Of a stretch of 64,000 nt of DNA, positions 1-64,000 are shown in pieces. The stretch's first letter is position 1; each line of letters opens with the position of its first letter. The stretch is from Acidobacteriota bacterium (GTDB lineage: Bacteria > Acidobacteriota > Holophagae > Holophagales > Holophagaceae), in NCBI GenBank assembly GCA_014189895.1, contig BJFQ01000001.1, positions 1 through 64,000 of the forward strand, read 5' to 3'. Both the position numbers and the translations under genes were made by a program. Below the pieces are notes generated by a model. That model saw nothing but the letters and a program-made list of their open reading frames with translations, did not search any database and was not told the origin of the DNA.

Positions 1-211
1 CTATTTGAGGTCGATGGTGTTGCCCGTCAATTTCAACCACGGCGCCCAAGTCGAGAGCGACCCATAATTCACTTCGGTGTTGGTGTTTTTGTAAACTGAG
101 TTGATGTCCCGGATTGCAAGTAAGGACCTTAACCGTACTTTTTTCATTCAAGCTAAATTGATCAAAACTTCCCCAAGGCTTGTCGACATGTAAAGGTTTA
201 GGTTGATCCAT
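1..211 (-). CDS. Cupin domain of type II phosphomannose isomerase (3' part beyond window)
   Basis: The reading frame starts at ATG 211 and runs open off the left edge, giving 70 residues. It begins MDQPKPLHVDKPWGSF and continues with VKVLTCNPGHQLSLQKHQHR, the PWG and metal-binding cupin pattern of the phosphomannose isomerase C-terminal domain of bifunctional ManC proteins. The family interconverts mannose-6-phosphate and fructose-6-phosphate in the cytosol; the pattern is seen, the activity is inferred. A Shine-Dalgarno (GAGAGG) lies 7 nt before the ATG. It follows manC on the same strand by 23 bases, so the usual fused enzyme appears to be split into two genes here. The 3' end of the gene is not in the window. 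Confidence 0.8.
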   Translation of the reverse strand, partial: MDQPKPLHVDKPWGSFDQFSLNEKSTVKVLTCNPGHQLSLQKHQHRSELWVALDLGAVVEIDGQHHRPQI

Positions 212-234
212 CATAAGGCCTCTCGTATTTTAAT

Positions 235-1302
235 TTAAAGGAAATCGGTTCGACCTTGTTGTTTTAGTTTTTCCACAATTTGTTTGACTGATTGGACCTG
301 ATCTTTGTGGCAAATGAGTAACGCATCACCGCTGTCCACAATGATCAGATCTTTGACGCCCGCAACCGCAATCAAACGCTCTGTTCCGAATACGGCTGTG
401 TCGTGGCTATTCAGAAATAGAACAGTGCCTTCCGACCCGTTACCCTCTTTATCTTTTGTCAAAAAAGAGCTGGCTGCCTGCCATGAGCCCACGTCGGACC
501 ATGGAAATTGAGCGACCAGAACAGAAACATTCTTCGATTTCTCAACAATTTGGATATCAATGGGTGCAGCTTCTATCTTGGTATAAATAGTTTTCAATTG
601 AGTCATGTCGCTACCGGCTCTCTTCCATTCATCTAGCAAACCAAGGCCTTGAGGGGAATACTCAAGAAAGGCTGAGCGAAGAGTCTTAAAAGTCCAGACG
701 AACATTCCGGCATTCCATAGTTGATGCGGGTCTTTAAGATAATCGATCGCTTGGTCTAATTGGGGCTTTTCTTTAAATGATTTCACCCGGGAAAGACCTG
801 TCGGACTCTCGGCTTCAATATACCCATACCCCGTCTCAGGGTGTGTGGGATGAATTCCAAAAACCACCATATGTTGTTTAGTTTCGGCATGAGTCACTGC
901 TGTCTGAATATCTTGCTGAAAGAGGGCAGTATCACCAATCCAATGATCAGCACTCAAAACGACCATCGTGCCACCGGCGGCACGAGGCTCTAGCATCGTT
1001 AAAGCAAAGGCTAGACAGGGGCCTGTATTACGTCCTTCGGGTTCGACCAAGATATTTTCAACTGGAAGTTCCGGCAGATTTTTTTGAGTTTGAGATACAA
1101 GATCTTCAGTCGTAATGATGAGGATGTGGTCTTTATCCACTAAGCCGCTGAGTCGGTTCACGGTCGTCCGAAGAAGACTTTCGGATCCTACGATATTAAT
1201 AAATTGCTTGGGTTCTTGATGACGAGACCTAGGCCAAAAACGAGTACCTCGACCTCCTGCCATGATGACAACGAAAATATTCGGACTCAGCAGAGGAGAC
1301 AT
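235..1302 (-). CDS. manC: Mannose-1-phosphate guanylyltransferase
   Basis: Makes GDP-mannose from mannose-1-phosphate and GTP for cell-surface polysaccharide. The 355-residue product has the nucleotidyltransferase signature GGRGTRFWPRSR near residues 16-27, the substrate motif VEPEGRNTGP and the later WNAGMFVW and KEKP motifs. It is a stand-alone pyrophosphorylase without the C-terminal isomerase cupin; that cupin is the next gene. I chose ATG 1302 rather than an upstream ATG at 1347, because the longer form adds 15 residues without homologous character and overlaps the upstream gene, whose stop is at 1316. The upstream small secreted-protein gene is probably co-transcribed. Confidence 0.92.
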   Translation of the reverse strand: MSPLLSPNIFVVIMAGGRGTRFWPRSRHQEPKQFINIVGSESLLRTTVNRLSGLVDKDHILIITTEDLVSQTQKNLPELPVENILVEPEGRNTGPCLAFALTMLEPRAAGGTMVVLSADHWIGDTALFQQDIQTAVTHAETKQHMVVFGIHPTHPETGYGYIEAESPTGLSRVKSFKEKPQLDQAIDYLKDPHQLWNAGMFVWTFKTLRSAFLEYSPQGLGLLDEWKRAGSDMTQLKTIYTKIEAAPIDIQIVEKSKNVSVLVAQFPWSDVGSWQAASSFLTKDKEGNGSEGTVLFLNSHDTAVFGTERLIAVAGVKDLIIVDSGDALLICHKDQVQSVKQIVEKLKQQGRTDFL

Positions 1303-1315
1303 AAAGATATGCGAG

Positions 1316-1570
1316 TTACCTCGCCACCTTAACCTTTCGCGGAACACTAGATTTCTTCTTTGACGTGGTTTTCTTTTTTTTAATCACTCTTGTTTTACGG
1401 CGTAAATCTTTGGGGCTAGTCTTGACACCTGGTAAAGGGGGGGGTTCTATAATCGCTCTTGGCACAGGAGGCAGATCTTTGAAGTTAGATGAACTCGTGA
1501 CAGGATCCTGTCCGGACAGGAGACTGACCATGAGGCAGACGACAACGGGGATCAAGGTGTTTTTTCGCAT
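1316..1570 (-). CDS. Small secreted Lys/Pro-rich protein of unknown function
   Basis: 84 residues. An N-terminal signal peptide (MRKNTLIPVVVCLMVSLLSG) is followed by a short Pro-rich stretch and a strongly basic tail with runs of Lys around residues 57-83. There is no recognised domain. The likely cleavage before Gln-Asp resembles that of other exported proteins in this window. The gene directly precedes manC on the same strand. The ATG has no convincing Shine-Dalgarno beyond AAGG touching it, and a -10-like TATCTT lies exactly 6 nt upstream. The basic tail might contact anionic polymers such as LPS or nucleic acid, but this is a guess. Codon pattern and signal peptide make it likely to be real. 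Confidence 0.55.
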   Translation of the reverse strand: MRKNTLIPVVVCLMVSLLSGQDPVTSSSNFKDLPPVPRAIIEPPPLPGVKTSPKDLRRKTRVIKKKKTTSKKKSSVPRKVKVAR

Positions 1571-1576
1571 ACCTTA

Positions 1577-1582
1577 AAGATA
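1577..1582 (-). promoter_or_regulatory. Candidate -10 element, leaderless start of the small secreted gene
   Basis: TATCTT ends 6 nt before ATG 1570 on the minus strand, which would place transcription initiation at the start codon. No -35 is recognisable. This is the weakest of seven such cases in the window. Confidence 0.3.
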
Positions 1583-1745
1583 TCAAGATTAATAAAAGCC
1601 AAGAAGCATTGCTTCACGAAGGGGGGGTCGGGACGGTTTGCTAAGGAGTTTCATCCCTCGGATCTTAGACATTGATACAGTCTAGAGTCGCTGGCTTTGT
1701 TTGGAGTAAACTGAGGCTCAACGCATAGTAAGTCAGGGAGTATAA

Positions 1746-3560
<1,815 letters not shown>

Positions 3561-3563
3561 TCT

Positions 3564-4022
3564 GTGAATGACTTAGAGCAAGAATCGATTGATGATTTCT
3601 TTATCAGCGTCAGAGCCCATATTAAAAATGCAACGAATCGAAACCGAGCAGTTCAAGTAATTGAAACTTGGCGGGCAGCGTGGGTAGGAAAAAACAAGAG
3701 CATTACCGCCACACATTCTGGACACGGTAGTTTTTTGCATTTCAATTTATTTCTAAGTAATCAATGGTGTCATGCTTTTGCTTTCAGGTCCGTTCCTCGC
3801 CAAGGGATGAGTTTACGTGGTCCAGATCCGGATCGTATGAGACGTTCTCATAAAATGAAAGCCAACCCGTTAGATCGAACGCCGCTTGATCAACTCTTCG
3901 AAGACTGGAGCCAATATCCCGAGGGTCGTCCAGCCGGTAATGCCATCGAGTTCTTTATTGATGAAACCCCGGACACAACATGGACGGCGTGTCTCCAGGC
4001 TGTCCGATCACGGTTGGGCTAA
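3564..4022 (+). CDS. Conserved-looking protein of unknown function coupled to thiC
   Basis: 152 residues from a GTG three bases after the thiC stop; no other start is plausible and no separate ribosome-binding site is seen, suggesting coupling to thiC. No signal peptide, membrane segment or known motif was recognised. The protein is soluble, with an acidic N-terminus, a hydrophobic-aromatic middle (HFNLFLSNQWCHAFAF) and a basic stretch RMRRSHKMK around residue 95. The reading frame is intact up to a stop that overlaps the moaA stop by 4 bases (CTAA). Position suggests, but does not show, a link to thiamine metabolism. Confidence 0.6.
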   Translation: MNDLEQESIDDFFISVRAHIKNATNRNRAVQVIETWRAAWVGKNKSITATHSGHGSFLHFNLFLSNQWCHAFAFRSVPRQGMSLRGPDPDRMRRSHKMKANPLDRTPLDQLFEDWSQYPEGRPAGNAIEFFIDETPDTTWTACLQAVRSRLG

Positions 4023-5014
4023 CCCCCCATACGGCTCATTTCAATTCGAGGCTGCTCGTTCATCTCAGCCCGTAATTCAGAATAGCGATCCTCTCTTTGT
4101 AACCATTGTGCAGCCATTAATTCGGTTAGAACAAGGACATCATGGGAATCCCTTAAAGAACTTTTAAGGTCTAAACCCTTAGCTGAGAATAAGCATGTAT
4201 AAAAAAGCCCATCGGCGGTCAGTCGGCCTCGATCGCAGCCTCCACAAAAAGCTTCGCTGACGGAATTAATAAATCCTACTTTACCCAAGCCATCTTCATA
4301 GATCCATTCTCGGGCGACATGATTTTTCGATGGAGCAAGCGGGAGAAGTGTCCATTGTGTTTTTAGTGCATCCAGAATTTCTTGGCCGGGTACGACTTGA
4401 TCTTTAGACCAGTGGTTGGTATGGCCGACATCCATAAACTCAATGAAGCGGAGGTGAAGCCCTTCGGTTCGAGCGAAGTGAGCTAATGAAAGTATTTCGT
4501 TTTCGTTGACGCCACGTTGAATCACAGCGTTAACTTTGATATTTAGAAACCCAATCTCTTGCGCGGCCTTAAGCCCCCTCAGGACTTTCTGAATTGAAAC
4601 CGAGGTGCCGGACATCCTCTGGAAGAGAGGAGGGTTAAGGGTGTCTAGACTCACCGTGACACGGTCGAGACCTGCGCCATAGAGAGCTGCAGCTTGCTCT
4701 TCTAGCAGTAGGCCATTAGTCGTTAGCGCAATTTCCTCGATCCCTAAAGATTTAATTTTTTTGATGAGGTCCCATAGCTTGGGGCGTAAAAGAGGTTCAC
4801 CTCCCGTTAATCTGATCTTCCGAACGCCTAGATTCATGGCAGATTGGACAACAGTTTGTATTTCATCAAAAGTCAGAATCTCGTCAGGTTTGAGATAGGT
4901 ATAGTTTTTATTGAAAACATCTGCGGGCATGCAATATGTGCATCTCAAATTGCAACGATCAATAACCGATACTCTCAGGGCAGTAAGGGATCGACCAATA
5001 CGATCTTGGATCAT
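4019..5014 (-). CDS. moaA: GTP 3',8-cyclase MoaA (molybdenum cofactor)
   Basis: Radical-SAM enzyme for the first step of molybdopterin synthesis, from GTP to 3',8-cyclo-GTP, with MoaC. In the 331 residues the SAM cluster motif CNLRCTYC (C21, C25, C28) is clear, as is the second cluster C-x2-C-x13-C in CGGCDRGRLTADGLFYTC near the C-terminus. The chain ends in the conserved Gly-Gly that is needed in trans for activity. GGEPLL after the first cluster is also typical. It stands alone, with no moaC, moaD or moaE nearby, and is convergent with the thiC-linked gene, overlapping it by 4 bases. No molybdenum-cofactor riboswitch fits in the short upstream gap. Confidence 0.96.
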   Translation of the reverse strand: MIQDRIGRSLTALRVSVIDRCNLRCTYCMPADVFNKNYTYLKPDEILTFDEIQTVVQSAMNLGVRKIRLTGGEPLLRPKLWDLIKKIKSLGIEEIALTTNGLLLEEQAAALYGAGLDRVTVSLDTLNPPLFQRMSGTSVSIQKVLRGLKAAQEIGFLNIKVNAVIQRGVNENEILSLAHFARTEGLHLRFIEFMDVGHTNHWSKDQVVPGQEILDALKTQWTLLPLAPSKNHVAREWIYEDGLGKVGFINSVSEAFCGGCDRGRLTADGLFYTCLFSAKGLDLKSSLRDSHDVLVLTELMAAQWLQREDRYSELRAEMNEQPRIEMSRMGG

Positions 5015-5062
5015 GAAGGGTCCTGAAATGAATTAGATCGAAACATGTTCGAACTGGCTTTC

Positions 5063-6013
5063 TTAGGGTTTTATGAGACCAATTTCGATCAGACGCTGTA
5101 TGAGGAAGTCATTAGCTCGGATGGGAGCATGTTTTGGGGGGACTCCCGCTTCAAGTAATGAAGAAGGGCAATCGAGGATCACTTCGGGTCTTGGATGAGC
5201 AAAAAAGGGCATGGAATAGCGAACTTCATCAGCAGATTTAGGATTCACTACGCGATGGGTAGTACTAGGAATAATCCCATTCACATGGCGGCTCAGCATG
5301 TCGCCAGCATCGACGACTATTTCGCCTTCTAGCCCATCCACAGCATGCCATTGTCCTTCGCGATCCTGCAGTTCAAGGCCGCTCTCTGTAGCGGCTGGAA
5401 GCAACGTGATCAAATTGATATCTTCATGGGCCGAGGCGCGAACACCCCCTGGAATGAATCGATCTTTAAGGGCAGGATAATGAATCAGTCTTAAGATCGA
5501 ATTACCATGGACAACCATATCGGCTAAATGGCGATGAGGAAGATCAAAATAGAATTCTAGGGATTCTAATAGCTGCTGCGAGCACACTTCAAGATCACGA
5601 TAAAGACCCCAGAGACTTTCTTTGAAGCGAGGAGTTTCATGGGGCCAAAGATTTTTGAAATAAATGGAAGGATCAAATCCCTGAGGTGGATTTTCTTGTC
5701 CGACATGCCAAAATTCTTTTAGATCTGGGATGGGGTTATCTTTAGCGTGTTCTTGACCAAATGATGTGTAACCTCGTGCCCCGCCCGAACCTTGAATGAA
5801 GTACTGATTTTTGATGGAGTCCGGGAGAGCAAAAAAAACCTTAATGTCCTGATAGGCATTGTCAAGACGCTGAGAGCTAATACTATGTCCAGAGACTTTA
5901 ACAAAACCTGTGTTTTTAAGACTTTCGCCGAGTTGCCGAGAAAAGGATTGTCGCTCTCTTAAACTACCTTCTAGGAATTCCCTCAAATTGACTGTATGAA
6001 CAACAAAACTCAA
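5063..6013 (-). CDS. 2-oxoglutarate/Fe(II) oxygenase, isopenicillin-N-synthase-like
   Basis: 316 residues, opening from TTG 6013. It has an N-terminal DIOX_N-like segment and a jelly-roll domain with the Fe(II) facial triad H196, D198 (HEDINLITLL) and H253 (STTHRVV). The 2-oxoglutarate-binding R-x-S is at 265-267 (RYSMPFF). Such enzymes hydroxylate or desaturate small molecules; the substrate cannot be told from the sequence. It is cytosolic with no signal peptide. It lies downstream of recA on the same strand, with a strong hairpin at 6032-6057 in between, so it may not share the recA transcript. The start is weakly supported: only a purine-rich GGGGTG upstream. Confidence 0.88.
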   Translation of the reverse strand: MSFVVHTVNLREFLEGSLRERQSFSRQLGESLKNTGFVKVSGHSISSQRLDNAYQDIKVFFALPDSIKNQYFIQGSGGARGYTSFGQEHAKDNPIPDLKEFWHVGQENPPQGFDPSIYFKNLWPHETPRFKESLWGLYRDLEVCSQQLLESLEFYFDLPHRHLADMVVHGNSILRLIHYPALKDRFIPGGVRASAHEDINLITLLPAATESGLELQDREGQWHAVDGLEGEIVVDAGDMLSRHVNGIIPSTTHRVVNPKSADEVRYSMPFFAHPRPEVILDCPSSLLEAGVPPKHAPIRANDFLIQRLIEIGLIKP

Positions 6014-6031
6014 GAATCACCCCTTACCCCT

Positions 6032-6057
6032 CTATGACGAGCAGACTACTGCTCGTC
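6032..6057. repeat. Perfect 11-bp inverted repeat between recA and the oxygenase gene
   Basis: Arms 6032-6042 and 6047-6057 (ATGACGAGCAG and its complement) surround a 4-nt loop. On the plus strand TTTTAG follows, but on the minus strand, the direction of recA transcription, no U-tract follows. It could be a weak recA terminator or an mRNA-stabilising hairpin. Confidence 0.7.
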
Positions 6058-6088
6058 ATTTTAGCGCTACCCCTTCCAGGAGTGGTGT

Positions 6089-7144
6089 TTATTTTGTTTT
6101 GGGCTTTAAACCTAATTTTTTGCGAATTTCGTTTTCGATTTCATCGGCCATTTCTGGATTATCAATGAATAATTTACGAATATTATCGCTTCCTTGTCCA
6201 AGGCGTGTATCTTTATAGCTAAACCAAGATCCGCTCTTTTGAATGATTTCGAGTGTCGTTGCTAATTCGACCAATTCGCTAGGTCTTGAAATACCTTCAC
6301 CATACATAATGTCGAAAGTGATGACTTTCAGCGGTGGAGCTACCTTATTTTTAACGACTTTCACTTTAGTCTTTTTACCAATCACGGAGGCGTCTTCATC
6401 TTTGGCAGCGACGAGCGGGTCGGAAGTATTACCCTTGATGCTCTGAATACTTCGGACATCTAAGCGTACCGAGGCGTAGAATTTGAGGGCATTGCCCCCC
6501 GTTGTAGTTTCGGGATTGCCGAACATGATGCCGATCTTCATACGAATTTGATTAATGAAAACGACACAGGTATTGGTTTTACTGATCGTTCCAGCCATTT
6601 TTCTGAGGGCTTGACTCATCAGGCGAGCCTGCAAGCCCACGTGGTGGTCTCCCATCTCTCCATCAATTTCCGCCCTAGGCACAAGAGCAGCCACAGAGTC
6701 AATGACGATGATATCTAAAGATCCAGATTTCACGAGTTGATCACAAATCTCTAAGGCTTGCTCTCCTGAATCAGGTTGACTGATGAAAAGATTCTCGACA
6801 TCCACGCCAAGTTTTTTTGCATAATCAGGATCGAGAGCATGTTCGGCATCAATATAAGCCGCGATGCCACCTGCCTTTTGTGCTTCAGCAACCATATGCA
6901 AAGCTAAGGTGGTTTTACCACTCGATTCCGGACCATAGACTTCTACAATACGACCTTTAGGAATGCCTCCAACACCAAGAGCGGCATCAAGACCAATCGA
7001 GCCGGTGGGAATCACCTCCAGGCCTTCAGCAACGTTTTCACGTTCTCCTAATTTCATAATTGAACCCTTGCCGAAACTTTTTTCGATATCAGCTAAAGTT
7101 CGAGAGAGGGTCTTGATACGTTCGTCGCGGTCGGCAGCAGCCAT
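6089..7144 (-). CDS. recA: Recombinase RecA
   Basis: ATP-dependent strand-exchange protein for homologous recombination and SOS induction. It is 351 residues, normal length, with Walker [10 protein letters not shown], the Walker B region [19 protein letters not shown], the L2-region [20 protein letters not shown] and the [11 protein letters not shown] segment. The C-terminus is short and basic (LGLKPKTK) rather than the acidic tail of E. coli RecA. A good Shine-Dalgarno (TTGGAG) precedes the ATG. No recX follows and no LexA box that I recognise lies in the AT-rich upstream region. No intein or frameshift. Confidence 0.99.
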
Positions 7145-7290
7145 AAGTCATCTCCAAGTCAGGATTATTAGAATGACCCAAAAAGCGAAAAAAACAAGAA
7201 AAAGATTTAAGGGTCGACAAAATGCTATTAAGTACAATAATTACAATTTTTATATATTATAAACATGACTATTTTATTCTCTAAGTACCT

Positions 7291-8013
7291 CTATTTAGGG
7301 GGTAATTCGAGGATCAAACTCATCGCTTCATGAGATAAAACGCCAAAGACTTGACGAAGCAAAGCCGGGGTAAGAACTTGGGCTGGCGTCCCGGAGGCTA
7401 TCAAATTCCCTTGATCCAGTAAAACGACTTGATCCATGCAGTGGGCAACTCTTAAGTCATGGAGTGAAATCAGAATGGTAGAACCCGAGTTAGCCATCAT
7501 TCTTGCTTTCATGAGAATTTCTAACTGATGCCGAATATCAAGAGAGGAAAGGGGCTCATCCCAACACTGGATAGGAGCTTGCGTGACCATAGCGCGGGCC
7601 AACAAAGTGCGTTGCTTTTCGCCCGTACTAATTTCGGTGACGGGCCGATCCTCAAGGGTCAATAAATCCATTTCTCTTAAGTAAGGCTCAAGATTATGAA
7701 CATCCTCACCCCAGGCGAAGCGACCCATGCGAAGAACTTCTTGAACAGTGAAAGGAAATTGAAAATTAGTTTCAGGGCCGACCCATGCGAGCTGCTGAGC
7801 TCTTTGAAAGATCGGAATATCCTGAAGGTTAAACCCGTTCCAGATCACCTCTCCACTATAGGGAAGCAAGCCCGAAATAGCCTGGAGCAGTGTGGATTTA
7901 CCCGAGCCATTCGGGCCGACAATGGCGATTAATGATCTGGGTTGAAAGGTAAGCGACATCGAATTTAAACGATGCTCTACCTGAAGATCTTTTATTTTGA
8001 GGGTGGAATTCAT
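7291..8013 (-). CDS. btuD: Vitamin B12 ABC transporter ATP-binding protein
   Basis: 240 residues with Walker A GPNGSGKST, Q-loop in AWVGPETNFQF, Walker B CWDEPLSSLD and the H-switch in ISLHDLRVAH. The signature is a variant ISTGEKQR in place of LSGGQ. It powers import through BtuC across the inner membrane. ATG 8013 overlaps the permease stop as ATGA, so it is preferred over the ATG at 8037. The B12 assignment is by context: last gene of an operon with a cobalamin riboswitch and a BtuB-like receptor. By sequence alone it could be an iron-siderophore ATPase. Confidence 0.9.
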   Translation of the reverse strand: MNSTLKIKDLQVEHRLNSMSLTFQPRSLIAIVGPNGSGKSTLLQAISGLLPYSGEVIWNGFNLQDIPIFQRAQQLAWVGPETNFQFPFTVQEVLRMGRFAWGEDVHNLEPYLREMDLLTLEDRPVTEISTGEKQRTLLARAMVTQAPIQCWDEPLSSLDIRHQLEILMKARMMANSGSTILISLHDLRVAHCMDQVVLLDQGNLIASGTPAQVLTPALLRQVFGVLSHEAMSLILELPPK

Positions 8014-8987
8014 ACGGCACGCTTTTGGAGAAGCCAAAGAAAGAAGGGCCCGCCAATCAATGAAGTGATAACCCCAACCCGTAAACCCACATTAAGTACC
8101 CGAGACATCAAATCACAGCCAAGAAGAAAGGCTGCTCCCCCGATGAGACAACATGGAATCAGCCGTTTATGGTCAGGCCCTAAAAGAAGCCTGAGAATAT
8201 GAGGGACGATTAGGCCCACAAAACCTACAACTCCTGCTACAGCAGTGGCCACGGCAGTTAGGATAGTAGAAAGAATGATCATCTTCCAACGAAACTGACG
8301 AACATTAACTCCTAAACTCTGGGCTCCAGATTCACCCAAGCTCAAGAGATTCATAGGTGAGCCCATGGAGGTAATGAGAAACCCAAGGAGTACAACCGGA
8401 GGCAAGCTTACCCATACATGCTCCCAAGTCCGATCTTCAAGACTGCCAAGTAGCCAAAATAATATCTGACCCGAACGCTCAAACGATGAAACGGAGAGCG
8501 ATAAAACAAAACTAGTGGCGGCCCCCAAAAGGGCATTGAGGGCAATACCGGCCAGAAGAAGTCTCTGGGTTCCCAAGCCAATCTCTGAAAGCGATAAGAC
8601 GAGGAGCGTAGCCAGGAAAGCTCCTGCGATCGAAGCACTAGGAAGCCCCCACATTCCCAACATATTGGAGCCATATCCAATATAAAGAACAGCTCCTAGG
8701 GCTCCTCCGGTTGAAACCCCGAGTAAACCCGGGGAGGCTAGGGGATTTTTAAAGTAGGCCTGCATCATCAAACCCGAAATGGAGAGGCTAGCTCCAACCG
8801 TCATTGCGACTAAAGTGCGGGGTAGACGGATATTCCAAAGAATACTTTGTACTACGGGATCGGTATGCGTCAGTCCTTCCCATAATTCACCAAAAGATAG
8901 GCTCACTTCCCCCCAAATAATCGATGCAAAAAATAAAACTCCCAAGGTGAGGCTAAGCAATCCTAGGATGAGTGGATATTTTTTCAA
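8010..8987 (-). CDS. btuC: Vitamin B12 ABC transporter permease (FecCD/BtuC family)
   Basis: 325 residues, strongly hydrophobic, with about 9-10 membrane segments. It carries family landmarks: IRLPRTLVAMTVGASLSISG near residue 52, NPLASPGLLGVSTGGALGA, and the coupling-helix region GFVGLIVPHILRLLLGPDH near the C-terminus. It forms the channel for B12 together with BtuD and BtuF. It overlaps the upstream binding-protein gene by 4 bases and btuD by 4 bases, so the operon is translationally coupled. Substrate is inferred from the operon's riboswitch. Confidence 0.92.
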   Translation of the reverse strand: MKKYPLILGLLSLTLGVLFFASIIWGEVSLSFGELWEGLTHTDPVVQSILWNIRLPRTLVAMTVGASLSISGLMMQAYFKNPLASPGLLGVSTGGALGAVLYIGYGSNMLGMWGLPSASIAGAFLATLLVLSLSEIGLGTQRLLLAGIALNALLGAATSFVLSLSVSSFERSGQILFWLLGSLEDRTWEHVWVSLPPVVLLGFLITSMGSPMNLLSLGESGAQSLGVNVRQFRWKMIILSTILTAVATAVAGVVGFVGLIVPHILRLLLGPDHKRLIPCCLIGGAAFLLGCDLMSRVLNVGLRVGVITSLIGGPFFLWLLQKRAV

Positions 8988-9826
8988 CGGAACGACTCGG
9001 GATGAAGTTGTTGGGCCATCATCTCATATCCTCGAATTCGACGGTGGGTAACACTGGATAAAAGTACTTCAGGGAGTATGATGACTCGCCCCATTTGGGT
9101 CGCCGATAAGATCCCAAAGGAAGGGTGTTTTCTTAGGGTGGCTATTTTCTCAGAAACGCGAATATCCGAGAGAACTAAGCAGTCTACCTTCCATCGCATT
9201 AGAGCCTCTGTGGGAGTCGGGCTGTGGCCGCGGAGGCCTGCTTCTCCCGCTACATTGATCGCCCCTGCATGGTTACATAAATCCTGAAACGTAGTTTCCG
9301 TTCCGGCAAGGTAATTTTGAGAAGAAGGGGCTAATACCCGACGAGGGATAACGCCCTGTATACGCTTTTGGAGAACAGAGACCCGAACTTCACATTGGCG
9401 GATGAGAGACTCTGCCGCCTGAACTCTACCGATCGCCTTACCTAGTTTACGAATATTCTCATAAACATCTTCGAGCGTATTAAAACGATCAAAGACTAAA
9501 ATTGGAATCCCCGCTCTTTTGATTTGTTCAACTAGTTCGGGTCTGGAGTAATTGGTAAATAAAACTAAATCCGGTTTGTACTTAAGAATTTGCTCTGCGC
9601 TTCCGTCCTGAACTTGGGGAAACTTTTGCGCTACTAGAACAATATCTGAATAGGCTGGGTTCTTGGATAAGAAACTCAGAGCAGCAATTCGATTAGGCTC
9701 GCAAAGATCGATTAATAATTCATCAGTCCCAACGGTTTGCGACACAATTCTCTGAGGAAGCCCTTGGGACCAAAGTAGGGCACTACAGAGGAGGCTGAGA
9801 ATGATGTGTCGCATAGGAAGCCGCAT
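8984..9826 (-). CDS. btuF: Periplasmic vitamin B12-binding protein
   Basis: 280 residues with a signal peptide (MRHIILSLLCSALLWSQG, from Met5) and a helical-backbone binding-protein fold (Peripla_BP_2/TroA-like). Recognisable are QRIVSQTVGTDELLIDLC, YKPDLVLFTNY and the long connecting helix around NIRKLGKAIGRVQAAESL. It would carry B12 from the receptor to BtuCD. The start overlaps the btuB stop (TAATG) and the stop overlaps btuC (ATGA). The first ATG is given; Met5 at 9814 is equally possible and gives a tighter signal peptide. A related but cytosolic domain occurs fused to endonuclease III at 38896-40296. Confidence 0.88.
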   Translation of the reverse strand: MRLPMRHIILSLLCSALLWSQGLPQRIVSQTVGTDELLIDLCEPNRIAALSFLSKNPAYSDIVLVAQKFPQVQDGSAEQILKYKPDLVLFTNYSRPELVEQIKRAGIPILVFDRFNTLEDVYENIRKLGKAIGRVQAAESLIRQCEVRVSVLQKRIQGVIPRRVLAPSSQNYLAGTETTFQDLCNHAGAINVAGEAGLRGHSPTPTEALMRWKVDCLVLSDIRVSEKIATLRKHPSFGILSATQMGRVIILPEVLLSSVTHRRIRGYEMMAQQLHPESFR

Positions 9827-11856
9827 TAGAAAAGATACTTCATACCCAGGCTCACGATCGGAGCTTGGGCTGGAAATCCGTAGAGCTGCTGGGCATTATT
9901 CATAAAATCATATTTTCGAGATAACCAATCCTGGAGTGTCACCCTAGGCTGCAACAAATGCTGCCCCCGCAGGCTGACCTCTAATGATGAACTCTGTGAC
10001 CAATAAAGCCCGATGCTGAGATGCTGAAAAGGGTGTCGATAGGAGCCTAACCGGGCTGGAAAACCTCCAAAATTATCGTAATGGCTTCCAGAATAGCTCC
10101 ATTGAAGATTGGCGCGAACTTCCTTCCATTCCCGATCAATGCCCAGTGAAAGAATATTGAAGGGGCGCCGAATAGAAGCGCTCGTGATCAACTGCTGTGC
10201 CTCGGGAGCATCTAACTGTCGGGCTTCTTGATTGCGATAAGACCCCCTAGCATTCCAACCATCTCCACGATAGGTCACAATCATTTCGGCACTCTGTATT
10301 CTTAAGTTCTGCCCATTGGCATAATCGTAAGAATTGAGATCAAAGTAGACGAGATTACGATGAAGTAATCGAGATAATTTGAATTGAAGATCATACCGAT
10401 CCCAATGAGTTTCATAGCCGACATGGACAAAAGAGCCTTCTTCCTTGTCCAGCTTCGAATAACGGGTCGGATCGTACCCATAACTATTAGGGTCGAGCAT
10501 ATTTTGCGCATGATAAAGGCTGCTAGTCAGGGGGGCTAAGTTGAATCCTGTGCCCAAAGAGATAAACCATTTTTCGTCTTGGCCGATCCATTTCTCTGCA
10601 GGAAGATACGTTACACCAAAGCGCCAGGTGCGAGCTCGAGATGATAAGGGTTCAATGTTGAATCCAGATGAGGCAGTCGTGAAATTTTGCTTGTCGCGAT
10701 CTTCACGCAAGGTAACAAGGAAACGAAACGCTTTAGAGGCTTGCCAATGAGACTCGATCGCATTAGACAAGTGACTAGCTGAACCACGATCTTCGCCTGA
10801 AGGATAGGCGGGAGTCTTTGCCTGTTCTTGGAATAATTCAAGCCGGTAAGCAAAGGATAGATCTGTCGACGGTTGCCACCGGGCTTTCAGGCCGCCTTCC
10901 GTTCTTTGACTTTCATAGGGGTCATATCCAGAGTTGTCATATTTAGGTTCTAGTCTTGATTGAGACGAAGATCCAAAGTAAAGAGAAAGGGGGATGGAAT
11001 TGGGGAGAATCGTTTCATAACGTAAGCTTAGTTGCTCATTGCGAAGCTTGAAATTTCGACTCGCATCATAGTCGGACGAGCGTCGAGCACTGGGGCCTAA
11101 TTCAACCCTCACGTAAGGGATTGGGACCCCTTGATAAAAGTTTCGATAGTCCAGATAGAAAGTGTGATCGCCCACCACTTGGCCTAAGCCTAATTGAGTC
11201 CCGATACTACGATAGTTTTGGGCCGTCGGGGTCGGCAGTGCTTCTCGGTTAGCATCAATGGAACTTCGAAGCCAACCTCCGCTCCATTGCGTTCGTAAGG
11301 AAGACTTTAGATTTTGATAGGCCTGATTTCCTATGACAAGGTCGAAACTATTTTTTTCATTTTCAAGAGGGTTCCCATCTGTATACAGCGCAATGACGCC
11401 GCCCATCGCTCCTGAACCTACCAATGTTGAGGCATTGCTTTCAATGATCTCAATGCGTTTAACACCAACGAGAGAAATACTATTGGGATTTACAGATCCT
11501 AATCCTGCGGCGTCGTTGATTCGAATACCATTCAGCAAAACTGTGACGTCCTCGGGGCGACTGCCCCCGATACGCAGGGTTGCTGCGGAGCCAGGCCCTC
11601 CCGTGGACAAGACCTGTCCAGGGACCGCGGAGACTAATAAGTCCCCAAGCGTCTTGGCTCCGTATCGTTCAATATCCGCCTGTGTAAGAACACGGACATG
11701 ATTAGGAGTCTTTCGCAGGTCGACCTGATCGAATTCAGCCGTAACCGAAACAACAGCTGAAAGCCCCTTTTTGACCTGAGATTCACTCAGGGAAGATTCT
11801 TGTCCCCTCAGAGATAGGGCTAGGAGTAAATAAAAAGGAAATGAGAAAGATTTCAC
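9826..11856 (-). CDS. btuB: TonB-dependent vitamin B12 receptor
   Basis: Outer-membrane gated barrel for corrinoid uptake, 676 residues from GTG 11856. A signal peptide (VKSFSFPFYLLLALSLRGQE) is followed by a plug domain (DIERYGAKTLGDLLVSAVPG, LRIGGSRPEDVTVLLNGIRI, IEIIESNASTLVGSGAMGGVI) and a beta-barrel that ends in the terminal aromatic YLF. The GTG is chosen because GGAGG lies 6 nt upstream and the signal peptide then begins correctly. The ATG at 11943 would add 29 unrelated residues and sits at the edge of the riboswitch. Control by B12 is expected to repress synthesis. No tonB, exbB or exbD is in the window. Confidence 0.93.
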   Translation of the reverse strand: MKSFSFPFYLLLALSLRGQESSLSESQVKKGLSAVVSVTAEFDQVDLRKTPNHVRVLTQADIERYGAKTLGDLLVSAVPGQVLSTGGPGSAATLRIGGSRPEDVTVLLNGIRINDAAGLGSVNPNSISLVGVKRIEIIESNASTLVGSGAMGGVIALYTDGNPLENEKNSFDLVIGNQAYQNLKSSLRTQWSGGWLRSSIDANREALPTPTAQNYRSIGTQLGLGQVVGDHTFYLDYRNFYQGVPIPYVRVELGPSARRSSDYDASRNFKLRNEQLSLRYETILPNSIPLSLYFGSSSQSRLEPKYDNSGYDPYESQRTEGGLKARWQPSTDLSFAYRLELFQEQAKTPAYPSGEDRGSASHLSNAIESHWQASKAFRFLVTLREDRDKQNFTTASSGFNIEPLSSRARTWRFGVTYLPAEKWIGQDEKWFISLGTGFNLAPLTSSLYHAQNMLDPNSYGYDPTRYSKLDKEEGSFVHVGYETHWDRYDLQFKLSRLLHRNLVYFDLNSYDYANGQNLRIQSAEMIVTYRGDGWNARGSYRNQEARQLDAPEAQQLITSASIRRPFNILSLGIDREWKEVRANLQWSYSGSHYDNFGGFPARLGSYRHPFQHLSIGLYWSQSSSLEVSLRGQHLLQPRVTLQDWLSRKYDFMNNAQQLYGFPAQAPIVSLGMKYLF

Positions 11857-11877
11857 TTCATGCCTCCACGCATGAAG
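11856..11877 (-). promoter_or_regulatory. Hairpin displaying the btuB Shine-Dalgarno in its loop
   Basis: Read on the minus strand, CUUCAUGC and GCAUGAAG form a perfect 8-bp stem around the loop GUGGAG. The Shine-Dalgarno GGAGG spans the loop and the first base of the descending arm, and the last base of the stem is the G of the GTG start. It is placed where a translational expression platform of the B12 riboswitch would act; the mechanism is inferred. Confidence 0.6.
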
Positions 11878-11943
11878 CCAAGGAAATGAGTTGGAACTAA
11901 AGTCCAATGACGCAAGCCCCCCGGCTAGGTTAATGATGTTCAC

Positions 11944-12138
11944 GACCGGTCTCCGGACTTACACACGACAGGAGATAAACTCCCAACTTCTGTCTTCCCG
12001 AGCCAAACTCAGTGACCGAAATTTTTAAGTCTCATGAATATATAATTCATGGTGCTTACCGTTGCGGGGCAGTGCTGGATTTTCACCAGCTTCCCGACAT
12101 CGTAAACGTTATTTAATTGTCAGCCTTTACCTTGACCG
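11944..12138 (-). ncRNA. Cobalamin riboswitch
   Basis: On the minus strand the universally conserved core is present: GGGAAGCTGGTGAAAATCC followed by GCACTGCCCCGCAACGGTAA (plus-strand 12053-12097). The B12-box-like GTCACTG leads to GGGAAG (about 11992-12017), and the closing segment AGTCCGGAGACC is at 11948-11959. A possible P1 pairs CGGTC (12134-12138) with GACCG near 11945-11949. It lies in the leader of btuB-btuF-btuC-btuD, about 90 nt before the GTG start. No U-tailed terminator was seen after it, so translational control is more likely than termination. Confidence 0.95.
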
Positions 12139-12159
12139 CTTACCTTATAAAATACAAGT

Positions 12160-12756
12160 TTATTTTTTAGAAGTTTCTAAATATTTTTTTAGAGCCTGAG
12201 TAGCCAACCCTCGATGGCTAATGAGGTTCTTTTCCGGGTCTTCCATTTCTCCAAAGGTTTTCTTCGATGGATGGGGTTGAAAGATGGGATCGTAGCCAAA
12301 ACCTTTATGGCCCCGAGGTGTATCAGAGAGAGAGCCCTCGGCCACACCTAAAAAAGTTTTAATCTCTCCATGCGGTTGCCACCAAGCCAATGTACAGACG
12401 TAACGAGCTGACCTTTGATCGTTGGCTTGAAGCAAAGTTAATAGTTTGATATTTCTTTCATGGGGACTCAGGCCAGGTCCGAAATGGGCCGTCAAAACAC
12501 CTGGGGCCCCCCAAAGAGCATCTACGCATAATCCTGAATCATCTGAAAGAATCCCATCCACACACAAGGCTGACTGTTGTTCGTACCAAGCTCGAGCAGC
12601 TTCTAGTTTTTGCCGGGCGTTTTCTTCAAAAAAAGTACCTGTCTCAGGTAATGGACTTACCGTGGGCGGTAAGGTTAACCACTGGACTTCGGGCAGAAGG
12701 GTTTCGAACTCTTTTAACTTGCCGCTATTGCGAGAAGCCAATAAGATTCGAATCAT
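12160..12756 (-). CDS. rdgB: XTP/dITP diphosphatase (RdgB/HAM1)
   Basis: Hydrolyses non-canonical purine triphosphates (dITP, XTP) to monophosphates, cleaning the nucleotide pool. It is 198 residues, normal for the family. N-terminal LLASRNSGKLKEFE binds the triphosphate, LSDDSGLCVDAL contains the catalytic Asp pair, and GFGYDPIF and SHRGLATQALKK complete the signature. It overlaps the ThiF-type gene upstream by 4 bases, so the two are co-translated. The cobalamin riboswitch leader begins directly downstream, with only about 20 bases in between. Confidence 0.96.
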   Translation of the reverse strand: MIRILLASRNSGKLKEFETLLPEVQWLTLPPTVSPLPETGTFFEENARQKLEAARAWYEQQSALCVDGILSDDSGLCVDALWGAPGVLTAHFGPGLSPHERNIKLLTLLQANDQRSARYVCTLAWWQPHGEIKTFLGVAEGSLSDTPRGHKGFGYDPIFQPHPSKKTFGEMEDPEKNLISHRGLATQALKKYLETSKK

Positions 12757-13748
12757 TCCAAAACCTCATGGAACCATTGCTGGGCTGTCTCGGGAAGAAT
12801 ATCCCCACGAAATAGCATACGACCATCCTTAAATATGGTGATGGAAATATCACGTTCTTTGCCCTGAATGAATAAAGGAGTCAGTTTCCAATCAGAATCT
12901 TTTCTGGGTTTAAGATGACTAAATAGAGAATGAAGATCAATGTTGCGAGCCGGATTGACTCTCAACTGAACTCCGGGCGTTCCACAGAGAGAACTTGTTT
13001 TGAATTGCCAGGGTGTATCAAGAAATTCCGTGATGCCTTCTCGACAGAATCGACACCGAGTGATTGGAGCGTGGATAAATTGACGCTCGTTACTCCACTG
13101 ATCGAGGCGAACTAAATCGGACTGAGGGGGCTCACCCACAACGAATTTGAGGATCTCAATGGCCGCCCAAGACCCTATCAGACCCGTAACGGGTCCTAAA
13201 ATACCCGCGGTATCGCAGGTATCAATATCAGACTGCTCTGGGGGTTGTTCCATCAAACAACGAAAACAAGGGGTCGCTGGGGGATGAATAGGCCAAATCA
13301 TTCCCTCGCTTCCCACGGCTCCGTTATAGACCCAAGGGATATGGTGACGAATGCTGACATCATTCATTAGAAATCGAGCTTCAAAATTATCTGTGCCATC
13401 GCCCATGACATCGGCGTGACTTAAGAGTTGTTCGGCGTTATCGGGGATGAGATCTACGACATGGGCATAAATACGAATAGAAGAATTGATGGATCGAATT
13501 TTTCTTTCAGCCGCGAGTGCTTTAGGTTGGCCTAAATCTGATTCGTCATAGAGGAGCTGTCGTTGGAGATTACTAATCTCCACGAAATCGCGATCAATGA
13601 GGTGGAGGGTCCCAATACCCGCACGAGCAAGCCATTGGGCTAACACTGAACCCGTTGCCCCAAGGCCCACGATAGCGACGCAGGCTTTTGCTATCTTCTC
13701 CTGGCTGGCCTCGCCTAGAAATAAAGACTGTTTTGCGTAGCGGCTCAT
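12753..13748 (-). CDS. ThiF/MoeB-type E1 adenylyltransferase
   Basis: Family members adenylate the C-terminal glycine of ThiS/MoaD-like sulfur carriers. In the 331 residues: the nucleotide-binding GLGATGSVLAQWLARAG, then DRDFVEISNLQRQLLY, DGTDNFEARFLMND and the catalytic-type Cys in DTCDTAGILGP. Two CxxC pairs for zinc are present (CFRC and CRFC). A C-terminal domain of about 90 residues (LCGTPGVQLRVNP onward, ending in an FKDGRMLFRG strand) resembles the extra domain of many stand-alone ThiF-family enzymes. No thiS or moaD lies beside it, so thiamine versus molybdopterin use is undecided. The ATG lacks a Shine-Dalgarno; see the -10-like element 6 nt upstream. Confidence 0.88.
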   Translation of the reverse strand: MSRYAKQSLFLGEASQEKIAKACVAIVGLGATGSVLAQWLARAGIGTLHLIDRDFVEISNLQRQLLYDESDLGQPKALAAERKIRSINSSIRIYAHVVDLIPDNAEQLLSHADVMGDGTDNFEARFLMNDVSIRHHIPWVYNGAVGSEGMIWPIHPPATPCFRCLMEQPPEQSDIDTCDTAGILGPVTGLIGSWAAIEILKFVVGEPPQSDLVRLDQWSNERQFIHAPITRCRFCREGITEFLDTPWQFKTSSLCGTPGVQLRVNPARNIDLHSLFSHLKPRKDSDWKLTPLFIQGKERDISITIFKDGRMLFRGDILPETAQQWFHEVLE

Positions 13749-13754
13749 AGATTA

Positions 13755-13760
13755 AGAGTA
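13755..13760 (-). promoter_or_regulatory. Candidate -10 element, leaderless start of the ThiF-type gene
   Basis: TACTCT ends exactly 6 nt before ATG 13748 on the minus strand, just downstream of the terminator at 13787-13814. No Shine-Dalgarno is present between them. Confidence 0.35.
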
Positions 13761-13786
13761 AGGGTATTCAAACCAAGGGGGGCAAT

Positions 13787-13814
13787 AAAAACGACGCTCA
13801 AAGGCGTCGTTTTT
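13787..13814 (-). terminator. Rho-independent terminator of the DUF6941-like gene
   Basis: A perfect 11-bp inverted repeat (GACGC/GCGTC core flanked by A5 and T5, loop 6 nt) gives GC stem plus U-tract on both strands. It lies 19 bases past the stop of the DUF6941-like gene, separating it from the ThiF-type gene. Confidence 0.9.
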
Positions 13815-13832
13815 ATGAGACCAGCAAAGAAT

Positions 13833-14294
13833 TTAGTTATCTTTTTTTTGTTCAGCTCTTGCTTTCTCAAATTCTTTCTGAAGCCGTTCGCCATCGGAGA
13901 TAGCAAATTTATATACGTATTCGAAGCGCTCAGATCCCTTGGTAAGTCCAATAATTACTTCGTAGAGGCCTTCGGAGTTGGCAGTAAAAGGGGAGGCAAT
14001 GACATTAAACGTGCCCTCTGTGGCTCCCTCCGGTATCTGAACATCTGAATCTTTGATAACGTCTTTGCGATCTCCATTGGGAGAAGCAATGGAGAAACTA
14101 AATTTAAACTGCCCGTCCATCTTTGAGAATTTTGTATAAAAACAGACCTTAGGAAGATCAAAGGGGACCTTGGGGACTACGATGTGGTGATCATAGAGAC
14201 CCATTAAAGAAGTTTTTCCTCCCATTTCGGCTCGGATATCGTCACATAAAATTGTGAATTCATGCTTAGGTGCATTAGCTTGATTTTCGGACAT
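13833..14294 (-). CDS. DUF6941-like protein
   Basis: 153 residues from ATG 14294, chosen because GGAG lies 6 nt upstream; the ATG at 14306 has no such site. The N-terminal part (FTILCDDIRAEMGGKTSLMGLYDHHIVV) is the recognisable signature of a small family of unknown function. A beta-rich middle follows and then a charged, helical C-terminus (about residues 125-153). There is no signal peptide or membrane segment, so it is probably cytosolic. It is a single-gene unit with its own promoter region (TTAAACT-type element upstream) and a strong terminator. No function can be assigned. Confidence 0.75.
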   Translation of the reverse strand: MSENQANAPKHEFTILCDDIRAEMGGKTSLMGLYDHHIVVPKVPFDLPKVCFYTKFSKMDGQFKFSFSIASPNGDRKDVIKDSDVQIPEGATEGTFNVIASPFTANSEGLYEVIIGLTKGSERFEYVYKFAISDGERLQKEFEKARAEQKKDN

Positions 14295-14408
14295 GTACAA
14301 CTCCATGAAGGGTCGAGGAAAAGATTGGTTTCGGTCAGTTCACTAGTTTAACCTTTAAGAGTAGGGTTACCAAGTTTGAATTTAACATCATTAAAAAGGG
14401 CTGTATAA

Positions 14409-16022
14409 ATGCGACTTCAGACACTTGGCTTATCTCTTTTGATCAATATATTTTCCCTCCAAGGCCAAGAGATTCAGATTCAGATTTTAAGTACCACGGA
14501 TATGCACGGACGTATTTTGCCTTCCGATACCTATTCGCTTCTTCCACTGAACCAGGGTTGGGCCAAGATGGCTACGCTCATCAAGGAAGAGCGGGCCAAG
14601 AATCCGAACACTCTCCTCCTGGACGCAGGGGACACGATCCAGGGAGAGCCCATCAATTATGTGAGGACTTTTCTCAATCCAACGCTTCCTGAGCCCTCCA
14701 TCGACATCATGAATACCTTGGGGTATCAAGCAATGGCGGTAGGGAATCACGAATATAATTTCGGACTTTCAAATCTGAGACAGGTCCAAAAACAAGCAAA
14801 GTTTTCCTTTCTCTCCGCGAATACCTTAGTCGAGAAAACCGGTCGCCCCGCTTTTGATAGTTACCGTGTGTTTTTGTCGGGAGATCTGAAGGTTGCAGTC
14901 GTAGGATTTACGACTCCTTGGGTTCCAAATTGGGAAGAGCCAAACAAATATCCAGGACTTAAGTTTGAAGATATTGTTCAAACCGCAAAGATTCTGATTC
15001 CGAAAATTAGAATTCAAGAAAAGCCTGATCTCTTAGTTGTTCTCTTACATTCGGGGCTTGGCGAAAGTCCGGGGAATGTGGGAGATGAGAATGTTGTGCT
15101 TCGCTTAATCGATCAAGTTTCAGGTATCGATGGCGTGGTGAGTGGCCATACCCATCGACCTATAGCTCAACTTTATAAAAATATACCCATTGTTCAAGCC
15201 TCGGCTCACGGACAGGTCCTCGCCAAGATCACATTTAACCTGACTCGCTCTTCTGGCAAGTGGTCGGTGACCCGACGTGTTCCTACTTTACTCACTCCTA
15301 CGGATGAAACCCCTCTAGATTCCCAAGTTTTAACTCTAACTGAGAAGATTCGTGAAGCAACGGATCGATATCTCGATACTCCTGCTACGAATTTGATGGC
15401 GCCTTTGGACGCCCGGTGGTCACGCATGGAACCTTCCGCCATCATCGACCTCATCCATCTTGTTCAGTTGAAAGCAACGGGGGCAGAGTTGAGTGCGGCA
15501 TCATGCGTATTACCTAAAATTTATATTCCCAAGGGCCCTACAAGTGTCCGACAATTTTATGCCATCAATACCTATGAAGATAATGTCGTCACCCTCAAAT
15601 TAACGGGAGCTCAAGTGAAGCTTTGGCTAGAGCATTCGGCTTCGGCTTATCGATTCAGTTATGAACCTACTCTTTTTAAAGATGAAGTCCCTTTTTATAA
15701 TATTGATTTTATGGCAGGCGTTACCTACACGATGGATCTCACCCGGGCCGAAGGAGATCGCATCCATGGCCTGTCTTACCAAGGTAATCCTATTGATCTC
15801 AAGAGGGTCTTCACGGTCGCGGTAACGACTTATCGTGCTCGTGGGGGAGGCGGATTTACCGAGGCCGTTAAGTTCCAAGGAGAGCCTGTTTTTATATCGA
15901 GCCAATCCAAGCGTAACTTGCTTTTAAAATACGTACTAGAGCGCCCTAATTTAACCATCCCTGCGATCAGCTCATGGAAGATTGTTCCGATGATTGATCG
16001 AGGTCGCTTGTTAACCAAATAA
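14409..16022 (+). CDS. Secreted 5'-nucleotidase / 2',3'-cyclic phosphodiesterase (UshA/CpdB-like)
   Basis: 537 residues: signal peptide (MRLQTLGLSLLINIFSLQGQ), then a calcineurin-type metallophosphatase domain with STTDMHG, LLDAGDTIQG, AVGNHEYNFG, LLHSGLGE and SGHTHRP. These supply the two-metal centre. A C-terminal nucleotidase domain follows (about residues 330-510, with INTYEDNVV and RARGGGGF). It would release phosphate from nucleotides in the periplasm. Exact substrate is not decidable. The start has AAGGG 8 nt upstream. The 3' end overlaps convergent dxs by 12 bases. Confidence 0.92.
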   Translation: MRLQTLGLSLLINIFSLQGQEIQIQILSTTDMHGRILPSDTYSLLPLNQGWAKMATLIKEERAKNPNTLLLDAGDTIQGEPINYVRTFLNPTLPEPSIDIMNTLGYQAMAVGNHEYNFGLSNLRQVQKQAKFSFLSANTLVEKTGRPAFDSYRVFLSGDLKVAVVGFTTPWVPNWEEPNKYPGLKFEDIVQTAKILIPKIRIQEKPDLLVVLLHSGLGESPGNVGDENVVLRLIDQVSGIDGVVSGHTHRPIAQLYKNIPIVQASAHGQVLAKITFNLTRSSGKWSVTRRVPTLLTPTDETPLDSQVLTLTEKIREATDRYLDTPATNLMAPLDARWSRMEPSAIIDLIHLVQLKATGAELSAASCVLPKIYIPKGPTSVRQFYAINTYEDNVVTLKLTGAQVKLWLEHSASAYRFSYEPTLFKDEVPFYNIDFMAGVTYTMDLTRAEGDRIHGLSYQGNPIDLKRVFTVAVTTYRARGGGGFTEAVKFQGEPVFISSQSKRNLLLKYVLERPNLTIPAISSWKIVPMIDRGRLLTK

Positions 16023-17921
16023 CTGAGACTTAAATTTGAAAATTTGATCTGCGATCATATCAGAAGTAAGACCTACTTCACGAGCGAGTACTTTGGGATC
16101 TCCGTGCTCGACGACTTGATCCGGTACTCCAAGCCTCAAAGAAGGTTTCTGAATGCCTTCAAGCGACATTAATTCCAAGATGGCTGATCCGAATCCCCCT
16201 TCAAGAACCCCATCCTCCATGGTGATGACAGCTCGAGAATTGTTAATAGACTGGGTGATTAAAGGAGCATCAAGGGGTTTAATAAATCGAGGATTAATCA
16301 CGGAGCATTCAATCCCTTTTGTTGATAATATTTCTGCGGCAGCGAGAGCGGCGGTGACAAGCGTGCCGAGAGGAATGAGGCATAAATCCGAGCCTTGACG
16401 CAATAGTTCACCTTTGCCCAAAGGAAGTGCCTTAAGCGAAGCATCCAAGGGAACGCCATACCCATTACCTCGGGGATACCTCAAAGAAGTAGGTTGTCTC
16501 AGTTCCAAGGCTGTGAAGAGCATGTGGCGCATTTCATTCTCATCTTTAGGTGCCATAGAAATCATATTAGGCAAACACCGCAAATAAGGGATGTCATAAA
16601 GACCGTGGTGCGTAGGTCCATCCGCTCCGACGAGACCAGCGCGATCCATGGCGAAAACGACAGGAAGATTTTGAAGACAAACGTCATGCACAACCTGGTC
16701 ATAGCCTCTTTGAAGAAAGGTACTATAAATCGCACAGACTGGTTTGTAACCCTTCGTGGCCATGCCTGCTGCAAACGTAACCGCATGTTGTTCGGCAATC
16801 CCAACATCAAAAGTACGTTCAGGAAATCTCTTTTGGAATAAGTTGAGTCCTGTTCCATCGAGCATCGCAGCTGTTATCCCTACGACTTTGTCATCTCTTT
16901 CGGCCAAGTGAATGAGCGCTTCAGCAAATACTTTGGTGTATGAGGGAGGGGTAACTGATGTGGATTTATTAATTTCTCCCGCAATCGGATCAAAAGCCGT
17001 GACGCCATGCCACCTTAAAGGATCCTTTTGGGCGGGGGCATAGCCGTAACCCTTTTTCGTTTGAACATGAATAAGAACAGGTCCTTGCTTCATTTTTTCT
17101 TTGGCCTGAATCAGTAATTTTTGAGTGGCGACAACGTCATTACCATTTACGGGACCCATATAATTAAAACCTAAGTCTTCAAAAAGTAATCCGGGAATAA
17201 AAATGCGCTTGAGTGTTTCTTCACTCCACTTGGCTAACTTGGCCACACCCTTGCTTAAAGAGTCTACTGGAATCGATTTGATGATCGATTCAATACGATC
17301 GCGCCATCGAACATAATATTGACCTGACATGAGCTGGTTCAAATAACCCTGCAACGAGCCTACATTAGGATTGATGCTCATATCGTTATCGTTGAGAATC
17401 ACTAAAAAGTTCTTCAGCTCTAGGTAGCCAGCTTGATTAAGGCCTTCGAATGCCATGCCGGCGGTCATAGACCCATCTCCAATCACGGCGACAACAGCAT
17501 GATCTTCGCCAGCTAAATCTCGCGCTTTAGCCATGCCCACACCTGCCGAGATGGATGTACTCGCATGTCCGGCTCCAAAATGATCGTAGGTAGGGCTTTC
17601 GGATCGTCTTAAAAATCCCGATAGACCTCCGTGCTGACGCAGAGTGTGAAATTGTGATTTTCTACCGGTGAGAATTTTATGAGGATAGGCCTGATGTCCA
17701 ACATCCCAAAGAACACGATCGGAGCGAAAGTTGAATTGATTGAATAGGGCAACAGTCAATTCGACCGTTCCCAGATTAGAGGCAAAATGTCCTCCGGTCA
17801 CGCTAATGCTATCAATTAAGAATTGACGAACTTCTTGAGAAAGCTGCTCTAACTCTGAGGTATTAAGTTGCTGTATGGACTCGGGCTGAGACAAAGAGTC
17901 TAATAGGGGGTAGGTTTTCAC
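16011..17921 (-). CDS. dxs: 1-deoxy-D-xylulose-5-phosphate synthase
   Basis: Thiamine-diphosphate enzyme that joins pyruvate and glyceraldehyde-3-phosphate, the entry step of the MEP isoprenoid pathway. It is 636 residues, full length. The thiamine-binding GDGSMTAGMAFEGLNQAG and NDNDMSI lie in domain 1; DVGIAEQHAVTFAAGMA and FAMDRAGLVGADGPTHHG are in domain 2; the transketolase C-terminal domain follows. It overlaps ispA by 4 bases upstream, giving the operon xseB-ispA-dxs. Confidence 0.98.
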   Translation of the reverse strand: MKTYPLLDSLSQPESIQQLNTSELEQLSQEVRQFLIDSISVTGGHFASNLGTVELTVALFNQFNFRSDRVLWDVGHQAYPHKILTGRKSQFHTLRQHGGLSGFLRRSESPTYDHFGAGHASTSISAGVGMAKARDLAGEDHAVVAVIGDGSMTAGMAFEGLNQAGYLELKNFLVILNDNDMSINPNVGSLQGYLNQLMSGQYYVRWRDRIESIIKSIPVDSLSKGVAKLAKWSEETLKRIFIPGLLFEDLGFNYMGPVNGNDVVATQKLLIQAKEKMKQGPVLIHVQTKKGYGYAPAQKDPLRWHGVTAFDPIAGEINKSTSVTPPSYTKVFAEALIHLAERDDKVVGITAAMLDGTGLNLFQKRFPERTFDVGIAEQHAVTFAAGMATKGYKPVCAIYSTFLQRGYDQVVHDVCLQNLPVVFAMDRAGLVGADGPTHHGLYDIPYLRCLPNMISMAPKDENEMRHMLFTALELRQPTSLRYPRGNGYGVPLDASLKALPLGKGELLRQGSDLCLIPLGTLVTAALAAAEILSTKGIECSVINPRFIKPLDAPLITQSINNSRAVITMEDGVLEGGFGSAILELMSLEGIQKPSLRLGVPDQVVEHGDPKVLAREVGLTSDMIADQIFKFKSQLFG

Positions 17922-18799
17922 GATGCTCTCTTGGTTAAGTGATGGGCCCAGGCTGTGAGGGCTTGGGGGTTAGGCAATCCCGCGAGATGCTTGAGTGCGT
18001 CTTGGGTGACTTGACCCAAGGTTGCTTCCGCCTTCTCAAGGCCCATAACAGTTACGTAGGTTAGTTTACCTCTCTGTTGATCTTTTTGAGTACTCTTACC
18101 TAAATGATGGGCATTAGAAGTAGCATCTAAAAGATCGTCTTTAATTTGAAATGCGAGACCCAGGGTTTCCCCAAAAGATCCTAGCGCAGACACTTCTCGG
18201 GAAGATGCTTGCGCGAAAATACCTCCGAGTTCGAGAGCAGCTCGCATTAACTTTCCAGTTTTCAGTTGATGAATCGTGGGTAAGAGATCCGGTTCGAGTG
18301 TTTGGTTTTCAAACTGTAAGTCCAGAGACTGACCTCCTACCATCCCCAGCCACCCGGCGCCACGCGCCAAACAGGCTACAGCCATAGGATTTTGAGTCTC
18401 GGCGAGAAGAGCAAAAGCTTCCGTCAGCAGTGCGTCTCCAGCTAAAATTGCCTGCCCTTCTCCAAAGACTTTATGATTAGAAGGTTTTCCTCGTCGCAGA
18501 TCATCATTATCCATGGCGGGCAGATCATCGTGAATTAAAGAATAAGTATGAACGTACTCCACCGCAATCGCACCCGGCAAAGCTGATTCCGCCGCTTGGC
18601 CGCAAGCTTCGCAAGCCAGCAAACAAAGCATCGGCCGAATGCGTTTACCTCCAGCTTCTAAGCTATATTTGATCGCTGCCTGAAGATCTCTTAAAGGAGT
18701 ATTAGGAGGGAGCTGATGAAACCGTGCGACCAATTCCTTTTCTATGAAAGGCAAAAGACGACTTTGATCTTGGGCAACCAAAAGTGCGTAATCATTCAT
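17918..18799 (-). CDS. ispA: Farnesyl/geranyl diphosphate synthase (polyprenyl synthetase)
   Basis: Condenses IPP with allylic diphosphates to make C15-C20 precursors for quinones and undecaprenyl phosphate. In the 293 residues the first Asp-rich motif is DDLPAMDNDDLRRGKP and the second KDDLLD; GGKRIRPML and the conserved HDDLPA context are typical. The chain-length region before the first motif (EYVHTYSLIHDD) fits a short-chain synthase. It is coupled to xseB upstream and dxs downstream by 4-base overlaps, the classic arrangement of these three genes. Confidence 0.95.
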   Translation of the reverse strand: MNDYALLVAQDQSRLLPFIEKELVARFHQLPPNTPLRDLQAAIKYSLEAGGKRIRPMLCLLACEACGQAAESALPGAIAVEYVHTYSLIHDDLPAMDNDDLRRGKPSNHKVFGEGQAILAGDALLTEAFALLAETQNPMAVACLARGAGWLGMVGGQSLDLQFENQTLEPDLLPTIHQLKTGKLMRAALELGGIFAQASSREVSALGSFGETLGLAFQIKDDLLDATSNAHHLGKSTQKDQQRGKLTYVTVMGLEKAEATLGQVTQDALKHLAGLPNPQALTAWAHHLTKRAS

Positions 18800-19035
18800 G
18801 TGGGGTCGGAATCGAGAGGGCTAGTTTCTAATTCACCATTCAGGGTTTGCTTTAAGACATCCACGCGTCGCTTAGCTTGTTCCAACTGAACCTGAAGATC
18901 TTTGGCTAACTTTACTCCTTTTTCGAATTCAACAAGCGATTGTTCAAGGGTCAATCCATCGGATTCAAGCATTTGGACTACCGATTCGAGTTGTTGAAGA
19001 CCTTCTTCAAAACTTTTAGGTTTGCTTTCGGCCAT
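18796..19035 (-). CDS. xseB: Exodeoxyribonuclease VII small subunit
   Basis: 79 residues with the family pattern FEEGLQQLESVVQMLESDGLTLEQSLVEFEKGVKL, two helices packing against XseA. Exonuclease VII degrades single-stranded DNA. It is first in the operon with ispA and dxs; xseA is not in the window. TTGGAG precedes the ATG by a suitable distance, and TATAAACT upstream is a plausible -10. Confidence 0.93.
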   Translation of the reverse strand: MAESKPKSFEEGLQQLESVVQMLESDGLTLEQSLVEFEKGVKLAKDLQVQLEQAKRRVDVLKQTLNGELETSPLDSDPT

Positions 19036-19189
19036 AGAATCTCCAAGAGGATTTAAGTTTATACAATTCTAACGCTAAGTAGGTGAAGAGAGCTGACACT
19101 GAAAAGACCTAGGTTTATCAATGGCCACAAGGGTCAATGGAAGATTCAAAAAGTAAAACCACCCTTTTTTAGATACAATCAAATTTCTT

Positions 19190-19266
19190 TCCGGTGTAGC
19201 TCAGTTGGTTAGAGCGCATGACTGTTAATCATGATGTCGGGGGTTCGAATCCCTCCACCGGAGCCA
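19190..19266 (+). tRNA. tRNA-Asn (GTT)
   Basis: Complete cloverleaf: acceptor TCCGGTG pairs with CACCGGA, D-arm GCTCAGTTGGTTAGAGC, anticodon stem-loop with GTT in CTGTTAA, T-arm GGGGGTTCGAATCCCTC, and an encoded CCA at 19264-19266. A TACAAT -10-like element lies at 19174-19179. Confidence 0.98.
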
Positions 19267-19339
19267 ATCTTGCTGCCCCCATAAGGGTCTCTTTAGGTGA
19301 CCCTAGTCTTGATCTGCAGGACTGGGTCAGGGCCTTATT

Positions 19340-19906
19340 TTACTTGGCTCGTTCCATATAGGTGCGGTCCGTCGTATTAATTTTAATTTTTTCCCCCGTC
19401 TGGATATAAGGAGGGACACCGACGGTTAGACCATTTTTACATTTGGCTGGCTTATACGATCCCGTAGCATTTGCGTTTTTCATTACAGGTTCTGTTTCTA
19501 TAATTTCACTAATGAGGGTGGAAGGTAAATTGACAGATAAGGGAACCCCTTCATTAAATTCTAATTCCACAACCATATTGGATTCCAAGAGATTCAGATC
19601 CTCGCCCATGATGTCTTTGTGGACTTCGGTTTGTTCGTAAGTTTCATTATTCATAAAGACAAGATTGTCTCCATCGGCATAGAGAAACTCCATTTTGTGC
19701 TGTTCTAAGTTTGCTCGTTCCACTTTATCCTGCGAACCGAATCGATTTTCCCGATTGATTCCGTCTTTAAGCCTTTTCATCTTAACCACAACTCTGGCTG
19801 GGAGATTACCAGGGGTTTGGTGTTCAATACTGATGACACGGCAGAGCTCTTTTTCGAAATTAATGATCATTCCACTACGGACTTGGGTCGAAAGTATAAA
19901 GGGCAT
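19340..19906 (-). CDS. efp: Elongation factor P with a PGN-type loop
   Basis: Rescues ribosomes stalled on consecutive prolines. About 188 residues, with three beta-barrel domains: KOW-like at the N-terminus and two OB domains ending in GEKIKINTTDRTYMERAK. The domain I tip reads TPGNLPARVVVK. Aligning it with E. coli EF-P puts Asn where the modified Lys34 would be, so the EpmA lysylation and EarP rhamnosylation targets are absent. The start is an ATGATG pair; the second ATG lies 5 nt after AGGAG and is preferred. It lies only 15 bases downstream of tRNA-Val on the same strand. Confidence 0.96.
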   Translation of the reverse strand: MPFILSTQVRSGMIINFEKELCRVISIEHQTPGNLPARVVVKMKRLKDGINRENRFGSQDKVERANLEQHKMEFLYADGDNLVFMNNETYEQTEVHKDIMGEDLNLLESNMVVELEFNEGVPLSVNLPSTLISEIIETEPVMKNANATGSYKPAKCKNGLTVGVPPYIQTGEKIKINTTDRTYMERAK

Positions 19907-19921
19907 CATCGCTCCTAAGGG

Positions 19922-19996
19922 TGGTGGGCATAACAGGGATCGAACCTGTGACTTCTACCGTGTGAAGGTAGCACTCTACCGCTGAGTTATATGCCC
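19922..19996 (-). tRNA. tRNA-Val (CAC)
   Basis: On the minus strand, acceptor GGGCATA pairs with TATGCCC, the D-arm is ACTCAGCGGTAGAGT, the anticodon loop TTCACAC gives CAC, the T-arm is ACAGGTTCGATCCCTGT and CCA is encoded (plus strand 19922-19924). It reads GTG. The efp ribosome-binding site begins only a few bases past the CCA. Confidence 0.97.
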
Positions 19997-20081
19997 AAAG
20001 CAAGCTTTAGCAGAGCCTGTAGTTTAACACTCAGAGGCAGTTTCTAGGGTTAATCAAGCGGGCCAAGCAACAAGACAGGGC

Positions 20082-21290
20082 TTAGAGACAGCGGTGTAAG
20101 GAGTCCACGAGTCGTGTGATTTCCTTTTCCTTTAGAGCACAGACAGCGATGCGTATTCCTCGTTCAAGGGGAATTAAATAAATATCATCGCGCTGAAGCC
20201 CTTGGATGACTTTTTCGGGATTAGAGTGGGGGATTGTTATAAAGAAGCCACCCTCGAAATGAGAATGGTCGATATTTTTTTCTACAAGTTGTTGCGATAA
20301 TCGATCTGCGCGATCCGTGAGTACAGTTGACCATTTGCGATGTTCAGACGCGAGCTTTTCAAGCAGCTCTGGATCGCGATAGAGTTTTTTGACTAAGGAC
20401 TGGGGTGCCCGAGGGGCATTGGAAAACATGCCTCTACAACTAATGGCTAAGGCTGTTTTCAATTGATCATCGGTTCGCCAAGGAAAGACCAAAGCACCGC
20501 ACCGAGCTCCGTATAATGTTAGGGGTTTTGAAATTGAAAGAGCCGCGCCCAACAAAGTTGAACTAGAGACTCCCCACTCAGCATAATCCTCTAAAATATT
20601 TTTAACGGTTGCAACGTCACGAGTATATTCCAGGTAGGCTAAATCTAAAATCACTGAGACGGGGCCCTTCCAGGATAAGCGATCGAACATATCCAAGAGT
20701 GCTCGACGATGTACAGCAGATAAATGTTGCCCTGTAGGATTATGACAAGGATCATTGAGCCAAAACAACATACGCCCTTGCTGTTTCATGATGTCTTCCA
20801 TCTTAGATTCAATAACAGCCAAAGAGGACGAGTCATCTCCAAAGGGGTATGGAACTTTTTCCAATTTGATTCTATTTTCAAATGCAAGCGTTTCGTAAGG
20901 AGTCCAGCAGGGATCAAAGGTGAGAACGGTCTGACCGGGCTCGAGTAAATTTCGAAGACTGACGACGAGAGCTCCCGTAGCACCCGGAGTTGCGCAGCCC
21001 AAAATAGTTGAGGGGGCTTGGCGCCAGTAATGATGAGTGATGGCTTCAATAAATTCTGGATCACCCAAGATGGGGGCGTAGGGATGAATCTCCATTGGAA
21101 CCAGTGAACTCCATGCATCGATCACAGTTCTAAGGGTTACTAGTTGACCCTCGTCGTCCAGCAAAGCCCCTATAGAAAGATTGACGACAGGGTGGCCTTG
21201 AGATTTACGAGATTGAGCTAAGGCGTTGATTCTAAAGATGGGATCATCACCCTCAAGATTATGTCGAGAAGAAATTAGATGAGTATCCAT
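20082..21290 (-). CDS. Class I/II PLP-dependent aminotransferase
   Basis: 402 residues of the aspartate/aromatic aminotransferase fold type I. Seen are YAPILGDPEFIEAI, the NDPCHNPTGQ substrate/PLP motif, LDLAYLEY with the Asp-x-x-Tyr pair, and SISKPLTLYGARCGALVF containing the PLP-binding lysine. The overall spacing resembles TyrB/AspC-like enzymes more than branched-chain or class V enzymes. Cytosolic; substrate unknown. It is divergently transcribed from the carbonic-anhydrase-like gene. No Shine-Dalgarno precedes the ATG, which lies exactly 6 nt after TAAAAT. Confidence 0.88.
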   Translation of the reverse strand: MDTHLISSRHNLEGDDPIFRINALAQSRKSQGHPVVNLSIGALLDDEGQLVTLRTVIDAWSSLVPMEIHPYAPILGDPEFIEAITHHYWRQAPSTILGCATPGATGALVVSLRNLLEPGQTVLTFDPCWTPYETLAFENRIKLEKVPYPFGDDSSSLAVIESKMEDIMKQQGRMLFWLNDPCHNPTGQHLSAVHRRALLDMFDRLSWKGPVSVILDLAYLEYTRDVATVKNILEDYAEWGVSSSTLLGAALSISKPLTLYGARCGALVFPWRTDDQLKTALAISCRGMFSNAPRAPQSLVKKLYRDPELLEKLASEHRKWSTVLTDRADRLSQQLVEKNIDHSHFEGGFFITIPHSNPEKVIQGLQRDDIYLIPLERGIRIAVCALKEKEITRLVDSLHRCL

Positions 21291-21296
21291 TAAACT

Positions 21297-21302
21297 ATTT
21301 TA
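21297..21302 (-). promoter_or_regulatory. Candidate -10 element, leaderless start of the aminotransferase gene
   Basis: TAAAAT on the minus strand is followed by AGTTTA and then ATG 21290. There is no Shine-Dalgarno. This matches a -10 hexamer at the distance that puts the transcription start on the A of ATG. Confidence 0.45.
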
Positions 21303-21326
21303 AGTTCTAATAGGGTTGGAGGCTTC

Positions 21327-21908
21327 ATGATTATTCCCTTCCAGGGTATGGTTCCTAAGATTGGAAGCCGCGTCTTCGTGCCTGAAAACGCTTTAATCTT
21401 AGGTGACGTTACCCTCGGCGAGGACGTTAGTATCTGGTTTAATTGTGTAATTCGTGGTGACGTTAATTGGATCCGAATTGGCGATCGAACCAATATTCAA
21501 GATATGTCGTGTATCCATGTTACCAATGCCAAACATCCGACACTTCTGGGATCGGACTGCAGCATTGCACACAATGTCATGCTCCACGGATGCACGCTCG
21601 GTAATGGGGTCCTAGTCGGTATGAGCTCAACCATTATGGACGGTGCCCTCATTGGCGAGGGGTGCCTTGTCGCCGCTGGCTCTTTGGTTAGAGAAGGATT
21701 TAAAGCTCCCCCTCACTCTTTGGTCGCCGGATGGCCGGCCGAAGTAAAAGGGTCTTTATCTGATGGTCAGAAAGAATTAGTGGCTTCTATTCCTGCTCGC
21801 TATCTCCGATACAAAGAAGCCTACTTTAAGGATGGGTGGCCAGTCGCCCAAGCACCTGATCATCCTCAGCCGCAGGCAGGCTTTGCCGAAGGCCACCCCT
21901 ACCCCTAA
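21327..21908 (+). CDS. Gamma-class carbonic anhydrase-like hexapeptide-repeat protein
   Basis: 193 residues dominated by left-handed beta-helix hexapeptide repeats. The gamma-CA metal-binding histidines appear at conserved spacing (SCIHVTN, then IAHNVMLHG), as does the WFNCVIRGDVNWIRIGDRTNIQD core. Such proteins (YrdA/PaaY/CaiE type) bind zinc or iron as trimers; carbonic anhydrase activity is known for only some. The last 20 residues are Pro/His-rich and not part of the helix. A strong GGAGG lies before the ATG. Divergent from the aminotransferase; no partner gene indicates a pathway. Confidence 0.9.
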   Translation: MIIPFQGMVPKIGSRVFVPENALILGDVTLGEDVSIWFNCVIRGDVNWIRIGDRTNIQDMSCIHVTNAKHPTLLGSDCSIAHNVMLHGCTLGNGVLVGMSSTIMDGALIGEGCLVAAGSLVREGFKAPPHSLVAGWPAEVKGSLSDGQKELVASIPARYLRYKEAYFKDGWPVAQAPDHPQPQAGFAEGHPYP

Positions 21909-22092
21909 GGTCATTTGATCCACACCATCGACTCATATTATGCTTAGAGACCTAATGAAACCCATGTTCTTCAGTCAACTGTATTCACATTTAGCGCATC
22001 ATCTGCCATCGCAATATTCCTGATGATGTCGACGTGACGATACGCATTTATAAAATAATTTACTGTCCAAGTCTGTCGATGATGAAGTCTAT

Positions 22093-23160
22093 ATGACCCA
22101 TCGATTAATTCTAAGGATTCATATTGATCCGACGCTCGGATTGGGACACCTAGCTCGCGCGCTTGCTATTCATGAAGAGTGGAAAGCTCTTGGGGGACAG
22201 GTAACCTTGGCTGTTTCAGGAGACGAGCGCGCTCGCCAAGTAGGTCGCGGCATCAATATTCTTCAGACGAGTGCGCTCCCAACTCAGATCATCGATTTAG
22301 GCGAAGACAGTTTGGCTCCTCTCGGGAAAGGCATTCAGGGAGAGGTGGTTCTTTTTGATCAGTGGACATCCTCAAGGGAGCAAATTAAAGAGGCTGCTCC
22401 TCTCAAAATTGCCCTGATGGAAGATGATGGGGACGCCTATGAGGAATCCGATCTTCTCTTTCAACCTTATCTAGAAGGAATTGTGTGGCCTGATCATCCA
22501 ATTCGAATGAAAGAAGGTGTGAAGTTAAAACCCCATGAAGATATTCGAGGCAAATGCCATGTGCTATGTGGTGCGTCTTATATTGTGGCTAGCCCCATCG
22601 TTCGAACCCTACGTCCTAAACGACAACCGGATCAACCCTTAAATGCTCAGAAGATATTAGTGACCTTTGGGGGAAGTGACGCATCGGGCCTAGCGCAAAA
22701 AGCTTTTAACATTCTCAAAAACCTCCAACAAGAAGGTCGCTGGAGGGGCAGTGCTGTGATCTTAGCACCCCAGGGCATTCAAGGTGATCTCTTCCCAGGC
22801 TCTACCGTACATGCGTCCGTCACTCAACTCAGCGAGAAGATTCCCCAATACGATGTTCTTTGGTGTGCAGGTGGGGTGACACTCATTGATGCGCTTTGCC
22901 TCGGAGTACCTGTTGTCGCTTGGGGGCAAAACGAAAGACAGGTTCAAGGTTTAACTGAGTTGGGACAACATGGGGCTTGTTTTGGTCTTGGTGAAGGTCC
23001 TTCTGCAGATTCTCGAACCGTTGAGGACGCTTTGGAGCATTGGTTGGGGCCGGAGGGACAAGAAAGTCGCCAAGAACAGGTGGTAGCCGGAATGGGCCTA
23101 ATTGATGGGCTTGGAGCTACCCGAGTAGCCAAGGAATTGTGGAAATTGGCCGAAAAATAG
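22093..23160 (+). CDS. PseG-like nucleotide-sugar hydrolase/glycosyltransferase-fold protein
   Basis: 355 residues with a GT-B-like fold similar to PseG (UDP-2,4-diacetamido-trideoxy-altropyranose hydrolase of pseudaminic acid synthesis). The N-terminal RIHIDPTLGLGHLARALAIHEEW has the G-x-G-H nucleotide-sugar loop, and the C-terminal half has VTFGGSDASGLAQKA and WCAGGVTLIDALCLGVPVVAWGQNE. No other pse or neu gene is nearby, so the exact substrate is uncertain; another sugar-nucleotide hydrolase is possible. The 184-base upstream gap holds an AT-rich stretch (TTATAAAATAATTT) that may include its promoter; nothing else was seen there. Confidence 0.75.
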   Translation: MTHRLILRIHIDPTLGLGHLARALAIHEEWKALGGQVTLAVSGDERARQVGRGINILQTSALPTQIIDLGEDSLAPLGKGIQGEVVLFDQWTSSREQIKEAAPLKIALMEDDGDAYEESDLLFQPYLEGIVWPDHPIRMKEGVKLKPHEDIRGKCHVLCGASYIVASPIVRTLRPKRQPDQPLNAQKILVTFGGSDASGLAQKAFNILKNLQQEGRWRGSAVILAPQGIQGDLFPGSTVHASVTQLSEKIPQYDVLWCAGGVTLIDALCLGVPVVAWGQNERQVQGLTELGQHGACFGLGEGPSADSRTVEDALEHWLGPEGQESRQEQVVAGMGLIDGLGATRVAKELWKLAEK

Positions 23161-23182
23161 GGGGTTCTAGGGCAATTCGAGG

Positions 23183-23211
23183 TTGACCCAAGGAGTTGCT
23201 CGCGATAATCT
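23183..23211 (+). promoter_or_regulatory. Sigma-70-type promoter of rplM-rpsI
   Basis: TTGACC (23183-23188), a 17-nt spacer and TAATCT (23206-23211). Predicted initiation near 23218 leaves a leader of about 63 nt in which TGCCC and GGGCA can pair before the rplM start; a regulatory role is only possible. Confidence 0.65.
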
Positions 23212-23280
23212 TATTTTTCTGCCCTTGTGGGACCTTGAAGGCTTGTTGGGGCACTTTCTTGACTGTTTTTGGAGCAATCC

Positions 23281-23715
23281 ATGGGTACGTTTTTCCCTAG
23301 CGCGAAAGATATTAAACGCCAATGGTTTTTGGTGGACGCTTCTGGGGTTTCAGTGGGCCGAGTTAGTTCTGTGGTCGCTGAGCTCCTTGCAGGCAAACAT
23401 AAACCTACGTGGACTCCCTTTTTGGATACGGGCGATCACGTTGTTGTAATCAACGCAGAAAAAGCCGTCTTCACAGGTAAAAAAGCAACTCAAAAAATCT
23501 ACCGAACAACCACCACGCAACCGGGTTCAATGAAAGAAGTTAAGGCTGGAGTCTTAAGGGAAGCCCACCCCACTCGTGCCATCGAGAAAGCCGTTAAGGG
23601 AATGTTGCCTAAGGGTCCTTTAGGAAATGCGATGTTGAAGAAATTAATCGTCTACGCAGGCACAGATCATCAACAGAAAGCTCAGAACCCCATTGCTTTT
23701 AGTTTGAAGAAATAA
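23281..23715 (+). CDS. rplM: 50S ribosomal protein L13
   Basis: 144 residues, normal for uL13: WFLVDASGVSVGRVSSVVAELLAGKHKP, then the KIYRTTTTQPGSMKEV and AVKGMLPKGPLGNAMLKKL motifs. Binds 23S rRNA early in 50S assembly. ATG 23281 is chosen because GGAG lies 6 nt upstream; the TTG at 23269 would overlap that site. First gene of the conserved L13-S9 pair. Confidence 0.98.
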   Translation: MGTFFPSAKDIKRQWFLVDASGVSVGRVSSVVAELLAGKHKPTWTPFLDTGDHVVVINAEKAVFTGKKATQKIYRTTTTQPGSMKEVKAGVLREAHPTRAIEKAVKGMLPKGPLGNAMLKKLIVYAGTDHQQKAQNPIAFSLKK

Positions 23716-23728
23716 AGGGAGTATTTAC

Positions 23729-24121
23729 ATGGCAACTCGACATCACTACGGGACCGGACGACGCAAGACTGCTATTGCACGTACCTTTTTGAAGCCCGGT
23801 AGTGGCCAAATTACAGTCAATGGTCGCGAACTAGAAGATTATTTTCCCAATGCTGTTTTGCGTATGATGGTTCAACAACCCTTTGTGCTCACTGAAAATG
23901 TCAATAAATGGGACATGATGATTACCGTTAAAGGCGGTGGGAGTGCCGCTCAGGCTGCTGCTATCCGTTTAGGTATTTCTCGTGCCCTGCTGCAATACAA
24001 CGATCAGCTCCGTACCTTGCTCCGAGGAGCCATGTTGCTGACGCGCGATCCACGCATGAAAGAACGAAAAAAACCAGGACGCAAAGCCGCGCGTCGTCGT
24101 TTCCAATTCAGCAAACGCTAA
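23729..24121 (+). CDS. rpsI: 30S ribosomal protein S9
   Basis: 130 residues of uS9, with the N-terminal YGTGRRKTAIARTFLKPGSG and the basic C-terminal tail ending KAARRRFQFSKR, whose last Lys-Arg reaches the P-site tRNA. Thirteen bases after rplM, co-transcribed; GGGAG precedes the ATG. Confidence 0.98.
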   Translation: MATRHHYGTGRRKTAIARTFLKPGSGQITVNGRELEDYFPNAVLRMMVQQPFVLTENVNKWDMMITVKGGGSAAQAAAIRLGISRALLQYNDQLRTLLRGAMLLTRDPRMKERKKPGRKAARRRFQFSKR

Positions 24122-24134
24122 TCTTTGGTTCTTT

Positions 24135-24252
24135 GATACCCTCCCTAGACTTTTCTTGGGGGGTCTAACACCGGATCCCGTTTGGGATCGAATCGGGCAC
24201 TCGTGCCTATCATCCCTAGTTCCCCTTTGCGGGACTCACTGAGGAGGCCTCC
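24135..24252 (+). promoter_or_regulatory. Structured leader of rpsB
   Basis: Several adjacent hairpins lie between rpsI and rpsB: a G/C-rich one around 24138-24166 (ACCCTCCC against GGGGGGT), GATCCC-GTTT-GGGATC at 24174-24189, GGCAC-TC-GTGCC at 24196-24207, and AGTTCCC against GGGACT near 24219-24236, followed by the Shine-Dalgarno GAGGAGG. The position fits an S2 autoregulatory leader; the first hairpin could instead end the rplM-rpsI transcript. Confidence 0.5.
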
Positions 24253-25020
24253 ATGGCTGCTATACAAATGAAAGAACTACTCGAAGCGGGTGTTCATTTC
24301 GGACATCAAACGAAACGCTGGAATCCCAAGATGAAGAAATATATCTTTGGGGCTCGCAATAGCATCTATATTATCGATCTCCAAAAGACCTTACGTCTTT
24401 GGAATGCCGCGGCGACCTACATTACCAAAGCAGCCAGCCAAGGAAAAACCTTTATGTTTGTAGCTACCAAGCCTCAAGCTCAGGAAGTTGTGGCGGAGCA
24501 AGCTGCAAGATGCGGCGCTTTTTATGTCAATAATCGATGGCTTGGCGGTATGTTAACGAATTTCTCGACTATTAAGAAAAGTTTGGAGAAATACCGTGAA
24601 ACACAATCCTTGTTAGCAGATCCAGTTCGCTTAGCTGAACTTTCAAAAAAAGAAATTTCGGGTATTACTCGCCAAAAAGATAAATTAGAGGAGTCCTTCA
24701 AGGGCATACGAGATATGCGAGCCCTACCGGATATTCTGTTTGTAATCGATCCGAATCATGAAACTATTGCCGTGACAGAAGCTAAGAAAATCGGCATCCC
24801 CGTCGTTGCGATTGTCGATACCAATTGCGATCCCGATATGGTCGACATGGTCATTCCTGGAAATGATGATGCCATTCGCTCAATTGTGTTATTCGCGGAG
24901 CGTATTGCTGATTCCATCATAGAAGGTCGTGCAGCCTTGAAAGACAAAGGGCAAGTTACCGCTATGAAAAATATGATGACCGAAAAAATTCAAATGGATG
25001 AACCCTCTTCACAAGCCTAA
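24253..25020 (+). CDS. rpsB: 30S ribosomal protein S2
   Basis: 255 residues of uS2: [41 protein letters not shown] and [31 protein letters not shown]. Joins the 30S subunit late and contacts S1. Followed 18 bases later by tsf in the usual rpsB-tsf unit. Its leader contains a series of hairpins. Confidence 0.98.
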
Positions 25021-25038
25021 TTGATAGGAGTTATGTTC

Positions 25039-25695
25039 ATGGCCTACACTGCCAATGATGTTAAAGAACTAAGAGAAAAGACGGGCCTAGGAATGATGGA
25101 CTGCAAGAAGGCTCTGGAAGAAAACAATGGAGATATGGAACAAGCTATTGATTGGCTTCGTAAAAAAGGCTTAGCGGCCGCTTCTAAGAAATCTGATCGT
25201 ATTGCCTCCGAGGGATTAGTTGATGCTTATATTCATCCGGGTGGTCGCGTTGGTGTCCTGGTTGAGATCAATTCAGAAACAGACTTTGTGGCACGTAATG
25301 AGTCTTTCCAAAGAATGGTGAAAGAAATAGCGATGCATATTGCCGCCGCCGACCCTGTACCTCTTTTTGTTTCTAAAAGCGAAGTGACTCAAGCGTTTAT
25401 CGATAAAGAAATTGAGATTGCTCGGGCCCAGGCAGAAGCCACCGGCAAACCTCCTGCGATTGTTGAAAAGATTGTTGAAGGTAAGCTGAATTCTATTTAT
25501 AAAGAAGTGTGTTTATTAGAGCAGCCTTTTATTATGAATCCTGATCTCACGATCGAACAATTTGTTTCCCAAAAAATAGCCGAAATTGGTGAAAAGCTCA
25601 GTATTCGACGTTTCACTAAGTTTGTTCTAGGCGAAGGACTGCAAAAACGAAATGAGAATTTTGTCGAGGAAGTGAATGCTCAAATCACCAAGTAG
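25039..25695 (+). CDS. tsf: Elongation factor Ts
   Basis: Nucleotide exchange factor for EF-Tu. 218 residues: an N-terminal UBA-like domain with VKELREKTGLGMMDCKKALEE, then the TDFVARNESF motif that displaces Mg-GDP. Only one compact core repeat plus the C-terminal segment is present, typical of the shorter EF-Ts forms. ATG 25039 is chosen over an upstream TTG and ATG because AGGAG lies 8 nt before it. A strong terminator follows. Confidence 0.97.
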   Translation: MAYTANDVKELREKTGLGMMDCKKALEENNGDMEQAIDWLRKKGLAAASKKSDRIASEGLVDAYIHPGGRVGVLVEINSETDFVARNESFQRMVKEIAMHIAAADPVPLFVSKSEVTQAFIDKEIEIARAQAEATGKPPAIVEKIVEGKLNSIYKEVCLLEQPFIMNPDLTIEQFVSQKIAEIGEKLSIRRFTKFVLGEGLQKRNENFVEEVNAQITK

Positions 25696-25715
25696 GGCTT
25701 ATTCTTGATAATTGA

Positions 25716-25747
25716 AAAATAGGCGGCTTAAAGTCGCCTATTTTTTT
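25716..25747 (+). terminator. Rho-independent terminator after rpsB-tsf
   Basis: A stem ATAGGCG/CGCCTAT (25719-25725 with 25735-25741), extendable by A/T pairs, is followed by a run of seven T. It separates tsf from pyrH. Confidence 0.92.
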
Positions 25748-25775
25748 GTTGATTCATCTACACTAAAGGAGACTT

Positions 25776-26480
25776 ATGAGATACCAACGTGTACTTCTGA
25801 AACTCTCGGGCGAAGCGCTGATGGGTGAACAGAATATGGGGATTGATCCCAGTGTGGTGGCTATGGTCGCTGATCAAATTAAAGATATTCAAAAGCATGG
25901 CGTGGAAGTGGGCCTCGTCATTGGTGGTGGCAATATTTTCCGAGGCGTCGCCGGAGCCACGAAGGGTATGGATCGCGTGACCGCTGATCAGATGGGTATG
26001 TTGGCCACCATGATTAACGCCCTAGCTCTCCAAGATGCCTTAGAGCAAAAACAAGTCCAGACCCGTGTTCTTTCTGGGATCGAAATGCCGCGTATTGCAG
26101 AAAGCTATATTCGCCGGCGAGCCATCCGCCATTTGGAGAAAGGCCGCGTGGTCATTTTTGGAAGTGGCACCGGTAACCCGTACTTCAGTACGGATATGGC
26201 TGCAGCACTCAGGGCCAATGAAATCTCGGCTCAGGTCGTACTCAAGGCTACTAATGTAGATGGTGTTTATAGCGCAGACCCGAAAAAAGATGCAAAAGCA
26301 CAGCGATTTGAGAAAGTAACCTTCCAGGAAGTCCTTGAAAAGGGACTTAAGGTGATGGATGCTTCCGCAATTGCACTTTGCATGGATAACGAATTGCCCA
26401 TACTGGTTTTCAATATGATGAAGCCAGGCAATTTAGTTTCTGCCGTCTTGGGTGAGTCGGTAGGAACATTGATCCACTAG
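25776..26480 (+). CDS. pyrH: UMP kinase
   Basis: Phosphorylates UMP to UDP. 234 residues of the amino-acid-kinase fold: [23 protein letters not shown], the base region [16 protein letters not shown] and [15 protein letters not shown]. Normal bacterial length. AAGGAG precedes the ATG. It follows the terminator of rpsB-tsf, so the usual rpsB-tsf-pyrH unit is separated here, and frr does not follow. Confidence 0.97.
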
Positions 26481-26486
26481 TCTCTG

Positions 26487-27827
26487 ATGTCTTTGCTCTT
26501 TGAACATATTCCTGACGCCACCTTTTTGGTTGACCAACACGATTTGGGGAGTTATCAACGCGACGAGTCTCATGTTCAAGGCTTATTACCCTGGGCCTGC
26601 ATTCGCCCCCGCAGTCCGAAAGCCCTGAAAGCCTTGGTTAAATTTGCCCAACAGGAAGGTTGGGCACTCATACCTCGCGGATCAGGGACAGGAAAAGCGG
26701 GAGGTTGCCTAGCGGATCAAGAACGATCCGTGTTGGTCGATTTTGCCGAGTGGCCTCAGGAGCTGTCGATTGATCCCATAGGAATGCAACTTACAGCCAG
26801 CTGTTCTGTTCCTCTTCGAAAGGTTAAAGAGGAAGCGGAAGCCCATCATCTTTTTTACCCTCCTGATCCAAATAGTTGGATGCATTGTTCTTTTGGTGGA
26901 AGTTTGGCAACCAACGCAGGGGGTCCCAATGCCTGCAAGTATGGCATGACTCGAAATTGGATTGTGAGCATCGACTGTCTCATGAGTGATGGTGATATTC
27001 ATACGTTTGGTATTCATGGAACGAAAGATAATGCTGGGCTTAATTTAACCCAACTATTAATAGGATCCGAAGGAACGCTTGGGTTCATTACAAAGGCAAC
27101 AGCGCGACTTTTGCCAAAACCCAAGGAGTTCTTAACACTCTTAATCTCCTTCGACAATATGAAAGACCTCATTCGACTTCCCGGAAATCTTTCTCGATCT
27201 GGATACAAGCCATCTGCTATTGAGTTCTTCGATCCTTTTGTCCTTCAAGAGCTAAGGAATGGGGGTCCGCCAGAAGCTCGCAAAATTCAGGGGCGTGCCT
27301 TCGCCATTGTAGAGTTTGATCATGAGGGATGCACATCAGATCTCTTTCTGGCCTCTTGTGAATCTTTATTTAGTACTGCAACACACTTTCAAGTAGCTTC
27401 AGATTACCGACAACGAGAGGATCTCTGGGCTCTCCGGCGTCTCACCTCTACTTTTTTAAAAGAAAGATACCCTTCCAAAATAAGTGAGGATATTACGATA
27501 CCGCTAACTCGGCTAGAGTCGTTTTTTGATCAACTTGAACGACTTAATCTAGATTGTGTTACTTATGGTCATTTAGCCGATGGGAATCTTCATGTAAATT
27601 TCTTAAATCGAGAACATAAAGCGGTTGATGAGTTCGAAGATCATATATTCAATCTTTTCAAATTAACTAAACAGCATGAAGGGTCTCTTTCTGGAGAACA
27701 TGGGATTGGACTAGCTAAGAAAAAAGCTTTTGCTGAGCTTACGGATCCTTATGCGCTTAGGGCAATGATGCAAATCAAACAATCTCTAGATCCGTTTAAT
27801 ATATTCAATCCCTCTAAGATTTTTTAG
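26487..27827 (+). CDS. FAD-linked oxidase of the GlcD / D-lactate dehydrogenase type
   Basis: 446 residues. PCMH-type FAD domain: VKFAQQEGWALIPRGSGTGKAGG near residue 60, DPNSWMHCSFGGSLATNAGG near 135 and LLIGSEGTLGFIT near 190. The C-terminal substrate domain contains YGHLADGNLHVNF and GSLSGEHGIGLAKK. It likely oxidises a 2-hydroxy acid such as glycolate, D-lactate or D-2-hydroxyglutarate; the sequence does not choose among them. No iron-sulfur partner (glcF-like) is adjacent. It starts 6 bases after pyrH without a clear ribosome site, so it is probably coupled to pyrH. Confidence 0.88.
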   Translation: MSLLFEHIPDATFLVDQHDLGSYQRDESHVQGLLPWACIRPRSPKALKALVKFAQQEGWALIPRGSGTGKAGGCLADQERSVLVDFAEWPQELSIDPIGMQLTASCSVPLRKVKEEAEAHHLFYPPDPNSWMHCSFGGSLATNAGGPNACKYGMTRNWIVSIDCLMSDGDIHTFGIHGTKDNAGLNLTQLLIGSEGTLGFITKATARLLPKPKEFLTLLISFDNMKDLIRLPGNLSRSGYKPSAIEFFDPFVLQELRNGGPPEARKIQGRAFAIVEFDHEGCTSDLFLASCESLFSTATHFQVASDYRQREDLWALRRLTSTFLKERYPSKISEDITIPLTRLESFFDQLERLNLDCVTYGHLADGNLHVNFLNREHKAVDEFEDHIFNLFKLTKQHEGSLSGEHGIGLAKKKAFAELTDPYALRAMMQIKQSLDPFNIFNPSKIF

Positions 27828-28111
27828 TCAGAAGTTCTGTATCTATACGAAAGAGATCACTTTCTCTTCGTCCCAATTCCACTAATGCTTACAGATGATT
27901 ACAGCAGGCAAGATCTAGCCTGCTTGGCACACGAAATCATGAGGCAGGACTGAGTTGACGCTAGTTTGCGAATAATTCAGGATGAGAAGGTATGGCCTTG
28001 CGGATATTGTAGGTAAGTTCTAATTTTTCGTTTAGGGGATATATATTCATTACATTGACCATATTAGAACATGTATCAAGCGAACTGCTTAAAACACTCA
28101 GCGATGGGATT
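27828..28111. other. Intergenic gap between convergent genes, with one hairpin
   Basis: 284 bases between the flavin oxidase and the end of nuoF. The only structure found is AGCAGGC (27903-27909) and GCCTGCT (27918-27924) around an 8-nt loop, without a U-tract. No credible coding frame was seen: the frames that run through here lack family character and a ribosome site. nuoG, which often follows nuoF, is not here. Confidence 0.6.
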
Positions 28112-29476
28112 TTAGTGGGAATAAGTGACGAGTTGACAAGCTGGCTTGGGGCATTTTTTATGTTCAATATGATGAACAAATTCGTGTCTAAACTTACCCA
28201 AAATCGAATCCATAGGACCACACGCGGCATCCCCTAGGGCACAAAGCGTTTTTCCTGCAATACGGGGAGTCATACTCTTAAGGACGTCTAAATCTTCGAG
28301 TCGGCCTTCACCATTTTCGATACGCGTAAGGATCATTTCCATCCAATTACACCCTTCTCGGCAAGGAGTGCATTGGCCGCAGCTTTCATGGGCATAAAAT
28401 CTGATCAAACGAAGACATACCTGGACCATACAGGTGTCTTCATCGATGACAATAATTCCTCCGGAACCTGCCATTGATCCACGATCACGGACGGTATCAA
28501 AATCGAGAGGGCAATCAAAGTCACTTTCCGTAAAGACCGCCGAGCTTGCACCTCCAGGAATAATCGCCTTTATTTTTTTTCCGTTAGGGGTGCCGCCAGC
28601 AAGATCCTGTACAAGAGTCATGAGCGGAACGCCAAGGGGTAACTCGTAGAGGCCAGGGCGCTGAACATGTCCACTAACGCAGAAAATGCGGGTCCCTGTA
28701 TTTTTGGGGGTTCCAATTTTTGCATATTCAGATCCTCCCATACGTAGAATCGGAGCGGCAGCGGCTAGAGTTTCGACATTGTTAATAGTTGTAGGTTGCC
28801 CAAAAGCACCTTTGGATGCAGGAAAGGGGGGTTTGATTCTCGGTTCGCCGCGTCGGCCTTCTAGCGAGTTTAAAAGCGCTGTTTCCTCGCCGCAGATATA
28901 GGAGCCTGCTCCGCGATAAACCAACAAATCAAAATCAAAACCAGAGCCCAAAATGTTTTTCCCTAACAGATTCTCTTTTTTAGCTTCTTCAATCGCCGCT
29001 TCTAGTTTTTCGATCAGCCAAAGAAATTCTCCACGAACATAAATAAACCCCATCTGACACTGCATGGCAAATCCTGCAATGATCATCCCCTCAATTAATT
29101 GATGGGGGTTATATTCCATAATTGATCGATCTTTAAAGGTTCCGGGCTCACCTTCATCTGCATTACAAACTAAATACCGAGTAAATTTTTTCTCGGTCGT
29201 GTCTTTAGGCATGAAAGACCATTTGAGCCCTGCAGGAAAACCGGCGCCTCCGCGACCTCTAATGCCAGATGCCTTCATCTCGTCAATTACTTGCGAAGGT
29301 TCCATGCTTAAGGCGCGCTTCAAGCCGATATAGCCTTCGTGTTCTTTTTGATAAGTTACCAGTCTCCAGTTATCTAGATTTCCAGCCCCCCTCAGCATGA
29401 GATTAGGGAACGCTGGTGTTCCAAACCCTTCAAATGAATACTTTTGTGGATCTTTTTTTTGCCGGAAGGTAGTCAT
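28112..29476 (-). CDS. nuoF: NADH-quinone oxidoreductase subunit F
   Basis: NADH-oxidising subunit of Complex I. 454 residues from ATG 29476, which overlaps the nuoE stop as TGATG; ATGs at 29512 and 29488 would overlap nuoE more. The FMN/NADH region RGRGGAGFPAGLKWSFMP and CNADEGEPGTFKDR, the YICGEETALLNSLEGRRGEPR loop, and the N3 cluster ESCGQCTPCREG with a distal Cys in GDAAC are intact. It is the last gene of the nuoA-F unit in this window; nuoG-N are not present. Confidence 0.97.
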   Translation of the reverse strand: MTTFRQKKDPQKYSFEGFGTPAFPNLMLRGAGNLDNWRLVTYQKEHEGYIGLKRALSMEPSQVIDEMKASGIRGRGGAGFPAGLKWSFMPKDTTEKKFTRYLVCNADEGEPGTFKDRSIMEYNPHQLIEGMIIAGFAMQCQMGFIYVRGEFLWLIEKLEAAIEEAKKENLLGKNILGSGFDFDLLVYRGAGSYICGEETALLNSLEGRRGEPRIKPPFPASKGAFGQPTTINNVETLAAAAPILRMGGSEYAKIGTPKNTGTRIFCVSGHVQRPGLYELPLGVPLMTLVQDLAGGTPNGKKIKAIIPGGASSAVFTESDFDCPLDFDTVRDRGSMAGSGGIIVIDEDTCMVQVCLRLIRFYAHESCGQCTPCREGCNWMEMILTRIENGEGRLEDLDVLKSMTPRIAGKTLCALGDAACGPMDSILGKFRHEFVHHIEHKKCPKPACQLVTYSH

Positions 29477-30051
29477 CACTTTGCCCATCCTCGATATTGG
29501 CCTGATCGACACGCATTAAGAATTCGATCGAGTTCGGCTTCGTTAACAAATTCGTCATAGATATCGTGATTAATCTGAAGACAAGGTCCTGATCCACAGG
29601 AAGCTAAGCATTCGACTTCTTCGACACTCCACAAACCGTCAGGGCTTATCTCTCTTGGATTGGAGACACCAGTTTTCTTTTTCACGAGATCTAAAAGTGC
29701 GACCGCTCCATTGAGCGCGCAGGAAATGTTAGTACAAACCTGAATATGGAAGGCTCCCACCGGATGCTTTTGATACATTGAATAAAAACTTGCGACCCCA
29801 TAAACATGACTCTCTGGAATGCCTAGGGCGCTGGCTACGGCCTTCATCGCTTCAAGGCTTACAAATCCAAATTCCCTTTGGGCAATATGTAGTGCTGGTA
29901 ATGTCGCGGCTAATCTATCAGGAAATTTATCAATGAGTTGATGAATTTCTTCAATTGCTTCTGGGCTTAGGCGCAACACCTGGCTCACCGGCAATCTTTC
30001 TCCGGGCGCTAGGGGTAAGGCAGAGTTAGGCGAACTTGGAGAGGAATTCAT
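29476..30051 (-). CDS. nuoE: NADH-quinone oxidoreductase subunit E
   Basis: Thioredoxin-fold subunit carrying the N1a 2Fe-2S cluster. 191 residues: GIPESHVYGVASFYSMY, then the cluster cysteines CTNISC and CLASCGSGPC. The N-terminus has about 25 extra residues rich in Ser/Pro before the helical bundle. A 108-base gap separates it from nuoD, larger than the other gaps in the cluster, and may hold an internal promoter. AAGGA lies close before the ATG. Confidence 0.96.
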   Translation of the reverse strand: MNSSPSSPNSALPLAPGERLPVSQVLRLSPEAIEEIHQLIDKFPDRLAATLPALHIAQREFGFVSLEAMKAVASALGIPESHVYGVASFYSMYQKHPVGAFHIQVCTNISCALNGAVALLDLVKKKTGVSNPREISPDGLWSVEEVECLASCGSGPCLQINHDIYDEFVNEAELDRILNACRSGQYRGWAK

Positions 30052-30083
30052 AGTCCTTTATAGTCTAACGGCTTAGCACCTCA

Positions 30084-30110
30084 GAGTTAAGTCGCTAACT
30101 ATCATGTCAA
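30084..30110 (-). promoter_or_regulatory. Possible internal promoter before nuoE
   Basis: On the minus strand a perfect -35 TTGACA (30105-30110) is followed after 15 nt by TAACTC. The spacer is short for a sigma-70 promoter, so this is tentative. Confidence 0.3.
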
Positions 30111-30159
30111 AGTTATTTATTAGAAGAGGCTTTTGTGCCTTAATCACACGGTATGGTGA

Positions 30160-31359
30160 TCAACGATCAAGTTCGCCGGCAATGATATTCATAGAGCCGA
30201 GCTCTGCTACAGCATCGGCGATGAGGCGGCCTCGTACCTTCGTTGCAAAACTAGAAAAAATAGGAAGACAGGGCGGCCGAACTCTAATGCGATAGGGGTT
30301 TTTACCTCCATCCGAAACAATATAAAAACCTAATTCTCCATTCGCCGCTTCAGTCGATGAATATACCTCCCCTACGGGCATTTCCATTCCATGCATTATC
30401 AACTTGAAATGGTGAATGAGGCTTTCCATACGCGTGTAAACTTTTTCCTTAGGCGGCAGAGCAATCTTATAATCATCAATAATAATGGGTCCCGACTCCA
30501 GGGACCGGATTACTTGGCGAATAATTCGAAGAGATTGTCGCATCTCTTCAACTCGGACTAAGTATCGGTCGAAGACATCACCAGATGTGCCGACAGGGAT
30601 ATCGAATTCATATTGGTCATACCCCATATAAGGCTGTTTGACTCTTAAGTCTTGCGCAAGCCCACATGCACGAAGACAAGGCCCAGAATATCCCCAATTA
30701 ATGGCCTCTTCGACCGAAAGCGCGCCTACCCCTTTCGTACGATCATGCCAAATGGGATTTTTGGTCAGAAGTTTTTCGAGTTCATCAATGGCTTTAGGGG
30801 CATCTTTCAGGAACTGTTCGCAAAGCGGAATAAATTCGGGAGGCAAGTCGCGAAAAAGTCCTCCGACACGAGTAAAACTGGTATGGAGGCGCTGGCCTGA
30901 CGCCATCTCAAAAAGATCGTAGACTGTTTCTCGTTGTCGGAAAAGATAGAGGAAAGCAGTGAACGCTCCGATGTCTACCGCATTAATGCCCAAGCAAATA
31001 ATATGATCGGCGATACGGGCAAGTTCGCTGACCAGGACTCTGATTTGTTCAGCGCGTCTTGGAATGGAGATGCCAAGCATCTTTTCGACAGCCATAGTAT
31101 AGCCAACGTTATTCATCATGCTGCTGGTGTAATTGAGTCGATCCGTGAGGGGGATAAATTGTTGATAACTGAGGTTTTCACCCAATTTCTCTACACCTCG
31201 GTGGAGATACCCAATTTCTGGAGTTGCCTGAGTAATAATTTCGCCTTGAAGTTCTAAGACAATTCTCAGCGTACCGTGGGTCACGGGATGTGACGGCCCC
31301 ATGTTAACGATCATGCGATCGCCATCAAGCTGTGTCTTCGAAATAGCTATGGAGTCCAT
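30160..31359 (-). CDS. nuoD: NADH-quinone oxidoreductase subunit D
   Basis: 399-residue 49-kDa-type subunit that forms the quinone pocket with NuoB. Hallmarks are NMGPSHPVTHGTLRIVLEL, IGYLHRGVEKLGE, MMNNVGYTMAVEKM, the TRVGGLFRDLP motif and the C-terminal IIAGELDR. Separate from nuoC here, not fused as in E. coli. Spaced 12 bases after nuoC. Confidence 0.97.
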   Translation of the reverse strand: MDSIAISKTQLDGDRMIVNMGPSHPVTHGTLRIVLELQGEIITQATPEIGYLHRGVEKLGENLSYQQFIPLTDRLNYTSSMMNNVGYTMAVEKMLGISIPRRAEQIRVLVSELARIADHIICLGINAVDIGAFTAFLYLFRQRETVYDLFEMASGQRLHTSFTRVGGLFRDLPPEFIPLCEQFLKDAPKAIDELEKLLTKNPIWHDRTKGVGALSVEEAINWGYSGPCLRACGLAQDLRVKQPYMGYDQYEFDIPVGTSGDVFDRYLVRVEEMRQSLRIIRQVIRSLESGPIIIDDYKIALPPKEKVYTRMESLIHHFKLIMHGMEMPVGEVYSSTEAANGELGFYIVSDGGKNPYRIRVRPPCLPIFSSFATKVRGRLIADAVAELGSMNIIAGELDR

Positions 31360-31371
31360 CGTGTTTCGATC

Positions 31372-31866
31372 CTAGTGCGTAAAAGGAGAGGTGCTATCAG
31401 ACATACAAAATGGATCGCCCCCATCGATTGGGAAATCTTTACGGAGAGGGTGCCCTGGGAAATCACTCCAGGTCAGGAGTCGGGTTAGATTAGGGTGTCC
31501 CGAAAAAGAAATACCAAACATATCGTAGACTTCTCGTTCGTACCAATCAGCGGTTTTGAATCGGATAGCCAAACTAGGTAAAGATTCGTTTTCTTGCAGG
31601 CGAACCTTGATGCGAAGGCGTTCTTGTGAATCTAGATTGAGCCAATGGTAAACGACTTCAAATCGATCCGAGCGTTCAGTTTTATCTAACCAATCAACCG
31701 CCGTAATATCCACTAAGAAATGAAATCCCTCGGCGGTCAATAAATCGACAAGGATCATCAAAGAATCAGGTGCGATGACGGCTGTCTGATCGCCTCTAAA
31801 TCGATAAGAGTCCAGTATGGAAGAGGGCTGTTTTTCAAGGAGGGAATCTAAAATGGACACGCGCAA
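31372..31866 (-). CDS. nuoC: NADH-quinone oxidoreductase subunit C
   Basis: 164-residue 30-kDa-type subunit of the peripheral arm: FLVDITAVDW, RFEVVYHWLNL, and the signature DWYEREVYDMFGISFSGHPNLTRLL with PLRKDFP. The start is uncertain. TTG 31866 follows the nuoB stop by 5 bases, and GTG 31860 is an alternative; both have only a weak AAGAG upstream. Confidence 0.95.
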   Translation of the reverse strand: MRVSILDSLLEKQPSSILDSYRFRGDQTAVIAPDSLMILVDLLTAEGFHFLVDITAVDWLDKTERSDRFEVVYHWLNLDSQERLRIKVRLQENESLPSLAIRFKTADWYEREVYDMFGISFSGHPNLTRLLTWSDFPGHPLRKDFPIDGGDPFCMSDSTSPFTH

Positions 31867-31871
31867 GTCTC

Positions 31872-32480
31872 TTAAAAAATAGTGGCAACTTTATCGTGCG
31901 CCGCTTGACGCAACATATTTTGAATGGTTTGCTGGCCGGTCAAACCTTCCTCGGTCTGGATTTTTTCTTGCCGATCGAGACTTTCATAAAACCGACGAAC
32001 ATGGTCTTTTCGCATATTCAAAGATTCTTTCTCAATTTTTTCTTGAAGCTTCATGACGCCGTAAATCATGCTCTCTGGACGCGGAGGACATCCAGGGACA
32101 TAGACATCTACAGGAATGACTCGATCGATTCCCTGGAGCGTAGCGTAGGTTCGATACATACCCCCCGAACTTGCACATACACCTACACTAATCACCCACT
32201 TGGGCTCAGCCATTTGCGCATAGATCGTACGAAGGATGGGAGCCATCTTGTTGGTCACGGTACCCAAGACCAACATCATGTCACTTTGGCGGGGACTAAA
32301 TCGCATCGCTTCGGCTCCAAAGCGACTCATATCGTATTTACTAGCCATGACACTCATAAATTCAATGGCACAACAGGCGGTACCGAAGGGCATAGGCCAT
32401 AGGCTATTTTTTCTTGCCCAATTCACCACAGAATCTAAGCGCGTGGTTACCACCGCATCATTGAGGCTTAATTCACTCAT
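31872..32480 (-). CDS. nuoB: NADH-quinone oxidoreductase subunit B
   Basis: Carries the terminal N2 4Fe-4S cluster that reduces quinone. 202 residues from ATG 32480, one base after the nuoA stop; an ATG at 32504 would overlap nuoA. Cluster ligands are seen in [19 protein letters not shown] and VPGCPPRPE. The C-terminal extension after residue 150 is charged and variable. Confidence 0.97.
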
Positions 32481-32481
32481 C

Positions 32482-32859
32482 TTATTTTTCCCAATCCAAG
32501 GCACCTTTCCCTAAGGCATACACATAGCCCAAGAGAAGAGTGGCGAGAAACAGCAACATGATACCGAAAGTCTCTGGGGCATTCTTGAAATTAGTGGCCC
32601 AAGGGAACAAAAAAGCAGTTTCAACATCAAACAAAATAAAAAGCATGGCTACAAGATAAAACTGAACACTATAACGATGACGTGCGCCTTGTTGCTGGGG
32701 GGGCACTCCGCATTCATAAGGTTCTAATTTTGAACTTTGGGGGTTATTTGGTTTCAATTTAGAAAGAATAACTCCCGATAGAGCTAATACAGCTGTTGCG
32801 ATGACAATAGCAGCGATTGCTAGAATCAGGAGAGGCAGAAAGGGGATGGCGGCATTCAT
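32482..32859 (-). CDS. nuoA: NADH-quinone oxidoreductase subunit A
   Basis: 125-residue membrane subunit with three helices (about residues 6-30, 65-85, 90-115). Conserved segments are [11 protein letters not shown] with the functionally important Cys loop, [26 protein letters not shown] and the terminal hydrophobic helix. First gene of the nuo cluster. Its 135-base upstream region is shared with the divergent TonB receptor gene. Confidence 0.96.
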
Positions 32860-32994
32860 AAATGATTTAGGGTCCTAGTTCCTATTAGAGTTAATTCTAT
32901 CGCCTTTGTGGTTGTAATTTCCTAAAGACTTGCTCCTGGTGAGCACTGTCCTTATTTTTTTAAACCACTAAAGTAAACTTATGCTGGAGGGTTT

Positions 32995-35466
32995 TTGGTT
33001 TACCGACAAGTATTGATCACAGGCCTGATTGTATTGATCAACCAACTGCAAGGCCAAGACTTCCTTCTAGCTGGGCGGGTTCTTCACCCAAACGCTGAAA
33101 AGCCTTCTCTCTTTTCGATCCAATTGGTAGACAATGCCAAGTCCGTCAAGTCTGTTAATTTGAATCAAGACAGTAGCTATCGTTTTCAAAGCCTATACCC
33201 AGGTAATTATGAACTTTATGTTACCAAGATCGATAAAGTCATATTCAAAAAATCTATCCAAATATACTTACCGATTACTAATTTAGATATAGATCTGAAT
33301 TCACTTCCATCAGCTAAAATTGAGATCACAGATTCTCTATACATGGCAACGGATATTTCCTTAGGAAAATTGAAGAGTCCCATAAAACAACTCCCTCAAA
33401 CGATCATAGTGATTCCCTCTTCCGTTATTGAAGAAACAGGATTGCGACGCCTAGACCAAGCACTTGTAAATGTTAGCGGTGTCGTTCCTAGCTCGTCATC
33501 GAATTATGGTTTTTTTGATCATCAATTAATTCGAGGCTTAAACGCTACTTTTACAAGAGAAGGCCTAAACGATGGACCCACATTTATGGGATATGCACGA
33601 TCATTAGCGGACGTTGAACAGATTGAAGTTTTTAAGGGACCTGGCAGCGCCCTTTTTGGCAGTGCCGGTGGTGGTGGCACCATCAACCTCACGATGAAAA
33701 AGCCAAAAAGAGACTCGGTGACGATCGGCGATTTTTCCCTGGGTGGTTTCAACTCATTTAGGGGTATTGTCGATTCAACTGGACCTATTAATGAGCGTTG
33801 GTCGTACCGGGTTATCGGCAATATCGGGAAATCGGATGGATTTAGAAAACTATCATCTTCAACCAATGAATGGACTGGTTCTTTACTTTGGTTGCCAACA
33901 GAGTTTCAATCTATTTTGTTGACGATAGAAAATCGACATTTGGAATTAACACCAGATGCAGCAGGTATTCCTTTTCACATGAGCTCATATCGAAACTCAT
34001 CAGGAAATTATCCATTTCATGATCCAACAATTATAGATGTGAATAAAAACACTTCGTACGTCTCTCCCATGGCATCGAGCGTCACTGATATCTTTAGGAT
34101 TTCGCTCAGTTATAGTCATCACCTAGGCACCCATCTTAGGTGGGAGACAAATCTAGCTTACGGAACTCGCTCACTAGATTTATATCGAAATTGGAGTATT
34201 CCTGATTTTAGGGATTCGGCTGGTGCTCCCATTCTAAGTAATCGATATCTACGAAATCAACATGATCGTTTCACCGATAAAAGCCTTCAAACATTTGTTA
34301 CTTGGCAAGGGGATCTAGGGGGATATGGACATAGAATTCAATTAGGAGCTGATGTATTTAAATCTGATATATCAACTAATCGAAGACAGGCTAAATTTGC
34401 GCCTGTCTTAGATGCTTATAATCCGATCCTTCCTGAGACCGGAGCAGATCTCACAAATGCTTGGGCATGGATATTTAATCGATCAATTTCTGCTAGACAA
34501 TCTGGTCTCTATGTCACAGATCAATGGACCATCAATGATTTTTTAAAAATACGAACTAGTTTACGCCAAGATCACTATCGCATGATAGACGAAGGGTTAT
34601 ATAACAATTTAGGTAAGAACTCTTTCACGGAGTTGCTTAATTCCAGAGGGCAGTTTTATACTCCGATATTCGGCCTTAATAATTTGAATACAGCCCTAAC
34701 CAAAGAGAATCCATTGACCACGAAAACTAATTTTAATAATGGACAGATTGGTATAGTTTTCGACCCTGCTCATAATACGAGCTTCTTTATAGGTACATCT
34801 TGGGGAAGATTGGCCAATTTAACGACTGAAGATCTACGGACAGCTACGCTACCTGAAAGTAATCGGCAACTCGAACTAGGTAATCGGTTGCAATGGTTCG
34901 AAAATAAATTAAACCTTGCTCTTTCAATATTCAGGACAATTAGATTTAATGTTGATAACTTAACTCTTGTCTCAGGAAATTTGATCGTCACGCAAACACC
35001 AGAACAGCGTATCGACGGCTTAGATTTAGATTTTAGGGCACGACCCCTTTCCGGATGGTTCATTCTTGGGGCTTGGTCTTGGATGAAGCCCATTTATACC
35101 GAGCCATCAACTTCGGAGTTGTGGCTAAAGGGACAGCAACTCGCAGGTGCTCCAAAACGAACTGGACGACTGTGGTCTAGTTACGAGATCCAAGAGGGAG
35201 ATTGGCGTGGCTGGGGGATTGGTTTAGGTTTTCGCCATAGAGATAATATCAAAATAATATTTAGAGATGGACCTCCGAATAGTATTGGTATTATCCCTGG
35301 GTATAACGTATTGGATGCAGGTATTTTTTATCGAGCACAATCATGGGATATCCAGTTAAATCTTAAGAATTTCTCTGACCAAACTTATTGGTCCTATGGC
35401 ATCATCAATGCTGCAGTACCCGGAGAAGGCCGAAACATGACTCTCGATTTCCGTTATCGCTTCTAA
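32995..35466 (+). CDS. TonB-dependent siderophore-type receptor
   Basis: 823 residues from TTG 32995, with GGAGG 5 nt upstream. Signal peptide ending LQGQD, then a small carboxypeptidase-regulatory-like beta domain (about residues 22-105). The plug follows (LPQTIIVIPSSVIEETGLRR, QLIRGLNATFTREGLNDGP, VEQIEVFKGPGSALFGSAGGGGTINL), and then a FhuA/FpvA-like barrel ending in FRYRF. It would import a ferric chelate. Bases look AT-richer than in neighbouring genes, and no transport partner is adjacent, so late acquisition is possible. The substrate is unknown. Confidence 0.9.
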   Translation: MVYRQVLITGLIVLINQLQGQDFLLAGRVLHPNAEKPSLFSIQLVDNAKSVKSVNLNQDSSYRFQSLYPGNYELYVTKIDKVIFKKSIQIYLPITNLDIDLNSLPSAKIEITDSLYMATDISLGKLKSPIKQLPQTIIVIPSSVIEETGLRRLDQALVNVSGVVPSSSSNYGFFDHQLIRGLNATFTREGLNDGPTFMGYARSLADVEQIEVFKGPGSALFGSAGGGGTINLTMKKPKRDSVTIGDFSLGGFNSFRGIVDSTGPINERWSYRVIGNIGKSDGFRKLSSSTNEWTGSLLWLPTEFQSILLTIENRHLELTPDAAGIPFHMSSYRNSSGNYPFHDPTIIDVNKNTSYVSPMASSVTDIFRISLSYSHHLGTHLRWETNLAYGTRSLDLYRNWSIPDFRDSAGAPILSNRYLRNQHDRFTDKSLQTFVTWQGDLGGYGHRIQLGADVFKSDISTNRRQAKFAPVLDAYNPILPETGADLTNAWAWIFNRSISARQSGLYVTDQWTINDFLKIRTSLRQDHYRMIDEGLYNNLGKNSFTELLNSRGQFYTPIFGLNNLNTALTKENPLTTKTNFNNGQIGIVFDPAHNTSFFIGTSWGRLANLTTEDLRTATLPESNRQLELGNRLQWFENKLNLALSIFRTIRFNVDNLTLVSGNLIVTQTPEQRIDGLDLDFRARPLSGWFILGAWSWMKPIYTEPSTSELWLKGQQLAGAPKRTGRLWSSYEIQEGDWRGWGIGLGFRHRDNIKIIFRDGPPNSIGIIPGYNVLDAGIFYRAQSWDIQLNLKNFSDQTYWSYGIINAAVPGEGRNMTLDFRYRF

Positions 35467-35484
35467 AATCAAAAAGAACACTTA

Positions 35485-35982
35485 ATGGCTTTTTCCACTT
35501 TTGAACCCTCACGATCCAAGGCAAGCCTGCTCATAGGCTTGACGGGAGTATTTTTGGTTTTTATCTCATTCATCATAGGCGTCCAATTTGGTAAAAAAAC
35601 AAGCACTCCGATGGACTCGAAGCTTGGAAACCATATTGTCAATCACGATAACCCTCTGGGTAATCAACTCAATGACGCGTACCAAGATATTCCTGGTGTC
35701 GTCAGTCCGAATATGGCTCCGGTGACTCCAGCGCCTAGTCCATCAGAGCCTTCGTATATGATCGTCATTGGTCCTCTAGGCGGTCAGAATGAAAAGAATT
35801 CCAATCTGCTGATTAAAAAAATCAATCAAGATGCTAATTTGACGGCTATTACAACAAAATATAGAGGTAATAATTTTTGGGTACGCCTCGTACCTTCTTA
35901 CAGTGAGTCCGAAGGAAATCTGCTCATCCAACAACTGAAGAAAAAGGGCTTTAGCGCAAGTCTCCAATCTGAAAAGAGATAG
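35485..35982 (+). CDS. Membrane-anchored SPOR-domain protein
   Basis: 165 residues: a cytoplasmic N-terminus, one membrane helix (about residues 16-36), a Pro/Ser-rich linker (about 50-90) and a C-terminal SPOR domain (MIVIGPLGGQNEKNSNLLIKK to LIQQLKKKGFSASLQ). SPOR domains bind denuded septal peptidoglycan, so a role at the division site is likely. It follows the receptor by 18 bases, with no strong ribosome site. Confidence 0.75.
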   Translation: MAFSTFEPSRSKASLLIGLTGVFLVFISFIIGVQFGKKTSTPMDSKLGNHIVNHDNPLGNQLNDAYQDIPGVVSPNMAPVTPAPSPSEPSYMIVIGPLGGQNEKNSNLLIKKINQDANLTAITTKYRGNNFWVRLVPSYSESEGNLLIQQLKKKGFSASLQSEKR

Positions 35983-36018
35983 AATTAAAGATAGCCCTTT
36001 TATTTTTTGGGAGTGGTG

Positions 36019-37155
36019 ATGACGCAACCGAAACTGAGGGAAAGATTCCCGGTACTCAACCGCTCAACCTATCTGGTTTCTCATTCCATGGGAGCTGCCC
36101 CTTTGGATAGTCGAGAAAAGATCTTAGAGTATTGGAACACATGGAATGATTTGGGGATCGAGGCTTGGGATCGCTGGATGCCTTTTGTAGATGAGTGTCG
36201 AAGCGTATTGGGCCAAATCATTGGGGCTCCCGGGAGATCGATAGCCTTTCATCAAAATGTCAGTACGCTCGTTCATTCCGTGTTAGGAACGTTCGACTGG
36301 ACAAGCTCTCGTAATGAGGTTTTGATCTCTGAACTCACGTTCCCAACCCTCAAATATTGTCTTGAGGCGCTCAAGGGAACGGGTATACATTTCATTCGCG
36401 TCCCTAGTCACGATGGAATTGGTCATGATCCATCAGATTTTACGTCTCTCATAACCGGCCGAACTGCATTGGTTTTGCTAGACCACGGTATTTATCGATC
36501 ATCCGCGCTGATTGATATTCCCCCTATTGTCAAAGCAGCTCACCAACATGGGGCGCGTGTTCTTGCCGACACCTACCAGACTGCGGGAATGTACCCCTTA
36601 TCCGTTAAGGATTGGGGAGTCGATTTTGCAGTGGGCGGGTCCCATAAGTGGCTATGCGGAGGACCTGGGGCTAGTTATTTATATGTACGACCTGATTTGC
36701 TTGGGACACTAAGGCCTCAATTATATGGATGGATGGCGCAACAAGAAATTTTTGAATTTACTCCTGATGTTCAGCCTGCTGATGATGCTCGAGCCTTCAT
36801 GACGGGAACTTTTGGTATCCCATCGCTCTATGCAGCCAAGGCGGGATGGGAAACTATTCTTGAAGCAGGTGTTCCATCCATTCGGCAGCATGTTCTACAT
36901 ATCAGCCACCAGATTATTCGCTTGGCCCAAGAGCGAGGTCTCAAAATTAATTCGCCCCTTAATGATGACTCCCGAGGAGGTCAGGTGTGTGTCGGGATCG
37001 ATAAGGCCCACGAGGTAGAATGTCTCCTAAGTAAGGAGAAAATTCTCTTGGATTCAAGGCCCTACTGTGGACTGAGGATATCCGGACACTTTTATACTGA
37101 AGAGCGGGAGGTTCTAGCCTGCTTTGATGCTCTTGACTCCATAATCAAGAGATAA
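36019..37155 (+). CDS. Class V PLP-dependent enzyme, kynureninase/cysteine-desulfurase-like
   Basis: 378 residues from ATG 36019, where GGAG lies 5 nt upstream (a TTG at 36007 is the alternative). Fold-type I class V landmarks are LVSHSMGAAP at the N-terminus, VLADTYQTAGMYPLSVKDWGVDFAVGG and the lysine motif GGSHKWLCGGPGASYLYVRP, closest in style to kynureninase. No kynurenine pathway gene is near, and the kynureninase SYKYLNGG motif is altered, so the reaction is uncertain. The downstream neighbour kdsA begins 16 bases later. Confidence 0.8.
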   Translation: MTQPKLRERFPVLNRSTYLVSHSMGAAPLDSREKILEYWNTWNDLGIEAWDRWMPFVDECRSVLGQIIGAPGRSIAFHQNVSTLVHSVLGTFDWTSSRNEVLISELTFPTLKYCLEALKGTGIHFIRVPSHDGIGHDPSDFTSLITGRTALVLLDHGIYRSSALIDIPPIVKAAHQHGARVLADTYQTAGMYPLSVKDWGVDFAVGGSHKWLCGGPGASYLYVRPDLLGTLRPQLYGWMAQQEIFEFTPDVQPADDARAFMTGTFGIPSLYAAKAGWETILEAGVPSIRQHVLHISHQIIRLAQERGLKINSPLNDDSRGGQVCVGIDKAHEVECLLSKEKILLDSRPYCGLRISGHFYTEEREVLACFDALDSIIKR

Positions 37156-37171
37156 TTGGATAGGTATCACG

Positions 37172-37981
37172 ATGGACTTCAAGCAACCCTATACTCCGGA
37201 TAGTTTCTTTCTCATCTCGGGACCTTGTGTCATCGAGAGTCGAGAGCATGCCCTGATGATGGCGACTGAATTGAAGAAAATTGCCGAAGTTCGTAAAATA
37301 CCTTTCATTTTTAAAAGTAGTTTTGACAAAGCGAATCGAACCTCGATGACCAGCGCTCGTGGACCGGGCATGGAAGAGGGCCTTAAAATATTAAACGAGA
37401 TACGGGAGACCTTGAAGATCCCTGTCCTGACGGATGTTCATGAGTCTACTCAATGTTTAGAGGTCGCCCAGTACGTAGATGTTTTACAGATACCAGCTTT
37501 CTTGTGCAGACAAACAGATCTCTTGCTTGCCGCAGGAAAAACGGGAAAGGTCGTGAATATTAAAAAGGGACAATTTTTAGCTCCGTGGGATCTCCAACAT
37601 GCTGTTGACAAGGTTCGATCTGCTGGTTCTTCTCCGATCTGGGTCACAGAACGTGGGACGACCTTTGGTTACGGCAATTTAGTGGTAGATTTTCAATCAT
37701 TCCCTCATCTGATGCAAACAGGGTGCCCCGTCATCTTTGATGCAACCCATAGCGTTCAGAAACCTGGGGCACTTGGAGCTCGAACTGGAGGGGCACGGGA
37801 CATGATTCCTACCTTGGCTCGAGCAGCAGCGACCTCAGTGGATGGATTTTTCTTCGAGGTACATCACGATCCTGATCATGCCCATAGCGATGGACCTAAT
37901 GCGATGCATCTGGCCAAATTTCCAGAACTCTTAGATCAGTTATTGCTGATTTGGAGAACTGCGCGGTCTACCAATCGGTAA
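37172..37981 (+). CDS. kdsA: 3-deoxy-8-phosphooctulonate synthase (Kdo-8-P synthase)
   Basis: Condenses arabinose-5-phosphate and phosphoenolpyruvate to Kdo-8-phosphate for the LPS inner core. 269 residues with KSSFDKANRTS, VLTDVHE, NIKKGQFLAPWD, TERGTTFGYGNLVVD and EVHHDPDHAHSDGPNA. The N-terminal SGPCVIES carries Cys19 in the metal-ligand position, where E. coli has Asn. This marks the metal-dependent (class II) type. Its stop abuts the stop of the convergent FolD-like gene with no space between. Confidence 0.97.
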   Translation: MDFKQPYTPDSFFLISGPCVIESREHALMMATELKKIAEVRKIPFIFKSSFDKANRTSMTSARGPGMEEGLKILNEIRETLKIPVLTDVHESTQCLEVAQYVDVLQIPAFLCRQTDLLLAAGKTGKVVNIKKGQFLAPWDLQHAVDKVRSAGSSPIWVTERGTTFGYGNLVVDFQSFPHLMQTGCPVIFDATHSVQKPGALGARTGGARDMIPTLARAAATSVDGFFFEVHHDPDHAHSDGPNAMHLAKFPELLDQLLLIWRTARSTNR

Positions 37982-38836
37982 TTATTTAAGACCCGCCGCA
38001 TAGGTCAGATTCAAAAGTGCCATCATACGGGTTACTTTGCCAATACTGTTATGGCTGGTGTCGGTGTGAGCAATGCCACGCGCCTTGAGTTCTTGAAAAT
38101 TGAAGTTACCCTGCCCTGACAAGTCAAAACAGAGAGCATGGTCCTGAATGAGTGAGGTGGCAATTTGATAACCGGGCACAGGAACAGCCGAAACGATCAC
38201 ATCGGCCATTGCAACGAATCTTTCTAAGTGACTGACCGAAGTATTTTGATGACAGAGAATGGGGGTAGCTTTCAAGTTAGCCATCATGGCCGTGAGGGGT
38301 CTTCCAATACGAAGGGAATCATTAATCACCAAAACCGTCTTACCCGCCAACCATTGATCTCCGAACCCTCGTTTAAGGGTTTTGACAACGGCACGAGCGG
38401 TACACGGAGTCATGCACCGATGGTCTGACCCATCCATGCGTTTTCGGAATTTATTCAGATATCCAATGTTAGTCGAATGTAAACCCTCGATATCTTTTTC
38501 GGGATCTAAGAGATCCATGATTTCATCGTCTTTGAGACCCGGATACTTGAGAGGGTAAAAAACAAAGATGCCTTGATATTTGGGATCTTGGTTGAGACGA
38601 GAGACGGTTTTAACGAGTTCTAGACCGCTTTCAATCTCAATATCTTGAACTCGTATGCCCAGATCTAGGCAGTCCTTCATCAAAAAGCGGTGATAAGTAA
38701 TGCACCCCTCTTCGCTGCAGCCCAAAATGACCGCCAAGCCGGGAGATTGGCCTAATTGTTCAATATTTTTCTCGATAACTCCCCGATAATGTTCGGAGGT
38801 TTCCTGGCAATTAAGACTCAAAGTTAGATTAGACAA
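37982..38836 (-). CDS. FolD-like methylenetetrahydrofolate dehydrogenase lacking the cyclohydrolase site
   Basis: 284 residues of the FolD fold: a substrate domain and a Rossmann domain (VLVINDSLRIGRPLTAMM). FolD normally makes 10-formyl-THF from methylene-THF. Aligned with E. coli FolD, PGLAVILGCSEEG and YHRFLMKDC keep the Tyr but have Leu at the catalytic Lys. VFYPLK has Phe at the Gln of VQLPLP, and KDIEG has Glu at the Asp of KDVDG. The late PGGVGPMT motif is also lost (HNSIGKVTRMM). Only the dehydrogenase half can be expected to work, if any. TTG start 38836 has AGGA 7 nt upstream. Confidence 0.75.
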   Translation of the reverse strand: MSNLTLSLNCQETSEHYRGVIEKNIEQLGQSPGLAVILGCSEEGCITYHRFLMKDCLDLGIRVQDIEIESGLELVKTVSRLNQDPKYQGIFVFYPLKYPGLKDDEIMDLLDPEKDIEGLHSTNIGYLNKFRKRMDGSDHRCMTPCTARAVVKTLKRGFGDQWLAGKTVLVINDSLRIGRPLTAMMANLKATPILCHQNTSVSHLERFVAMADVIVSAVPVPGYQIATSLIQDHALCFDLSGQGNFNFQELKARGIAHTDTSHNSIGKVTRMMALLNLTYAAGLK

Positions 38837-38883
38837 TGCATTATCCTTCTTTATCTATTCTAATCGGTTATGCACCAATAATC

Positions 38884-38889
38884 TAACCT
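38884..38889 (+). promoter_or_regulatory. Candidate -10 element, leaderless start of the nth fusion gene
   Basis: TAACCT, then AGACTT, then ATG 38896. No Shine-Dalgarno is present in the space. Confidence 0.4.
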
Positions 38890-38895
38890 AGACTT

Positions 38896-40296
38896 ATGGC
38901 CCGCACCGCAGAAGACTTAAGAAAAATTCAGACACAACTGAACAAACTCTATCCTGAAGCAATTTGCATGTTGGAACATCGCAATGCTTATGAGTTAACC
39001 GTAGCCACTATATTAAGTGCGCAGTGTACAGATGCTCGAGTCAACATCACTACGCCACCATTATTTAAGAAATACCCGACTCCAAATGCCTTGGCGTCTG
39101 CCAAAACGAAAGACGTTGAAAAACTGATTAAACCTACTGGCTTTTATAAAAATAAATCGAAGTTTCTCATCGCCATGGCACAACGAGTGGTGCGTTATCA
39201 CCAAGGGAAAATTCCTGGTCTGGCCCAAGACCTGATTCAACTACCGGGAGTTGGGAAAAAGACGGCTAATGTCGTCCTCAGTAATGCCTTTGGAATACCC
39301 GCCATGGCTGTTGATACCCATGTTGGAAGGTTGGCTCGTCGACTCGGCTTAAGCTTTTCGAAGAATCCTGACCGCGTCGAAAAAGATCTATGCAGTTTGT
39401 TTAGCAAAAAGACATGGACGCTCCTGCACCATCAACTCATTACCCATGGTCGAACAACGTGCAAAGCCCAAAGCCCCCTATGTAATGACTGTTTGCTACA
39501 GCCTCTGTGCCCAACGGGACTCCGCGAGAAAAAAGATCCCCACACGGGACGCTGGGTGAAGACCCCCGAGCGAGTTGTCAGCCTTGTGCCCTCCGTCACC
39601 GAGCTCTTATGCCAATGGGGGCTAGCCTCATCCTTAGTCGGGAGAACCAATTACTGCATCCATCCAGCTAAAGTATTAGAAAAGATACCTAAAGTCGGAG
39701 GAACCAAGAACCCAAGACTCAAGGATATTTTGGCCGTGAAACCCACCTTGGTCATTCTCGAGCGGACTGAGAATACTCTAAAAATAGCCCAAGAATTGGA
39801 AGCGGTGAGGATCCCGATTCTCGTTCTCGATGTGACAGATTGGAAGAGTTGGATCAAAGCGTACCAACTCATAGGCCAACGCCTTCATCGGGAATCTAAG
39901 TCCAAGCAGTCTATTGTAGAACTCAAAAGATCGATTCGTGGCCAAGGGGCCAAGCCTCTCAAAGTTCTCATACTCGTTTGGAAATCACCCTGGATCCTTG
40001 CCGGCTCCCAGTCGTACTGCGGAGGGTTGGTTCAAGCCTTGGGGGGCCGTATTCTTGGTAATACCAACAAGTCCAAGAGCTATCCGCAGCGAGCTCCCAA
40101 AGACCTGGAAAGACTTAATCCCGATCTGATACTCCTGCCTACCGAACCCTATCCTTTTAATGAAAGAGAGCGGCAAGAACTTGAAAAATCATTCCCTAAA
40201 AGTAAGGTAGACATTATCAATGGGGAACTTTTGACGTGGTACTTGAGTCGAACCTCTATGGCACTCCGATATTTAAAGCGAAACTACTTTACCTGA
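38896..40296 (+). CDS. nth: Endonuclease III fused to a cytosolic BtuF-like helical-backbone domain
   Basis: 466 residues in one uninterrupted frame. Residues 1-212 are a complete Nth DNA glycosylase/AP lyase: ATILSAQCTD, helix-hairpin-helix LPGVGKKTANVV with the catalytic Lys, AVDTHVGRLARRLG with the catalytic Asp, and the 4Fe-4S loop C-x6-C-x2-C-x5-C. After a short linker (KKDPHTGRWVKTPE), residues about 224-466 match the cytosolic relatives of BtuF: RVVSLVPSVTELLCQWGL, LVGRTNYCIHP, VGGTKNPRLKDILAVKPTLVI and LNPDLILLPTEPYPF. No signal peptide is present. Base-excision repair is clear; the second domain's ligand (corrinoid, metal chelate or none) is unknown. The 3' end overlaps dsbD by 13 bases. 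Confidence 0.93.
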   Translation: MARTAEDLRKIQTQLNKLYPEAICMLEHRNAYELTVATILSAQCTDARVNITTPPLFKKYPTPNALASAKTKDVEKLIKPTGFYKNKSKFLIAMAQRVVRYHQGKIPGLAQDLIQLPGVGKKTANVVLSNAFGIPAMAVDTHVGRLARRLGLSFSKNPDRVEKDLCSLFSKKTWTLLHHQLITHGRTTCKAQSPLCNDCLLQPLCPTGLREKKDPHTGRWVKTPERVVSLVPSVTELLCQWGLASSLVGRTNYCIHPAKVLEKIPKVGGTKNPRLKDILAVKPTLVILERTENTLKIAQELEAVRIPILVLDVTDWKSWIKAYQLIGQRLHRESKSKQSIVELKRSIRGQGAKPLKVLILVWKSPWILAGSQSYCGGLVQALGGRILGNTNKSKSYPQRAPKDLERLNPDLILLPTEPYPFNERERQELEKSFPKSKVDIINGELLTWYLSRTSMALRYLKRNYFT

Positions 40297-41915
40297 TTTA
40301 GATTTATGAATTGAAGCATCTCTTGGGGTCCCCGATAGCCCAAGGCACGCTTCATCTCTCGTCCTTCAGTATTTAAGACCAAGATCGTTGGGTATCCGAT
40401 AATTTGATAGCGCTTGGCGAGATCAGGTCGAATTTTATCCATATCGATACGAATAGCAATGTAGTTTTTTTGGATGTAATCACGTATTGATTCATCAGGC
40501 CAGGTATTTTGATCTAGTTCAAAACAAGCAGCGCACCAATCCGAATATACATCTACCAAAATCGGACGATCTTGTTTTTGGGCCTCCTCTATGGCGGCTT
40601 CTAAATCTTGATTCATCCATTCTTTTTTAAAACTTTGATCTAAACCTAGGATGCGAGCAGTAGTACCTCGGAAAATCGTGATCTTGAAGTGAATTTCAGT
40701 TAGACGAAGAGCAAAATAAATCACGAATAAGGTCGTGACAGCCAAAATGCTCTTATGGAGTATCTTCAAGCGCGAAGAATCAATCTTGATTTTTAGATAA
40801 ATGGGAATGGCTATAGCGGCTAAGGCAAAGCACATCCCTAATAACCAAGCCACTGGAAGGATAGTGCGAAGGGTCCATAGGGCAAAAGAGAGAACCATCA
40901 ATCCCATAGTTTTTTTCAGAAATTCAAGCCAAGCGCCACTCTTGGGAAGTTGCGCACCTAAAATACCGACCATCATGAACGGTACCCCCATGCCAAGGGC
41001 AAAGATAAACAATTCGAGGGCTCCCAAGAAAAGGGTCTTACCCTGGGAGATGGTAATTAAGATGGTTCCCAAAATCGGTCCGATACAAGGGGCTGATAAA
41101 GGCCCTAGGGCGACACCCGTTAAAAAGGGTCCCCAGATCCCGGAACGACTGGACCATGATTGGAGTCGATTTTGGACCGAACTCGATAGGCTAAATTCAA
41201 AAGCGCCTAAGAGGGAAATACCGAAGATAAAAAATAAAGTACTCATGGCGACAATGAAGCTCACCGAACTTAAGATAGATCCAAATATGCTTCCCGAAAG
41301 CGCGGCAATGACGCCTAGCATAGAGTAAGTTAAGGCCATGCCCATCACGAGCGCAAAAGTTAAAACAGCGGCTCTTTTCTTGGAAATATCTCGTATCCCA
41401 ATAACGGCTATTGTGATCGGAATCATGGGGTAGACGCAGGGCGTAAAGGAGGCCAAGAGACCTGCAAAGAAAATGCTGATGAAGGACCACCAAGGAAATG
41501 AAGGATCTGCAGACGACTGAGAAACCATCGGGCGGACTTTAATTTTTTGCTGGGTGGGTGGATAACAAATTCCCCCTGGGCCTTCAGTGCAGGGCTGATA
41601 GGTTACGGTCAATTCGAGCTCAGGCTCTACGGTATTAAAAAAGATGGGCCAAATTAATTCCTGACGATAAATATCGTCGCCTAACTCATCTTGCCCAGAA
41701 GCCCTAGGAAGTGCGCCCATTCTGATGGCCTGGGGTGACGATAACGCTTCAACTTTAAGAAAGGTCGTTTTAAGGTGAGCCTTGGGCGGAATCTGGATGA
41801 CTAAACGATCTCCATTCTGTTCAATCCGTATCGATTCTATGGGGCGGAACTCAACTTGACCCTGTCCCCACAAATTAGAGACCAACAGAAAAAAAGCTGC
41901 AAAGGAATTCTTCAT
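40284..41915 (-). CDS. dsbD: Thiol:disulfide interchange protein DsbD
   Basis: Moves electrons from cytosolic thioredoxin to periplasmic thiol partners. In the 543 residues a signal peptide (ending LWGQG) leads to an N-terminal periplasmic domain with the Cys pair in YQPCTEGPGGICYPP. A membrane domain of about eight helices carries SFTPCVYPMIPI and LSAPCIGPILG. A C-terminal thioredoxin domain has YSDWCAACFELDQNTW and IDMDKIRPDLAKRYQIIGYPT. All three redox Cys pairs are present. Divergent from the PTPS-family gene. Confidence 0.95.
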   Translation of the reverse strand: MKNSFAAFFLLVSNLWGQGQVEFRPIESIRIEQNGDRLVIQIPPKAHLKTTFLKVEALSSPQAIRMGALPRASGQDELGDDIYRQELIWPIFFNTVEPELELTVTYQPCTEGPGGICYPPTQQKIKVRPMVSQSSADPSFPWWSFISIFFAGLLASFTPCVYPMIPITIAVIGIRDISKKRAAVLTFALVMGMALTYSMLGVIAALSGSIFGSILSSVSFIVAMSTLFFIFGISLLGAFEFSLSSSVQNRLQSWSSRSGIWGPFLTGVALGPLSAPCIGPILGTILITISQGKTLFLGALELFIFALGMGVPFMMVGILGAQLPKSGAWLEFLKKTMGLMVLSFALWTLRTILPVAWLLGMCFALAAIAIPIYLKIKIDSSRLKILHKSILAVTTLFVIYFALRLTEIHFKITIFRGTTARILGLDQSFKKEWMNQDLEAAIEEAQKQDRPILVDVYSDWCAACFELDQNTWPDESIRDYIQKNYIAIRIDMDKIRPDLAKRYQIIGYPTILVLNTEGREMKRALGYRGPQEMLQFINLNQVK

Positions 41916-41963
41916 CTCTCTATAAGTATAGATTAAATAATCTCTATATTTTTACCTGTGACT

Positions 41964-41969
41964 TACAAT
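41964..41969 (+). promoter_or_regulatory. Candidate -10 element, leaderless start of the PTPS-family gene
   Basis: TACAAT (5 of 6 matches to TATAAT) is followed by AGGGTT and ATG 41976. The AGGG touches the ATG too closely for a normal ribosome site. Confidence 0.45.
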
Positions 41970-41975
41970 AGGGTT

Positions 41976-42314
41976 ATGTCTATTACTATCTCCATCAGTC
42001 ATCCTTTTGTTTCAGATCATTTTCATGATCTACCCGGCTTCACGGAAGCGCGGCATGGTCATAATTGGCACATTGAAGCGTCTTTTGAAATACAAAAACT
42101 AGAAGATCGTAGCGTTGTCCATGGCGATGTTCATACGTGGATTCAATCCGTTGACTACACCCTTCTCAATGATGCGACCGAGTTCCAAGGACGTAATCCT
42201 ACAGCCGAACTCTTATCCCAATGGGCTTGTGAATATTTATTGAGCCGCGGACATCGTGTGACCGAAATACGTATCCAAGAAAAGGCAAATTATTGGGCGC
42301 GGTGTCGACCCTAA
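41976..42314 (+). CDS. 6-pyruvoyl-tetrahydropterin-synthase-family protein (QueD-like), catalytically altered
   Basis: 112 residues from ATG 41976; a GTG at 41958 is less likely. The zinc histidines of the family are kept: H15 in FVSDHF, then H27 and H29 in RHGHNWHIE. So are the NPTAELLSQW motif and the pterin-anchoring Glu in RIQEKANYW. However, the catalytic Cys normally four residues before HGH is Thr23, and the His of the DHHYLND motif is Tyr in VDYTLLND. QueD-type turnover is therefore doubtful; substrate binding or a different lyase step is possible. No other queuosine gene lies nearby. Confidence 0.75.
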   Translation: MSITISISHPFVSDHFHDLPGFTEARHGHNWHIEASFEIQKLEDRSVVHGDVHTWIQSVDYTLLNDATEFQGRNPTAELLSQWACEYLLSRGHRVTEIRIQEKANYWARCRP

Positions 42315-42403
42315 TTTGGTTTAAGCTTACGGCTAAATCCCCGAGGAAACAGGTGAACTTGCCCTACTTCGGGGTTAAACTTGATGTACTTTAGGAGTCC
42401 TCC

Positions 42404-44863
42404 TTGGCTACACCTGGAAAGAAGCATTTAGGGTCGCTCGCGTGGCCTTGGATCACGCGTCTTTCAGGATTAGCTTTTGTGCTCATTCTAATTTTCTCCT
42501 TGGCAAGTTTTAATCCTAACGATCCTAGTTTTTTTAATACCTCCAATGGAATCGAAGTTATTCATAATTTATGTGGAAAATTAGGAAGCTACCTAGCGAG
42601 CCTTTTCTATACGGGATTTGGATTGATGGCTTGGCTAATTCCAGGCTGGGTCCTATGGGAAATTTGGCCCGACTCCAGTGAGGCTCCTCGGTGGGCTAAG
42701 CGTTTAGCCTGGTTGGGACTCATCGCTTCACTCTCAGCGATGTGGTCTTTTGCTCCCCAAATATTTTCATTTAGAATGGGAGGTTTTTTAGGTGCCCTTG
42801 TTCAACCCTGGCTCCAAAGTTGGTTTGGGACAACAGGACTTTATGTTCTCTGCTTAGCTCTTTTTGCCATCAGTTTATTGATTGTGTCACCTGCTCTAGC
42901 GACCTGGCTAGGGACCCGACTTGCCACTTGGGCAGAAAAATATTGGTGGCCCAAATTACAAACCCTTCCCTTACGGGGTCTTCGTAATCTTTGGGCTCAA
43001 TTGGTTTCTTTTTTTAATTTTGTTCGTCGCAAACGTGAAGAAGCAACGGCACGTATGAATGCTCAATCCCGGATTAGTTTTGATGAACAACGAGAGGCCC
43101 TTGAGCGCGCACAGAAAGCGCATGAAGAGAGTCGAAAATCTACCCCACCTTCATCTCCTCAGGATATTCTTCCAGAAATACATTCCATTAACTTAGACGC
43201 ACCTTCCCCAAGTACACCGACCGAGTTTAAGAGTGATCTTCTCCTCGGAGCAACCGGTCCCCAAGAAGAACCATATTTAGAAGAGGCTCAAACGGGAACC
43301 GATGGCCAGGGCCGCACCGTTGTTCAGCCTCCGCTCCCCATTCCTTCCTTGCCCGAGCCTCTTAAGATCAAGAAAGAAGCTAAAAAAACTATTAACCGAA
43401 GTTTACCGTCCAAAGATCTCTTTGATCAACCCTTGAAGCCGGAAAAGATGGATTTATCTGTCATCAGAAATACACAGGAAGCCATTCTTCAAAAACTTCT
43501 AGAGTTCAAAATTTCAGGTCAGGTGATTGGTAATCGACCCGGTCCTATTGTGACTGTCTATGAGTTTCAGCCTGACCCGGGGATTCCGCTCTCGAAAATC
43601 TTAAACATGGAAGAAGATCTTGCCATGGCCCTTCAGGCTGAGGCGATTCGTATGGATCGCATCTCGGGAAAGAATGCGGTGGGCATTGAAGTACCAAATC
43701 CGAGGCGTGATCTTATCGTGTTTAGAGAAATTATTGAATCTGACGCTTTTCAACAATCCAAGAGTTTGCTTACTATGGCGTTGGGAAAAGATATTTCTGG
43801 GTCTCCATTGGTTATGGATCTTGCCCGCATGCCTCACTTGCTGATTGGTGGTTCAACGGGGAGCGGTAAGAGCGTGGCAGTGAATGCCATGATTTGCTCA
43901 ATTTTACTTCGCGCGACCTCTGACCAAGTTAAATTGATTTTAATTGATCCCAAAATGGTCGAAATGGGTATCTACGAGGACATTCCGCATCTCTGGTCCC
44001 CGGTCGTCACGGATATGAAAGAAGCGGGTCGAGTTCTCCGCTGGGTCGTCACTCAGATGGAAGAGCGTTATAAGCGTTTGGCTTTATTGAGCGTCCGAAA
44101 TCTAGAACAATATAACGAAAAAATAGAAAAGCATGGGGGAACCTTCACTCTTCCCGATCCTACCCCTAATCCCAAGTGGGCGGATCGCCCTGCAACCCTA
44201 GAACCGCTACCTTATGTGGTAGTTGTCATTGACGAATTGGCTGACCTCATTATGGTTGCTCGGACTGAAGTAGAAGACAGTATCGCACGCATTGCACAAA
44301 AAGCTCGTGCTGTGGGCATTCATCTCATCCTTGCCACACAGCGTCCCTCTGTGGATATCTTGACTGGTGTCATTAAGGCCAATCTTCCGAGTCGATTAAG
44401 TTATCGAGTGAGTACCAAGATTGATTCACGGACTATTTTGGATTGCTCTGGAGCGGAAAACCTCCTTGGCCAAGGTGATGGTCTTTTCTTGGCTCCAGGT
44501 GCGGCGCGACCTAGTCGCATACATGCACCATTTTTGACGGAAACAGAGACCTTGAGGCTGGTCGACTGGCTCAAAGACCGTGGCAGACCTGACTACAATG
44601 AACAACTCATCAAGGTCATCGAGACCGATGAATCTGAAGAGGCTATGGGCATCGGACCCGATTCTGGAAGTGGGGGAGATATTTATCAAAAAGCCATTGA
44701 GGTTGTCGTACGAGAAGGTAAAGCCAGTACCAGTTTATTGCAGCGGAAGTTGGGACTTGGGTATGGTCGTGCAGCGCGTATCATTGATCGGATGGAGAAC
44801 GAAGGTATCATTGGCCCGGATCGGGGTGTGGGAAAACCCAGAGAAATCTTCAGACAGGCTTGA
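42404..44863 (+). CDS. ftsK: DNA translocase FtsK
   Basis: 819 residues. An N-terminal region with about four membrane helices (20-175) anchors at the septum, a Pro/Glu-rich linker runs to about residue 335, then the RecA-like motor with Walker A GGSTGSGKSVAVN and Walker B YVVVIDELADLIM. The C-terminal gamma winged helix (GGDIYQKAIEVVVREGKAS to IIGPDRGVGKPREI) would recognise KOPS. It pumps chromosome dimers toward dif during division. Start TTG 42404 has AGGAG 6 nt upstream. First gene of an ftsK-gmhA-hemW run. Confidence 0.96.
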   Translation: MATPGKKHLGSLAWPWITRLSGLAFVLILIFSLASFNPNDPSFFNTSNGIEVIHNLCGKLGSYLASLFYTGFGLMAWLIPGWVLWEIWPDSSEAPRWAKRLAWLGLIASLSAMWSFAPQIFSFRMGGFLGALVQPWLQSWFGTTGLYVLCLALFAISLLIVSPALATWLGTRLATWAEKYWWPKLQTLPLRGLRNLWAQLVSFFNFVRRKREEATARMNAQSRISFDEQREALERAQKAHEESRKSTPPSSPQDILPEIHSINLDAPSPSTPTEFKSDLLLGATGPQEEPYLEEAQTGTDGQGRTVVQPPLPIPSLPEPLKIKKEAKKTINRSLPSKDLFDQPLKPEKMDLSVIRNTQEAILQKLLEFKISGQVIGNRPGPIVTVYEFQPDPGIPLSKILNMEEDLAMALQAEAIRMDRISGKNAVGIEVPNPRRDLIVFREIIESDAFQQSKSLLTMALGKDISGSPLVMDLARMPHLLIGGSTGSGKSVAVNAMICSILLRATSDQVKLILIDPKMVEMGIYEDIPHLWSPVVTDMKEAGRVLRWVVTQMEERYKRLALLSVRNLEQYNEKIEKHGGTFTLPDPTPNPKWADRPATLEPLPYVVVVIDELADLIMVARTEVEDSIARIAQKARAVGIHLILATQRPSVDILTGVIKANLPSRLSYRVSTKIDSRTILDCSGAENLLGQGDGLFLAPGAARPSRIHAPFLTETETLRLVDWLKDRGRPDYNEQLIKVIETDESEEAMGIGPDSGSGGDIYQKAIEVVVREGKASTSLLQRKLGLGYGRAARIIDRMENEGIIGPDRGVGKPREIFRQA

Positions 44864-44896
44864 GATAAACTATTCGTATCATTGATAAGGATTTTT

Positions 44897-45460
44897 GTGA
44901 TTCTTCAGTTGAAAAATAATCTTCGAGAATCTACGGAACTCCAAAACGGATTTTTAACTTCTGAGCTCTCTCACATCGTTCAACTTGCAGCTGAAATGCA
45001 TGGCGCTATGATCTTGGGCAATAAAATTCTTATCTGTGGCAATGGGGGAAGCGCCGCGGATGCTCAGCATTTTGCTGCTGAGTTGACGGGTCGATATCTT
45101 AAAGAACGTAGATCCTACCCCGCCTTAGCCCTTACGACGGATACCTCCGCTCTGACAGCCATTGGAAACGATTACGGATTTGATTCTGTCTTTTCGCGAC
45201 AAATTGAAGGCCTCGGTAAGGCCGGAGACATCTTGATTGCTATCAGTACAAGTGGTCGAAGCCCCAATATTCTCAAGGCTGTCGAAGTAGCCAAGGCCCG
45301 CGGACTTCGAACGATAGGACTTCTTGGGCGTGACGGGGGAACCTTAAAGGATCTCGTGGATGATGCCTTCATCGTTCCGTCTGAGGTTACAGCTCGCATT
45401 CAAGAAATACACGAAATGATTCTCCACTTTTTATGTGAATCCATGGATGCTTTGTCCTAA
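44897..45460 (+). CDS. gmhA: Sedoheptulose-7-phosphate isomerase (SIS domain)
   Basis: Makes D-glycero-manno-heptose-7-phosphate for the LPS core. 187 residues of the GmhA/DiaA SIS fold: [22 protein letters not shown], the [19 protein letters not shown] segment and [33 protein letters not shown] carries the conserved His. GTG 44897 with AAGG 6 nt upstream is preferred; TTG 44882 is an alternative. The DnaA-binding relative DiaA cannot be excluded by sequence alone, but the active-site residues favour GmhA. Confidence 0.85.
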
Positions 45461-45469
45461 GAGACGATC

Positions 45470-46654
45470 ATGGATACCCAAGAGTTTCAAAAGCAATTCG
45501 GAACTCACCTCACATCTTTAGCGAAGCAAGAACCCTTGGGGCTCTATCTTCATATTCCATTTTGTAAAGATCGATGTACGTATTGTTCTTTTGTTCGTAC
45601 TCACGAGGAAGAGAACCGAGATCCATTTATCCAAACACTGATTAAGGAAATTCATCATTGGGGTCAAATACTGGATCGACCTACTTTAAATAGCATCTAC
45701 TGGGGAGGAGGAACACCTTCTGTTTTATCTGAATCCGAAGTTGCCCGCATTGTGAATGCGATTCAAGCCTGTTTTGAAATAGCTCCGAACTCTGAGCAAA
45801 CCATTGAGGCTAATCCCGGGACTCTATCTTTAGCATGGCTAATGTCCATCCGAGCGCTCGGTTTTAATCGTATTAGTTGGGGAATTCAGACACTGCACGA
45901 TGATCTCCTCAAATCACTAGGCCGCATTCATTCCTCAGAGGAGGCGTTACAAGCTCTAGATTGGTCACAGCAGGCAGGCTTTGAGCACGTGTCGGGGGAT
46001 CTCATTCTAGGACTCCCCAACCAATCTCCAGATTCGGTCTATTCTGATGCCCTTAAGATAATTGACCATGGTGTCGATCACATTAGCATCTATTTATTAG
46101 ACCTGGATAAAGCCTGCGCACTTAAAACAGAAGTCGAGGCTGGTCGACTGGTTCTACCGAATGAAGATCAAGTGGCTTCACTCTATGAAATCCTTCAGGA
46201 TCAATTGCCTCGCCTAGGGTTCACTTCTTATGAAATAAGTAATTATGCAAAGCAAGGGGCGCAATCCCAGCACAATCTAAAATATTGGCGAAGGCTTCCT
46301 TATCTTGGCCTAGGCCCGAGTGCAGCAAGCAACCTGGGCCCTTACCGGTGGACGTCTGATCTCTCCATCAGCACTTGGAATCAAGGAAGGGGTCAGCTCA
46401 CACTTCAATCTCTCGATCCCCTGGATGAATGGACGGAGATTCCTCTTCTAGGCCTCCGACTCGACGAGGGGATCGATTGGCATAGACTTTCTGCCCAAGC
46501 ATCGGTTTTAAAAGTGGAACCCTTGTTTCATGCATGGACCAATCAAATGAAATATTTTGAGACAGCTGGTTTGGTGATCTTTGAAGGCCCTAGGGTGAGA
46601 TTAACAACTAAAGGAAGGCTGCTTTCAAACGAAATCTTTCAAGTGTTTGTTTAA
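45470..46654 (+). CDS. hemW: Radical-SAM heme chaperone HemW
   Basis: Inserts heme into respiratory enzymes; formerly called HemN-like. 394 residues: HIPFCKDRCTYCSF holds the SAM cluster as CxxxCxxC followed by Ser-Phe rather than the fourth Cys of true HemN. YWGGGTPS, IEANPGT, ISWGIQTL and LILGLPNQSPDS follow, with the C-terminal HemN_C domain. Nine bases after gmhA, likely co-transcribed. Confidence 0.95.
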   Translation: MDTQEFQKQFGTHLTSLAKQEPLGLYLHIPFCKDRCTYCSFVRTHEEENRDPFIQTLIKEIHHWGQILDRPTLNSIYWGGGTPSVLSESEVARIVNAIQACFEIAPNSEQTIEANPGTLSLAWLMSIRALGFNRISWGIQTLHDDLLKSLGRIHSSEEALQALDWSQQAGFEHVSGDLILGLPNQSPDSVYSDALKIIDHGVDHISIYLLDLDKACALKTEVEAGRLVLPNEDQVASLYEILQDQLPRLGFTSYEISNYAKQGAQSQHNLKYWRRLPYLGLGPSAASNLGPYRWTSDLSISTWNQGRGQLTLQSLDPLDEWTEIPLLGLRLDEGIDWHRLSAQASVLKVEPLFHAWTNQMKYFETAGLVIFEGPRVRLTTKGRLLSNEIFQVFV

Positions 46655-46692
46655 ACCTCTGGGTTCTTTTGAGAAACACCCCTGGGCTTCGC

Positions 46693-46698
46693 TAAACT
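46693..46698 (+). promoter_or_regulatory. Candidate -10 element, leaderless start of smpB
   Basis: TAAACT, then GAACAC, then ATG 46705, with no Shine-Dalgarno. A possible -35 TTGAGA lies 18 nt upstream. Confidence 0.5.
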
Positions 46699-46704
46699 GA
46701 ACAC

Positions 46705-47160
46705 ATGGCTGACGATTTAGTGAGCAACCGAAAGGCAAAATTTCAATATCATCTTCTTGAATCATGGGAAGCAGGGGTCGCCCTGCTTGGAAGCGAAGTT
46801 AAATCTCTACGAGATGGCCAGGGGCAACTGCAAGATGCATATGTCGATCATGTACGGGGGGAACTTTGGCTTCGCCAATGTCATATTGCCCCTTGGACAA
46901 GCGCCTCATGGACAAACCATGATCCACTACGGGATCGTAAACTCTTATTAAAAAAGAGCGAGATTCTTAAGATAGCGAAACACGTTGAACGCAAAGGCCT
47001 GACTCTTATTCCTCTATCTATTTACGTGAATGAGCGGGGGAAAATCAAAATACGCATCGCGTTAGCCGAAGGAAAACAAGCCCCCGACAAGAAAGCGGCT
47101 TTGAAAGCGCGGCAAGCCAAAAGGGAAATGGATCGAATCCGTAAAGGGGACCGAGATTAG
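46705..47160 (+). CDS. smpB: SsrA-binding protein SmpB
   Basis: Partner of tmRNA in trans-translation. 151 residues: SNRKAKFQYHLLESWEAGVALLGSEVKSLR, then GELWLRQCHIAPW, the RDRKLLL stretch and the basic C-terminal tail KAALKARQAKREMDRIRKG that enters the mRNA channel. Full length. The ssrA gene itself was not found nearby. The stop overlaps the rseP stop by 4 bases (TTAG). Confidence 0.97.
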   Translation: MADDLVSNRKAKFQYHLLESWEAGVALLGSEVKSLRDGQGQLQDAYVDHVRGELWLRQCHIAPWTSASWTNHDPLRDRKLLLKKSEILKIAKHVERKGLTLIPLSIYVNERGKIKIRIALAEGKQAPDKKAALKARQAKREMDRIRKGDRD

Positions 47161-48230
47161 TTCAACAACCTTCCAATATCGAGGAAGACAGCTGAGCCCA
47201 TGATCGTGATCAATATCGCAAACCCTACCATGAGGATGCGCTGCTTGACCTGCCAACTAAACCGACGGCGGGCGATGACCTCGGCAGTCATCATGGCGAC
47301 GTGCCCTCCATCGAGTAAGGGAATCGGGAGTGCGTTTAAGATACCTAATTGAAGAGATATGGCCGCTGCCATCACCAAGAAGGTAGACCAACCTAATTTA
47401 GCGGCTTGAGCTCCCTGTTGAATGATGCCAATAGGCCCTGCTAACTGATCAGAGGAAACATCCCACTGCAACACGCGCCCCAAGAAGGCAAATATTTGTG
47501 AGCTGATGTCCCAAAGAGCTTGGCCTGCGAAGATGAAGCCTGAAGGCCAATCCGTCCAAGTAAAGGGTCGGCGAATTTCAGTATATTTCGTGGGCTGAAA
47601 AAGAATACCCAATCGTCCCTGACCACTGATATTTTGAACAATCGCCTCGAGCATTATATTTTTACCGTTGCGATCAACTAAAAGGGAAAGGCGTTCGCCT
47701 CCTTTTTGTCGGATATAGCTCACAGCCTGACGATCATCAGATCCGGGAAAGCGGAGATCGTTAATAGCGAGAATTTGGTCCCCTTGACGGAGCCCCGCAG
47801 TCTCAGCCGAACTTCCTTCAACAACTTGAGCTACCAAAAGGGGAGAAGATTCAGGAGTCCGAGAGACCACACGCTGGTTATCTGCTCCGACAATCGCTAA
47901 CAGCACAAAAGCTGTAATAAGATTGGCAATAATTCCTCCGGAGTAAAAAAGGAATTTCTTGAAATAGGGTTTTTGTTCGAATCCGTGGGGATCATCCGCC
48001 TCGGGTTCTTCGGGATTATAGCCCGCCAATTTGACGTAGCCCCCCAGGGGGATAGCCGATAGGCGCATATCGGTTTCATTCCATTGAAACCCAACTAAGC
48101 GCGGTCCCATACCCAAGGAGAAGGTTTCGACGGGGAGCTTCAGCCATTTTGCGACCAGAAAATGACCCATTTCATGGATAAAAACTAAACCCCCGAGCAA
48201 AAGAAAGGGGGCTAGGGTAGAAAGTTGCAT
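47157..48230 (-). CDS. rseP: Site-2 intramembrane metalloprotease RseP
   Basis: Cleaves anti-sigma factors and signal-peptide remnants in the inner membrane. In the 357 residues the zinc motif HEMGH lies at 19-23 in the first helix, with one PDZ domain (about 115-215, LRQGDQILAINDLRFPGSD) and LPIPLLDGGHV with the third ligand Asp near the C-terminus. AAGGA precedes the ATG and a TTAAACT -10-like element lies just upstream. It sits next to dxr-cdsA-uppS on the same strand, the usual envelope cluster order. Confidence 0.95.
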   Translation of the reverse strand: MQLSTLAPFLLLGGLVFIHEMGHFLVAKWLKLPVETFSLGMGPRLVGFQWNETDMRLSAIPLGGYVKLAGYNPEEPEADDPHGFEQKPYFKKFLFYSGGIIANLITAFVLLAIVGADNQRVVSRTPESSPLLVAQVVEGSSAETAGLRQGDQILAINDLRFPGSDDRQAVSYIRQKGGERLSLLVDRNGKNIMLEAIVQNISGQGRLGILFQPTKYTEIRRPFTWTDWPSGFIFAGQALWDISSQIFAFLGRVLQWDVSSDQLAGPIGIIQQGAQAAKLGWSTFLVMAAAISLQLGILNALPIPLLDGGHVAMMTAEVIARRRFSWQVKQRILMVGFAILITIMGSAVFLDIGRLLN

Positions 48231-48273
48231 CGCGAATCCTTAAGAATAGTTTAACGTCTCAAAACCCTTTAGG

Positions 48274-49428
48274 CTACCGACGGGCTGCAAGCCACTTCTG
48301 GGTACGCAACCTAACCTCTTTATCAATCTCGAGGACATGATCAAGATGCTGAGGTTGTTGGAGAGGAATCGTATTTAACATCGCTTCGTTACATTCTGCA
48401 ATGAGACCAAAAGTTATATGACCTTCCAAAAAGGCATGAACAGATTTTTCATTGGCAGCATTTAAAATAATCGATGCACTTTGTCCAGATCTGAGGCTCT
48501 GATAGGCTAAGCGCAAACAAGGAAATCGACTTTCATCGGGAGGATGAAAGTCCCAACTTCGAGGTTGGTCCCAGGTAAAGACGGGGGCGGGACTGGGGAT
48601 TTGCTCTGGATACAAAAGAGCATATTGGATGGGTAGCCTCATATCGTTCACGGAAGCCTGCATTTGAAAACTTCCATCGTGCATTTCAACCATAGCGTGC
48701 ACTTGGCTTTGAGGATGAATAGTGACACCAATTTGCTCGGGGGTTAATCCAAACAAATGCGAGGCCTCAATCACCTCAAGCCCCTTGTTCATCAGGGTGG
48801 CACTATCGATCGTAATTTTAGGCCCCATCTTCCAAGTGGGGTGATTCATCGCCTCCCCCACTGTGGCTTTTCTCATTTGATCTAACGACCATTCCCGAAA
48901 GGGGCCGCCACTTGCCGTCAGGCGAATAGTACGAATAGATGATGGGTCTTTACCGTGAAGTAATTGGTGCAGCGCCGCATGCTCACTGTCAATTGGCAGC
49001 AATTCTCCTTGACCCTGGCGAAGCGCTTCAAGAATAAGGCTCCCGCCGACCACCAAGGATTCTTTATTAGCGAGGCAAACGCGATGCCCATGACGAAGAG
49101 CAGCTTCTGTGCTTCTCAGCCCTGAAGCTCCGACGATCGCTGAGACCACGGTATTGACGCTGGCTACCTCGACGCAATGTAGGAGCCCTTCATCACCAGG
49201 AGCATAACGAGGCTGATAGTCTAGAGAATCTAGAACCCACTGAAGATCTTCTTGGATAGCTAGGGAGATAAATTCGGGTCGGAAAGCTCGACACTGCTCT
49301 AGAAATTTGTCTCTATTTTTCCCTGCCGCAAGCGCCACGACTTTGAGGTGATCGGGATGATGTTTGACAACCTCGAGGGTTGACTGACCGATCGAGCCTG
49401 TCGAACCGAGAACCGCTAGATGTCTCAT
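48274..49428 (-). CDS. dxr: 1-deoxy-D-xylulose-5-phosphate reductoisomerase
   Basis: Second enzyme of the MEP pathway, from DXP to MEP with NADPH. About 384 residues from ATG 49428, chosen because the NADPH motif VLGSTGSIGQSTLEV then starts normally; the ATG at 49467 would overlap cdsA. Also seen are CLANKESLVVGG, the metal site PIDSEHAALHQ, LTASGGPFREW and HPTWKMGPKITIDSATLMNKGLE. Its stop lies 43 bases before the rseP start. Confidence 0.97.
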   Translation of the reverse strand: MRHLAVLGSTGSIGQSTLEVVKHHPDHLKVVALAAGKNRDKFLEQCRAFRPEFISLAIQEDLQWVLDSLDYQPRYAPGDEGLLHCVEVASVNTVVSAIVGASGLRSTEAALRHGHRVCLANKESLVVGGSLILEALRQGQGELLPIDSEHAALHQLLHGKDPSSIRTIRLTASGGPFREWSLDQMRKATVGEAMNHPTWKMGPKITIDSATLMNKGLEVIEASHLFGLTPEQIGVTIHPQSQVHAMVEMHDGSFQMQASVNDMRLPIQYALLYPEQIPSPAPVFTWDQPRSWDFHPPDESRFPCLRLAYQSLRSGQSASIILNAANEKSVHAFLEGHITFGLIAECNEAMLNTIPLQQPQHLDHVLEIDKEVRLRTQKWLAARR

Positions 49429-49433
49429 ATACG

Positions 49434-50342
49434 TTAGTTGAACCCATGAACAAAATAGAGATAGCAATAAAATATGGGTGTAGCGAATAAAAGACTATCG
49501 ATGCGATCCAAGAGTCCTCCGTGCCCTGGAATCAAGGGAGAGGCTGATGAATCCTTGGTACCCGCACCTCTTTTCCAAGTACTTTCCACTAGATCGCCCA
49601 TTTGGGCTGTAAACCCCACTAAAAAACCGATTAACAGGACGTCAATCCAAGTCCATTCTTGACAAAAGAAGATTTTAGAAAAACTAGCGGCGGCGAAATT
49701 ACCCATAAAGTTTCCCGCAAGTCCTTCCCAGCTCTTCTTAGGGCTGACGCGTGGAGCTAATTTGTGTTTTCCAAACCATGAGCCGACAAAGTAAGCGGCA
49801 ACGTCGCCCACCCAGGTAATTAAATAAAGACTCACGAGAAGTCGGCTACCGGTCTTCGAAAGGGTACCTTCCATCATAAATATTTTCCATTGTAGGCCCA
49901 TGGCGAAGCCCATCAAAAGTCCACTCATCAACGTGAGCGATTGATTCGGAAGTGCGCGGTCTAGAGATTCGCGACTCCATAAACTCCCCAAGCAAGCTAA
50001 GACCAAAGCCAGCATCAGCGCTAACCACAAAGGAAGTACCGAAGAGTCCCCATTGGGCTCAGCCACACTAAGCGCTATCAGAATACCCACCAAGACACTT
50101 CGAAACCGAGAAAGGGAAAATCCTTGCGCTTCGGCGAGATGCGTGAATTCGGTAATCGAGAGATAGATGACCCCTGCTACAAGAACACCAAACACATAGG
50201 GAGACCATAATCGTCCATCCCCTAAGTCGTAACTGCCGACCGTCGTAGGGCCTCCTCCTACATAAAGGAATGAGAGAACGAGTAAGGCTAATGAAAGCCC
50301 TGAAGCGGTTCGTTGTTTAAGATTATTCATATCTAAACTCAT
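49434..50342 (-). CDS. cdsA: Phosphatidate cytidylyltransferase
   Basis: Makes CDP-diacylglycerol, the branch point for phospholipids. 302 residues with about eight membrane helices and the C-terminal family signature region KKSWEGLAGNFMGN and GAGTKDSSASPLIPGHGGLLDRIDSLL. The start overlaps the uppS stop as ATGA. The N-terminal half is weakly conserved. Confidence 0.94.
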   Translation of the reverse strand: MSLDMNNLKQRTASGLSLALLVLSFLYVGGGPTTVGSYDLGDGRLWSPYVFGVLVAGVIYLSITEFTHLAEAQGFSLSRFRSVLVGILIALSVAEPNGDSSVLPLWLALMLALVLACLGSLWSRESLDRALPNQSLTLMSGLLMGFAMGLQWKIFMMEGTLSKTGSRLLVSLYLITWVGDVAAYFVGSWFGKHKLAPRVSPKKSWEGLAGNFMGNFAAASFSKIFFCQEWTWIDVLLIGFLVGFTAQMGDLVESTWKRGAGTKDSSASPLIPGHGGLLDRIDSLLFATPIFYCYLYFVHGFN

Positions 50343-51028
50343 GCTAATCCACCAAAGCGCCTTTCTCTTTGAGCAAATTCTTCAAGACAATTTTTGAGAT
50401 GAGCCGCTCCAAAATCAGGCCAATAAGTATCTAAGGTAATAATTTCAGCATAGGCTGATTGCCATAATAAAAAATTAGAAATACGATTATCTCCTCCGGT
50501 TCGAATCAACAAATCAACATCCGGAGCGGATCCAGTCCACAAAGTATTTTGAAAAAGATTTTCATCAATCTGATCGGTGGGCGTATGTTTTTTGATGAGC
50601 GTCTTCACCGCTTCTACAATTTCGAGACGAGATCCATAATTGACAGCGAGATGAAAAGTCATGCGATCACAGTGAATCGTTTTTTCTTCCAGGGACTGAA
50701 TTTCGGTTTGGATACTGAGAGGTATTCCTTCTAAAAGACCTAGATGGTGAAAGCGGATATTGTGTTTAAGGAGTTTTGGTAAAAACATTTTCAAATACAT
50801 CCGTAACATCGCCATGAGCGTATTCACTTCGAAAGCTGGGCGTTTCCAGTTTTCCGTTGAGAAGGCATAGAGACTAAGGTGCTTAATGCCCAGTTCCGCA
50901 GCTGCTTCCACTGTGCGATCGGCTGCATCTACGCCAGCTTTATGGCCTTTAGACCGAGAACGACCCCGGTCAGCAGCCCAGCGTCCATTTCCATCCATAA
51001 TAATGGCAACATGTTGGGGAAAGCCCAT
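50339..51028 (-). CDS. uppS: Undecaprenyl diphosphate synthase
   Basis: Builds the C55 carrier lipid for peptidoglycan and LPS. 229 residues: VAIIMDGNGRWA with the catalytic Asp, the FSTENWKRP substrate loop and the RTGGDNRISNFLLWQSAYAEI motif of the cis-prenyltransferase family. First gene of uppS-cdsA-dxr, with AAGGA about 9 nt before the ATG and a TAGAAT -10-like element upstream. Confidence 0.96.
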   Translation of the reverse strand: MGFPQHVAIIMDGNGRWAADRGRSRSKGHKAGVDAADRTVEAAAELGIKHLSLYAFSTENWKRPAFEVNTLMAMLRMYLKMFLPKLLKHNIRFHHLGLLEGIPLSIQTEIQSLEEKTIHCDRMTFHLAVNYGSRLEIVEAVKTLIKKHTPTDQIDENLFQNTLWTGSAPDVDLLIRTGGDNRISNFLLWQSAYAEIITLDTYWPDFGAAHLKNCLEEFAQRERRFGGLA

Positions 51029-51084
51029 TGTGCGACGTCCTTAAACTAAGGTTTATTCTAATCTGACCTGGCTCATATTCCTTA

Positions 51085-51786
51085 CTAATTAGACATCGGA
51101 CCGAATTGATAGCCAACGCTTCGGTAGGTATGAATCCAATGAGGACGTTGGGGGTCATCTTCGATCAACTTTCTCAAGCGGACAACGAAATTATCGATGG
51201 TACGCGTGGTCACGTGAGCCCCTTCTCCCCATACCTTCTCCATGATCTCTTCTCGGCTTACGGCCTTGCCTGTATGTTCCATTAAGAATTTCATGATCAT
51301 GGATTCTTTAACACTCAGTTGAAATTCACCTCGAGGGCCCTTGCCTGTGAAATTATCAAAATCAATCCAATTAGACCCAAAATATTTCTTTCGATCCAAC
51401 GACTGATTTTGGTACCACGTCTCGCGTCGCAAAATCGATCGAATGCGAATAATAAGATCTCGAACTTGAAAGGGTTTTCCCAAGTAATCATCGCCCCCAG
51501 ATTCAAAACCTAAAACCCGATCGTTCTCAGTATTCTTGGCGGTTAGAAACAAGACTGGGGTTAAGTCGTGTCGTGTCCTCATTTCTTGGCAAACCGTCAA
51601 ACCATCCATACCGGGAAGCATAATGTCTAAGAGAATAAGATCAAATTTTTCTAGACGCATGCGCGTCAGCGCTTCATCGCCCCGAGAAACCCATACGCAG
51701 GGTATATTCTCCATCTCGAGATTGAGCTGTATGCCTTCCGCCAAACTTTCTTCATCTTCTACTAGCAATATTTTAGGATTTGTCAT
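51085..51786 (-). CDS. OmpR/PhoB-family response regulator
   Basis: 233 residues: receiver domain with ED at 10-11, the phosphoacceptor Asp54 in LLDIMLPGMDG, the switch Thr and Lys105-type residue (FLTAKN, GKPFQVRDL). A C-terminal winged-helix DNA-binding domain follows (MKFLMEHTGKAVSREEIMEKVWGE to RTIDNFVVRLRKLIEDD). It acts as a transcription factor. No histidine kinase gene is beside it, so it is an orphan within this window. Divergent from a glycosyltransferase gene with overlapping promoter space (51787-51837). Confidence 0.94.
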   Translation of the reverse strand: MTNPKILLVEDEESLAEGIQLNLEMENIPCVWVSRGDEALTRMRLEKFDLILLDIMLPGMDGLTVCQEMRTRHDLTPVLFLTAKNTENDRVLGFESGGDDYLGKPFQVRDLIIRIRSILRRETWYQNQSLDRKKYFGSNWIDFDNFTGKGPRGEFQLSVKESMIMKFLMEHTGKAVSREEIMEKVWGEGAHVTTRTIDNFVVRLRKLIEDDPQRPHWIHTYRSVGYQFGPMSN

Positions 51787-51837
51787 GAATAGGGACCTCG
51801 GGTGCCTATGCTACTAGAATAGAACAAAGGAGTCAGC

Positions 51838-52791
51838 ATGGCTTCACCCACTATTAGTGTTGTCATTCCCGTTTTCAACGAAGAGCCCAATCTTCTGACC
51901 TTATGGGAGCGTTTACGGCAGTCTTTGTCTCCTTTTGAGGCTGAGGGCTGGGAAGTTATCATGGTCGATGATGGTTCGAAGGATCAGAGCCTTTCTATCC
52001 TAAAATCCATCGCTCAACATGACGAGCACTTGGTCGTCATTGAATTCAATCGTAATTATGGACAGCACGCAGCCATTATGCAGGGTTTTCAGTCGGTGGC
52101 GTCTTCGTCGCAGTATGTCATTACGCTCGATGCAGACCTCCAAAATCCTCCTGAAGATATCCCTCTCTTAATTACTGAGCTCAAAAAAGGGTATGAAGTG
52201 GTAGGCGGCGTTCGAAGAACGCGAGCTCAGAATGATAGTTTTTTGAGGCGATGGCCCAGTAAATTAGTGAACTATGTTACACGCAAAACTACAGGTGTCG
52301 CGCTCAGTGATTATGGGTGCATGCTTCGTGGATATACCAAATCGGTTGTGGAGGCGATGTTGTCCTGTGATGAAAAAAGTACTTTTATTCCGGTACTCGC
52401 CAATACCTTTGCGAAATCCATTACCGAAGTCGATGTCGGGCACGCTCCTCGACTACATGGAGATTCTAAATATGGTTTGTTGGCCTTAATCCGCCTTCAA
52501 TTCGACCTCACCACGGGCTTTAGTACCTTTCCCTTGCAAATGCTATCGGGGATTGGAATCTTTATTAGCATCGGAAGTCTAGGGTTAGGGGGCTACCTCT
52601 TAATCATGCGTTTTTTAGGTTACCCCGATAATACGAACGGGGTCTTCACCCTGTTTGCTTTGCTTTTTCTTATTCTCGGTATTCTTTTTCTTGGATTAGG
52701 TATTTTGGGTGAATATATTGGACGCATTTATAGCCAAGTGCGTGTGCGTCCTCGATCCATTGTTAAGCATATTCATCGGAAAATAAACTAA
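51838..52791 (+). CDS. Family 2 glycosyltransferase, polyprenyl-phosphate sugar type (GtrB/DPM-like)
   Basis: 317 residues: an N-terminal GT-A domain with SVVIPVFNEEPN, MVDDGSKDQS and the DxD motif in LDADLQNPPEDIP. Two C-terminal membrane helices (about residues 235-258 and 268-293) follow. Such enzymes load glucose, mannose or aminoarabinose onto undecaprenyl phosphate at the inner membrane; the sugar is not decidable. AAGGAG lies before the ATG. The 3' end overlaps ribE by 4 bases (CTAA). Confidence 0.9.
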   Translation: MASPTISVVIPVFNEEPNLLTLWERLRQSLSPFEAEGWEVIMVDDGSKDQSLSILKSIAQHDEHLVVIEFNRNYGQHAAIMQGFQSVASSSQYVITLDADLQNPPEDIPLLITELKKGYEVVGGVRRTRAQNDSFLRRWPSKLVNYVTRKTTGVALSDYGCMLRGYTKSVVEAMLSCDEKSTFIPVLANTFAKSITEVDVGHAPRLHGDSKYGLLALIRLQFDLTTGFSTFPLQMLSGIGIFISIGSLGLGGYLLIMRFLGYPDNTNGVFTLFALLFLILGILFLGLGILGEYIGRIYSQVRVRPRSIVKHIHRKIN

Positions 52792-53390
52792 CTTGAAAGC
52801 GTATTGCGCATTGCTAAAGCATGCGCAATATAGCGTCCTATCGGATCTGCTTCTAAATTAATCTGTTGATTTAATCGATAATCCTTAAGCGCTGTTTGTC
52901 GAAGTGTCTCAGGGATAAGAGAAACCGTGAACCAATCTAGCCCGCACTCCACAACAGTCAAGGAGATACCATCGACCGTAATACTTCCCTTAGGGGCGGT
53001 CATGGCACTAATAAAAATAGGCATTGAAAATTTCCAGAGGCCTTCTCCGTCGGATCGCTCTAATACATGGCCTAGTCCATCCACATGGCCCGATACGGAA
53101 TGTCCATCGAGAGGTTCTCCCAAACGAAGACTTGGCTCAAGGTGCAAGGAAGTTCCAATTCTTAAGGTTCCGAGGGTTGTTTTTTGTAGCGTCTCGTCAC
53201 TTAGCTCGGCAATCCAGCTCTCTTCGTCCACATAGGTCGACGTTAAACAGACTCCATTGACACAGACACTTGAACCCACGGTCGCTCGAAGTAACAATGC
53301 GGGTGAGGCCGCAATTTCCAAACGGGCCCCTTCTTTTCGTTTTTCCCGCCCCTGAAGACTGCCGAGTTCTCTAATTAAACCCGTAAACAT
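52788..53390 (-). CDS. ribE: Riboflavin synthase alpha chain
   Basis: Dismutates two 6,7-dimethyl-8-ribityllumazine into riboflavin. 200 residues with the family start MFTGLIRELGSL and two tandem lumazine-binding repeats (about 1-95 and 96-195), each with the S-V-C-V-N-G-V-C-L-T and S-I-T-V-D-G-I-S-L-T type strand. Its ATG overlaps the permease stop (TAATG). No ribD, ribBA or ribH is nearby and no FMN riboswitch was seen. Confidence 0.96.
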   Translation of the reverse strand: MFTGLIRELGSLQGREKRKEGARLEIAASPALLLRATVGSSVCVNGVCLTSTYVDEESWIAELSDETLQKTTLGTLRIGTSLHLEPSLRLGEPLDGHSVSGHVDGLGHVLERSDGEGLWKFSMPIFISAMTAPKGSITVDGISLTVVECGLDWFTVSLIPETLRQTALKDYRLNQQINLEADPIGRYIAHALAMRNTLSS

Positions 53391-54988
53391 TACCGCACAC
53401 CCTTAGTATCCATAGCGCGTGCATGACGCACACCATAACCAATATACAAGAGGATGCCGATACCTAGCCATATCCAAAAACGTTCCCAAGTGTGTGTGGG
53501 GAGACCCCAAGCCAGCCAAATGCAGAAGAGAATGCCCAAAGGAGCCATCACCCATACATAAGGAACTCGGAACTTACGAGGGGCTTCAGGACGCTGAATC
53601 CGAAGAATCATGACGCCACTGCATACTAGAATAAAAGCAAACAAAGTTCCAATATTGGTGAGTTCAATAATTTCATCAATATTCATTAATCCTGCAGGAA
53701 GGATCACGATGAGTCCTGTCAGCAAGGTGGAGTTGAAGGGCGTTCTATACTTTGGATGGATTTTCCCAAACCAAGGGGGAAGCAATCCGTCACGACTCAT
53801 CACCATAAAGATGCGTGGTTGAGCCATTTGAAAAACTAAGAGTGCTCCCCCGAGAGCCACCACAGCGCCTATGCTGATTAGGGCTGATATTTTAGTCATC
53901 CCAATCGCGGTGAAGGCATGAGCAATCGGATCCGCAACACCATGGTACGCCGTATAAGGAAGCATGCCCGCAATGACTGCGCAGACACCAATGTAGATGA
54001 CCGTACAAATGATGAGACTGCCAATAATACCGCGGGGTAAATCACGCCCAGGATCTCGGCATTCTTCGGCCGTCGTACTCACGGCATCAAAACCAATAAA
54101 CGCAAAGAAAATGATGGCTGCACCCGCTTGGATGCCATGCCATCCATTAGGAGCAAAGGGACTATAGTTGACGGCTTGGACATGGAAGGCACCAATGCCA
54201 ATCACAAAAAGCAACAGAACGACTTTGATCGCCACCAGAATATTGTTGGTCCTGACACTTTCTCGTACCCCCCAAATACATAAAAGGGTAATAAGAAAAG
54301 TGATAAAGATAGCCAGAATGTTAATTCCAATAGGGATGTTGTAAAACGTCGGAGCCGCACTGAGGATATCCCAAAACTTAAAAGTACTGCTCCCTGAAAT
54401 CATGCCGGCTTTAGCTTGCGACAACAGATCAATTCTATCGGCGAACGAGAACACAACATGAGAATCTAGAGTGGTTAACATCGTACGAGAGTCTATGCAC
54501 AACCACCGGGGAAGAACGACACCAGCACTCTGTAAGAGATTATCCATATAGCTTCCCCAGCTAATGGCAATAGCCACGTTAGAGACAGCGTATTCCAACA
54601 AAAGATCCCAACCAATGATCCAAGCCATGAGTTGCCCCATGGTGGCGTAGGTGTAGGTATAGGCACTACCGGAAACAGGGATCATGCTAGCAAATTCGGC
54701 ATAACAAAGCGCCGTGAAGCCACAGGCGACGGCCGTAATGATAAAACTGACGATCAGAGCGGGTCCCGCAGCCGGTCGGGTCAAGCCGAAGGTTGTATCC
54801 AATCCCCCGGCCAGACCTGTACCAAGGGCCGAGAGAATCCCCGCCCCAATGATGGCTCCCACTCCCAAAAGCGCTAGGTCCCAAGCCCCAAGGGTTTTTT
54901 TCAGTTGAGGGTGATCTGAAGATTCAGCATTCGCCATGATTTGTTCAAGGCTTTTCGTCTGAAACATTTGTTTAAAAATGGGGTGCAT
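53390..54988 (-). CDS. APC-family amino acid permease (CAT/YfnA-like)
   Basis: 532 residues with about 13-14 membrane helices. The N-terminal cytosolic segment leads into LGVGAIIGAGILSALGTGLAGG, the substrate-binding glycine-rich break of helix 1. FAFIGFDAVSTTAEECRDPGRDLPRGI is the helix 6-7 loop signature of cationic amino acid transporters. Substrate unknown. It lies between fmt and ribE on one strand, coupled to ribE, with no metabolic clue. Confidence 0.9.
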   Translation of the reverse strand: MHPIFKQMFQTKSLEQIMANAESSDHPQLKKTLGAWDLALLGVGAIIGAGILSALGTGLAGGLDTTFGLTRPAAGPALIVSFIITAVACGFTALCYAEFASMIPVSGSAYTYTYATMGQLMAWIIGWDLLLEYAVSNVAIAISWGSYMDNLLQSAGVVLPRWLCIDSRTMLTTLDSHVVFSFADRIDLLSQAKAGMISGSSTFKFWDILSAAPTFYNIPIGINILAIFITFLITLLCIWGVRESVRTNNILVAIKVVLLLFVIGIGAFHVQAVNYSPFAPNGWHGIQAGAAIIFFAFIGFDAVSTTAEECRDPGRDLPRGIIGSLIICTVIYIGVCAVIAGMLPYTAYHGVADPIAHAFTAIGMTKISALISIGAVVALGGALLVFQMAQPRIFMVMSRDGLLPPWFGKIHPKYRTPFNSTLLTGLIVILPAGLMNIDEIIELTNIGTLFAFILVCSGVMILRIQRPEAPRKFRVPYVWVMAPLGILFCIWLAWGLPTHTWERFWIWLGIGILLYIGYGVRHARAMDTKGVR

Positions 54989-55042
54989 ATATTTCCACGT
55001 TTGCTTAGATTATCAGCAGAACTTCTTTTCTCGACCGGTTTG

Positions 55043-55984
55043 TTAAGAGGGCAAGAGGCTTTTGTGTCCCTGATGCCCCCAAGGCTGTAAGGCCTGAAGT
55101 GCTGCCTGAATTCCTTTGCCCGCACGCTGCAAGGAGACAATTTCGACTGCGTAGCCATCGCCTGCCGTAAGCCATACCCCTTCACCATGAGACCAACTTA
55201 GGGTGCCGGGCGCCAGAGACGAGAGTTTCATGAGCCCAACAGACCTGATTTTTAAGATGTCGAGATCGAGGTGAAATTCGACACTGGGCCAAGGTTGAAG
55301 AGCCCGGACTTGACGATGAATCTCGATGGCTTTTTGCTGGGGGGATAAAAGAGCACAAGCCTTGGTTAACTTGGGAGCCCACGTTACTTTTTGGTCATCC
55401 TGATCCATCAAAGAACAGGATCCGTGGGTCAAAGCAGACCAATGTTTTTCAATTAGTTGTGCACCGTCACTAGCAAGGATTTCAAGAAGACCAGGGGTGT
55501 CGGAACCGAGTGTAATCGGTCGATGCAAATAATCTACAATTGGTCCAGCATCTAAAGTCGGAGAGATTTTCATGAGAGAAACTCCAGCTTCTTCGTCACC
55601 TTTCCAAATCGCATAATTGACGGGAGCAGCACCCCGCCAGCGAGGGAGTTTTGAAAAATGTAGATTCCAAACTCCAAGGCGACAACTGTCGATCATCCAA
55701 GGGGGCAAAATAGATCCATAGGCAATCACAAAGGCGAGGTCCACCTTGAGAGAGCGCCAGGTTTCTTGGGTAGCGGGACTACTCCAATCATCAGGTTGGA
55801 AAATAGGAATCTCGAGGGCTAGCGCCCGTGTTTTAACCGGAGAGGGTATTAGGTTTTGGCCCCGTCCCGATGGGCGATCAGGGCCTGTAATGACGACATC
55901 TAGCGACTGAAGGGATGCCAAGGCCTCTAGGGAGGGGAGTGCCACTCGAGGGGTTCCCAGGAGAGCCACGCGCGGGCGGACCAC
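55043..55984 (-). CDS. fmt: Methionyl-tRNA formyltransferase
   Basis: Formylates initiator Met-tRNA with 10-formyl-THF. 313 residues: LLGTPRVALPSLEAL, the folate-site motif NLHFSKLPRWRGAAPVNYAIW, GVSLMKISPTLDAGPI and a C-terminal OB-type domain. The classic SLLPRYRG motif reads SKLPRWRG here. It directly abuts def (the def stop ends one base before the fmt start), the usual def-fmt pair. Confidence 0.96.
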   Translation of the reverse strand: MVRPRVALLGTPRVALPSLEALASLQSLDVVITGPDRPSGRGQNLIPSPVKTRALALEIPIFQPDDWSSPATQETWRSLKVDLAFVIAYGSILPPWMIDSCRLGVWNLHFSKLPRWRGAAPVNYAIWKGDEEAGVSLMKISPTLDAGPIVDYLHRPITLGSDTPGLLEILASDGAQLIEKHWSALTHGSCSLMDQDDQKVTWAPKLTKACALLSPQQKAIEIHRQVRALQPWPSVEFHLDLDILKIRSVGLMKLSSLAPGTLSWSHGEGVWLTAGDGYAVEIVSLQRAGKGIQAALQALQPWGHQGHKSLLPS

Positions 55985-56491
55985 TTAGACCACCTGCAAC
56001 TGCTTGATAAATTTTCTTTGAATGAGTTTCTTTTTAATTGGACCGAAATATTCTACAAAAAGACGGCCTCGCAAGTGATCAATTTCATGACAAAAAGCTC
56101 GCGCTAAAAGATCTTCTCCAACCAGTTCATACCAAGTCCCATCTTTTCGTCGATTCCGAATTGTGACTCGTTGAGGTCGTTCAAGCACTTCGTGAATACC
56201 AGGGATCGAGAGACAGCCTTCGGGACCCACTTGTTTACCTTCTTCTTTGACGATGGTTGGGTTAATGAGAATCATTTTGGAGTCTGGGTCTTCGCCACAC
56301 GAACAATCAATAACCGCTAAATTCAAATTGATCCCAATTTGTGGAGCCGCAATCCCGACCCCGTCTTCCACCAAGGCGGTGTCAAAGAGATCTTGTGCTA
56401 ATTGCTCTAATTCCGGGGTCCAGGGACCCACGTCAGCACTCTTAATTTTAAGCCTAGGGTCACCCCAATGAATGACCTCGCGAACAGACAT
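55985..56491 (-). CDS. def: Peptide deformylase
   Basis: Removes the N-formyl group from new proteins; metal-dependent. 168 residues with all three motifs: GVGIAAPQIG, EGCLSIPG (metal Cys) and HEIDHLRGRLF (HExxH). A cluster DCSCGEDPDS is inserted before the second motif. First of def-fmt, with a clear promoter upstream. Confidence 0.97.
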   Translation of the reverse strand: MSVREVIHWGDPRLKIKSADVGPWTPELEQLAQDLFDTALVEDGVGIAAPQIGINLNLAVIDCSCGEDPDSKMILINPTIVKEEGKQVGPEGCLSIPGIHEVLERPQRVTIRNRRKDGTWYELVGEDLLARAFCHEIDHLRGRLFVEYFGPIKKKLIQRKFIKQLQVV

Positions 56492-56507
56492 AATGACCTC
56501 AATTTCT

Positions 56508-56536
56508 ATTATAGAATGCCGGTATTTACTTGGTAA
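56508..56536 (-). promoter_or_regulatory. Promoter of def-fmt
   Basis: On the minus strand, -35 TTACCA (56531-56536), 17-nt spacer, perfect -10 TATAAT (56508-56513), 16 nt before the def ATG at 56491. Confidence 0.65.
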
Positions 56537-56563
56537 TCTAAGAGTTCGGAGAATTGAGGACTC

Positions 56564-58513
56564 ATGCTACGTAACTTCAGAACTGCCATTAAATCTAACC
56601 GTACCCCGGTGGCTACCATCATGATTGTACTGACCATTGGGCTCTTGGCCTATCTCGTACCTTCGGGTAATGCCGTCGTCACCCCAGAAACCGTCTTGGG
56701 TCGCGTTTATGGTCGAGAAATCAAGCAAAGAGATATCGATCAAGCGCTCATGGATTTAATGCAGCGATTTGGGGGTGGTCAGGCTCAACAAGAACAGTTG
56801 CTCCCCCTGTTGAAGCCTCAAGCCGTTCAGACTGCGATCCAGGACAAGATTGTGGAAGAACTGTGTGAGCGTGAGGGCATTGTGGTCAGTGACGCAGAGA
56901 TCAAAACGACGCTCGAGTTGATCTTAAAGTCTCAAGCCAAACAACAACCCGAACTGATCGGTTTGTTTGATAGTTCAGGTCGTTTACGAAGCATGGATGA
57001 ACTTGTAAAGATCTATCAAGAGCCTGTACGAGCTTTTATTAACACCGTTGAACGCGTGGCCCGAAAAGAAGCCGTGCGCCAAAAACTTTTTCAGATTTAT
57101 GCTCACAAAGTTCCCGTATCCTCAGAACGACTGGATCTTGAGCATCGCTTAAAAGAAGAAAAAATGACCTTTAAATCAGTAGTAGTAACGCCTTCCATGC
57201 AAGATATTGGAGACCCGGGTGACGGACCCTTGGAAGTCTTTCTCAAGGCGGAGGGATCTCTCTTCAAACAAGGGCTTCGTCGCAAAATTCAAGTCGTTGT
57301 TGTCTCGAGAGACATGGTCGGGGATTTAAATATGGATGAAGCGGCCGTACGAAAGGCCTATGAAAACCAAAAGGCCTCCTTGACTAAGGCCCCCGAAGTG
57401 AAAGGTCGTCATATTCTTTTTGACGCGACAACCCCACAACAGTTAGTGGAAGCCAAAAAGGTGGCCCTCGAAGTTCGAGAGCAATTAATCAAAGGGGAGA
57501 AGTTTGAAACGCTAGCCACCAAATACAATAGCCCCCAAGCGGCAGGACCGGGCGGAGACCTAGGCTGGTTTGATCGTTCTCGTATGGTGAAAGAATTTGG
57601 GGACGCTGCTTTTAGTTTGGAGGTGGGAGAGATCAGCCAACCGGTTCAAACTCAGTATGGGATTCATCTCATTCGTATTGAGGATCGACGAGCGGAACGT
57701 GTAACCCCCTTTGACGAAGTGAAAGCCAAACTCCAATTGGATCTAACTGAAGAACGTTATGCCCAAAAAGCGAAAGAAAAATTAGAACTTTTACGAAAGA
57801 AGGCTGGTCAAGGAGACCTTGCATCGGCCGCTCAATCATTAGGCCTTAAAGCTATTAACAGCTCACCCTTCGAAGCCACGGATACCCCTAGCATTGAGGG
57901 GCTCTTTAATGTCGGGGATTTGGCCACTCGAGCCTTTTCTAAAAAAGTGGACGAGGTTTCTACCCCTGAATTAATCGGTTCTTCTTACATGGTCTATCGT
58001 GTTGAGAAAGAACTCAAGTCGAGCGTTCCTCCTTTGAATGAAATCCGACCGAAAGTTCTTCTAGCCTGGCGTCAAGAACAAGCGGCAAAAGCCACCCGAG
58101 TTCAAATGCAAGCCCTTCGACAAGCTGGAACGATCAATGCCTTCAAAGATTTAGGATCGATCACGGAAACCAAATCCGTAGCGATTGTGACGAAGCAAGA
58201 ACTGGTAACCCAACCCCAGATCCGACAAGCTCTTCTTCAAACGCCGGTCAACGAACTCACCCCGATTATTCTTCAGGAAGATGGATCCTTTTGGTGCGCT
58301 CAAGTCAGTCAACGAGAAACCCCTAAGCCGCTCACGGTCGACTCTCGATTAGATTTGGTGAATGAAATTCAAAATCGAGAAGCGGGCCAGATGCTTCAAT
58401 ATGAAGTTCAGCGACTCCTTGAAGTAGGGAAGTCTCGCTCGGGTCTCAGGTCGCTTTGGGGCCTATGGGATGGGATTTGGATCGACGAGAAAGCCTTGGG
58501 TCTTACAAAGTAA
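56564..58513 (+). CDS. ppiD: Membrane-anchored periplasmic peptidyl-prolyl isomerase (PpiD/SurA-like)
   Basis: 649 residues. One N-terminal membrane helix (about 19-37) anchors the protein, followed by a SurA-N-type helical chaperone region (50-250). A parvulin domain lies at about 278-376 (KGRHILFDATTP, GGDLGWFDRSRMVKEFGDAAF, PVQTQYGIHLIRIEDRR), and a long C-terminal chaperone-like part follows. It assists folding of outer-membrane or exported proteins. The PpiD name is by architecture. The 3' end overlaps serS by 11 bases. Confidence 0.88.
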   Translation: MLRNFRTAIKSNRTPVATIMIVLTIGLLAYLVPSGNAVVTPETVLGRVYGREIKQRDIDQALMDLMQRFGGGQAQQEQLLPLLKPQAVQTAIQDKIVEELCEREGIVVSDAEIKTTLELILKSQAKQQPELIGLFDSSGRLRSMDELVKIYQEPVRAFINTVERVARKEAVRQKLFQIYAHKVPVSSERLDLEHRLKEEKMTFKSVVVTPSMQDIGDPGDGPLEVFLKAEGSLFKQGLRRKIQVVVVSRDMVGDLNMDEAAVRKAYENQKASLTKAPEVKGRHILFDATTPQQLVEAKKVALEVREQLIKGEKFETLATKYNSPQAAGPGGDLGWFDRSRMVKEFGDAAFSLEVGEISQPVQTQYGIHLIRIEDRRAERVTPFDEVKAKLQLDLTEERYAQKAKEKLELLRKKAGQGDLASAAQSLGLKAINSSPFEATDTPSIEGLFNVGDLATRAFSKKVDEVSTPELIGSSYMVYRVEKELKSSVPPLNEIRPKVLLAWRQEQAAKATRVQMQALRQAGTINAFKDLGSITETKSVAIVTKQELVTQPQIRQALLQTPVNELTPIILQEDGSFWCAQVSQRETPKPLTVDSRLDLVNEIQNREAGQMLQYEVQRLLEVGKSRSGLRSLWGLWDGIWIDEKALGLTK

Positions 58514-59780
58514 TTCGATCGAGACCATCCATATAAGGTACGAGGGCTTTCGGCAGACGAATGCTTCCATCCGCTTGTTGCCCATTCTCAAGAATGGCCA
58601 CCCAGGTTCGGCCAACGGCCAACGCAGAGCCATTCAACGTATGAAGAAACCGATTCTCTCCCTTGGCCGTCCCTGTTCGATACTTTAGCCCTGCTCGACG
58701 AGCCTGGAAACTTCCAAACCAGGAACAGCTGCTAATTTCACGATAAGTATGTTGGGAAGGAAGCCAGACCTCAAGATCATAGGTTTTGTGACTGCTAAAG
58801 CCCATGTCACCCGTGCATAACAACATGCGTCGATAAGGTAATTCCAAGGCTTCAAGAATGCTTTCGGCATTTGCCGTTAAACGTTCGAGTTCATTGGGAG
58901 CCGCTTCTTCCTGAATGAAACTGACGAGTTCCACTTTATGGAATTGATGTTGACGGATAATCCCTTTAGTATCTTTTCCATAACTTCCGGCTTCACTCCG
59001 AAAGCAGGGGGTCAAGGCACAATGGCGAAGGGGAAGTTGGGTCTCTTTGAGAATTTCATCTCGGTACAGATTGGTCACAGGAACTTCCGCCGTGGGGATA
59101 AGGTATAAATGGCTATCGCCATGAGGAACCTTAAAGAGATCGTTTTCAAACTTAGGCAATTGCCCCGTCCCAAACATAGATTCAGCATTCACTAAATAGG
59201 GCGGAAGGATCTCGGTATAGCCTTGCTGTAAATGGATATCGAGCATAAAGGCTCCTAGGGCGCGTTCGAGTTTAGCCCCAGTACCCTTCAGAATGGCAAA
59301 CCGAGAACCTGCAATCTTGGAGGCACGTTCTAAGTCTAAAATACCCAAAGGAACTGCGAGATCAATGTGATCTTTAGGTTGGTGAATGACACGGGGTATC
59401 CCCCATCTCTTGATTTCCTGATTGCTCTCAGCCGTGGGACCTAAGGGTACCGATGCATGGGGTAGATTGGGGATCAGAGCCAAGAAAGCTTCCCACTGGG
59501 ACTCCACCGTTCGCATCGCCTGTTCACACTGAGCCAGGGCTTCGGAAGACGCTTTTTGTTGTTCCAATAGATCCGACGCATCTTGCTGAGATTGCTTGCG
59601 TGCACGAATCAGATCTGTCGTTTTATTCCTTTCAGCTTTGAGGCTTTCGAGGTCTTGGATCGCTTTTTTCCGAGCATGCTCTAGTTCGGTCCAAGCAGAA
59701 CGATCGAAATGGAAGTGACGGTTCAAAAGACTTTGGATAGTTGCATCCAACGAGTCTCTTAATACATGAGGATCGAGCAT
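58503..59780 (-). CDS. serS: Seryl-tRNA synthetase
   Basis: 425 residues. An N-terminal coiled-coil arm (about 30-100, LESLKAERNKTTDLI to QCEQAMRTVESQWEAF) binds the tRNA variable arm. Class II motifs follow: motif 2 in CALTPCFRSEAGSYGKDTKGIIRQHQFHKVE and motif 3 in LNGSALAVGRTWVAILEN. Full length. No Shine-Dalgarno; the ATG lies exactly 6 nt after TAAACT. Confidence 0.98.
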   Translation of the reverse strand: MLDPHVLRDSLDATIQSLLNRHFHFDRSAWTELEHARKKAIQDLESLKAERNKTTDLIRARKQSQQDASDLLEQQKASSEALAQCEQAMRTVESQWEAFLALIPNLPHASVPLGPTAESNQEIKRWGIPRVIHQPKDHIDLAVPLGILDLERASKIAGSRFAILKGTGAKLERALGAFMLDIHLQQGYTEILPPYLVNAESMFGTGQLPKFENDLFKVPHGDSHLYLIPTAEVPVTNLYRDEILKETQLPLRHCALTPCFRSEAGSYGKDTKGIIRQHQFHKVELVSFIQEEAAPNELERLTANAESILEALELPYRRMLLCTGDMGFSSHKTYDLEVWLPSQHTYREISSCSWFGSFQARRAGLKYRTGTAKGENRFLHTLNGSALAVGRTWVAILENGQQADGSIRLPKALVPYMDGLDRITL

Positions 59781-59786
59781 AGGATA

Positions 59787-59792
59787 AGTTTA
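59787..59792 (-). promoter_or_regulatory. Candidate -10 element, leaderless start of serS
   Basis: On the minus strand TAAACT, then TATCCT, then ATG 59780, with no Shine-Dalgarno. Same hexamer and spacing as before smpB. Confidence 0.5.
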
Positions 59793-59849
59793 CTTTAAGC
59801 CTTCTCAGGTAAGAGGGTGAGGGGTCCAGTCAGCATTCGAACAAGCAGT

Positions 59850-59878
59850 AAAAAGGGCCCTAAAAAAGGGCCCTTTTT
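59850..59878 (-). terminator. Rho-independent terminator after the outer-membrane protein operon
   Basis: Perfect inverted repeat AAAAAGGGCCC / GGGCCCTTTTT (59850-59860 with 59868-59878) around a 7-nt A-rich loop, 18 bases past the stop of the barrel gene. It is symmetrical and could work on both strands. Confidence 0.93.
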
Positions 59879-59896
59879 AACTAAGGCTAACTCAGG

Positions 59897-60487
59897 TTAT
59901 TGATTGAAGCGATAAACAACACCGAGTGTGAACCATGAAGGATTGAAGACCTTATTCATTTCAGACTGTGTGAAGTTGAAATTAATGGACCACTGAGACG
60001 TGATGGGTCGTTCGACACCAACACGAAATCCCCATTTGATATCGTTGCCGACGAGATTATTTCCACCATCAGGGTTGACTGCCGTGGTGCTCACCGGTGT
60101 GGTGTTATTAAAAAGGTAATTGGTAGCCGTGAGGGCATTTTGTTTCCAAGCGGTGCCAAGAATACCCGCATAGACATAATTGCCGTTCCACTCTTGATAA
60201 AGGTCAAATCCAGCTTGAAAGCTAGGTCGTACCACGTTATCAAAACCGGTACCCACTTTACCCTTGATACCGAACAAGGTTCCGTGGAAACGGAGATCTA
60301 GGCCGGACGTCACGGTTCTATGAACATTGATACCCAGACCATATCCAGCCAGGTTGTTGCTAGAGACAACCTTATTGAGATCTGCATTGGCAATCATGCC
60401 ATTGAAGGAGATGGCGAAGGGAGAGGGGGTTTGGGCCATCAATGGGATGGTTAACAAAACCAGTGAGGCATATCGTTTGAGATTCAT
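59897..60487 (-). CDS. Outer-membrane beta-barrel protein of unknown function
   Basis: 196 residues: signal peptide (MNLKRYASLVLLTIPLMAQ) and alternating-residue beta strands (GLDLRFHGTLFG, VRPSFQAGFDLYQEW, SQWSINFNFTQSEMN, LGVVYRF), consistent with an 8-stranded barrel of the OmpX/OmpW size class. The last residues are YRFNQ rather than a terminal aromatic. GGAG precedes the ATG. It follows the large TonB receptor by 34 bases, is probably co-transcribed and ends at a strong terminator. Confidence 0.75.
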   Translation of the reverse strand: MNLKRYASLVLLTIPLMAQTPSPFAISFNGMIANADLNKVVSSNNLAGYGLGINVHRTVTSGLDLRFHGTLFGIKGKVGTGFDNVVRPSFQAGFDLYQEWNGNYVYAGILGTAWKQNALTATNYLFNNTTPVSTTAVNPDGGNNLVGNDIKWGFRVGVERPITSQWSINFNFTQSEMNKVFNPSWFTLGVVYRFNQ

Positions 60488-60521
60488 TTTTTTAACTCCA
60501 AATAAGTTTTAAGTTAACCAA

Positions 60522-63500
60522 TTACCACTTGAAACCAGTGGACAACCGAACGCTTCGGCCTCCAGCAAAGTTTCCGGCACCGTAGACACCAAAGCCCAAG
60601 GGGGTTCCAAGAGGAATCAAGGAAGGCGTGATACCCGCAGCGCGGAAGGACGCGACGGCTCCAACTAACGGAGTGGTTCCGTTAGAACCCGCAATGCTTG
60701 CAGTGGAGTAACTGGCTAACTGCCAGTGGTTGAACAATCCGAATACGTTAACTTCGCTGAAGAATCGGATCTTGTCGACAATTGGGTATTCCAAGCCCAG
60801 TTTGAAGTTGAAATTATACGTGTCATTAAAGCGACCGATACCTCGGGGTCCATAGAATTGACTGTAGGTATTGGGATAAAGGGTGGAAATCGTTGATCCG
60901 GCAGCCGCAGCACGAAGACGAGCTTCGAAGTATTGCGTTCGGGTCAAGCTGTAAGCACCGCCGCCCGCGTATTCAAAAGTTAGGGCCGCATTCATGGCCG
61001 CACCTTGAGCAGATCGATTGGTGTAGGTCAAGAAGATCAATCCACGGTGACGTTGTTCACCGGGTAGGTAGCCATAAGGGGCGTAGTCATTACGATTACG
61101 ACCATAGTAGCTATGAACATCTTCATAAAAACCAATAGGTTCAGATTGAACTGGAGGATTCCCACCTTCAGCACCCGTCGAATTACCTTGTAGTTTCGAC
61201 ATGGTCCAATTGCCACCTAGGTTCCAATTACGATCTAAGCGAGCATTGAATTCCATTTCAACACTCTTGTAATCACGTTGGATGTTGTTATTCGTCGCCC
61301 ATCGTTCGAACAAGACTTGAGAGGTCAAGGTTGTTCCGGCAATGGCAAGGTTGATTTCATTGTTGGTTCCAATGGCTTGGCTACGTGAGAAGAAATCGCC
61401 ACCTTTACGCATGTTGTAAGAAATGTTCAGGAAAGAGCCATCATCCCAGTTGTGACGGAAACCGAGTGAGGTTTCATCGCTGTAAGGAGCCTTTGTGTTC
61501 GGAGCGGTTCCTCGGTTTAAAGGTGAAGAGTAGGCGAGAAGACCCGCATTAGAGTTAATCTGCCAATTTCCACGATCTACTAATTGAGCATAGGTGATAT
61601 TGGCGAAGGCATAAGGGGATCCATAGAAAGTATTCACCCAAGTGATGCCCGTGGTTTGTGTAATGCCCTTGAACGCCCATACAGTCGTGATGGGGCTACC
61701 TGCACGAGTAAAGCGGTTGGTATAACCATCGCCTAATTTTTCCACGAAGCGAGCTCGACTGACCGTAAAGAGATATTTTTGATCTCCATTCAGATCATAG
61801 CGATATTGCAATCGAGGGCTAGTCGCACTCTGAGACGTTACGGGAGATCCGAGGGTATCAGAAGCCGTAGACTTGTCATAGCGGACGCCCAACATAAGCT
61901 GGTGGTTTTTATTGATAGTTAGCAAGTCATTAAAGTAGTAAGAGTCAAATTTGTTCTTAGCAGCACCACGATCGGTTGAGTAGCTATTGAATGTAGCGTC
62001 GCGATCCCATGAGGCTGCGTCAACGACGAATGTACCGTTGGCATTGTATCCAGCATTGGTGATGATGACGCCCGTAGGCGATTGATCGTTCGCTGCAGAA
62101 CGTGATTGGCGAAGTAACTCGAGACCTACATCAAAGTTATGGCTACCCAGAGGACCGTCATTGAGGAAATGGTTCAAGTTAACGGAGTAGGTTTGAATTT
62201 TACGAGCATCACCCCCGTCGGCTTTGTTAAAGATCCCATTGTGGGAGTACAGACCAGTGAAACCAGAACCGTAGTAGCTGACGATGACATCACCGAGGGC
62301 AGGGTCACCACCCGCGGACAAGTTCTGATTCTTGAAGCCGTATCGAGCTTCCATCGTGGTATTGGAACTTAGAACACCACGATAGGCGATGGTTTGATAT
62401 TCATTCAAATTTGTCTGAGGAACCAAATTGCGAGGATCCATGGTGGACGTGTAATTACGATTTTGTTGTTGGGTCACGGCACGATTACTCTGTAACTCAA
62501 GGCTATGATCCTGATTAATCGCGTACGTCAACTTCATGTCATAGAATTGATTGGCGGACACAGTGGTAAATTGCTGACCAGCGGTGGGGAAAATATAGGA
62601 AGCACCTGTTAAGCCTCCGTTCCAGCCGTAGACAGCCATCGCTGAGGTCTGCAGCAAAGTCCCGGTGGGATTGGAAAAGGTACCGGATCCATAGGCCGCG
62701 GGCGACAGAATCGTTGAGGCGGTGAACCACAACTTATCTTGAATGATCGGACCGCCGATGAAGACGGTATATTCAGCGGACTGTAGATCCGTACCGGGGG
62801 CAGGTCGTCCGTTGGTGTAGGAGAATCTTTGGCCCATGGGGGAAATCGCTGACCAAGCAGTACGGCTAATATTGGCTCGCAGCGTTCCAGAGAAGCTATT
62901 ACTTCCAGATTTGGAAACAGCCTGAATGACACCGCCGGAGAATCCGCCGTACTTGGCATTGATGGGTGATTGAATGACTTGAATTTCAGCGATGGAATCG
63001 TCGACGTAATAGGAATTTCGACCGTTGGTACCGCCGAATACGTTATCCGCAATATCCACTCCGTTGAGGAGGAATCGAGTTCCAAACCCTTGTTGTCCAC
63101 GAATGGATAAGCGACCACCGTCGGTGAAACCTCCTTGGGTCACACCAGGGGCTCTCAAGGCGGCATCTGCGATACCACGAGTGGTACCGGGAAGCACGTC
63201 AAAGGTTTCTGAAGTGATGGTAGTTTGCGAGGACGTATTGGTCTTATCCACGCTCGCCTTATTGTCAGACACTTCGACAGTGGCTGAAGCGTTCGTCGCT
63301 TCCATTAACAGATCTTGACGCGAAGTCTGGGAGACATTGACGCCGATCCCAGTAGCGGATGCGCCGACATAACCCTCTTTACGAAGAGATATGCTGTAGG
63401 CAACACCAGGGGGTAAGAGCGGAGCACGATAGCTACCTTTACTATCGGTCAAGACGGTACGCACACCTTGCAGCGTGGGGGCCGAGATACGGACCTCAAC

Positions 63501-63632
63501 ACCTTCGATGGGATTACCTTTTCGGTCTCGGATGACACCGGTGAGTGCTCCGGTGGCTTCTTGAGCCATCAAAACAGGGCCGGCGACCAATGCAAGGGAG
63601 AGCATGGTAAGAGATGATTTAAATCGGTTCAT
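60522..63632 (-). CDS. Oar-like TonB-dependent outer-membrane receptor
   Basis: 1036 residues. Signal peptide (MNRFKSSLTMLSLALVAGPVLMAQ), then a carboxypeptidase-regulatory-like domain (about 27-112, GALTGVIRDRKGNPIEGVEV). The plug domain is at about 130-245 (PGTTRGIADAALRAPGV, IRGQQGFGTRFLLNGVDIAD, IQVIQSPINAKYGGFSGGVIQAVSKSGSN), and a long barrel ends in LSTGFKW. This architecture is strongly expanded in Acidobacteriota and Myxococcota, where substrates are mostly unknown; polymer or peptide uptake is the usual guess. GGAG precedes the ATG. Flanked on both sides by smaller barrel proteins. Confidence 0.92.
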   Translation of the reverse strand: MNRFKSSLTMLSLALVAGPVLMAQEATGALTGVIRDRKGNPIEGVEVRISAPTLQGVRTVLTDSKGSYRAPLLPPGVAYSISLRKEGYVGASATGIGVNVSQTSRQDLLMEATNASATVEVSDNKASVDKTNTSSQTTITSETFDVLPGTTRGIADAALRAPGVTQGGFTDGGRLSIRGQQGFGTRFLLNGVDIADNVFGGTNGRNSYYVDDSIAEIQVIQSPINAKYGGFSGGVIQAVSKSGSNSFSGTLRANISRTAWSAISPMGQRFSYTNGRPAPGTDLQSAEYTVFIGGPIIQDKLWFTASTILSPAAYGSGTFSNPTGTLLQTSAMAVYGWNGGLTGASYIFPTAGQQFTTVSANQFYDMKLTYAINQDHSLELQSNRAVTQQQNRNYTSTMDPRNLVPQTNLNEYQTIAYRGVLSSNTTMEARYGFKNQNLSAGGDPALGDVIVSYYGSGFTGLYSHNGIFNKADGGDARKIQTYSVNLNHFLNDGPLGSHNFDVGLELLRQSRSAANDQSPTGVIITNAGYNANGTFVVDAASWDRDATFNSYSTDRGAAKNKFDSYYFNDLLTINKNHQLMLGVRYDKSTASDTLGSPVTSQSATSPRLQYRYDLNGDQKYLFTVSRARFVEKLGDGYTNRFTRAGSPITTVWAFKGITQTTGITWVNTFYGSPYAFANITYAQLVDRGNWQINSNAGLLAYSSPLNRGTAPNTKAPYSDETSLGFRHNWDDGSFLNISYNMRKGGDFFSRSQAIGTNNEINLAIAGTTLTSQVLFERWATNNNIQRDYKSVEMEFNARLDRNWNLGGNWTMSKLQGNSTGAEGGNPPVQSEPIGFYEDVHSYYGRNRNDYAPYGYLPGEQRHRGLIFLTYTNRSAQGAAMNAALTFEYAGGGAYSLTRTQYFEARLRAAAAGSTISTLYPNTYSQFYGPRGIGRFNDTYNFNFKLGLEYPIVDKIRFFSEVNVFGLFNHWQLASYSTASIAGSNGTTPLVGAVASFRAAGITPSLIPLGTPLGFGVYGAGNFAGGRSVRLSTGFKW

Positions 63633-63661
63633 TGTTTACTCCAAATAGTCGCGTGAGGCGA

Positions 63662-64000
63662 TTAAAACTTGATACCAAAACTGAGTTCAGTGATAAATCC
63701 GGTTTTACTTCCGGCGTTAGGGAATTTCACGTTGGATTGCGTGACATTAAGTTCACCGCTATAACGATCGGTAAAGCGTTGACCAATTCCGAAGGTCGGA
63801 TTCAAGGTCATTGAAGAGGTTGTGGGAGCTAATGCGATGACCGCACTGGAAACGAGTGTATAGGTTGTTCCAGAGAGCGACCAAGTTTCACGAGAACCGG
63901 TATCAGTTTCTTTGACCGTCCAGCGTTGAGCACGGACACCGACTTGGTAATACATGCCTTCACGATAAAAATTATCGCGATACAAGACATTGAAATCATA
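63662..64000 (-). CDS. Outer-membrane beta-barrel protein (5' part beyond window)
   Basis: The last 112 residues are present; the frame is open to the right edge (YDFNVLYRDNFYREGMYYQVG). Alternating strands and the C-terminal ITELSFGIKF, ending in Phe, mark an outer-membrane barrel recognised by the BAM complex. It lies 29 bases upstream of the Oar-like receptor on the same strand and is likely the preceding gene of the same operon. An apparent internal TTG start at 63985 is not needed, since the frame continues through the edge. Confidence 0.75.
   Translation of the reverse strand, partial: YDFNVLYRDNFYREGMYYQVGVRAQRWTVKETDTGSRETWSLSGTTYTLVSSAVIALAPTTSSMTLNPTFGIGQRFTDRYSGELNVTQSNVKFPNAGSKTGFITELSFGIKF

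Follow-up and report, generated by a model that had tools for sequence, protein, structure and literature searches.

The locus at positions 38896–40296 (+) of the window, by which we mean the whole 64,000-nucleotide stretch analysed, raises the question of why a DNA-repair enzyme carries a domain with the fold of a substrate-binding protein. The gene is a single ATG-to-TGA frame of 466 amino acids with no internal stops. A sequence-only reading had described one uninterrupted frame joining a complete endonuclease III (Nth) to a second domain, and both the open reading frame and the scores of two curated models (TIGR01083 and NF038402, given below) agree with this; the same scores rule out a chance overlap. 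The fused protein has no signal peptide, and the TroA-like domain follows the cytosolic Nth on one chain, which bears out the further proposal that both halves are cytosolic. The source genome is a 1.17 Mb draft, estimated at 97% complete. Full-length fusions are present in two further genomes of the same genus (73% and 80% identity; an Acidobacteria MAG and Holophagaceae bacterium HTM.8), and fusions about 48% identical to the window protein occur throughout the Holophagaceae, single-contig genomes included. A sequencing error or a chimeric contig at the junction is ruled out by the dozens of independent genomes that have the fusion, closed ones among them.

The first half of the protein (residues 9–205; 38920–39510, +) is an Nth domain with a helix-hairpin-helix (HhH) motif and a 4Fe-4S loop, matching endonuclease III structures in the PDB by both sequence and fold. 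The endonuclease III equivalog TIGR01083 scores 250 bits on residues 9–196 (cut-off 211.7) and Pfam HhH-GPD 87 bits, while Foldseek returned endonuclease III structures (1orp and 2abk). Alignment to E. coli Nth (taken from NC_000913) placed the catalytic residues at Lys122 (39259–39261, +; E. coli K120) and Asp140 (39313–39315, +; E. coli D138). The HhH motif reads LPGVGKKTAN, and the cluster cysteines are arranged as C189-x6-C196-x2-C199-x5-C205 (39460–39510, +); the catalytic pair and the four cysteines are invariant in 41 fusions. The fold, the catalytic Lys/Asp and the 4Fe-4S loop are those of endonuclease III from E. coli and B. stearothermophilus (1orn/1orp), to which the window protein adds a DPHxG tail, a linker and a 240-residue C-terminal domain. 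The Nth-type genes of the source genome are the fusion and one weak relative in a 398-residue frame, which is most likely MutY. The N-terminal half would then be the organism's only endonuclease III, predicted to perform the usual removal of oxidised pyrimidines. MutY itself offers a possible analogy, as an HhH-GPD-superfamily DNA glycosylase that also has an extra domain after the Fe-S loop, in its case a C-terminal NUDIX-like domain that recognises 8-oxoG. The added domains are, however, unrelated, and the TroA-like domain has no sign of DNA contact.

The second half (residues 226–449; 39571–40242, +) is a complete cytosolic TroA_like domain with a class-III substrate-binding-protein fold. 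It matches NF038402 (TroA_like, 'helical backbone metal receptor') at 124.7 bits, against a cut-off of 30, and Pfam Peripla_BP_2 at 65 bits. Foldseek aligned the AlphaFold2 model of this half with heme-, iron- and B12-binding proteins, with BtuF (1n4a) giving the top TM-score of 0.82, and the predicted structure has the same bilobal TroA fold with a backbone helix as BtuF (1n4a, 1n2z). It differs from BtuF in lacking a signal peptide or lipoprotein anchor and in the motifs of the C-terminal lobe. The proposed 'BtuF type' of the domain is therefore correct for the fold, with the function a separate matter to which we return below.

The relatives that share its sequence signatures are stand-alone cytosolic TroA_like proteins (also NF038402) from Bacteroidota and from the sister family of the Holophagaceae. 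These have YCxxP, GGTK, EN, W..P, EPxxF and DG...W in common with the window domain at 26–35% identity, differing in that they are free proteins rather than fused behind Nth. Score alone sets this cytosolic branch apart from periplasmic substrate-binding proteins (261–335 versus at most 148 bits). Four signatures are constant across fused and stand-alone copies: C254 and P257 of YCxxP (39655–39666, +), GGTK at residues 268–271 (39697–39708, +), with T270 at the position of BtuF W66, EN at residues 292–293 (39769–39774, +), and E417, P418 and F421 of EPYPF (residues 417–421; 40144–40158, +). The fusions have kept the pocket-type residues by which the stand-alone branch is defined: S229, P232, S233, T235, C254, P257, GGTK 268–271, E292, N293, W362, P365, Y396, P397, E417, P418, F421, G443 and W448. 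Several of the invariant residues common to both kinds of protein map to pocket positions of BtuF or next to them, and so suggest a conserved predicted pocket for a ligand different from that of BtuF and more polar. With an invariant Cys, Lys, Glu-Asn and Glu, such a pocket suggests a metal ion or a small polar metal chelate rather than cobalamin.

We found a TroA_like match in 63 of 77 genomes of the Holophagaceae, a family of soil and sediment bacteria. Fifty-eight of these matches are in open frames of at least 460 residues, and the five short ones are apparent pieces at contig edges. In 43 distinct genomes, several of which are single-contig assemblies, BLAST against translated frames showed the two domains to share one frame. 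One condition set as refuting the earlier reading, the absence of the fusion from every other genome, does not hold. Contig-edge pieces aside, no unfused cytosolic TroA-like copy was seen within the family. A joint Nth and TroA_like match was absent outside the Holophagaceae among the matches listed from 396 Acidobacteriota genomes, and the fusion was not found in Bacteroidota (99 genomes and four more reached through loci). Stand-alone cytosolic BtuF-like proteins had been said to exist, and we observed them as separate signal-peptide-less genes: in 40 of the 99 sampled Bacteroidota, and in the sister family, where the protein starts at the first strand (MKLVSLCPSITRLL) with no space for a signal peptide.

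The fusion was not known to the sequence-only reading as a described architecture, and our literature search, which covered few of the subscription journals, found no description of Nth with TroA_like; automated databases may already list the architecture. Two known kinds of domain are newly combined here, and the combination is well conserved within a single family. Through the whole history of the Holophagaceae, a core DNA-repair enzyme has been a stable carrier of an extra predicted ligand-binding domain, and the fusion points to a cytosolic branch of the BtuF/TroA fold that is widespread yet uncharacterised.

The phylogeny of the TroA domains places those of the fusions in one clade apart from the stand-alone proteins (support 100/99). 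In a species tree built from Dxs and NuoF, the genus of the window lies beside the fused genus g10. Since fused genera are found on every deep branch of this tree, and the unfused ones (g2, g3, g5, g9 and one g8 genome) are scattered in it, the fusion most simply arose once, in the ancestor of the Holophagaceae, and about four losses of the domain followed. The pattern needs about four changes, three of which are forced by well-supported branches, and a single clade of all unfused genomes was rejected (p-AU 5e-5, or 3e-4 with the g8 genome left out). Two separate origins, or genera that were unfused from the start, are disfavoured by these AU tests and by the monophyletic TroA tree. The suggestion of a simple fusion of neighbouring genes found no support: in Bacteroidota, Nth and TroA_like are encoded separately, either on two contigs or, where one contig holds both, at a distance of at least about 80 kb, and there was no nth among the open reading frames around the stand-alone gene in the sister family.

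How the two halves are joined bears on how they could work together. The DPHxG tail (residues 214–218) and a short linker to residue 225 occupy 39535–39570 (+). The tail is also present in unfused Holophagaceae Nth (DPH in some), where the protein ends soon after, and no TroA-like remnants were found 3′ of nth in the unfused Holophagaceae genomes. Across the fusions the linker is 15–66 residues long (31–66 elsewhere in the family), Pro/Ala-rich and unconserved in sequence. AlphaFold2 modelled the full fusion, using 41 fused homologues, with a pLDDT of 88.3 and a pTM of 0.61, compared with 93.2 and 0.89 for the second domain alone. The predicted protein is two well-folded domains of uncertain mutual orientation, with no fixed interface predicted.

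Because the linker is variable and no fixed interface is indicated, we consider a bifunctional protein with tethered halves more likely than tight allostery. Specifically, our preferred reading, with a probability of roughly 0.55, is a bifunctional cytosolic protein with a probably metal-type ligand. The C-terminal half, from a branch of the TroA/BtuF fold that has been little studied, lacks a signal peptide and stands alone elsewhere, most likely keeps the predicted ligand-binding job of the stand-alone protein and would be carried on a flexible tether. The halves appear to be loosely tethered, given a linker that can be as short as 15 or as long as 66 residues and the survival of Nth in about four lineages that lack the domain, and we infer that they function independently.

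The leading alternative, though a less likely one, is ligand-controlled repair, in which the TroA-like domain would sense a metal ion, a heme-like compound or another chelate and tune Nth through its activity, its binding of DNA or its Fe-S status. This would fit with the single polypeptide seen in all domain-bearing Holophagaceae that have a complete gene, and with the strong constraint on the predicted ligand-pocket residues. That a one-time fusion has been kept through most of the family with no re-split copy also hints that the physical link itself matters. Within Nth, two columns (T52 and D27) follow the presence of the domain: Thr occupies residue 52 (39049–39051) in 43 of 43 fusions, six of seven unfused Holophagaceae have Val or Ile there, and two outgroups have Val. 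This pattern could reflect coupling of the halves, but it provides only two to three independent contrasts and the covariation is not significant (sign test p 0.5). The flexible, length-variable linker, the low confidence in domain orientation and the roughly four losses with Nth retained also speak against control. In its most specific form, a base-excision enzyme gated by its ligand, a TroA-fold domain taken over from a cytosolic protein would sense a small molecule or a metal and thereby set Nth activity, which we regard as rather unlikely; to our knowledge, the direct coupling of a DNA glycosylase to a sensor of the substrate-binding-protein type has no described precedent. If a ligand is found, the Holophagaceae provide a natural experiment, because closely related genera share this Nth but differ in whether it carries the domain.

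The domain might instead bind cytosolic iron or another metal and help to load or protect the 4Fe-4S cluster of Nth. The enzyme requires this cluster, the fold is one used for iron and heme binding, and the domain has an invariant Cys and two invariant Glu. Such a hand-over is nevertheless improbable, as most endonuclease III proteins, including those of the sister genera, do without the domain, and no association of the stand-alone branch with Fe-S genes was seen at the loci surveyed.

Corrinoids are the ligand that the resemblance to BtuF first brings to mind, and the surroundings of the gene seem to fit. A BtuB-like TonB receptor, a substrate-binding protein, a BtuC-like permease and an ATPase form an operon at about 7291–11943 (−), and the genome has B12-binding-domain proteins. 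The operon had been called a true B12 uptake operon; the operon itself is there, and its assignment to B12 is likely, with scores below the equivalog cut-offs. (A second TonB-dependent receptor, siderophore-receptor-like, lies beside the nuo genes at 32995–35466 (+), scoring 157 bits for TIGR01783, below the cut-off of 223.5.) Against a corrinoid stand the residues themselves. The positions of BtuF W66, W85 and W196, which we take to be its B12 contacts (W66 is also named in PDB titles), are Thr in 43 of 43 fusions, Glu in 43 of 43 and Tyr in 41 of 43; the window protein has these three residues. Likewise, the presumed permease-docking glutamates of BtuF, E72 and E202, are not conserved, being Glu in only 4 and 13 of the 43 fusions, and the window protein has Lys in place of both.

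Gene content gives the same picture. QueG, B12-binding-domain proteins (PF02310) and the BtuC-type permease (FecCD) occur in domain-bearing and domain-lacking genera alike, and all 26 Holophagaceae checked have at least one FecCD permease, the sole one in most, fusion or no fusion. None of the three follows the loss of the domain in at least three lineages, and a B12 link by co-occurrence was rejected. The ligand of the second domain is probably not vitamin B12, and a role in sensing B12 or another corrinoid, or one linked to transport, is very unlikely. The name 'BtuF-like' is right for the fold but not for the function. The earlier hint at B12 or cofactor control of repair is not supported, with the tryptophans and docking glutamates unconserved, the losses untracked by B12 genes and no sign of a fixed allosteric interface.

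Selection acts on both halves of the protein. In the genus of the window, the TroA half has a dN/dS of 0.07 and the Nth half one of 0.09; for the other pairs in which dS was unsaturated, the values were about 0.14–0.26 and 0.05–0.12, respectively. As these ratios are low (about 0.1), both halves are constrained, and both are under purifying selection even where genomes are reduced, as in the window's genus, which retains the TroA-like domain at 0.9–1.2 Mb. That the C-terminal half is a functionless passenger left by an evolutionary accident is hardly credible when dN/dS is far below 1, the pocket motifs are invariant over the family and the domain persists in strongly reduced genomes, even with about four losses and the two genes unlinked outside the Holophagaceae.

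The neighbourhoods of 43 stand-alone TroA_like loci (Bacteroidota and sister family) contained no universal partner and no recurrent repair gene. The neighbours vary by lineage, and from reading their sequences we named them as a fructosamine kinase with a low-molecular-weight (LMW) phosphatase, or as PyrF-like or Mpl-like proteins. Fructosamine-kinase-like and low-molecular-weight-phosphatase-like genes lie next to TroA_like in one Bacteroidota group, at about 10 of the 43 loci (L154, L156, L161, L162 and L164 among them), and this neighbourhood is a possible lead to the function of the stand-alone protein. In a single genome of the sister family (L070:5726–6871), the stand-alone TroA_like gene and a second gene overlap tail to tail; judged from its N-terminal sequence, the second gene is MutT-like and of the NUDIX family that cleans up 8-oxo-dGTP.
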